Source: a virus. From it: a stretch of DNA of 30,129 nt. How positions within the stretch are numbered: position 1 is the stretch's first letter; each line of letters starts with the position of its first letter. Made by a program: the position numbers and the translations under genes. The notes beneath the pieces are model-generated. The model saw only the letters and a program-made list of their open reading frames with translations, did not search any database and was not told where the DNA came from. This document shows positions 1-30,129 of this stretch, in pieces. The stretch spans positions 1-30,129 of the IMG/VR virus record IMGVR_UViG_3300030108_003187, one strand, 5' to 3'.

Positions 1-100
1 TAACTTGTAAAATTGTTGGTCTCTTAAAATATTTATTATTTATTTTTATTTCTTTATTATTATTATTAGTTATTAAGTTATTATAGTCCTTGTTATTAAG
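1..100. repeat. left copy of the 100-bp terminal overlap
   Basis: Positions 3-100 are identical to 30032-30129. Position 1 also matches 30030, and only position 2 (A) differs from 30031 (T). The simplest reading is a circular assembly, or a circularly permuted molecule, with a unit length of 30,029 bp. The replication gene read across the joint stays in frame for 218 codons, which supports that length. The one mismatch falls in the third position of a Val codon (GTT versus GTA). Confidence 0.9.
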
Positions 101-412
101 AAACTTAACAAGTACTTCTGTGTTTATTTTGTAATGCATTTTAGCAGGTATGCCTTTCCTTTTTGTTTCTATAATTTGTAACTCTTTTAAGTGTTGCAAA
201 GCTTTTCGTTGTTGATGTGGACTTAATGTAGTATCGTCTTGTATATTTTTTTCAGTATTAAAAAACCAACCATCCACTAACAGATGATTGGTCTCAAAAT
301 ACTGCTCTTTACTAATTAAATCTGCTAAAATGATTGTAGGCTTTAGACCTATTTGTTTAACCAAATTTTTATTTACGATAAGAAACGCAGAACTACTTAA
401 TAAATGTTTCAT
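1..412 (-). CDS. phage replication protein (winged helix), N-terminal part; continues at 30129 down to 29788
   Basis: This is the first part of a 217-residue protein whose gene crosses the contig joint. ATG is at 412-410 and overlaps the TGA of the upstream gene (ATGA). Residues about 20-97 look like a winged helix-turn-helix, with an LSPHQQRKALQHLKELQII helix pair and a wing ending KMHYKIN, as in DnaD-like or RepO-like phage initiators. Residues about 108-130 are an Asn/Lys-rich linker. Residues 148-182 hold a block (FYDSKNWMVGKNKMKDWKA, then VRTWERR) that I associate with the C-terminus of phage replication initiators and replisome organisers. Such proteins bind the phage origin and load the host helicase. 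With no polymerase or helicase in the genome, this is probably the main initiator. The role is inferred from these motifs. Confidence 0.75.
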   Translation of the reverse strand, partial: MKHLLSSSAFLIVNKNLVKQIGLKPTIILADLISKEQYFETNHLLVDGWFFNTEKNIQDDTTLSPHQQRKALQHLKELQIIETKRKGIPAKMHYKINTEVLVKFLNNKDYNNLITNNNNKEIKINNKYFKRPTILQV

Positions 413-927
413 ACTTCTATATTTATTGTATGTTCAAATTTATACATTATACCTTTAACCAATTCAATAGTTCTTGTGAATGATTTGTAGTCGCTATTTA
501 TAGTATAATTAAAATGTTTAGATGTAATAAATATTCTAACTTGTATAACATCAACCTCTGGTATATCATGTTTACTTAACTCATGCAAAAATTGTCTTTT
601 AGAAATATGATATAGTTTCTTTTTGTGATATGCATTATAGACTGCATCAAAATAATTTCTATAAAGTGGCCATGTAGCAAAATATATTTTATGTTTCTTT
701 TCATAATGATATATATTTGACCTCGTTCTGTTTACAACCTTAGCAATAGTGGTATAGTGTATCCTTTTCTCAAACCTTGCTATATTACAAGCAATAATTC
801 TTGCTAAGTTTATATTTTGTTTCCTAGAATCGTTATATAAATCCATTTTGTTCAATCCACAAATTTTTGTAGTAATATCACAAATATTTAGAAACTCATC
901 CTCATCTGTAATTGCAATTTTTTTCAT
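409..927 (-). CDS. protein with DnaA domain IV-like DNA-binding region
   Basis: 172 residues. Residues about 12-80 resemble domain IV of the bacterial initiator DnaA: an ICDITTKICGL helix, then SRKQNINLARIIACNIAR, then a helix-turn-helix with TTIAKVVNRTRSNIYHYEKK where DnaA has its DnaA-box-reading helix. There is no AAA+ ATPase domain. The C-terminal 90 residues are rich in Lys, Tyr and His and I do not recognise them. The stop TGA overlaps the start of the replication gene by four bases, so the two are translationally coupled and probably work together at the origin. It could instead be a transcription regulator, since stand-alone DnaA_C domains occur in phages. The domain call is fairly sure; the role is inference. 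Confidence 0.65.
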   Translation of the reverse strand: MKKIAITDEDEFLNICDITTKICGLNKMDLYNDSRKQNINLARIIACNIARFEKRIHYTTIAKVVNRTRSNIYHYEKKHKIYFATWPLYRNYFDAVYNAYHKKKLYHISKRQFLHELSKHDIPEVDVIQVRIFITSKHFNYTINSDYKSFTRTIELVKGIMYKFEHTINIEV

Positions 928-929
928 AA

Positions 930-1397
930 TTAAAATTCAGAGAATGCAGAGTTAGATAAAGAATGAGGAACATTACCATGTTTTTTACCACTTATTATCC
1001 ATGTAGTAAATATTTCTGCTGTATCAATTACCTCATTAGGAGAACATTTACTAGAATCACAATAAGCAGTAGCGTTATATAATCCTACTTGCCTTGCAAT
1101 AACAAGTTCTTTTCTGTTATCCTTAGCTTCCCAATCTTGTTTAGTCATTTTATCATCTTTTTTAAGATAATTGTTAAACTCTTCACGCATTGGACTTACT
1201 GATTTTGCTTTTGTATATTCGTGTTGTCCTAAATCACCTGTAAACTCGTATGTTAATTCATAACCTACCTCTTGTTTTTTTGTTTTACCTATGTCTAATT
1301 TATCGCCATTATCCATAATTAGTTTGTGATATAGAATATTGTATTTACCGAATGGTTCGCCAACGCTTACCACTTCTTTAATTTTTGATGTTTTCAT
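930..1397 (-). CDS. putative OB-fold single-stranded DNA-binding protein
   Basis: 155 residues. The N-terminal 60-70 residues alternate short beta strands and glycines (SVGEPFGKYNILYHKLIMD, then DNGDKLDIGKTK and VGYELTYEF), which reads like an OB fold. Residues about 85-140 form a helical part (TKQDWEAKDNRKELVIARQ, then NEVIDTAEIFTTWI) that I have seen in phage replication-region proteins of this kind. The C-terminus SNSAFSEF ends in an acidic-aromatic residue pair, as SSB tails do, but it is not a clear DDIPF tail. The gene stands two bases upstream of the DnaA-like gene, in the replication block. An SSB-like role is inferred from fold and position. Confidence 0.45.
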   Translation of the reverse strand: MKTSKIKEVVSVGEPFGKYNILYHKLIMDNGDKLDIGKTKKQEVGYELTYEFTGDLGQHEYTKAKSVSPMREEFNNYLKKDDKMTKQDWEAKDNRKELVIARQVGLYNATAYCDSSKCSPNEVIDTAEIFTTWIISGKKHGNVPHSLSNSAFSEF

Positions 1398-1437
1398 GTT
1401 AATTAATTTAAATTTTCCTACTATTAAAGGTGTAGGT

Positions 1438-1722
1438 TTACCTTATAATTATTACTAAAGGTTTTGGATTGCTTTCGTACATTTCCATATAAAATTCTCT
1501 TTTCTCACTATTTTGCAAATCATACTCATAAACACCTCTGCTTTCCCAATTCTGTTTAGCAGTGTATTCTCCAATTTCCTTTTCTGTACCTATTAGTCTA
1601 ACATAATTTGCAGAGCCAATATCGTTATAATACTCGTTGGTAAGTGCATCCTGTCTTTGTACACCAACTTGGACACCTTGCTTAAGTAAATAATCCTCTG
1701 CTATAACCATTAAATCATCCAT
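1438..1722 (-). CDS. hypothetical early protein, 94 aa
   Basis: Unrecognised. The protein is acidic in its first half (MDDLMVIAEDYLLKQG) and ends in a short hydrophobic strand (KPLVIIIR). No cysteine motif, signal peptide or membrane segment is visible. Its first 13 bases overlap the end of the upstream membrane-protein gene, which is typical of coupled translation in this transcript. The next gene is 40 bases downstream, in an A-rich leader with no visible structure. It belongs to the cluster of small early genes that in phages often encode host-takeover functions; no specific role can be given. Confidence 0.6.
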   Translation of the reverse strand: MDDLMVIAEDYLLKQGVQVGVQRQDALTNEYYNDIGSANYVRLIGTEKEIGEYTAKQNWESRGVYEYDLQNSEKREFYMEMYESNPKPLVIIIR

Positions 1723-1970
1723 AGCTCCTGTATTAATTTAGTAACTAGGTAACCTAATAGAAATATAAGTGTTAACATCACAAACTTATAGTCGTATTTA
1801 TCCATAAATCTGTGAAATTTATTTTTGTAAAATGTTTCTATACGGTAAACAGGTTTAGAAAAAGTATGATTACTATTTGCTCTAAAGAACCTGTCAAGTT
1901 CGTCTGTTGTAAGATTTTTGGCAACCACATTGCCTGTATCTTTGTGATATATATTGTGTAATGTTTCCAT
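1710..1970 (-). CDS. small protein with C-terminal membrane helix, 86 aa
   Basis: The first 60 residues are soluble and rich in charge and aromatics (DELDRFFRANSNHTFSKP). Residues about 62-80 form one hydrophobic segment (FVMLTLIFLLGYLVTKLI), followed by a short tail, ELWMI. This suggests a tail-anchored inner-membrane protein with the N-terminus in the cytoplasm. Family not recognised. It lies in the early block, so a role in host-membrane takeover or superinfection exclusion is possible, but this is only a guess from position and topology. Confidence 0.6.
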   Translation of the reverse strand: METLHNIYHKDTGNVVAKNLTTDELDRFFRANSNHTFSKPVYRIETFYKNKFHRFMDKYDYKFVMLTLIFLLGYLVTKLIQELWMI

Positions 1971-1988
1971 GTGTTTTGTTTTAATTAT

Positions 1989-2144
1989 TTATATTTCTAA
2001 AGTCTTTAAATATTTATCTATGAATTTAATCCAGTCTTTTTTCTTTGTTATATCAAAGTGTTTTCTGACCATTGAATTATTATCGCCTATAACCATAATT
2101 TCATAAAGTAATTTTTTAAGCTCTAGTTTATCTTTATTTGTCAT
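1989..2144 (-). CDS. hypothetical early protein, 51 aa
   Basis: ATG at 2144-2142 is preferred because the stop of the upstream gene lies at 2148-2146, one base away (TAAAATG). A longer reading from 2174 would start inside the upstream gene with no leader. The peptide is Lys-rich and helical (MTNKDKLELKKLLYEIMV, then KDWIKFIDKYLKTLEI). Family not recognised. Confidence 0.5.
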   Translation of the reverse strand: MTNKDKLELKKLLYEIMVIGDNNSMVRKHFDITKKKDWIKFIDKYLKTLEI

Positions 2145-2145
2145 T

Positions 2146-2313
2146 TTAATTGTTTTTGTATTGTATTTTACCAATAGCGTTTACAAGTGCAAAATATAAT
2201 TTAGTATCTAATTGCTCTAGTGTTATGCTAATTTGATTGTCTGGTAATCGTGAAATTAGTGTACGTAACGCTTTAATTTCTCTATCTGTAAATTGTAATT
2301 GTTTAGTTTTCAT
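2146..2313 (-). CDS. hypothetical early protein, 55 aa
   Basis: ATG at 2313-2311, TAA at 2148-2146. The translation begins MKTKQLQFTDREIKALRTLI and continues as a mainly helical peptide with no membrane segment or cysteines. It is the first gene behind the promoter/operator copy at 2342-2410, with a leader of about 28 bases (AAACAAACAAATACAATAATT), and it is coupled to the next gene by a one-base gap. Family not recognised. The promoter, the clean leader and the coupling make it likely to be real despite its size. Confidence 0.55.
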   Translation of the reverse strand: MKTKQLQFTDREIKALRTLISRLPDNQISITLEQLDTKLYFALVNAIGKIQYKNN

Positions 2314-2341
2314 AATTATTGTATTTGTTTGTTTATATGTG

Positions 2342-2410
2342 TAAATATAAAAAGATAGTATTGTTCCTGCAACTTATTTACAAGTATCTGTATAGTAGTT
2401 GCTAACAATA
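2342..2410 (-). promoter_or_regulatory. early promoter/operator copy C
   Basis: On the minus strand, TTG (2372-2370), a 20-base spacer and TATATTTA (2349-2342) fit the Bacteroidetes TTG / TAnnTTTG promoter. Upstream lies an imperfect palindrome ACAAGTATCTGT (plus strand, 2380-2391) and then AGTAGTTGCTAACA. The same arrangement occurs at 3087-3152 and 3638-3704. It would drive the 55-residue gene at 2146-2313. Confidence 0.65.
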
Positions 2411-2415
2411 TAAAG

Positions 2416-2715
2416 TTAGAATTGTTGTATAATAAATGATTCATCATCAATAGCCCAATAAAATGTTGCATCCATAATAGCTTCCTCATCAGGATAATCA
2501 TCTTGGTTGTAGTCAAGCCAAAACTCTGCTATATTATCATATTCTGTATATTCACAACACAATGAAATAGGGTCAAACTCCATTTCCTGTCCTGTGGATT
2601 CCTCATATTCCTCACAAATTTCCCATAGTGCCTTTAATCCTTGCTCCGAGAAATTGTTAGGTCTATTTTTATAGAACCAATCTCTAAATTGGTAGTAGTT
2701 TACGTTAGTTTTCAT
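2416..2715 (-). CDS. acidic early protein, 99 aa
   Basis: ATG at 2715-2713 is chosen because it overlaps the upstream TGA (ATGA); the longer reading from 2736 lacks such a link. The protein is strongly acidic (EICEEYEESTGQEMEFDP, then EYTEYDNIAEFWLDYNQDD), with a Cys-Cys pair after FDPISL. I recall a conserved phage family with the core FDPI-x-CC-E-[FY]-x-E[YF], but its function is unknown to me. High negative charge is compatible with a DNA mimic or inhibitor of a host DNA-binding protein; this is inference. The gene ends just before promoter copy C. Confidence 0.65.
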   Translation of the reverse strand: MKTNVNYYQFRDWFYKNRPNNFSEQGLKALWEICEEYEESTGQEMEFDPISLCCEYTEYDNIAEFWLDYNQDDYPDEEAIMDATFYWAIDDESFIIQQF

Positions 2716-2894
2716 AATTGTTCTTTTAAGTCCCATTTCATTTTGTATAGTTTTCCTAATAATTCATTTCGCCTATTACCACCGTGTTTTTTGGCTTCCT
2801 CTTTTTTTTCGTTATTAATTGCAAAGTCGTGGTCATATGCTATACTAACTGCAAGTATTAAATGATTAATTTGTTGTAGTGTTAAATTTTCCAT
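2712..2894 (-). CDS. hypothetical early protein, 60 aa
   Basis: Small helical protein: LTLQQINHLILAVSIAYDHD, then a Lys/Glu-rich stretch (EKKEEAKKHGGNRRNELLGK). It looks like a helical hairpin; the hydrophobic part is too short and polar to be a sure membrane span. It starts 11 bases after the upstream gene, behind an A-rich leader, and overlaps the next gene by ATGA. Family not recognised. Confidence 0.6.
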   Translation of the reverse strand: MENLTLQQINHLILAVSIAYDHDFAINNEKKEEAKKHGGNRRNELLGKLYKMKWDLKEQL

Positions 2895-2905
2895 ATTTAT
2901 TGTTT

Positions 2906-3061
2906 TTATTTGTTAATATTATAAAACTCATCACCATTATCAAGTAAAACTTTATTACCTTTTATCATTACAACTTTAGCTGTAACAATATCCTGTTTGC
3001 CAAACATGTATGTTTTTGTGTATTTTACTGTATCTCCGATGTTAAGTTTTAAATTGTTCAT
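2906..3061 (-). CDS. small SH3/KOW-like beta-barrel protein, 51 aa
   Basis: ATG at 3061-3059 is chosen. An upstream in-frame TTG at 3097 would place the start inside the promoter -7 box. The protein reads MNNLKLNIGDTVKYTKTYMF, then VTAKVVMIKGNKVLLDNGDE, a pattern of short strands with Gly turns typical of SH3-like or KOW-like barrels. Such folds often bind nucleic acid or peptides. It is the first gene behind promoter copy A. The fold call is moderate and the function unknown. Confidence 0.55.
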   Translation of the reverse strand: MNNLKLNIGDTVKYTKTYMFGKQDIVTAKVVMIKGNKVLLDNGDEFYNINK

Positions 3062-3086
3062 TGTTTTTTGTTTGTTAATTATGGTA

Positions 3087-3152
3087 TAAATATACAAAAA
3101 AATAATAACGAGGACAACTATTTACAGCTATCTGTCAAGTACTTACTAACAA
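3087..3152 (-). promoter_or_regulatory. early promoter/operator copy A
   Basis: On the minus strand, TTG (3117-3115), 20 bases, then TATATTTA (3094-3087). Six bases upstream of the TTG sits the near-perfect palindrome ACAGCTATCTGT (3124-3135, ACAG-N4-CTGT), followed by AAGTACTTACTAACA. Layout and spacing match copies B and C. It would drive the gene at 2906-3061 and lies just downstream of the structured RNA. Confidence 0.7.
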
Positions 3153-3165
3153 TTAAATGATGGTA

Positions 3166-3281
3166 GGGGTCGCTGGTGGAAGTAGTTTTTCTCTACTTTA
3201 TATTGGACTTGCAAATCCTCACCACCGATGCGACATTTTCAGGGTCTCAACCCCCAAGTTATATTCTAGAAATACAACTTG
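3166..3281 (-). ncRNA. candidate structured non-coding RNA with a three-way junction
   Basis: No gene fits the 199-base gap 3098-3296, yet 3166-3255 is clearly richer in G and C than its surroundings. On the minus strand it folds as follows: a 10-bp hairpin (3281-3272 with 3264-3255, loop of 7); then GGGGG and an optional GGG/CCC hairpin (3253-3242); helix GTCGC/GCGAC (3234-3230 with 3173-3169); helix GGTGG/CCACC (3226-3222 with 3179-3175). The last closes a junction with two arms: GGATT-TGCA-AGTCC (3218-3205) and AAGTAG-N7-CTACTT (3198-3180). CCC at 3168-3166 can pair with the 5' G run. In two helices the minus strand has a G-U pair where the plus strand would have an A-C mismatch, which points to a minus-strand RNA. 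Not a tRNA: no T-loop and no sound anticodon arm. It may be cut from a transcript started at 3638. Function unknown. Confidence 0.6.
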
Positions 3282-3296
3282 CTTACCACTACATCT

Positions 3297-3608
3297 TTAC
3301 ATCCTTTGTATTTTTTGTTGTTCGTAGCTAATGTATTTACACCATCTTCCGGCATCTACAACTTTTTCTTTTGTATTGTTTTTTGCTCTAGCTTGTACAA
3401 TCATAATTGCTAATTGGTATTTTGTTAATTGGTGTAATTTATTTTCTGTCTGCCAATCAATCATGGTTTTTAGTGCCATTTCTAATCTTCCAATTAAATC
3501 ATATTTACTGTTATCACCTAGTAAATAATCTACTCTAAATTTGTCGTCTGCATCTAGATTATTCCAGATATTGTCAAGTTGTTGTCTATTTAATTTTTTT
3601 GTTTTCAT
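3297..3608 (-). CDS. hypothetical early protein, 103 aa
   Basis: First gene of the leftward early transcript, behind promoter copy B with a leader of about 25 bases. The protein is helical and basic (MKTKKLNRQQLDNIWNNLDA, then YQLAIMIVQARAKNNTKEK, then AGRWCKYISYEQQKIQRM). There is no known motif and a single Cys. Being first behind the strongest-looking promoter suggests an immediate-early role, possibly in host takeover or regulation, but the family is not recognised. The stop is followed at once by the structured RNA region. Confidence 0.65.
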   Translation of the reverse strand: MKTKKLNRQQLDNIWNNLDADDKFRVDYLLGDNSKYDLIGRLEMALKTMIDWQTENKLHQLTKYQLAIMIVQARAKNNTKEKVVDAGRWCKYISYEQQKIQRM

Positions 3609-3637
3609 TTTTTTGTTTTTGTTTGTTAATTATTGTA

Positions 3638-3704
3638 CAAATATAAACATAATCCATATATCCTGCAACTATAAACAGCTTTCTGTTTAGTATTTATTAA
3701 CAGA
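3638..3704 (-). promoter_or_regulatory. early promoter/operator copy B
   Basis: On the minus strand, TTG (3668-3666), 20 bases, then a perfect TATATTTG (3645-3638). Upstream is the palindrome-like ACAGCTTTCTGT (3675-3686), then TTAGTATTTATTAACA. This is the best match of the three copies to the Bacteroidetes -7 consensus and probably the first early promoter. The 183-base gap 3609-3791 also holds the divergent plus-strand promoter. Confidence 0.7.
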
Positions 3705-3758
3705 TATCTTGTTAGCAAGTAAATACAAAGTACATTTTTTTCTTTACAAAACTACTTA

Positions 3759-3766
3759 TATATTTG
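3759..3766 (+). promoter_or_regulatory. -7 box of the plus-strand promoter
   Basis: TATATTTG is a perfect TAnnTTTG box 25 bases before the ATG at 3792. No clear TTG lies 17-23 bases upstream (that stretch is T-rich), so the -33 element is weak. This promoter is divergent from the early promoter at 3638-3704 and shares the 113 bases between them. Confidence 0.5.
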
Positions 3767-3791
3767 TCAAATAATCACAAAACATTACATT

Positions 3792-4280
3792 ATGAATATA
3801 TTTTATTTACACAAAAATCCTATCATTGCACCATCATTCTTATACAACAAGCACGTGGTCAAAATGATATTAGAAACTGCACAGATGCTTTGTACTGCAC
3901 ATCATCATTACGCAGATAAACACAATTACGACAAATCATATATACCTTACAAACCTGCTTATGTTAATCATCCTAGTACAAAATGGGCTAGGCATAATGC
4001 AAAAACTTACAAGTGGTTATATGATTATTTCGTATCTATCAATATAGAGTATTACGTTAGATATGGAAAAATCCATACAACTTATATTAAATGCAGAAAA
4101 GCACTTGCAGATATTCCTGTTGGTATTCCTAGTGGAAAATTTATACAACCACCACAATGTATGCCAGATGAGTACAAAACAGATTGTAGCTTAGACGCTT
4201 ATTGGAACTATTATATTGGTGCCAAACAGCATATTGCTAACAAAAACGAAAATATTATCACAAAGGCATTAGTAAATTAA
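3792..4280 (+). CDS. conserved phage protein of unknown function; only plus-strand gene
   Basis: 162 residues. The N-terminus (MNIFYLHKNPIIAPSFLYNK, then HVVKMILETAQMLCTAHHH) matches a family I recall from many marine and other phages: MNIFxLxxxPxxxAxxxxDKHVVKMxLExxQxLxTAH. Its function is not settled to my knowledge, though some annotations suggest a DNA-repair or nuclease-like role. Conserved His and Lys near residues 21-40 and NHPSTKWAR at about 58-66 could form an active site. It has its own promoter and ends tail-to-tail with the phosphoesterase gene, overlapping it by 23 bases, so the two transcripts are antisense at their ends. No membrane or signal segment is seen. Confidence 0.7.
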   Translation: MNIFYLHKNPIIAPSFLYNKHVVKMILETAQMLCTAHHHYADKHNYDKSYIPYKPAYVNHPSTKWARHNAKTYKWLYDYFVSINIEYYVRYGKIHTTYIKCRKALADIPVGIPSGKFIQPPQCMPDEYKTDCSLDAYWNYYIGAKQHIANKNENIITKALVN

Positions 4281-4974
4281 TTGGTATTTGACCATTGTTA
4301 AGTATAACGCCAACACCTATAGCAGGTTTTTTACCATACTTAGCATAAGCCATTGCATAACTATCGTGGTCTATACCACATCCAACTTGCATACCAAAAA
4401 CTCTAAATCTTTTGCCTACATAATGTTCACAATATGCCTGTGTATGTAAATGACCTTGTACTGTATTCATCATATCAGCACGACATTTAGTACGAGCAGT
4501 TCCACCTTCGCCATGTATATACTGTACACCATCTAATTCTAAGCGTTCCACGAAGTTCCAATTAGGCACCTCAAGAACCTCTTTATATGTTCTTATCCAT
4601 TTGCTAGGTATAGAACTTGTTTGTGCCTTACGCATACACATTCTATCATGGTTGCCGAGTATAACTGTTGCATTTGGAAACGCTTTGTACCAACGACTTA
4701 TCCTAGATATTGCTAACTCTAACTCATCTGCACCACCTAAACCATCTGCATCTGTTTCATGATAACTACTATAGTGGTTATCTATTATGTCTCCTATAAA
4801 AATAATATCTGTGATAAAAAACCTTTCTTTTTGTTCAATACAAAAATCTAAGTATTTATCTAAACAAAATGGCTCATGCAAATCACCAATACATAGAACA
4901 TTTCTACTATTGGAACGTACATATTTTAAGGCTTTAATTTCCTGTTTTTTTAAACGATATCTATTGGATAGCAC
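4258..4974 (-). CDS. calcineurin-like metallophosphoesterase
   Basis: 238 residues with all classical motifs in order: GDLHEP (D31, H33), GDIIDNH (D62), GNHDR (N108-D110), HGEG (H154) and GHLHTQ (H175, H177). These bind two metal ions and hydrolyse phosphoesters. The substrate cannot be read from the sequence; phage members act on cyclic nucleotides, Ap4A, phosphoproteins or DNA ends. It is the last gene of the leftward transcript, after the lysis genes, and overlaps the holin-like gene by 14 bases. It might also defend against cyclic-nucleotide signalling by the host, but that is speculation. Confidence 0.85.
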   Translation of the reverse strand: MLSNRYRLKKQEIKALKYVRSNSRNVLCIGDLHEPFCLDKYLDFCIEQKERFFITDIIFIGDIIDNHYSSYHETDADGLGGADELELAISRISRWYKAFPNATVILGNHDRMCMRKAQTSSIPSKWIRTYKEVLEVPNWNFVERLELDGVQYIHGEGGTARTKCRADMMNTVQGHLHTQAYCEHYVGKRFRVFGMQVGCGIDHDSYAMAYAKYGKKPAIGVGVILNNGQIPINLLMPL

Positions 4975-5152
4975 CTTTGCCTAAATCTGCTACACCCTGT
5001 GCGCCTGTCAAAGTAACCAATGCCCAAAATATCTCGCTTACTGCATCTTCAGAAACGCCTAATGCTCTTGCAACTGCAGGAATTACTATTGCTGCAATGG
5101 TAAACCAGACCTTTTTAGATTTAAGTATTGTTAAAATTAAATATTCTTTCAT
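4961..5152 (-). CDS. holin-like small membrane protein, 63 aa
   Basis: The N-terminus has LILTILKSKKVWFTIAAIVI, and one or two hydrophobic segments follow (about residues 15-30 and 41-56). The short, partly amphipathic protein resembles small holins of Bacteroidetes phages (KSKKVWFTIAAIVIPA, then LGVSEDAVSEIFWALVTL). A holin opens the inner membrane so that the endolysin reaches the cell wall. It directly follows the M15 peptidase gene in the transcript (15 bases between), which supports this. There is a second candidate membrane protein at 5533-5682, so which is the holin is not certain. Confidence 0.55.
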   Translation of the reverse strand: MKEYLILTILKSKKVWFTIAAIVIPAVARALGVSEDAVSEIFWALVTLTGAQGVADLGKGAIQ

Positions 5153-5167
5153 TTTTATTTATTTAAG

Positions 5168-5533
5168 TTAATAATCATATGTCCATATCACTCCTAAATC
5201 TTTGTTAAAATCTAAATCACAATGAATAAAATTTCTTCCTAATCCTATCCTAGTAAATCCGACTTCTAACAAAGCGCTAAGTATAAGAAATCTTTGTCTG
5301 TTATTTGTATAATGTATATCTGCTGCTAATCCTTTAAGATGAGAACTACCTACTCTACCACCAACTTTTTTATTCCATTCTTTTGTTCTATATCCACTTG
5401 TTATACGAAATGGTATATTTGCTATGCCTCTTGCTTTATCTAACAACTGTATAAAAGTTCCATCCATATCCTTTCCACTATCTGGTTTATCTGGACTATC
5501 AAACTCAGAAAACTTAAAATATTTTAGATACAT
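5168..5533 (-). CDS. endolysin, peptidase M15 family
   Basis: 121 residues, the size of a bare M15 catalytic domain. Metal ligands are visible as SSHLKGLAADIH (H65, D72) and FIHCDLD (H104), with the core FRITSGYRT before them. This family are zinc carboxypeptidases or L-Ala-D-Glu peptidases that cut peptidoglycan stem peptides. There is no signal peptide or wall-binding domain, so release depends on a holin, and candidates flank it on both sides. The ATG shares a base with the stop of the small membrane gene upstream (TAATG). Confident in family; exact bond specificity is not readable. Confidence 0.88.
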   Translation of the reverse strand: MYLKYFKFSEFDSPDKPDSGKDMDGTFIQLLDKARGIANIPFRITSGYRTKEWNKKVGGRVGSSHLKGLAADIHYTNNRQRFLILSALLEVGFTRIGLGRNFIHCDLDFNKDLGVIWTYDY

Positions 5534-5682
5534 TAATTAAATTTTGTGAATTTATATATTGTGTATGTTATAGCTAAGACAAGAGATACAAATGTAAGTA
5601 CCTCGTTTACCTGCGCCACGCTAACTCCAATGGCACTAACGTTTGCTAGTCCTACTTGTGCTGTGTCTTTTATCTCGTTCAT
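5533..5682 (-). CDS. small membrane protein, 49 aa, possible holin or spanin partner
   Basis: ATG at 5682-5680 and TAA at 5535-5533. The product starts MNEIKDTAQVGLANVSAIGV and has one membrane segment (VLTFVSLVLAITYTIYKF), then a short basic tail, TKFN. Similar 50-residue proteins sit next to M15 endolysins in other Bacteroidetes phages, to my recollection, and are called holins. The stop overlaps the endolysin start (TAATG), so the pair is translationally coupled. It is at least as good a holin candidate as the protein at 4961-5152; the two may act together. Confidence 0.55.
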   Translation of the reverse strand: MNEIKDTAQVGLANVSAIGVSVAQVNEVLTFVSLVLAITYTIYKFTKFN

Positions 5683-5746
5683 TTCTTAAATAGCATTTTA
5701 GTGCCTTTTCATTTTTTGGCTTTGGTTTATATCCTACTTTCCTCAT
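5636..5746 (-). CDS. tiny basic protein, 36 aa
   Basis: ATG at 5746-5744 overlaps the TGA of the connector gene (ATGA), and the stop TAG is at 5638-5636. The peptide MRKVGYKPKPKNEKALKCYL is very basic and ends RDKRHSTSRTSKR. It overlaps the next gene by 47 bases in another frame. The coupling and clean start suggest it is translated, but it could be chance. Such short Lys/Arg-rich peptides may bind nucleic acid. Family not recognised. Confidence 0.4.
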   Translation of the reverse strand: MRKVGYKPKPKNEKALKCYLRNERDKRHSTSRTSKR

Positions 5747-6309
5747 CTACTTATATCTGCAGTTAGGAAATCATCTAATGTTATTTTACCTGGTCTTTCA
5801 TCCATTTTTTCTAAGTTTATTCCACTATAGAATGCAGTTTTATCAGGTTGTACATCTGCGCCACTAGAGGTAGAATATTCAGGAAATAGGCTATTGTTAT
5901 GTCTTAGATAGTCAATTAGTCTCTCTGTATAGAACTCTGCTGTATTTCTTACTTCTTCTCTTAAGTCAAGCGCCTCATCTCTAGATAATGGTGTACTATT
6001 CTCTGCGTTCTTTTGGACTATGTTATTGTTCATAATCTTATATCTAAGAAAAGGAATACACTCAAAGAAACTCCAATGCACCAATGTGTCTTGTATATAA
6101 TCCTCTACAAGTGTTTGGTAATTACCTGTTAATGATGAGCCAGATATGTCGCTTTGTAATTTCTCAAATAGGTCAGTTCCTAAAACACGTTCAATATGTT
6201 TTTTCTGTGCTACTTTAAGATATGGTAATAAAAACTCTACATCCACGTTTCCTGTAATTGCAGTAGAATCTTTTAACTTATTTTCTGATATGAATAAAAC
6301 GTAACTCAT
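5743..6309 (-). CDS. head-tail connector (DUF6712-like)
   Basis: 188 residues. The motif LLPYLKVAQKKHIERVLG near residues 28-45 and the helical region around VEDYIQDTLVHWSFFECIPF resemble the adaptor proteins of the gp6/DUF6712 kind, which form a ring under the portal and join head to tail. It lies five bases after the portal gene, the expected neighbour. The C-terminus (KMDERPGKITLDDFLTADIS) is probably flexible. The family call rests on memory of the motif and on position. Confidence 0.65.
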   Translation of the reverse strand: MSYVLFISENKLKDSTAITGNVDVEFLLPYLKVAQKKHIERVLGTDLFEKLQSDISGSSLTGNYQTLVEDYIQDTLVHWSFFECIPFLRYKIMNNNIVQKNAENSTPLSRDEALDLREEVRNTAEFYTERLIDYLRHNNSLFPEYSTSSGADVQPDKTAFYSGINLEKMDERPGKITLDDFLTADISR

Positions 6310-6314
6310 CTTGC

Positions 6315-8423
6315 TTATCTTTTATTTACGAATCCTTGGTTTGGCATATCTATTGGCGCAACAGATACTTCTTGTGCATTTCTAGGTAATTTAACTCCTC
6401 TACTTTTTGCTTGTGTTGATGTTATAACCTCATCACTATTTTTTGGTCTATTTCCTTTTTGTACAAGTATAATTCTAAACCATTTATGGTAGCAATTGGC
6501 GCCGCCTTTGTATTTCCAGATTGAGTATTTGTCAGAGCCACCTCGTCCCCATCCCGGATTTACTGCTCTTTTTCCCATCTCTAGAATATCTTCTTTTCTA
6601 TATATTTTATTAGCTGCTAACATTTTTCTACAAAATTCTCTTTCACCAGATTTTTTACCTGCATATCTATATCTTACTCTATAAATGTGGTCTTTATATT
6701 TCTCTTGGTTTGTAGTTTGGTCTTGTCCACTTTTTCTATTTGGATATGCGCTACCTGTACTTGCTAATTGGATATGGTTTGCGTTAAGTTCGTTCTCAAA
6801 ATTAAAATCTTCCATTTCGTCGCCTGTATCCTCTTCATTTATAATTTCCCACGAATCATCCATTTCTTCTCCGAACTCTGCTAAGAACGCATCTAATTCT
6901 GTTTTTTGCGTACAAGAATCATCACATTCCTCTAAGTTTTTATCACAATCACAATTTTTGCTTAGTTTTGTCGTACAATCTCCATCACAAGTGTCTAAAT
7001 TCTTTTCACAATTACAATCTTTGCTTAAATTGGTAATTTGGTCATGGTTAGCGCATGGCATATATACAGTCTTACCATTATATTCATGTTCATGGTATCC
7101 ACTACAACCTAACTCCTCTGCTTTTGCAATAGCTTCTTCTTTACTATCATAAACAGGCATACCATCTATCTCTGCTACCTTTTCTAACTCTTCTTCTTCT
7201 GCTACAACCTCGTTGTTTTGTAATGGTGCAAGTCCAATCATTTCTCTTATTTCGTCTTGTGTCATTACTTCTTTCATATCTTCTACACCAAATACACTTG
7301 CTATAGGTTGTACTTGTTTTATAGATATAGGTAGGTTAATGTTATTTACTGATAATATTTTAGTAATTATTTTAAGTATATGTTCTTGGTAAGGTTTTAT
7401 AACAGTAGATTGGTATATCTCAAAAGCTTGCATTAGCTCATCACGACCACCAAGTTGTCCTTCTGTTTTTACTCCTAATAACATTGGACTTGTTACTCTA
7501 TGTCCAATCATTATATTCTGTGTTAGTAATTCTTGTAGAGCAACATACTGCTTATCTGCGTTGCTCATACTGATTGGAGTTATCTCTGCCGCTCTATCTT
7601 TGCTGTCAGAAAAAGACAAAACAAAACGTCCACTTGCTTTTTCTCCTGTAAACTTCTTTTCTATACTTCTCTCTATTTGTAAACGCTCCTCTTGTGTTGG
7701 TATTCCATTGTTAAAGTTTATGAAATAACTACCAGAGAATCCATTTTGTATATTGTTTAGATGAAATTCGCTAACTTTTTGGTCAATAAGTGCCCAATTA
7801 CAACAAGAACTATAATCTGGTGTATAATACATTTCCATATTTGGACTATATAGACCAGTATATAATATCTGACTAGGACTTGTCCTATCGTTCATACTAA
7901 ATGCAGGTATTTCCTGTGGTTTATTTTTTCTAGTATTCTTCCAATCTGCGCTAATATAATATTTATCTACTCTGCCCATTTCATTTGGTAATCCTACTCT
8001 TAATCTTTCTGCAGGTATATGATATATCTCGCTTATTTCTGTCCTGTCTTTACTCCATATGATATTTAATGCAAAACCACCTTGTAGTTTAAAGTCAAAG
8101 GCGCATTTTTTTATAACCTCATGTAATGTTTCATTACTATTTGCATTTGCTATGAATTTTTGTAGCTTAACATATGCTTCTAAGTTATCTGTTTCTTCTG
8201 CCACTATTTCTTGACCTGCTATCATTTCGCTTGTTGCATTTATGATTGCGGCATGTGTTGAACTATTATAATATAAATCTATAAGAAATTGAGGATATAA
8301 ATTTCTAAATTCATCTGTACCATACTCTATATAATCTTTACCTCTTATTTCCTGTATTATAGGAGCAGTAGATGTTTCTAGATTAATATTTATAATATTT
8401 TCTTTCATATATCTTTTTTCCAA
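6315..8423 (-). CDS. portal protein with Cys-rich insert and extra C-terminal domain
   Basis: 702 residues, much longer than a usual 400-500-residue HK97-type portal. Residues about 20-400 form the portal: SSTHAAIINATSEMIAG at the N-terminus, QGGFALNIIWS in the wing, and GQLGGRDELMQAFEIYQSTV near the end. Portals make the 12-fold ring through which DNA enters. Residues 415-462 add a YDSKEEAIAKAEELGCSGYH domain. Then a tandem Cys repeat, KDCNCEKNLDTCDGDC / KNCDCDKNLEECDDSC (about 468-504), follows, and an acidic linker. Residues 578-660 are a separate domain (YRVRYRYAGKKSGEREFCRK, NPGWGRGG, IWKYKGGANC) often seen in capsid-assembly proteins of Bacteroidetes phages. Met6 (8408) is an alternative start; the overlap with the upstream gene is 4-19 bases. 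Confidence 0.85.
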   Translation of the reverse strand: MEKRYMKENIININLETSTAPIIQEIRGKDYIEYGTDEFRNLYPQFLIDLYYNSSTHAAIINATSEMIAGQEIVAEETDNLEAYVKLQKFIANANSNETLHEVIKKCAFDFKLQGGFALNIIWSKDRTEISEIYHIPAERLRVGLPNEMGRVDKYYISADWKNTRKNKPQEIPAFSMNDRTSPSQILYTGLYSPNMEMYYTPDYSSCCNWALIDQKVSEFHLNNIQNGFSGSYFINFNNGIPTQEERLQIERSIEKKFTGEKASGRFVLSFSDSKDRAAEITPISMSNADKQYVALQELLTQNIMIGHRVTSPMLLGVKTEGQLGGRDELMQAFEIYQSTVIKPYQEHILKIITKILSVNNINLPISIKQVQPIASVFGVEDMKEVMTQDEIREMIGLAPLQNNEVVAEEEELEKVAEIDGMPVYDSKEEAIAKAEELGCSGYHEHEYNGKTVYMPCANHDQITNLSKDCNCEKNLDTCDGDCTTKLSKNCDCDKNLEECDDSCTQKTELDAFLAEFGEEMDDSWEIINEEDTGDEMEDFNFENELNANHIQLASTGSAYPNRKSGQDQTTNQEKYKDHIYRVRYRYAGKKSGEREFCRKMLAANKIYRKEDILEMGKRAVNPGWGRGGSDKYSIWKYKGGANCYHKWFRIILVQKGNRPKNSDEVITSTQAKSRGVKLPRNAQEVSVAPIDMPNQGFVNKR

Positions 8424-8650
8424 TTGTCATTATTTATAGCTTCTAATATTTCTGCGTGTGTATATGTATCAACGTCATTTAAAAAAAGAGGTGTTTCACC
8501 TTCCCACTTTGCAATAAATAGCAATCCGTCATTAGACACTCTTATTGTTTCTCTACTAGTCTGTAACACTTGGTTGAAGTCAAATACTAAGTTGCCTTCA
8601 GCGTCCACTTCGTCTAATAATTCTATGTCACATATTGCGTATTTTCTCAT
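8405..8650 (-). CDS. small conserved phage protein, 81 aa
   Basis: It begins MRKYAICDIELLDEVDAEGN and contains VLQTSRETIRVSNDG and FIAKWEGETP. I have seen close versions of this pattern in flavobacterial phages next to structural genes, without a known function. It is soluble, acidic and mostly beta. It sits between the LamG surface protein and the portal, overlapping the portal start by 4-19 bases. It may be a chaperone or minor structural part; that is inferred from position alone. Confidence 0.6.
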   Translation of the reverse strand: MRKYAICDIELLDEVDAEGNLVFDFNQVLQTSRETIRVSNDGLLFIAKWEGETPLFLNDVDTYTHAEILEAINNDNWKKDI

Positions 8651-8661
8651 AATTTTAATTT

Positions 8662-10569
8662 TTAACTTGGTACGTCATTTGTTATATCTGCTTCACTCAT
8701 ATTTGTCATCATTCCTGGTACACCATTTACTTGTTTTACTGATACGTTATTTATACTAGCATTTAAAGAATGTCCACTATTACCTGTACCCATTTGAAAG
8801 TAACCTGTAGTAGTAGATGTTATTGTCAAGTATTTAGTATATGTACCACTTGCACTTATTAATTCATTATTACTTATTTGTGTACCTGCACCTGTTACTA
8901 CACTACTAAATGCTATTCTTAAATCATCTCCACTATTTTTAGTATAATCAAAAGTAACTTTATATGTCTGTCCTGATGTTACACTTATAGCATTTGATAC
9001 TGCACCTGCAAAAGCAGAAGATACAATAGCACTTGTAATATTATTACCTGAAGTTGTAAAGGTTGTAAAAGGAAAAGTAGTACCATTTGTAAACCCTGTT
9101 ACTAACTCACTACCTAAACTAGGTTCTACCATATCACATATTAAAGGGTGTGTGTCTAATATACCATCACCCATTCTATAATAGTTTTTAAGATTAGATG
9201 AACTATAAGGTATTGAATTTAATATAAGGTTAGTAGCTACATATTTTTGTTTTTCTACCATTACATTTGTTACGCTACCAATAAATGTAGTACCTGCTGT
9301 GAAGTTTAGATTACCTGCCCCTGTTGCTGGACTGCCAATAAAACTTTTAAAACCAGATGTTGTAAATGATTGAGACATACTTCCAGAACTTGCAGTTACA
9401 GAACCTTGTGTTACTACTAAATCAAAAGAAAGTTTATAAGTATCAGTTAAATCATTATCAAATGTGTCTGATTGTACAAAATTAGAAGTGCTAGTTTGAG
9501 AACCATCACAATTTGCCTTAGAATCTCCATAAGACCAACCAGTATTCAACGTCCACCTGTCGTTAGGGTCTATTTGTTTTATAGATATATTCGTTATATC
9601 TAAGGTTTGTCCTACTTCTACCGTACCTGCCAAATACAACCTAAAAGTAGTACTTGTTACAGGAACATAAAACTCGTAATCTTGGAAAGATGTTGTTAAA
9701 TTTGGGTTTGAGATAACATATTGTGGGTTTGAACTAATATTATTATTATCTCCAATAGAACCAAAGTTATTAGTAGCTGTTCCTTTTGCTCTAAATGTTA
9801 CTCTATAAGATTTACTTGATGTTACTATACCTGATTTAAATAAAGCTGAACCATTAGTTAAATCATAAGTCAATCTCATAAAACCATCTTGTAATGATTT
9901 GGTTGCTCTTGGTTCACTATCTGTTGTAGCTATACTCCAAAAATCAACTGCTTCTTGATTTGTAAAATTACCGTCAGCTAATATCTCTCTATCTAACTCT
10001 TCAAGCCTACCATTATGTACTAAGTTAGCACCATACTTTATTCTGTATATCTTTGTTACTTCTTCTGGTTCTAATGCTCTGTTCCATATTGCTAGTTCAT
10101 CAATTTTGCCTAAAAACTCGTTTGCTCTGTCGCTAAAGTTTCTTGAACCTATTTCTGCGTTTGTCGTAGTACTTATTTCTTGCTCTGTTGTAGCATTACT
10201 AACTAAACTACCGTCTATATATAGACTTTGTGTTGCTCCATCATAAGTAGCTACAATATGATGCCATTCGCCTACACTTATTGCACTACCAGAAGTAATA
10301 TCAGATGTGTTAAGTTGGTATGTAACAACTTCTCCAGATGTTACAAATATTCTTATACCGTCATCATTAGCATCTCTAGCATCTATGATTGTTTTACTAG
10401 CATCTGAATTACTAACTTTAACCCACGTGCTTATAGTGTGTTGTGTATAGCTTATTGGTTCATTTAATTGTATAAAGTCATCTAAACCATCAAAATCTAC
10501 GCTATGGTTATTTACAAACCTATATATAGGTTGCGTATTTTTGCTTAAATTTCTGTGTAATTTTAGCAT
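8662..10569 (-). CDS. LamG-domain surface protein with several carbohydrate-binding-like modules
   Basis: 635 residues. Residues about 20-175 are a laminin-G-like jelly roll: SVDFDGLDDFIQL, HTISTWVKV, GEWHHIVATYDGATQSLYID, and LGKIDELAIWNRALEPEEV. Behind it are two or three beta-sandwich modules of CBM type, each with SYRVTFRAKG or TYKVTFDYTK and a closing NISIKQ/NVSVKQ strand, and YYRMGDG between the last two. Such proteins bind surface polysaccharides, so this is a candidate receptor-binding or capsid decoration protein. The start ATG directly follows the upstream TAA. It is encoded among capsid genes rather than with the tail hub, so its place on the particle is uncertain. Confidence 0.75.
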   Translation of the reverse strand: MLKLHRNLSKNTQPIYRFVNNHSVDFDGLDDFIQLNEPISYTQHTISTWVKVSNSDASKTIIDARDANDDGIRIFVTSGEVVTYQLNTSDITSGSAISVGEWHHIVATYDGATQSLYIDGSLVSNATTEQEISTTTNAEIGSRNFSDRANEFLGKIDELAIWNRALEPEEVTKIYRIKYGANLVHNGRLEELDREILADGNFTNQEAVDFWSIATTDSEPRATKSLQDGFMRLTYDLTNGSALFKSGIVTSSKSYRVTFRAKGTATNNFGSIGDNNNISSNPQYVISNPNLTTSFQDYEFYVPVTSTTFRLYLAGTVEVGQTLDITNISIKQIDPNDRWTLNTGWSYGDSKANCDGSQTSTSNFVQSDTFDNDLTDTYKLSFDLVVTQGSVTASSGSMSQSFTTSGFKSFIGSPATGAGNLNFTAGTTFIGSVTNVMVEKQKYVATNLILNSIPYSSSNLKNYYRMGDGILDTHPLICDMVEPSLGSELVTGFTNGTTFPFTTFTTSGNNITSAIVSSAFAGAVSNAISVTSGQTYKVTFDYTKNSGDDLRIAFSSVVTGAGTQISNNELISASGTYTKYLTITSTTTGYFQMGTGNSGHSLNASINNVSVKQVNGVPGMMTNMSEADITNDVPS

Positions 10570-10854
10570 TTACTGACTTGTAAGACCATCTAACTCTGTA
10601 TATCCTATTGCTAATCCACTACTTAAAGTAATTGCTGTCGTTCGGAAAAACAATGTTGTTCCTGCAGGTATTGTGGTTTGTAATGCGCTTTCTCCTGTTG
10701 CGTTTGCTACAGTAATACTTGATATTACGCTATCTGTAACAAAATAAATTGAGTAAAAATCTTTACCTGTTTGTGCTTCAGTTGTAAATACCTCACAACT
10801 TCCTTTTCCTAGCATTTCTCTTAGTAAATTATTATTTGTATCTGATGTTGACAT
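10570..10854 (-). CDS. small structural protein, 94 aa
   Basis: Beta-rich protein with Ser/Thr/Ala-rich strands (VISSITVANATGESALQT, then IPAGTTLFFRTTAITLSSG). This is the pattern of head decoration or fibre-base proteins (IPAGTTL is a common turn in such phage proteins). It is coupled on both sides: it starts with TAATG on the upstream gene, and the LamG gene follows directly. Function inferred from composition and context only. Confidence 0.55.
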   Translation of the reverse strand: MSTSDTNNNLLREMLGKGSCEVFTTEAQTGKDFYSIYFVTDSVISSITVANATGESALQTTIPAGTTLFFRTTAITLSSGLAIGYTELDGLTSQ

Positions 10855-11336
10855 TAATTTATATGTATATAATTAGTAGTATTTGTTTCTTCGTATTGTG
10901 TATATCTTACTTGTTCATTTCCAGATGTCTCGCTGACAAGTAATTTACCTTGCTCCACTAAACCTTTTATCGTTCCATGTGTTCCACTTGTATTGTTCGC
11001 AGTATCTGTCTCGCTTAGAGGAGAATTAACTTCACTTAATGTTGGTACTGTATCGTTATAACTTACCTCATATAATTCGTACTTCCAAAAACCATAAGGT
11101 TTAAAATTAACACGACCAGATGCAATTTCCTCTGTTAAGTGATGTGTAAATTCTAACTTTGTAAATCTATCATTTATTGTTTGGTTTTGTCCATATGCAT
11201 ATTTTACAGAACCAGATAAATCATTAGTAAATTTAGCTAAAAAACGTAATTGTGAACTTGGTACAGATATATCTATTCTCTTATCCTCTGTTGAGAAGTA
11301 AAAAACGCCATTCTGTCCATAAGTTATGTGTTGCAT
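10854..11336 (-). CDS. structural protein, 160 aa
   Basis: Mostly beta, with FYFSTEDKRIDISVPSSQLR, NFKPYGFWKYELYEVSYND and GLVEQGKLLVSETSGNEQVR. I associate this pattern with structural proteins of Bacteroidetes phages that lie beside LamG proteins; I do not know its exact place on the particle. It is the first gene after the intrinsic terminator at 11376-11402, so it depends on read-through or on a local promoter that I could not identify. Its last base is shared with the next start (TAATG). Confidence 0.55.
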   Translation of the reverse strand: MQHITYGQNGVFYFSTEDKRIDISVPSSQLRFLAKFTNDLSGSVKYAYGQNQTINDRFTKLEFTHHLTEEIASGRVNFKPYGFWKYELYEVSYNDTVPTLSEVNSPLSETDTANNTSGTHGTIKGLVEQGKLLVSETSGNEQVRYTQYEETNTTNYIHIN

Positions 11337-11375
11337 ATACTTAAATAGAAAATTTGTTAATTTATTTTGACTTAT

Positions 11376-11402
11376 AAAAAAAAAGAGGGCATATAGCCCT
11401 CT
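11376..11402 (-). terminator. intrinsic terminator behind the probable major tail protein gene
   Basis: On the minus strand, AGAGGGC, loop TATAT, GCCCTCT (11402-11384), then nine T residues (11384-11376). This is a textbook Rho-independent terminator with a 7-bp GC-rich stem. It lies 22 bases after the stop of the gene at 11424-11975 and inside the long morphogenesis block. It would lower transcription of the portal, LamG and lysis genes relative to capsid and tail protein. Confidence 0.85.
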
Positions 11403-11423
11403 CCTTTATCATGAAAACATAGT

Positions 11424-11975
11424 TTAGTCTACATCTACTGTTACGGTAAATCCAGAATTGTCAAATGGTGCAGTAGTATAATCTTGCACTTCTTTGCATG
11501 GCTCTGGCTCTTGACCTTCAAAAGTCAAATCATAACCATTCATATCTCCTAACGCTACTCCACTAGCACTAGTACCTGCAGATAACTCCATACCATTACT
11601 TTCTCCACAACACCATATTCTAGTAATACCACTTGCTCCTGCGCTATTTGTTTCTACGAAAATAACTAACCTATTTTGTGCTAGTAATTTTATTTCGTTT
11701 CTATCATTAGCAGTCATATTGTGCAATTTGATATTTATAGATGGAGTATAGAAAACTGTACCATTCTCTGAACTAGGATTTATTGTTTCTGTAAAACTAC
11801 CTGTTCCTCTTTTTAATTTATACTTTCTTAATGGTGCAGTTAAATCTATATCGCTTATAGAACCACCACTTGTCGTTAATGTTGCTTTATCGTGCTCAAT
11901 AAAATAAACTGCTTTTATTCCACCGACAGCATCTCTACAGTCTAAACCACGTCCTTTAGTTAAATCACATGCCAT
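11424..11975 (-). CDS. probable major tail protein
   Basis: 183 residues. It begins MACDLTKGRGLDCRDAVGGI, then KAVYFIEHDKA, a start I associate with abundant structural proteins of Bacteroidetes phages, usually assigned as tail tube. The rest is beta-rich (GSFTETINPSSENGTVFYT, DMNGYDLTFEGQEPEP), compatible with the tail-tube fold. It lies directly after the major capsid gene and is followed by a strong terminator, as fits a highly expressed protein. A capsid-decoration role is the alternative. Five to six cysteines are unusual for a tube protein. Confidence 0.55.
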   Translation of the reverse strand: MACDLTKGRGLDCRDAVGGIKAVYFIEHDKATLTTSGGSISDIDLTAPLRKYKLKRGTGSFTETINPSSENGTVFYTPSINIKLHNMTANDRNEIKLLAQNRLVIFVETNSAGASGITRIWCCGESNGMELSAGTSASGVALGDMNGYDLTFEGQEPEPCKEVQDYTTAPFDNSGFTVTVDVD

Positions 11976-11997
11976 ATTTTATAGTTTTAGGCAATTA

Positions 11998-12020
11998 GAT
12001 GAGGGTATAAAACCCCCATC
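11998..12020 (-). other. hairpin between capsid and tail-tube genes
   Basis: On the minus strand, GATGGGGGT, loop TTTAT, ACCCTCATC: a 9-bp stem with one G-U pair. There is no T run behind it on the minus strand, so it is not a standard terminator for the capsid gene. On the plus strand it is followed only by CTTTTG. It may protect the 3' end of the capsid mRNA or mark an RNA-processing site. Confidence 0.5.
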
Positions 12021-12035
12021 CTTTTGCATTAATTA

Positions 12036-12950
12036 TTAGTCTAAAAGAACAACGTCTGCTCCTTGTGCTACTTGCACTCCTGCTGTAAACTTAGCAACCA
12101 CTCTGATGTTGTCAGAACCATCTAGGTCAGACATATCTAACATTCTAATTTCTGTGTGGTCAGATACTAAATCTGTTCCAAAGAATAAATTAGACTTCTG
12201 TGCTGCTACCATTCTGTCTGCTTGCATACCTGGACAAACTGCAATCTTAATACCATTGTACATTGGAACGAAAGAATCATTCATGTTGTATAATTGTTGG
12301 TATCCTGCATTAGCTTGGCTTTCTAGGTAAAATCTATAAGCAGTTGTACTCATATAGATATAAACATCCTCTTTTGAGTAAACCGCAGTAGGTATTGCAT
12401 TAGTAATTGTTGTTAGGTTTGTAACAATGTTAGATGCACTAAATGCTCCTGTTGCTTTGTCTGCCTGTACAACTGTACCATCTACACTTCCTAAAAGTAA
12501 ACCTACAGTATCATGTAAATATCCTGTAAAGCCACCTGCATTAGCATCATTACCATGCCAGATGTTAGCTTCTACGTGGTCTGCTATTGTAGCTGATAAG
12601 TAAGAAACTACAAACGCTGCAAAATCTGCTGACATATCTCTGTTATGTGCACCTGCCGCCATTTGTGCTGCTTGCCAATCTGCAAGTAAATCCTTTTTAC
12701 ATAAATCTACATTTATTTGTAATTCTTTTGGATTAAGAACTTTTTCTGTTAATGTTAAAGTTCCTGCATCTGTAAAATCACAAGTAGCATCTGCAATCAT
12801 AGATGCTGTACTTACATTAGTTATATTTCTTTTGAATTTTATATTCTCAAGAATTGTTAAATTTTCTAATGACTTTGCAGAACGTAACGCTGCGCCAATA
12901 TACTGACCAGCATGTTCTCCACTATAATTAGAAGTAATTGAAAAACTCAT
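12036..12950 (-). CDS. major capsid protein
   Basis: 304 residues, the size of an HK97-fold capsid protein without a long scaffold domain. Features include the N-terminal arm (GEHAGQYIGAALRSAKSLEN), an E-loop-like region with repeated Thr/Asp around DFTDAGTLTLTEK, the helix of the P domain (FAAFVVSYLSATIADHVEAN), and a C-terminal strand IRVVAKFTAGVQVAQGADVV typical of capsid proteins. It follows scaffold and protease genes, which is the expected order in transcription. It forms the icosahedral shell. A hairpin follows the stop codon. Confidence 0.8.
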   Translation of the reverse strand: MSFSITSNYSGEHAGQYIGAALRSAKSLENLTILENIKFKRNITNVSTASMIADATCDFTDAGTLTLTEKVLNPKELQINVDLCKKDLLADWQAAQMAAGAHNRDMSADFAAFVVSYLSATIADHVEANIWHGNDANAGGFTGYLHDTVGLLLGSVDGTVVQADKATGAFSASNIVTNLTTITNAIPTAVYSKEDVYIYMSTTAYRFYLESQANAGYQQLYNMNDSFVPMYNGIKIAVCPGMQADRMVAAQKSNLFFGTDLVSDHTEIRMLDMSDLDGSDNIRVVAKFTAGVQVAQGADVVLLD

Positions 12951-12969
12951 TTTATTATTATTTTAGTTA

Positions 12970-13620
12970 TTATTTATTTAGGTTATAGAAAAATCTTTCT
13001 TTGCTACTCATAGCATTATAAGGTTTTCTTGGTATTCTTGTATCATTAAATTTAGAAACTTCTACAGGTTTTGTAGCAGGTTCTTTACTTAATTCAGTAA
13101 CTTGACTTTGCAATTCTGCTTTTTCTGTTTCCAATTGCTCTGTCATTTCTTTTAGGTCAGTATTTTCTCCTTTCATTTCTTTAAGTTCTGCATCTAGTCT
13201 ATCTAAATCTGACTTTACTTCTGCTAATAACTCCTTAATTACTGCTCCTATTTCGTTTATAAGACCCTCTTTGTCAAATTCTACATTTTCTGACATTTCT
13301 TCTTTGTCTTTATAGCCCATTTCATCTTCTTCTTCCTCGTGGTCTCCTAACTCATCTTCCTCTTTTTCTCCGACTTCTGCTACGATACCCTCTTCTTCTA
13401 CAGAAAAAGATACGCCATCTTCTGTTTCATAACTACCAACAGGTAAAGGCATTGTAGTTCCATCTTCTGCAAGTATCATTATAGATATACCTGCTTCTAA
13501 TTCCTCTGCTTCAGATACAACTATTGTACCATCCACAAGTTTTGCTTGCATAGCTAAATTTAGAGTTTCTATTTCTTCCTCTAAACCAAGAGCTACTCTT
13601 ATTTGTTTTTTTAAATCCAT
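12970..13620 (-). CDS. scaffold protein
   Basis: 216 residues. Residues about 60-110 are extremely acidic (EVGEKEEDELGDHEEEEDEM), and residues about 115-180 form a long coiled coil (AELKEMKGENTDLKEMTEQL). The C-terminal end is basic (NAMSSKERFFYNLNK), which in scaffolds touches the capsid protein. The N-terminus repeats short beta strands with Gly turns (VDGTIVVSEAEELEAGISIM), a pattern also seen in scaffolds of Bacteroidetes phages. It lies between protease and capsid genes. Scaffold would be removed by the protease encoded just upstream. Confidence 0.8.
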   Translation of the reverse strand: MDLKKQIRVALGLEEEIETLNLAMQAKLVDGTIVVSEAEELEAGISIMILAEDGTTMPLPVGSYETEDGVSFSVEEEGIVAEVGEKEEDELGDHEEEEDEMGYKDKEEMSENVEFDKEGLINEIGAVIKELLAEVKSDLDRLDAELKEMKGENTDLKEMTEQLETEKAELQSQVTELSKEPATKPVEVSKFNDTRIPRKPYNAMSSKERFFYNLNK

Positions 13621-13634
13621 GGTATTTTTTTATT

Positions 13635-14285
13635 TTAAATAGAATCTTTCTTTTTTTGTTTCATTTTCATACTATCTTTTTCGCTTTCCTCTATAATATC
13701 TCGTAGAGCAACTAAAATATCCTCTTTGTTTACAACAGGTTTAGACATTTTTTCCATTTTATCAACGAAGTATCCCTCTATACTTAAACCTTTTAACTCG
13801 CCACTCTTTATCCTACTCCATAACTCTTTATTTTCTATTTTCATTTTCACAAACCATGTTCCATCTGGTAAGTCAAAACCATATAGTTTAGATTTGTCCA
13901 TATCGCCTTCTTTTATCCAACTTTCAACTGTAAGTACACCTGCTACTCTATCTTCGTGTTGGTATGTTGCTTTGTGATGATTATTGTATTTAAGATATAA
14001 TTCAGACGCTTTCCTAACAGTTTCTTTACTAAAATATACATAGTAGTCGCTATCTGTGTTTGGATTATATCGTAGTATCTGTTTATTTGGTATAAGTGCA
14101 GGACTAATGAGTATTTGCTTATCCTCATCTGTCTTAGCAAAGGTTAAATTATTCTTTTCTTTGCCAAAGTATATAAAGTCCACTTCTATTGCAGGACTTG
14201 TTACTAAACTTATAGCATCTATTGATAATTCTTCATTTTCTTCGCTAATTACTAATTCTGTTATTTTGGTATATTTCTTTTTCAT
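13635..14285 (-). CDS. prohead protease, XkdF-like
   Basis: 216 residues. The XkdF-type serine protease domain is seen from residue about 50 to 175: ISPALIPNKQILRYN, YYVYFSKETVRKASELYLK, NNHHKATYQHED (catalytic His candidates 103, 104 and 110), VESWIKEGDMDKSKLYGFDL, DGTWFVKMKI, and GELKGLSIEGYF (Ser168 candidate). This family matures the prohead by cutting scaffold and capsid protein. It is followed by scaffold and capsid genes. A domain often joined to such proteases is encoded separately at 21896-22246. Confidence 0.8.
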   Translation of the reverse strand: MKKKYTKITELVISEENEELSIDAISLVTSPAIEVDFIYFGKEKNNLTFAKTDEDKQILISPALIPNKQILRYNPNTDSDYYVYFSKETVRKASELYLKYNNHHKATYQHEDRVAGVLTVESWIKEGDMDKSKLYGFDLPDGTWFVKMKIENKELWSRIKSGELKGLSIEGYFVDKMEKMSKPVVNKEDILVALRDIIEESEKDSMKMKQKKKDSI

Positions 14286-14295
14286 AGTTTTTTAT

Positions 14296-15897
14296 TTATA
14301 TGGTTGCTCTACGTCTAATATTTGCTAGTTTATTTTGGTTATTGGTAATATCATCACTAACTACGAACGCTCTTGTAGGTTCTATATCTGTCGTTCCACC
14401 TAACTCAAAGTTTCCACTAACTAATCTTGGTGCAGGTGTGTTAGTTGGTGTTGGTGCATTACCACCGCCACCACCACCATTTCCTTTTATTTTAGTAGAT
14501 AATATTTTTCTTACATTGGCTAATCCTGCTACTATAACTGCTGCGCTTGTCAAAAAACCTGCTACACCACCTTGTGCAAATGCCTTGGTAGCACCTGCGT
14601 ATGTATCTATTGTTGCTGATGCAACTGCTAACGCTTTGTTGTCTCCTGCAAGTGTAGATGTAGCTGATGCTAATGATGATAAACCACCAATAATTGCATC
14701 ATTTTTTGCCTGTGTTGCTTTTTTCTCTGCATCTGTCTCATCATCTCTTTGTTTATCTCTTTGTGCCTTAAACTTATCTCTAATTGCTTGTATCTCGCTC
14801 TCTTGTGCCTCTGTTAATTCTGCTGTATCTATTCCTAATTGTTTTTGTCCTTCTATTATTGCAAAATACTTATCATATACTGCATTTATTTGTTGCTGTT
14901 CTGCATCCAATTGTGAATTATAGAATTTGTCAAGTATAGTGGTTGCATCTGTGGTTAATTTGTCTAATCTTTGTTGTTCTAAATCTATAAGTTCCTGTTG
15001 TAACGCCATCTGCTCTTTTAACCTATTTTGCTCCTCTGTATTTATTTCATTTTGTAACGCATTTACCTCTGTTATAACTCGCCTACGCAATCTAGCAGAG
15101 TTAGTTTCTGCATTTATTACTTGTGTCTTTAATTGCGCTAATTCTCTTTCATCTTCTGCACTATTTTCGCTAAGTTTCATTTCTTCTTCTTTTATCTTCA
15201 TTCTTTCTCTTGCTAACTCCAACTCTCTTTTGGTAGTTTGTTCTTCTAGGTCAAGTGCTAATCTAAGGTTTTTAAGTCTCTCTGCTGCAGATAAACTTTC
15301 ATCCTCTGCAAGTAGTCTTGCTTGTTCTATCTGTTTACGAGTTTCTGCTTTTTGTATCATAAAATCATTTTCTGCATCTCTTAACTCGTTTGTTCTTACT
15401 TTTAAGTCCATCATAGCTTGACTTTCATTTTTTATCTCATCCACCACGCCTTTAAATGAGTTTTTGAGTAAATCAGCACCCTCTCTAAATTCTCCACTAA
15501 AAATTAATGTTAATCCTTCGCCAAACGAACTAACTCTATCTCTTAACACATCAAAAGTGGCTCTTATACCTGTCAAGGCAACGTTAAATTGGTCGGCTCC
15601 TCTTTTTGTATTTGTAAAGAATCCTGCTAAAGAACCAATGGCTACCACAAAGGCACCTATACCTGTACTAATTAAACCTGCTCTAATAGTAGCAAATGAT
15701 GCCTTAGCTATACCTTTCATTTTGGTAAATCCTGCTCCTATATCATTTAAACTAACTCCAAACATTCTAAAATTGCCTAAAGTGTCTTTTGCTTCATTAT
15801 TTACTTCTTTTACTTCTTTTTTTAAGTCTTTTGTTTCTTTAGTGGCACTTTTAATGCCTTTACTTTCTATTTTATATACTCCTATTGTTTCACTCAT
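14296..15897 (-). CDS. short tape measure protein
   Basis: 533 residues. It begins with an amphipathic helix (KGIKSATKETKDLKKEVKEV) and has a hydrophobic segment near residues 68-96 (LISTGIGAFVVAIGSLAGFF). A long coiled coil spans about 160-390, rich in Glu, Gln, Leu and Arg. The C-terminal hydrophobic region (DTYAGATKAFAQGGVAGFLT, then AAVIVAGLANVRKIL) is typical of tape measures and is followed by a Gly stretch. Tape measures set tail length at about 0.15 nm per residue, so this one predicts a tail of about 80 nm. It lies ahead of the protease gene rather than behind the tail-tube gene. Confidence 0.8.
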   Translation of the reverse strand: MSETIGVYKIESKGIKSATKETKDLKKEVKEVNNEAKDTLGNFRMFGVSLNDIGAGFTKMKGIAKASFATIRAGLISTGIGAFVVAIGSLAGFFTNTKRGADQFNVALTGIRATFDVLRDRVSSFGEGLTLIFSGEFREGADLLKNSFKGVVDEIKNESQAMMDLKVRTNELRDAENDFMIQKAETRKQIEQARLLAEDESLSAAERLKNLRLALDLEEQTTKRELELARERMKIKEEEMKLSENSAEDERELAQLKTQVINAETNSARLRRRVITEVNALQNEINTEEQNRLKEQMALQQELIDLEQQRLDKLTTDATTILDKFYNSQLDAEQQQINAVYDKYFAIIEGQKQLGIDTAELTEAQESEIQAIRDKFKAQRDKQRDDETDAEKKATQAKNDAIIGGLSSLASATSTLAGDNKALAVASATIDTYAGATKAFAQGGVAGFLTSAAVIVAGLANVRKILSTKIKGNGGGGGGNAPTPTNTPAPRLVSGNFELGGTTDIEPTRAFVVSDDITNNQNKLANIRRRATI

Positions 15898-15899
15898 AT

Positions 15900-16742
15900 T
15901 TAAAATGTATTTATGGTTTTATTAGTGTAAGAATGCATACTTGCATACCAATTTATATTAACGCCTGCCAATCCTGTAACTTTTAATGTAATAAAACCGT
16001 CTGCTACTGATGCAAAAATTGGTGTTACTTCTAATGGTAAACTTCCGTTGGCTATTGTACTTATTGACTGTGTAAATGTAGTGTCAAAACCATTATTTAT
16101 CTTACATGCACCAACTAGCTTGTAGTACATATATTGTCCTGCTGTACCATCATCACCACCTGTACATAAACCTATTATATGTGTTTCAAAACCTAGTATA
16201 GAATTATTTTGTATTTCTATATAACTTTCTCCATCATTTTGTATACTTAAACTTGTTAATGTATCATTGGTTGTTTGTCCGATAAATTGTACTATTGACA
16301 TTTGTTGAGCGCCAAATGTTTTGTTATCTAATTGTCCTGCTCCGATAACTAACTCTCCTTGATTAAGTGCAGAGCCAAACGTACCTGTTACGAATGCATT
16401 ATTTATATTATTTTGTATTATATTATTAGAGCCAATAACCAACGAATTTTGTACATCACCTAATGTCTTGTTTTTTGTACCAGATATTATACTATTTTCT
16501 GTTCCACTTTGTGCCTCGTTATTTGCTCCTTTAATAGATATACTTTGGTGTTGGTTTTGTTTTTGTGCATCTTTAGAATATCTAAAAGCATAACAAACAC
16601 CTAAATTTTTATCATATTCATATCCATATCCTCTACATACTATTTCGTTAGCAAACACCTCGTTAGTACCATCTGTAAAAATAACTTCGCCTGTGCTCTT
16701 TATACTCTTAGGTTTTATTTTATATCCTCTTTTAAAATCCAT
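15900..16742 (-). CDS. tail fibre-like protein with YadA-type head repeats
   Basis: 280 residues. Residues about 70-140 repeat a short pattern (GANNEAQSGTENSIISGTKN, then LGDVQNSLVIGSNNIIQNN, then NAFVTGTFG) like the left-handed beta roll of YadA-type trimeric adhesins, where each turn ends in N-S-[LIF]-[VI]-x-G. The C-terminal 100 residues are beta-rich (VTGLAGVNINWYASMHSYTN). This suggests a trimeric fibre or spike on the tail tip. It follows the tail hub gene with a one-base overlap and precedes the tape measure gene. A role in host contact is inferred. Confidence 0.6.
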   Translation of the reverse strand: MDFKRGYKIKPKSIKSTGEVIFTDGTNEVFANEIVCRGYGYEYDKNLGVCYAFRYSKDAQKQNQHQSISIKGANNEAQSGTENSIISGTKNKTLGDVQNSLVIGSNNIIQNNINNAFVTGTFGSALNQGELVIGAGQLDNKTFGAQQMSIVQFIGQTTNDTLTSLSIQNDGESYIEIQNNSILGFETHIIGLCTGGDDGTAGQYMYYKLVGACKINNGFDTTFTQSISTIANGSLPLEVTPIFASVADGFITLKVTGLAGVNINWYASMHSYTNKTINTF

Positions 16743-19492
16743 TATGGTAATAATACTAATTCTACTGTTGCTAATTCATCCTCTTTATATTCTATCTTAT
16801 TTACTTTAAAACTCCTATTTTTTATAAATACTTTATCATAGAAATTAAAATTTTCTATATCATTAGGATTTAAGTTAAGTTTAACTGTAACTATTCTTGT
16901 ATCTGGATGGTATAACTCATCTATGTAATTTAACCAATATATGTTAAATAAGTTATTTACAGGTGTTAGTCCCATACTTGGAAAAAGAGCCTTACTTCTA
17001 AAATTATAATCTACCGTATCTATTGTAGTAGGTATGGCTTCTGTATGAGAAAAACATAGATACTGTTGTTCTGCACTAAATTGTGATGTATTATTTTGTA
17101 CAGGACTAGTATAAGTCGTAGTTGGTAATGCTTTAACACCTACATCATATAGTATTCTTGCCTCGTTTTCATAGTCGGAAAATTCTTCTTCTCCTTTTTT
17201 TGCATACAATGATGGTACTGTAAACTCTTCATCTACAACATCTAGAATTGGTTTCATAACTGTAGGTGCAAATACATCTAATTTAATTTCTTTTTTATTT
17301 TCTAATCTTGAATAATCTGGCACTACAAATGTTTCAGAGCCGTAGTAATATGATGTGAAATTCTCAAAGACTTGCAAGGCATGATTTCCTGTATCCTCTT
17401 TATAAGTAAATGTTGTACTTAAATCTAAATTTTCTAGTGGTTTTAACTTATACTCTCTTGTATCTAGCTTTTCTGTCCAATCTAACTCATTAACTGTAAT
17501 TGTACTTGTATTTGTTGTATCTTTAAATATTTTGTCGTATGGCTCTATTATTATATTGTTTTTATCCTCTTTATCTTGTATAAATACTAGGTTAAACATC
17601 TTTCTTAAATCATTTAGTATATCAAATAATTTAGTGGAGCCTCTTTTCTTAATTAAGTAATTTTGTAAAGTTGTACCTGTTGTACTAAATTTAAATCTTA
17701 TTCCATCAGATATGCCTTGCTGTTCTCTAATTCTATCAGCATTATCTGTTTTAACCTCTACTTGTATATAATCGCCAATGCCCATAATTACATTAAGCGT
17801 ACCTCTAAAAGTCTTATTGTTATTTATAGAAGTAGTGCCAATTAAATTCCTATCTTTCTTTACAAGTACACTAATAATATTATTGCTGGAATCTCTATGT
17901 ACGATTCGCATTATAATTCTTGTTCTAAAAACGCTTGTATTTGCTACACTAATACCATAAGAAATGTTTACACTTAAATTAGCAACTGTACTTGTGAACC
18001 TATCATTTGATAAATTAAAATATGTTAATGAAGTGGAAATTTGTGTATCAAAATTATATGTTTGGAAAGACGTTCCTATTAAACTAGATGAACTTAAATT
18101 TCTAACAAAATCCTCGCCCTGTGAATCTATACTAAATACGCCTTCTCCCCAATTAAAGTCCATATATAACTTCTTAAAATCAGCATCATCAAAAAAATTA
18201 CTACTAAAAGTAAAATCTGTCAAAGCAAATATTTTATCTACTATATATCGTACTTTCAACCATGGTCTAAATGCTTGTTCTAAATTTTGTAGCTCAACGT
18301 TGTTGTTATTTGCAAATAAACTTCCTGTCCAATCACAAAATGGATATTTTAAAACATCTGTTGTAGTTGCTCCTTGGTTACCTGCAAACGAACCAGATAA
18401 TAAAGCAGATGACAATGGTAAACTTCCTGTCCATGATGCCTCAATAGTATCCTTATTATATAAGTGGTCTAACTCGTTAAAATCTAAGTCTGCTATTGTA
18501 TTGTTTGCCAACTTATCTTTTAGAGATAAAGTATTGGAGTATAGATTAACATTATACATTATTTCCTCATCTTTTTCTACTACATCATTTAATTGTAGAA
18601 AACCATCAAATATAGTATAACCATCATTTTTAAGAACTGCTCTTGTTTTTACATATGGATTAAATATAGTAGAATTAAAGGTAAAAGTATTGTCTTGTGA
18701 TGACCTCGTTATCTCAAATATTTCGTTAAAAATCCTGTTGTTCCTTTTTGTTCCAGGTAACATAAAGTCTTTACTATAACTCTTAGTTTGTTCAATGGTG
18801 TTTGTAAACTCGTCTATACTTAATGTTACAGGTATTGCCTCATCTTCATATAAATCACAAATAATTTGTCCATCCTCTATATCTGTAAATGTAACACTTT
18901 GGAAACCTATAGCTTCTTTCATAGTTACTTTATTTAAAACTAATGTGCTTGTTGCATCACCTTGTACTGTTATTACTAAATCCATTTCATTTGCAGTCGC
19001 TGTTACTATAAATGTATGTATTCCTGCAGTTTGTATGGTGTTGCTTATCATTGTACTTACTAAACTTGTATCATCTACAGTCATTACTTCAATAATAAAA
19101 TTACCAGATGGTACACTAGCTATATCTACTTTTAGTTCATAATCATGTCCAGATGTTAAAAATTGTATTTTTTGTGCAATACCAGTCATACGACCACTTA
19201 ATGTTGTGGTAGTTAGTGTTACTTGTCCACCTGCTTGTGATACTGCTGTTTGTCCATCTCTATGAAAAGGTATCCAATTACCAAATGGTACTGTGGTTGT
19301 ACTACCTGTCGTAGATAATAATGTTAAATAAAAATTTATATAAGCCACCACACCGGTTGGTACAGCTACTGCACTTTGTATCTGACCAGTAAAAGAAAAA
19401 TTTGCAATAAAATGGTTACTATGCGCTATTGTAGTTGCACTAAAAGAGCCATCATGCGATTGTGGAAATAAAATTAATTGCGTATTAGGCAT
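16742..19492 (-). CDS. large tail/baseplate hub protein
   Basis: 916 residues. The first 200 residues form one or two beta-sandwich modules, probably carbohydrate-binding (FLTSGHDYELKVDIASVPSG, VLNKVTMKEA). From about residue 220 comes a tail-hub-like part: IPVTLSIDEFTNTIEQTKSY, SKDFMLPGTKRNNRIFNEIF, FDGFLQLNDVVEKDEEIMYN, then LFDILNDLRKMFNLVFIQDK and NNIIIEPYDKIF. I associate this with baseplate proteins of Bacteroidetes siphophages, where it replaces the Tal/hub protein. It overlaps the preceding gene by eight bases. The N-terminal module may recognise host glycans. Confidence 0.65.
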   Translation of the reverse strand: MPNTQLILFPQSHDGSFSATTIAHSNHFIANFSFTGQIQSAVAVPTGVVAYINFYLTLLSTTGSTTTVPFGNWIPFHRDGQTAVSQAGGQVTLTTTTLSGRMTGIAQKIQFLTSGHDYELKVDIASVPSGNFIIEVMTVDDTSLVSTMISNTIQTAGIHTFIVTATANEMDLVITVQGDATSTLVLNKVTMKEAIGFQSVTFTDIEDGQIICDLYEDEAIPVTLSIDEFTNTIEQTKSYSKDFMLPGTKRNNRIFNEIFEITRSSQDNTFTFNSTIFNPYVKTRAVLKNDGYTIFDGFLQLNDVVEKDEEIMYNVNLYSNTLSLKDKLANNTIADLDFNELDHLYNKDTIEASWTGSLPLSSALLSGSFAGNQGATTTDVLKYPFCDWTGSLFANNNNVELQNLEQAFRPWLKVRYIVDKIFALTDFTFSSNFFDDADFKKLYMDFNWGEGVFSIDSQGEDFVRNLSSSSLIGTSFQTYNFDTQISTSLTYFNLSNDRFTSTVANLSVNISYGISVANTSVFRTRIIMRIVHRDSSNNIISVLVKKDRNLIGTTSINNNKTFRGTLNVIMGIGDYIQVEVKTDNADRIREQQGISDGIRFKFSTTGTTLQNYLIKKRGSTKLFDILNDLRKMFNLVFIQDKEDKNNIIIEPYDKIFKDTTNTSTITVNELDWTEKLDTREYKLKPLENLDLSTTFTYKEDTGNHALQVFENFTSYYYGSETFVVPDYSRLENKKEIKLDVFAPTVMKPILDVVDEEFTVPSLYAKKGEEEFSDYENEARILYDVGVKALPTTTYTSPVQNNTSQFSAEQQYLCFSHTEAIPTTIDTVDYNFRSKALFPSMGLTPVNNLFNIYWLNYIDELYHPDTRIVTVKLNLNPNDIENFNFYDKVFIKNRSFKVNKIEYKEDELATVELVLLP

Positions 19493-20918
19493 GTTGTATT
19501 ACTTTGTCCTTGCTCATTTCTATTTCTAAACTATATTGTATAAGTTTATCGTTTGCTTTTGTTTGTCTTGTATATGTTTGTGATGTTATTACCACAGGTT
19601 TTACATATTTTCTCCTTATGCCTGCCTCTGTATCTGCACTAAATTCGCTTAAAATATAAACTTCTGGACTTGTGAATAATTGCTCTAACCATATTGCTGT
19701 TTCTTCTGTAACAAAGTCTGTATTTAACGATATAATTTCCTTAGAGTTTGTTCTAAACGTTTTTGTACCACCTTTATAACCATATAACCTAAATCTATCC
19801 TCGTTCCATGTTCCTTTTAGTTGTTGGAAACTTTTTCTTGTCGTATTTACTGTTCTTACATTTTTCTTAGTAAAATTAAAATAATCCCAAGCACCATGCC
19901 TATTTAACCATGTTAATCTAATTTTCTCAAAACCTTTGCAATCGTTTTCTAAAACATTAAATATATAAGATTGTCCAATAGTATCTCCATTATCATCTCT
20001 TAGAACTATCTTATAAGATTTTGCATTTAAATAACCACTAGCTAAACCTTGGTTTCTAAAATTTGCCATACCACATCCAAAAAATATCATTTTACTATTG
20101 CTATTGTTATAACTTGTTCCACTACCACCATTAGTCGGTGTATTATTGTAAGTTAAAGTTGACAATATTTGAGTTCCTTGCGCATTAACTTCTGGATAAA
20201 ATTTAACTATAACTGCATTAACTTTTGGACTAGTTGCATTAACACTACCAACTACAAAATCCGCTTCATAATTGTTAAAAAATGCCACAGTATGATAATC
20301 GTTTGTGCCTATTTCTAATGTTGTTGGACAATCTGTAAGAAATTTTGCATCGCTATCATTAGCAATATAATTAAAAACATCTAGGTTATAACCAAAGTTA
20401 TCGTTTACTTCTTGTAACGTATCATCCTCTTGTAGTGTGCCATTATATATTACAAATTCTTCTGTTTGTTTAACAATACTATCATCTACTGCAGGGCTTC
20501 CTGTTTGTGTCTCTGAATATTGAATTCCGAATTCTATCTGTAATAATCTAACAGAGTTTTTATTTGTTGCAAACTTATCTATGTTATGTATAGAGTGTCT
20601 TTTATCATTAAAATTTTGTGTTTTAAAAGTAGAAAAGTTATTAGGCACTTGGTCGCTTACCTTTCCACCTAAATTATCACTCGTTACATAACTTTGTAAC
20701 ACTTTACTAAAATCAAATATGCCTTTACCTTGTCCATTAGGACTTACTTTTAATGTAACAACCTGCGTAGTGGTTGCTGTGTTTATCTTTGCTACTCTAA
20801 CTTTTGCAATAAATTTTACATTAAACTTAGTTGCTGTTATTGTATCATCCTCTACTACGAATATGATTGGTTGGTAAACAGGTATAAGTTTATATAGTGG
20901 CTCTTGTATTATATTCAT
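19485..20918 (-). CDS. tail protein, probably distal tail/baseplate
   Basis: 477 residues, beta-rich. It starts IQEPLYKLIPVYQPIIFVVE, contains FDFSKVLQSYVTSDN and the conserved-looking block IRLTWLNRHGAWDYFNFTKK, and closes with RFRLYGYKGGTKTFRTNSKE and LIQYSLEIEMSKDKVIQHA. The TWLNRxGxWDYFNF block is familiar to me from tail proteins of Bacteroidetes phages encoded just before the large hub protein. It follows the HK97 gp10-like gene closely and overlaps the next gene. An exact counterpart in lambda (such as Dit) cannot be fixed from sequence alone. Confidence 0.6.
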   Translation of the reverse strand: MNIIQEPLYKLIPVYQPIIFVVEDDTITATKFNVKFIAKVRVAKINTATTTQVVTLKVSPNGQGKGIFDFSKVLQSYVTSDNLGGKVSDQVPNNFSTFKTQNFNDKRHSIHNIDKFATNKNSVRLLQIEFGIQYSETQTGSPAVDDSIVKQTEEFVIYNGTLQEDDTLQEVNDNFGYNLDVFNYIANDSDAKFLTDCPTTLEIGTNDYHTVAFFNNYEADFVVGSVNATSPKVNAVIVKFYPEVNAQGTQILSTLTYNNTPTNGGSGTSYNNSNSKMIFFGCGMANFRNQGLASGYLNAKSYKIVLRDDNGDTIGQSYIFNVLENDCKGFEKIRLTWLNRHGAWDYFNFTKKNVRTVNTTRKSFQQLKGTWNEDRFRLYGYKGGTKTFRTNSKEIISLNTDFVTEETAIWLEQLFTSPEVYILSEFSADTEAGIRRKYVKPVVITSQTYTRQTKANDKLIQYSLEIEMSKDKVIQHA

Positions 20919-20920
20919 CT

Positions 20921-21436
20921 TTATGTCTTAAATTGTCCTACAAAGTCTTTATCAAAGGCAATGGCAAATTGTTTAGGAAAGTCTCTTATAAACCTACTTA
21001 ATGGTTTACTATAAAAACTTAATCCTTGTATTCCTCTAAAATATATTTTTCTTGCTATCAAAAATTTTAAACTTTGTCTTGTTATAAATCTTCCTTTTTC
21101 ATCTCTTGGTGCTAATCCTCGTTTTACTATCCACTTGTCAAACACTCTTGTTGGTGGCATTTTGTTTGTGTATTTATAAGGTGTACTACGTTTTTGGTTT
21201 TTGTAGTCAGTATAGTATCTTCTTTGTTTTGTTCCACTAACTCCTTTTTCTACGAATTGTCCATAATCCGACATCTTAAACTCTATAATAAATTCTCCTG
21301 CATTTTCTTTTACTTCATAGTTTATAGAGTTTAGCAAAGTTCCACTAACATTCTTATCACTCTGTTTAAGTGTATTCTTTGCTTGGCTAACAACCTTTTT
21401 ACCAAACGACTTTAAGTAATTTCTTACGTTACGCAC
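20921..21436 (-). CDS. HK97 gp10-like tail completion protein
   Basis: 171 residues, very basic. Features of the HK97 gp10 family are visible: an N-terminal amphipathic helix (RNYLKSFGKKVVSQAKNTL), GTLLNSINYEVKE, then DYGQFVEKGVSGTKQRRYYT with the usual Y-x-x-F-[VL]-E-x-G core. The C-terminus is basic with RKIYFRGIQGLSFYSKPLSR. The family closes the head-tail interface or tail. The start is GTG at 21436-21434, inside the last codons of the upstream gene (8-base overlap). Confidence 0.75.
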   Translation of the reverse strand: MRNVRNYLKSFGKKVVSQAKNTLKQSDKNVSGTLLNSINYEVKENAGEFIIEFKMSDYGQFVEKGVSGTKQRRYYTDYKNQKRSTPYKYTNKMPPTRVFDKWIVKRGLAPRDEKGRFITRQSLKFLIARKIYFRGIQGLSFYSKPLSRFIRDFPKQFAIAFDKDFVGQFKT

Positions 21437-21896
21437 CTGCTACAAATAATTCTAGTTTAACTGCGTTAGAGCTACTGTCTACTAATATGCTTTCTAAGTC
21501 GTGAGTTGATGTGATATTAGCTGATGAATCATTTACACCTATTGCGTCGTGTGGTGTACCTAACATAAAAGTTTTACCTGCTTCTAGAAGAATTGTTACA
21601 CTTTCGTCTGCTGCACTATCACTTTCTCCAGCATCTATTTGTAAAGATAAATTTACACTATTAGTAGAATCTAAATTTGTTACTCTTATATATTTAGTGT
21701 CTTGTATATCTACTGCACTATCTGAACTAACTACTGTATCTTTAGTTAGCAATACTGTAGTGTCATTGTCTGCAGGTATTGTTACTATACGTTCCATAAC
21801 GTGTTCTATACCTGTTATTGTTAGTTGGTTGGTAGAACCTCTTACCGAACCATTTAATATTACATTTTCTGTTAATGTTACTGTTAAATTTGCCAT
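21429..21896 (-). CDS. beta-rich structural protein, 155 aa
   Basis: It reads MANLTVTLTENVILNGSVRG, then ITGIEHVMERIVTIPADND and YIRVTNLDSTNSVNLSLQID. Such acidic, Lys-poor, beta-rich proteins with IRVTNLDSTN-type turns are common decoration or tail-associated proteins in marine phages. No enzyme motif is seen. It starts by TAATG overlap on the upstream gene. It could be a head decoration protein or part of the tail; the gene order is too unusual to decide. Confidence 0.55.
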   Translation of the reverse strand: MANLTVTLTENVILNGSVRGSTNQLTITGIEHVMERIVTIPADNDTTVLLTKDTVVSSDSAVDIQDTKYIRVTNLDSTNSVNLSLQIDAGESDSAADESVTILLEAGKTFMLGTPHDAIGVNDSSANITSTHDLESILVDSSSNAVKLELFVAGA

Positions 21897-22246
21897 TATT
21901 TTTTATCTATTTGTTTTAATTTTCTTATTGCCCATTCTACTCCACTAGTTCCACCCCAAGCATCCCACATTAATCCACCACATCCTTCTGAGTATGGTAC
22001 ATCTTTGTGTTGTTGGTGTCTTTTGAAACTAGCCATTCTTGCTATTGTATCTCTGCTTATATTTTCTCGTCTTGCAAGTTGTCCTGCTCTTGTCCAACCT
22101 ACTCTTGTACCACAAGTCGTTCCATTTTCCTCTTTCCATTTTATTGCCCTCTTTGCATTGTTTGTTGCTGCTTTAGGATAATCGTTATATGTTTCAAATT
22201 TTCTGCTTATAGCATCTAACTTGTCTAATGTATCGTCATATTTCAT
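21896..22246 (-). CDS. stand-alone domain usually joined to phage proteases or capsid assembly proteins
   Basis: 116 residues. The order AATNNAKRAIKWKEENG, TRVGWTRAGQLARRENISRD, TIARMASFKRHQQHKDVPYS, CGGLMWDAWGGTSGVEWA is a well-preserved phage domain that I recall at the end of prohead protease, portal or scaffold polyproteins. Here it is its own gene, about 8 kb upstream of the XkdF protease in transcription. It has conserved Trp, His and Cys residues that might bind metal. Function is unclear; interaction with protease or capsid is the best guess. Confidence 0.55.
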   Translation of the reverse strand: MKYDDTLDKLDAISRKFETYNDYPKAATNNAKRAIKWKEENGTTCGTRVGWTRAGQLARRENISRDTIARMASFKRHQQHKDVPYSEGCGGLMWDAWGGTSGVEWAIRKLKQIDKK

Positions 22247-22304
22247 AAGTAATCTTTGGTGGTATAATTTGTATTCTTAATTTGCCTATCTTAAATTTTA
22301 TCAT
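22236..22304 (-). CDS. possible coupling mini-ORF, 22 aa
   Basis: ATG at 22304-22302 overlaps the TGA of the upstream gene (ATGA). The reading frame MIKFKIGKLRIQIIPPKITY-EI ends just inside the next gene (TGA at 22238-22236, eleven bases overlap). It fills the only gap between these two genes, so it may serve to carry ribosomes across rather than make a functional peptide. It could also be chance. Confidence 0.3.
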   Translation of the reverse strand: MIKFKIGKLRIQIIPPKITYEI

Positions 22305-22795
22305 TTGCCTATTGGTGTTGTAGGTTGTGGTACATTACAACTATTATAGTCTTGTTCCACTATTATTGGTATAGTAAATGTCCATCCACTAACTGCGTTG
22401 TCAAATCTTTCTGTGAATGGCTCTATGGTAAAATCGTTATCTACAAAATATCTTTCTTCTTCTCCATGCTCTGCATTAAACTTAAACAAACTCTCTCCAT
22501 GTTTAAATGTTGCTATGATATCTGTACAGATGCTAAGGCAATCGCTTAATACTTCTTGCTCGTTACTTTCATCTGGTTCTACTAAATCCATAATAAAAAC
22601 TTGGAAATTAAACGTAAATTGTCCTTGTGATGCTACAACAGTCTGTGGTACAATGTGCATTAGTGGATATAACGTGTTTTTTTCTAAATCCATCTCAAAT
22701 ATATCACCACTACTAACTTGTTGTATTTGGTAATGGTTAACTCCTAGTTGTTCTAGTGTATCTATAAGATTATTGTACGTTTTATTATTTACCAT
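22301..22795 (-). CDS. tail-terminator-like structural protein
   Basis: 164 residues. Its features (TYNNLIDTLEQLGVNHYQIQ near the start, YPLMHIVPQTVVASQGQFTF in the middle, and SGWTFTIPIIVEQDYNSCNV at the end) form a pattern I know from Bacteroidetes phages near HK97 gp10-like genes. The fold plan (helix, then beta sheet with an IPI strand) is compatible with tail terminator or neck proteins. It starts 11 bases inside the frameshifted ORF, so it is coupled to it. The role is inferred from size, position and pattern. Confidence 0.55.
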   Translation of the reverse strand: MVNNKTYNNLIDTLEQLGVNHYQIQQVSSGDIFEMDLEKNTLYPLMHIVPQTVVASQGQFTFNFQVFIMDLVEPDESNEQEVLSDCLSICTDIIATFKHGESLFKFNAEHGEEERYFVDNDFTIEPFTERFDNAVSGWTFTIPIIVEQDYNSCNVPQPTTPIGK

Positions 22796-23033
22796 TATTT
22801 ACACTTTTAAGTTCATTTAAATCTGCTTCATACGTTAGCCATGTTAGGCAAACATATAAACTAAGGTTTGTTATATTATTAAGGTTTACTATTTCTCCTT
22901 TTGTTAAATTATACATTATACCAAACCAACCCCACTTTTTAGAAAATTCTTCTCCTGTTGTTATATTGTCATCTTGCTCTGTTCTAGAGAATACCAATGC
23001 AAATTGCTCAATAGTTCTCTTACGAAAGTCCAA
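22785..23033 (-). CDS. downstream part of the frameshifted tail-chaperone-like protein
   Basis: 82 codons in the -1 frame relative to the gene at 22961-23554, overlapping it by 73 bases. There is no ATG; the frame opens at a TTG inside the T9 run, which argues for expression by frameshift. The fused product would have 174 residues of the upstream frame plus this part (256 in all). Its sequence (EEFSKKWGWFGIMYNLTKGE, then IVNLNNITNLSLYVCLTWLT) I associate with the second half of such proteins in Bacteroidetes phages. The layout mirrors the lambda G/GT and related tail assembly chaperones, where a minor share of ribosomes shifts. Confidence 0.7.
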   Translation of the reverse strand: MDFRKRTIEQFALVFSRTEQDDNITTGEEFSKKWGWFGIMYNLTKGEIVNLNNITNLSLYVCLTWLTYEADLNELKSVNNGK

Positions 23034-23554
23034 AAAAAAAGCAATGCGTTTTGCACTTGTTCTGCTTTCATTTGTAGAAACTTATTTGCTCTCATTCCTG
23101 TTGTTGCACTATCATATGGTGCTATAGTGTAATATGATTTGTCTTTGTCAATTATTGGTCTAAATAGTATAGCCATAATTTTATGTAAGTTCTTATTTAC
23201 ATCTATTTTTATATATTGCTCCAAGTCTGCGTATTCTCCTAACGTTATTTCTTCTAAGTCTGGTATAAAACCATACTCATCATTATTTATTTTTACTATT
23301 TTTCTTAGATAAGTAGATTGTTTTGCTTGCCTGTCGCTACATTTCTTAAATATATCTACAACATGCGCTAAACTTAATTTGTTTAGTATTTTTGTAGGTA
23401 TATCCGCCATCATATTTATTAATTCCTGCGTTTGCTCTATCTCTGTGCCATCTTCTTTTTCCAATAACCTCATCCATTTTTCTAGTGTTACATCACTCCA
23501 TGACTTTATAGTAAACTCTTTTACTTCCTCATTTTCTAAAATCTTTATCGTCAT
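22961..23554 (-). CDS. tail assembly chaperone-like protein, zero-frame product
   Basis: 197 residues. The N-terminus (MTIKILENEEVKEFTIKSWS, then DVTLEKWMRLLEKED) and the helical middle (ELINMMADIPTKILNKLSLA) resemble the tail assembly chaperones of Bacteroidetes phages; GFIPDLEEITLGEYADLEQY is a typical block. These proteins hold the tape measure before the tube forms. Codons 171-175 lie on the T9 slippery run; zero-frame translation goes on for another 23 residues. Unusually, it is the first gene after the large terminase and far from the tape measure, so the role rests on pattern and frameshift. Confidence 0.65.
   Translation of the reverse strand: MTIKILENEEVKEFTIKSWSDVTLEKWMRLLEKEDGTEIEQTQELINMMADIPTKILNKLSLAHVVDIFKKCSDRQAKQSTYLRKIVKINNDEYGFIPDLEEITLGEYADLEQYIKIDVNKNLHKIMAILFRPIIDKDKSYYTIAPYDSATTGMRANKFLQMKAEQVQNALLFFWTFVRELLSNLHWYSLEQSKMTI
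23032..23040 (-). promoter_or_regulatory. T9 slippery run, probable -1 frameshift site
   Basis: On the minus strand, CTT TTT TTT TGG is read in the zero frame. Slipping back one base after the second TTT gives TTG GAC TTT CGT, which opens the 82-codon ORF at 22785-23033. Homopolymer T or A runs are known frameshift sites in phage tail chaperone genes. Confidence 0.65.
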
Positions 23555-23633
23555 AATCTTAAATAGAAATTTTTTACTTTTAGTTTATCTTTTTATATTT
23601 GCAGAGTTTCGTAATGAAATGTTTTTGTTTGTT

Positions 23634-23689
23634 AGCAGGAATAGACCGTAGGCCTAATTGATTTTGTAAGACCAAAGTTTGTTCCTGCT
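23634..23689 (-). other. structured element in the leader between terminase and chaperone genes
   Basis: The 138-base gap 23555-23692 holds no gene. On the minus strand an 8-bp stem AGCAGGAA/TTCCTGCT (23689-23682 with 23641-23634) encloses a 5-bp inner stem, GGTCT with AGGCC. The inner stem has a G-U pair on the minus strand but would be an A-C mismatch on the plus strand, so the RNA is probably minus-sense. There is no T run, so it is not a terminator for the terminase gene. It is followed by a leader, TAACAAACAAAAAC, like those behind the early promoters. Confidence 0.5.
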
Positions 23690-23692
23690 TTC

Positions 23693-25003
23693 TTATTGTA
23701 TATAGTATCTACCATAACTTGTGTCTATTTCATAATACATCCTCATAGCCATAGCATCTGCATAATCAGGAGACCTACCAAGAATTGCTTTGACTGTCTC
23801 TTTTGGTACAATTTGTAATTTATTGTCTTTATCTTGGTCTTTACTTCTTATCTGTTCTAACTCCTCTATCATTGTTTGTTTTATATTTACATCATTCATA
23901 CTTATACCTATCTGTGCTGTATTTATCATACTTGCTAACTTGTAATAACATTGTGTCTTAAGATTTTGGTAATTTTCTTTCTTTATTGGTCTAGAATTGT
24001 TTACAAAACCTCTACATCTTAGATAATCTTTTACTCCACCACCAACGCCATCCTCATCTACAATTATGTTAGATAATTTAACTTGCTCTTGTTGTTGTAT
24101 TTGTTTTATTTGCTCTACAACATCATTTATAGCGCTTTTAAGCAACGTTATAACTTTTGTAATATGTAACCCTTTCCATAACATTATAATTGTTTTATCG
24201 TTACCAAATCGTGCTACATCACAAGTTATGTATTTTTCTCCATCTATGCCTTGTTGGTCAAATAGTCTAACTATTGCATCATAGTTGCATAAACTATCGT
24301 CTGACACATCATATTCCCAATTACCAAATAGTAACCTTTGTTTACTTAGTTCGTCAAGTGTTTCTAGTTGTGTTTTATAGAATTTGCTTATATATTCATT
24401 GTCATCTACTAGACTTTGTATGAATCTCCTATGTTTTTTTATAGTACCATCTTTTGCAGGTTTGTAGTATTGCGTATAAACCCAATTTTTAGCAGGATTG
24501 CAAGTCATAAGTAACTTAGGTATAATATTGTACCTATCTAACTTGTACCTTAATCTACTTGCAACGATATTCTTTGCCTTTTCTGTAATTTGGTTTGCCT
24601 CATCTATGAACGCACCTGTTATCTCTAACGAACCTAAACTATCAAAGTTTCTGTCTGATGGATATAAGAACAAATCCTTAAGTATTATCTCTGAGCCATT
24701 ATAAAACTTTATGATGTTTGTACTTGCATTAAAGTTATAATGTTTGTCTGCTATAATATTCCAATGTTGGCACACTTCAAAGAATGTATTTAACGTAGTT
24801 TTTTTTAGTGCATCTAACTTACTACGCCCCATTAGATATCTTGTACCTGCATATTTAAGACATACAATAATTATCCATGCACAACCAACCCATGACTTAC
24901 CACCACCTGCTGCACCACCAAATAGTATCTCTGTTGTTTGTTTGTCAAATAAGTATTCTATTGCCTGTTCCTGCGTATAAGTAAATTTAGCATCAATAGT
25001 CAA
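23693..25003 (-). CDS. terL: terminase large subunit
   Basis: 436 residues, the usual length. ATPase: Walker A GGAAGGGKS (29-37), Walker B ITGAFIDEAN (D134, E135), and the C-motif region LLMTCNP (165-170). RNase-H-like nuclease: TCDVARFGNDKT (D262), IIVDEDGVGGG (D316 and D318) and RSPDYADAMAM (D413, D416). It drives DNA into the prohead and cuts the concatemer. It overlaps the small subunit by 11 bases. Whether packaging is headful or cos-type cannot be told; the circular contig fits permuted headful genomes or cohesive ends joined in assembly. Confidence 0.95.
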   Translation of the reverse strand: MTIDAKFTYTQEQAIEYLFDKQTTEILFGGAAGGGKSWVGCAWIIIVCLKYAGTRYLMGRSKLDALKKTTLNTFFEVCQHWNIIADKHYNFNASTNIIKFYNGSEIILKDLFLYPSDRNFDSLGSLEITGAFIDEANQITEKAKNIVASRLRYKLDRYNIIPKLLMTCNPAKNWVYTQYYKPAKDGTIKKHRRFIQSLVDDNEYISKFYKTQLETLDELSKQRLLFGNWEYDVSDDSLCNYDAIVRLFDQQGIDGEKYITCDVARFGNDKTIIMLWKGLHITKVITLLKSAINDVVEQIKQIQQQEQVKLSNIIVDEDGVGGGVKDYLRCRGFVNNSRPIKKENYQNLKTQCYYKLASMINTAQIGISMNDVNIKQTMIEELEQIRSKDQDKDNKLQIVPKETVKAILGRSPDYADAMAMRMYYEIDTSYGRYYIQ

Positions 25004-25340
25004 TACCTTTTATGTTTACATTTATTTTTATAGGTTCATTATCGCTAGTAATATCTAAATGCGTTTTTTCGTTCCAACCTAACCTAGTTTTAGCGGCATG
25101 TATAACCACACTAGGTACTTTATCCTTAACACATTCATAATATTTTGACTTTATAAAATCGTTTTCTATATTTTGTATCTCTTTTACTTGCTCTGCAAAA
25201 TCTTTATCCTCTTTCATCCATTTATAAAAGTTCGTTCTACTTAACTCTGTTTGTTTTAATGCAGTTGTAATAACGCCTAAGCTATTTTCCAAGGCTTTTA
25301 GTAAACGTTCTTTATTTATGCGTGTTCTATTTTGTTCCAT
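24993..25340 (-). CDS. terS: terminase small subunit-like DNA-binding protein
   Basis: 115 residues. The N-terminal half is a homeodomain-like helix-turn-helix: LLKALENSLGVITTALKQTE, then LSRTNFYKWMKEDKDFAEQV. The following helix and AAKTRLGWNEK are typical of small terminases of the phBC6A51 kind, which recognise the packaging site and regulate the large subunit. It starts 14 bases inside the end of the glycosyltransferase gene and overlaps terL, so all three are coupled. A plain regulator is possible but unlikely in this place. Confidence 0.8.
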   Translation of the reverse strand: MEQNRTRINKERLLKALENSLGVITTALKQTELSRTNFYKWMKEDKDFAEQVKEIQNIENDFIKSKYYECVKDKVPSVVIHAAKTRLGWNEKTHLDITSDNEPIKINVNIKGIDY

Positions 25341-26685
25341 TTCTACAATATTTATCCATGTTTATATTATATGTATATCCAAGTTCATTAAGTATTCTTT
25401 TTATTTTGGTCATTGGAAACGACTGACTAGCATATCCTAATCTAAATATGTAATTCTTAAAATCTGTTAAATCAATTACACTATGTTTTGCTACATATTC
25501 TTGTATTTTAACTTTTGTAGTTTGTTTTTTTATTTTGTTAAATACATCACCATAATCATCTTCTTGTCTTAAACTCATAAATAACTTATCTATTTTTGTT
25601 GCATGTGTTTCCAATAACAGCTTATTACTTTCTTTGTATTTGTACTCTCTTATGTTATCTTGTAGTAATTTTGCTATAATTTCATACTGTTCTTCTTCAT
25701 TATTAAATAGATATGGATAGTTTTTATCTACTAACTCTGGAAAAGTAACTTTATTTGGTGCAATAACAAGTTGGTCATTCATTATACTCTCTGCTACACT
25801 TATGCAAAATGTTTCGTGCCTACTATTTATTACGTTTGCATGGCATTTAGATAATTCTTTTAGATAATCGCTATGTAAACTAAATGACTTTATTTCTACA
25901 TATGGCTTATTTTCTATGGCTCCTAAGTTGCCTTTATCTCCTGCTGTAACTATAACTTTAAATGTATATTTTTCATATAGTCGGTCAAACATCTCAAATG
26001 TGTTCTTCCAATTTTTATATCCATCTAACCTATGATTATAGATAAAAGTATACATATGATATTTTTCATCTGTTTCTATCCTGTTGCAATAACCACCTAT
26101 TTCCACTTTACAAGTATCTTTTAGGAGTTCTAATTGTTTTTTATTAAGTATATCCTCTGCTTCTTCCATTAGCATATTGTAACAATGTTGCGTATGAAAA
26201 TAATTTATATCTACAGTCATACTTCCTATAATTTGGTCTAGCATTATATGTTTACATGGTAAATAACTTGTAAGATGCTCTAAACTTCTATGTATAACGT
26301 AATGATGATAATTAAATACTTTCATTCTTGATTTCTCTAGTAAAGTGTCTTGGAAATACTTAAAATGATGTCCTCTTTCCACTACATTATTCCATACTAT
26401 GTCAATCGCATATTTCTTAAATATTTCTCTAATGATATTTGTGTTAAAATGGATTACTTGGTGTTTTTTACCTCTAGGAAAAGGCATCTTAATTATCTTT
26501 ATATTTTTATCTATATCATCTTGGTAGTATTTTCTATTGCTGTCAAGGATAAGAAAAAAATTGTAGTTATCTGTTTTTATAAGTTCATTACATAATTGTT
26601 TTATGATTATATAATTGCTATCTGCGTTCATATTATCCACAGAAAACATAGGATATATAAGTATATTTAGTTTTGTATTTTGCAT
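25327..26685 (-). CDS. GT-B fold glycosyltransferase with an added C-terminal domain, next to terminase
   Basis: 452 residues. The glycosyltransferase part spans about 1-375: FIYNHRLDGYKNW (214-226) at the start of the donor-binding domain, VIVTAGDKGNL at 244-254, and the E-x7-E motif HETFCISVAESI (E291, E299) with NKVTFPELVD after it, as in GT4-type retaining enzymes. Residues about 385-446 (KVKIQEYVAKHSVIDLTDFK, then FPMTKIKRILNELGYTY) form a small helical domain that could be a winged helix. The gene is locked between a ParB-like gene and terS. Phage enzymes in such places may glycosylate DNA bases; alternatives are capsid or host surface glycosylation. No base hydroxylase, thymidylate-synthase-like or methyltransferase gene is present. 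Confidence 0.8.
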   Translation of the reverse strand: MQNTKLNILIYPMFSVDNMNADSNYIIIKQLCNELIKTDNYNFFLILDSNRKYYQDDIDKNIKIIKMPFPRGKKHQVIHFNTNIIREIFKKYAIDIVWNNVVERGHHFKYFQDTLLEKSRMKVFNYHHYVIHRSLEHLTSYLPCKHIMLDQIIGSMTVDINYFHTQHCYNMLMEEAEDILNKKQLELLKDTCKVEIGGYCNRIETDEKYHMYTFIYNHRLDGYKNWKNTFEMFDRLYEKYTFKVIVTAGDKGNLGAIENKPYVEIKSFSLHSDYLKELSKCHANVINSRHETFCISVAESIMNDQLVIAPNKVTFPELVDKNYPYLFNNEEEQYEIIAKLLQDNIREYKYKESNKLLLETHATKIDKLFMSLRQEDDYGDVFNKIKKQTTKVKIQEYVAKHSVIDLTDFKNYIFRLGYASQSFPMTKIKRILNELGYTYNINMDKYCRNGTK

Positions 26686-27200
26686 ACTATTTTGTCGTAT
26701 AAGTTTGTTAATTTATCTATCTCTGGTCTTATTCTGCTAAATTCATCTTTAGGTATTTTCATTGTTACTATAACCTCACTTAAATCATAAGTTTCGTTTT
26801 CATCCATAAGTTTCTCCTCTGCAAATATATCATCTGTATTTTGCCATACATCCATACCCCATGATTCTAAATCTGCTGTACTCCATTCATTACCTAACAT
26901 ATCCCAATTCCATTCTCCAAAATTTACATTATCTTTTATTACAAATTCTTTTTTCTGCTCGTCAGTTAAATCCTTTGCCTCATATATCCATATATCTTTT
27001 AATCCTGCCTCTTTACAGGCTTTCCATCTCATATTTCCACCAAGTATGGTCATATTTTCATCTACCACAATTGGTCTAATTTTTAGCATCTCTGGAAAAT
27101 TTTGTAAACTTTCTACTAACTTTCTAAATTTACTATCCTTAACTATTCTTGGATTGTTTGGATTGCCTTTTATTTTGTAGGTCTTTATTTGTTTTATCAT
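26667..27200 (-). CDS. ParB/Srx-like domain protein
   Basis: 177 residues. The ParB N-terminal fold is seen in NPNNPRIVKDSKFRKLVESL, then IRPIVVDENMTILGGNMRWK (GGNMRWKA at 54-61 is the nucleotide-binding box), then FVIKDNVNFGEWNWDML, a tail typical of phage ParB-like proteins beside terminase genes. Members bind CTP or act as nucleases, and some sit in DNA-modification operons. There is no ParA partner, so plasmid-type partition is unlikely. Its start overlaps the small membrane-protein gene by 62 bases; a later Met would cut into the conserved domain. It overlaps the glycosyltransferase by 19 bases, which suggests a joint task. Confidence 0.75.
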   Translation of the reverse strand: MIKQIKTYKIKGNPNNPRIVKDSKFRKLVESLQNFPEMLKIRPIVVDENMTILGGNMRWKACKEAGLKDIWIYEAKDLTDEQKKEFVIKDNVNFGEWNWDMLGNEWSTADLESWGMDVWQNTDDIFAEEKLMDENETYDLSEVIVTMKIPKDEFSRIRPEIDKLTNLYDKIVCKIQN

Positions 27201-27342
27201 TTTTATCTGTATTTGGTTCTATTTTGTCTGTGTATTCTGCTAAAGCTTGGTTTTTTGTCGTATCAATTATAAGTTCTATCATAAATACACCTATAATAAG
27301 TAAAAATCCTATGCCAATAAGTAAAAGAAATATCATGAACAT
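27139..27342 (-). CDS. small N-anchored membrane protein, 67 aa
   Basis: Residues 2-26 are a single strong membrane segment (FMIFLLLIGIGFLLIIGVFM), followed by a charged, Lys/Asn/Asp-rich tail. The likely orientation is N-anchored with a soluble tail. It overlaps the gene before it by 10 bases and the ParB-like gene by 62 bases. This arrangement is compatible with an i-spanin, a toxin-like host inhibitor or an exclusion protein; nothing decides between them. Confidence 0.5.
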   Translation of the reverse strand: MFMIFLLLIGIGFLLIIGVFMIELIIDTTKNQALAEYTDKIEPNTDKNDKTNKDLQNKRQSKQSKNS

Positions 27343-27548
27343 TTTTCTATATTTCTTATTCTTTCTGTATTTTCATATCTACGCTTTAACTCATTGCTAA
27401 TTGTTTTGCGTATGAAAACTTCATTAATGTTAAATTTTTCTTCCATTTCTTTAGAACTATTTGCATGAGGATTATTAAAAAAATATTCAATTATTTTTTT
27501 TTCTAATATTTTACGTTGTCTTTGCGACAATATTTTTTTATTTTCCAT
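27333..27548 (-). CDS. small helix-turn-helix protein, about 71 aa
   Basis: ATG at 27548-27546 is chosen, inside the last codons of the upstream gene; an earlier in-frame Met at 27560 is possible. The sequence LSQRQRKILEKKIIEYFFNN, then SSKEMEEKFNINEVFIRKTI, looks like a winged helix: a long first helix, then a helix-turn-helix. The protein is strongly basic. It may regulate early-to-late switching together with the sigma-like factor three genes before it. The role is inferred. Confidence 0.5.
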   Translation of the reverse strand: MENKKILSQRQRKILEKKIIEYFFNNPHANSSKEMEEKFNINEVFIRKTISNELKRRYENTERIRNIEKCS

Positions 27549-27906
27549 AATATTTATCATATAAGGTTTTCATTGCATTATACATTTGGTTAAGGCAACT
27601 AGCACAATTAGTATTTGTTTTGTAGTTTGTCTTATATATTTTATTGTATAACTCCACAAATCTTTTTTTTGTTTCTACATCTGGTGCTTTTCCTGTCTTT
27701 ATTTTTTGCCATACACAAAGTATTTCTTCCTGTAAATTTTCTTCCTCGTTTTTATAAGGAAACATTTCGTTAAGTTTTTGTTGCCTTTCATCACAACCGC
27801 AGTCATCTTTACCAACTGCATTAGCAATTTTTTTGGCTAACTTATCTATCTTAGTTGCTGATGTTATTTTTTTTATTGTATCTCCTAAACCTTTACTCTT
27901 TGTCAT
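27538..27906 (-). CDS. Cys-pair protein of Bacteroidetes phages, 122 aa
   Basis: It begins KGLGDTIKKITSATKIDKLA, then ANAVGKDDCGCDERQQKLNE. The CGCDER box and the later NCASC near residue 100 give four cysteines that could hold a zinc ion. I recall the GLGDTIxKxTxATGIxxxV...DCGCxxRxxxLN pattern from many flavobacterial phages, always without an assigned function. The last 60 residues are helical. It is coupled to the sigma-like gene (14-base overlap). It might be a regulator or an adaptor of RNA polymerase, but that is only inference. Confidence 0.6.
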   Translation of the reverse strand: MTKSKGLGDTIKKITSATKIDKLAKKIANAVGKDDCGCDERQQKLNEMFPYKNEEENLQEEILCVWQKIKTGKAPDVETKKRFVELYNKIYKTNYKTNTNCASCLNQMYNAMKTLYDKYYGK

Positions 27907-28432
27907 CTAATTCTTCTTTTATTTCCTGCCTTATCTTATTTATTGTATTATATATACTATTTCTACTTATACCTGTTTTTTCTGCTAAACTATCCAATGT
28001 GTTATTTTCATAGTAATATAATTTAAATATTTCTTTATCATACCAATATTTAGTATCTAGTATTTCATCTATTTTTTCTAAGTATTGCCATTTTATATCT
28101 GGTGCCTCGTTAGGTATATTTCTATAAGGTTTTACACCTGCAGTAGCAGTATAATTCCAACTAATATTTTCATAATATTTTTTGTATTTATAATAGTATG
28201 GACTTTTTGTGCTATGAACAGAACGCCTCATAACCACACCTGCATACCTTAACAAACCATCTTTACCATCTTTATCATATATTTTTTGTAATGTTGTTTG
28301 GTTCATTTGCAACATATATACTAATGTTTCCTGTACAATTTCCTGTATTTCGTTATAATCCTTTATTAGTCCATATGCCATATAAACCATTGTTTGCCTT
28401 AGGTCAGCAATTATATTATGCAATTCATTCAT
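27893..28432 (-). CDS. sigma-70-like transcription factor
   Basis: 179 residues. Residues about 10-42 resemble sigma region 2 (MAYGLIKDYNEIQEIVQETL, the helix that grips RNA polymerase and melts the -7 region). Residues about 125-176 are region 4 with a helix-turn-helix (YYYENNTLDSLAEKTGISRN, then SIYNTINKIRQEIKEEL). This two-part layout is that of ECF-type factors and of sigma-like proteins common in Bacteroidetes phages. It probably redirects host RNA polymerase to late promoters; such promoters are not visible, so their sequence is unknown. It overlaps the upstream gene by eight bases. Confidence 0.65.
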   Translation of the reverse strand: MNELHNIIADLRQTMVYMAYGLIKDYNEIQEIVQETLVYMLQMNQTTLQKIYDKDGKDGLLRYAGVVMRRSVHSTKSPYYYKYKKYYENISWNYTATAGVKPYRNIPNEAPDIKWQYLEKIDEILDTKYWYDKEIFKLYYYENNTLDSLAEKTGISRNSIYNTINKIRQEIKEELDDKE

Positions 28433-28781
28433 TTATAGGTTCTATTTCTATGAGTGATTTAATAATTTCCTCTGTTTTTGCACCTATGAGAAATTTAAAA
28501 CTATTTATTTGGCTAGAATTTCTTTTTGTTCGTATTGCAGATAGATATGATTGTGTAAGTAATGATAAATTTATTGGTATAATAAATAAAAAATCCTGCC
28601 AATTACCTACATGAGCGCCAATTTTGTAGCTGTTGTGATATTCTAATAATAAATCAAGAATTTCTTCATATTCCTTAAGTTTTTGCTTGGTAGATACGTC
28701 TGTTACGAATCCTAAAAGTAAGTGTATATAATCTAGGATTAATATTTTGTGTAACTCGTTTACAAAATCTATTTTCCTCAC
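28425..28781 (-). CDS. hypothetical protein, 118 aa
   Basis: Mostly helical, with hydrophobic stretches (LHKILILDYIHLLLGFV near residue 10 and FLFIIPINLSLLTQSYL near residue 65) that are interrupted by charged residues. They could be buried helices or weak membrane segments. Family not recognised. It starts after a 21-base gap behind the NinG-like gene, and the minus strand there reads TATATTTA, which could be a weak -7 box but has no clear TTG at the right distance. Confidence 0.5.
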   Translation of the reverse strand: MRKIDFVNELHKILILDYIHLLLGFVTDVSTKQKLKEYEEILDLLLEYHNSYKIGAHVGNWQDFLFIIPINLSLLTQSYLSAIRTKRNSSQINSFKFLIGAKTEEIIKSLIEIEPINE

Positions 28782-28802
28782 ACTTAAATATATACTTATT
28801 TG

Positions 28803-29207
28803 TTAGTCAATACCTTTGGTTTTTTTTAAGTTTTTAACAAGGTTTTGGTAATAACTTATATCTTCTTTGTACTCACCTCTAGTGCGTTTCATAGTTGTGT
28901 TGGCTAAATTTGTAAGATATTCCACTTCTTCTACGCCAAACTCCATACTTAATTTTGTTCCAAATTTGTATTGTTCGCCTTGTTCATACATATTGCATTT
29001 TACACATTGTACTTGACAATTAGTAGTATTCCATCTTGTGGTATGATATCTACGACTTAGAAAATGTCCACATTGCATTTTTTTGTAATGGTCTATCTTA
29101 CCACAAGTATAACATTCTGTATATCCATTTTCATCTGCATATCTTAAGCGTATATACAAACTAAACCATTTATCTAAATCCTTTTTAAGTTTGCTTAACG
29201 TTTTCAA
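28803..29207 (-). CDS. ninG: NinG/Rap-like recombination protein
   Basis: 134 residues. Order of features: KLKKDLDKWFSLYIRLRYAD, then the metal-binding core ECYTCGK (C32, C35), MQCGHFLSRRYHTTRWNTTN (C46, H48), CQVQCVKC (C64, C68, C71), then the Tyr/Lys region before GTKLSMEF. This is the lambda NinG (Rap) family, a junction-specific endonuclease that resolves recombination intermediates through an HNH-like zinc fold. It is a little shorter than NinG of lambda. It sits in the replication block, where it could process DNA before packaging. Confidence 0.85.
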   Translation of the reverse strand: MKTLSKLKKDLDKWFSLYIRLRYADENGYTECYTCGKIDHYKKMQCGHFLSRRYHTTRWNTTNCQVQCVKCNMYEQGEQYKFGTKLSMEFGVEEVEYLTNLANTTMKRTRGEYKEDISYYQNLVKNLKKTKGID

Positions 29208-29463
29208 TAATTTTTCTTACGTTGTCAATTATATCCATTCTTAACTTATATTCTACGATTTGTGCCATTTTAGTTTCGCCATTTTGTTTTTTATAGCGTG
29301 TTGGTACTTCTATTGGTATAGAATCTATTTCATAACCTTGTTGTCGTAGTCTATAAATTATACCTGATAATCTATATGCGCCATAATTATTTATAGCTTC
29401 TTTTTGTGTTAATCTACGTCCATCTTTTAAGTGTTGTAGTATATCATTTGTTTGTGTTTCCAT
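29185..29463 (-). CDS. helix-turn-helix protein, 92 aa
   Basis: ATG at 29463-29461 is chosen because the domain begins there (METQTNDILQHLKDGRRLTQ); the longer frame from 29541 would lie wholly inside the upstream gene. The core KEAINNYGAYRLSGIIYRLR, then QQGYEIDSIPIEV, is the helix-turn-helix that reads 'rLs-xx-I-xx-Lr-xx-G-xx-I', common in phage replication or regulatory blocks. It overlaps the NinG-like gene by 23 bases. It may be a repressor of early genes or a replication accessory. Confidence 0.65.
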   Translation of the reverse strand: METQTNDILQHLKDGRRLTQKEAINNYGAYRLSGIIYRLRQQGYEIDSIPIEVPTRYKKQNGETKMAQIVEYKLRMDIIDNVRKIIENVKQT

Positions 29464-29791
29464 TTTGTAATAAATTTTGTTTGTAATATTTAACTTCCTC
29501 TGGCTTCCTGCCCATTGTATGTACTTCATAATAGGCTTCATTTAATCTTTTTTTATGCTCAAGGCACCAACGATAAAAAGTACGAATATTTAAAAAGCTA
29601 TCTTTTGTATCTATTCTTACTCCTAATCTAAATGCCTCATCTACATCTTGTATCGTTAATCTTTTAAACCTGTTATCGTTTTGTAAATCATAAGCAAATG
29701 TTTTAGTCAATATTGCTAGTGTTTTACCATCTGTTTTAAATCCTAACTCTATGGCTGTGCGAGATATAATATCATATAATTTGTCTTTCAT
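29444..29791 (-). CDS. conserved replication-block protein, 115 aa
   Basis: Helical protein with LAILTKTFAYDLQNDNRFKR, then LTIQDVDEAFRLGVRIDTKD and LNIRTFYRWCLEHKKRLNEA. I recall this pattern (an 'EAFRLGVR ... NVKTFxxW' core) from Bacteroidetes phages beside initiator genes. Size and helical character recall helicase loaders of the G39P kind, but that link is only structural intuition. It starts by ATGA overlap with the replication protein gene, so the two are made together. A C-terminal Gln/Asn/Lys-rich tail is probably disordered. Confidence 0.55.
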   Translation of the reverse strand: MKDKLYDIISRTAIELGFKTDGKTLAILTKTFAYDLQNDNRFKRLTIQDVDEAFRLGVRIDTKDSFLNIRTFYRWCLEHKKRLNEAYYEVHTMGRKPEEVKYYKQNLLQNGNTNK

Positions 29792-30129
29792 AAGTATTGT
29801 TTTCCTTTTTCGTATTCGTTTAATTGTATATCTATTTTAGATAATGTTTGTATTTTGTTTTTGTTTAATGTATTGCTAGATATGTTTGTTTTGTTTCTCC
29901 TTTCCCATGTCCTAACACTAGCTTTCCAATCTTTCATTTTGTTTTTACCAACCATCCAATTTTTACTATCATAAAAATCACAAAACGCCTCTGCATCAAC
30001 GTTATTTTCTCTCTCAATACAATAATTTTTTACTTGTAAAATTGTTGGTCTCTTAAAATATTTATTATTTATTTTTATTTCTTTATTATTATTATTAGTT
30101 ATTAAGTTATTATAGTCCTTGTTATTAAG
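29788..30129 (-). CDS. phage replication protein, C-terminal part (continues from 412-1 across the joint)
   Basis: Second part of the 217-residue replication protein described at 1-412. Within this copy, 30030-30129 repeats bases 1-100; the unique coding part is 29788-30029 (TGA at 29790-29788). It holds the conserved block with FYDSKNWMVGKNKMKDWKA and VRTWERR, then a Lys/Asn-rich tail ending YEKGKQYL. The stop overlaps the next start (ATGA). The unbroken frame over the joint shows that the contig is circular rather than truncated. Confidence 0.75.
   Translation of the reverse strand, partial: LNNKDYNNLITNNNNKEIKINNKYFKRPTILQVKNYCIERENNVDAEAFCDFYDSKNWMVGKNKMKDWKASVRTWERRNKTNISSNTLNKNKIQTLSKIDIQLNEYEKGKQYL
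30030..30129. repeat. right copy of the 100-bp terminal overlap
   Basis: Identical to 1-100 except position 30031 (T instead of A at 2). If removed, the unit is 30,029 bp. It lies wholly inside the replication gene, which argues against a biological direct terminal repeat and for an assembly overlap of a circular or permuted molecule. Confidence 0.9.

Follow-up and report, generated by a model that had tools for sequence, protein, structure and literature searches.

The question raised by this locus is what a G+C-rich interval with no apparent gene does in the early region of a phage genome, and whether it encodes a structured RNA, as the earlier note had proposed for positions 3098-3296. The window, i.e., the whole 30,129-nt stretch of DNA that was analysed, carries an exact terminal repeat of 98 bases (3-100 = 30032-30129); hence, the contig is circular in the assembly, and the genome (∼30.0 kb) is probably complete. 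Nearly all the genes of the window are on the minus strand, matches to terminase and portal proteins are present, and the closest cultured portal relatives are the Nonlabens phages P12024S/L, with 34% identity. The window is probably a tailed phage, and its hosts would be marine flavobacteria.

Position and boundaries of the element

Regarding its setting, the interval 3062-3296 is the longest gap within the mapped genes, and the RNA that it contains (3159-3295) has 43% GC against 31% genome-wide, a value reached by just 0.6% of 137-nt segments; both the gap and the rise in G+C had been perceived correctly in the earlier note. The interval that it gave held in part: the conserved RNA occupies 3295-3159, while positions 3098-3158 are the promoter/operator repeat region of the next gene. 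The features of the locus are the following:

3638-3668, minus strand: likely promoter of the 103-aa gene and of the RNA, TTG-N20-TATATTTG, from a pattern scan
3297-3608, minus strand: 103-aa gene, stop codon at 3299-3297, directly upstream of the RNA
3159-3295, minus strand: structured RNA of 137 nt, 5' end at 3295, defined by a gapless homologue in the phage record L084 and by covariation
3065-3151, minus strand: promoter/operator repeat of the next gene, defined by self-matches and deletion breakpoints

The 5' end of the RNA falls immediately past the stop codon of the 103-aa gene. As for this gene, its Pfam matches were all below threshold, and the only relative found is the copy in L002 (window 3297-3608; L002 3324-3617), with an amino acid identity of just 67% though the two phages are otherwise 95% identical, as if the gene had been exchanged separately from the adjoining RNA.

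The consensus of Bacteroidetes-type promoters is TAnnTTTG, and the promoter at 3668-3638 is taken to be of this type by comparison with it. Three similar promoter/operator repeats occur on the minus strand (3616-3702, 3065-3151, and ∼2305-2390), each preceding a single early gene and each with an ACAG...CTGT-like inverted repeat; among close relatives, these repeats are the edges of cassette exchange. The one at 3065-3151 is 77% identical to that at 3616-3702 and forms the boundary of the RNA cassette; the gene after the RNA, which spans 2906-3061 or 2906-3097, is separated from it by this promoter repeat of its own. No Rho-independent terminator, processing or cleavage signal was found at the 3' end of the RNA. 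Elsewhere in the window, the minus-strand gene at 27893-28432 encodes a sigma-factor-like protein (phrog_1740, sigma-70 region 4-like matches), which might govern one promoter class.

Fold, homologues and covariation

The RNA of L002 differs from that of the window at 8 positions. L084, found with an exact 18-base probe, is a phage record of 30.5 kb whose genes are ordered almost as in the window and most of whose proteins are 30-80% identical to those of the window; its RNA (L084:8706-8842, minus strand) sits at the corresponding place, with the metallophosphoesterase gene on one side and the early genes on the other, and aligns with the window RNA at 80% identity and without gaps, five syntenic genes having 64-72% nucleotide identity. 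In the alignment of the three sequences (A2), column c corresponds to window position 3296-c. The elements of the fold, all on the minus strand, are:

3292-3286/3168-3163: closing helix P1 (GUAG-U-GG/CC-CUAC), 17 of 18 cells paired, one double change
3289-3284/3165-3160: alternative closing helix (GUGGUA/UACCAU), 16 of 18 cells paired, one double change
3281-3270/3266-3255: hairpin H1, 12 bp, one double and three one-sided consistent changes
3254-3250/3245-3241: hairpin H2, loop UGAG, one double change and two broken cells
3169-3234: three-way-junction domain, base helices almost unchanged, with 100% of their cells paired
3234-3230/3173-3169 and 3226-3222/3179-3175: stacked base helices GUCGC/GCGAC and GGUGG/CCACC
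3218-3205: arm H6, loop UGCA, one double change
3198-3180: arm H7, loop AGAAAAA, two double changes

H2 abuts H1 directly, and a six-base linker then leads to the three-way-junction domain. All the minus-strand helices named in the earlier note, six in number, are predicted, and what it had missed is the closing helix; of the two overlapping versions of this helix, which have similar support in the three sequences, RNAalifold picks the alternative one. The two-state switch that had been suggested on the basis of a GGGGTTG/CGACCCC pairing did not survive the comparison: one of its pairs is broken in L002 and two in L084, with no compensatory change.

Across the three sequences, 95.5% of the helix cells are paired. 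In six pairs, distributed over five helices, both partners changed and the pairing was maintained; shuffles had a mean of 2.0 such pairs (1 in 500 was as high), and the double changes dropped to 0-1 in controls with the partners slid; this covariation covers two independent lineages and is in effect one evolutionary comparison, strong for what it is and drawn from a shallow alignment. Compensatory changes of the kind by which the note had proposed to check the fold are, therefore, present in L084. RNAalifold run without guidance returned nearly the same structure, its inner part being identical, and the covariance model R1 scored 166 bits on the window and 148 on L084. As to the comparison of folding energy with shuffled sequence, also proposed in the note, the minus-strand RNA has a minimum free energy between -43 and -43.6 kcal/mol, with z ∼-4.1 to -4.3; z is also ∼-4 for L002, and the L084 RNA just moderately beats its shuffles (z -1.8). 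The plus strand of the element folds more weakly, with z of -3.1 to -3.2. Finally, the minus strand has 13 G-U cells versus 2 A-C cells, an excess that identifies it as the sense strand, the conclusion that had already been reached by the same reasoning.

Variation is not evenly spread along the fold: the window and L084 differ at 4 of the 41 inner unpaired positions and at 20 of the 88 paired ones, a low variation of loops and joints that is expected if these make contacts. The apex of H1, UUCUAGA, is invariant, and the loop sequences UGCA and CUAG are self-complementary and unchanged in all three sequences.

As for known families, Rfam 15 gave no match in the window at the gathering score, a permissive search of the RNA locus returned only a chance match to HOTAIR_2 (E 4.1), and the L084 locus had no Rfam match; ARAGORN found no tRNA or tmRNA gene in the window. 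Pattern scans of viral and genome contigs gave only chance matches beyond L002 and L084; one of the viral-contig scans carries no weight, its gap range being too long for the known members. A covariance search of phages with endonuclease, portal or metallophosphoesterase relatives recovered no additional homologue, the 397 genomes searched in the family to which a flavobacterial MAG belongs gave one weak partial match (18.8 bits, judged as chance), and blastn of phage and plasmid records found no homologue. No description of the RNA was found in a limited search of the open-access literature. Overall, the element is very probably a real RNA under selection, and the sequences compared support its description as a structured RNA with a three-way junction, minus in sense and new to Rfam. 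Phage-encoded structured RNAs are a known kind; the fold and the family of this one are absent from Rfam.

Presence and exchange among related phages

The RNA is present in 3 of the ∼82 loci that cover the site, duplicates included, and these 3 represent two lineages. L003 lacks positions 3155-3587, and with them both the RNA and the 103-aa gene, its two flanks being 95-97% identical to the window; L005 and the 29-kb, near-complete G071 also lack both, with 95-97% identity. The relatives devoid of the RNA hold other small genes in the slot, most of them mutually dissimilar; in G071 and L003 the portal is 92-99% identical to that of the window, and the terminase of G071 is 99% identical. Because the edges of the deletion fall in the promoter repeats, recombination between repeats is a likely means of exchange. 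These genomes show that the RNA is dispensable in close relatives; given that such relatives lack it, that the slot is swapped, and that so few loci carry it, an essential role, in packaging or elsewhere, is unlikely in this lineage.

Within the early region, the only clear gene on the plus strand is that at 3792-4280, and it matches a pyrimidine-dimer DNA glycosylase (Pfam Pyr_excise; phrog_624); it has relatives in hundreds of marine phages, and L084 has no copy at the equivalent place.

Possible roles of the RNA

The main alternative to the reading preferred below is that the RNA works in cis in the early transcript, as an antitermination or processing site, a 3'-UTR stabiliser, or a regulatory leader of its own mRNA, and bacterial precedents exist for structured elements in 3'-UTRs (PMC2864571). 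It agrees with the position of the RNA close to where the early genes begin in both lineages, and in particular with that in L084, where the RNA is part of the early-operon leader, ∼60 nt before the start of the next gene and ∼370 nt downstream of a TTTG-TATCTTTG promoter; the leader upstream of the RNA in L084 has no additional stable fold. However, the neighbouring genes are not common to both lineages; the proteins encoded downstream of it in the window have no relation to those in L084, so that the conserved downstream association by which a riboswitch or a cis-acting leader is recognized was not found. In addition, close relatives that share the later early genes manage without the RNA, the next gene in the window has a separate promoter repeat, and neither a terminator nor an alternative fold is conserved, all of which makes a cis-acting element a somewhat unlikely solution. 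In the L084 leader (∼8890-9035, minus strand), inspection by eye reveals an apparent small HTH-like DNA-binding gene broken by a TAG stop.

The remaining explanations are far less probable. Covariation alone cannot tell DNA from RNA, and the site is a recombination hotspot, so that the hairpins might be formed by the DNA strands at a replication origin, or at a recombination or packaging site; such a DNA-level element is improbable, since the 13 G-U cells versus 2 A-C cells favour an RNA made from one strand and near-identical phages devoid of the element have complete replication and packaging genes. Lower still is the likelihood of a small plus-strand protein: the frame 3157-3327 is open in the window and its homologues, each having 45 codons or more, but substitutions are distributed as 12/8/7 over codon positions 1/2/3, the window and L084 differ by 3 synonymous versus 19 non-synonymous codons, many of the substitutions are accounted for by compensatory pairs, and the strand is opposite to that of nearly all genes. 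With no coding signature, this candidate is close to refuted. Very improbable to the same degree is a packaging RNA like the pRNA of phi29, one of the roles listed in the earlier note; the three-way junction would suit it, and multimers might form through the self-complementary UGCA and CUAG loops, but there is no match to pRNA in Rfam, and G071 and L003 lack the RNA despite the terminase and portal identities given above. An essential packaging RNA is refuted by these near-identical, viable-looking relatives.

The reading preferred here is that of a small RNA processed out of the early transcript and acting in trans, as a decoy or otherwise, which the earlier note had included among its options and which is possible on the sequence evidence; for the RNA as an accessory factor acting in trans, the chances are about even. 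A role in trans is likelier than the control of one neighbour because the downstream genes differ between the lineages and the window has a promoter repeat between the RNA and the next gene. In such a scheme, the minus-strand early mRNA would start at the promoter near 3645 and comprise the 103-aa gene, with the RNA as its tail; the RNA would then be cut out of the transcript, or its closed multi-branched fold would spare it from RNase trimming, and it would act by way of its loops and junctions, which are almost invariant. It may be an optional factor for host takeover or counter-defence that, for example, binds or titrates a host RNA-binding protein, a nuclease or a defence component; binding to a host component would agree with the early position, the accessory slot and the strong conservation of the loops, and it is accessory status and early position that suggest counter-defence. 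The antisense role proposed earlier found no backing, as the search for antisense or mimicry targets, which covered 149 genomes from a single bacterial family, perhaps not that of the host, gave only scattered matches at chance level. A bolder and doubtful proposal is that of a new structural class, namely a self-contained, perhaps multimeric RNA that acts against a defence or RNA-processing component of flavobacteria, by blocking or titrating it, and is swapped in and out of an early accessory slot like the genes of anti-defence proteins. A role is known for few of the structured RNAs that phages encode, and here a small RNA, a well-defined covarying fold, and natural pairs of phages with and without it make the function directly testable; if it were a true counter-defence RNA, the accessory slots of phages would hold RNA effectors besides small proteins.

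Among known systems, the pRNA of phi29-type phages is likewise phage encoded, has a similar length and contains a three-way junction; however, no sequence or covariance match links the two, the phage of the window has a conventional large terminase, and phages with the same terminase lack the RNA. Bacterial small RNAs derived from 3'-UTRs resemble it in that the window RNA starts a few nucleotides past a stop codon; they differ from it because it has no Rho-independent terminator and a compact, covarying multi-branch fold, and because the L084 RNA has no intact gene directly before it. RNA anti-CRISPRs (Racrs) are also small accessory RNAs of phages and a possible counter-defence tool, but they mimic single CRISPR repeats (PMC10651486), whereas the window RNA is a closed multi-branched fold of 137 nt with no repeated match in the 149 genomes of one family, perhaps not that of the host. 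GOLLD and ROOL are structured RNAs of phages and prophages, of unknown function and found by covariation like the present one; they reach several hundred nucleotides and often occur near tRNA islands (PMC12286853), whereas the window RNA is much shorter, has no Rfam match and lies in a window without tRNA. Both GOLLD and ROOL form multimers (PMC12286853), and the palindromic loops UGCA and CUAG could permit the same in the window RNA, which is to be taken as a lead.
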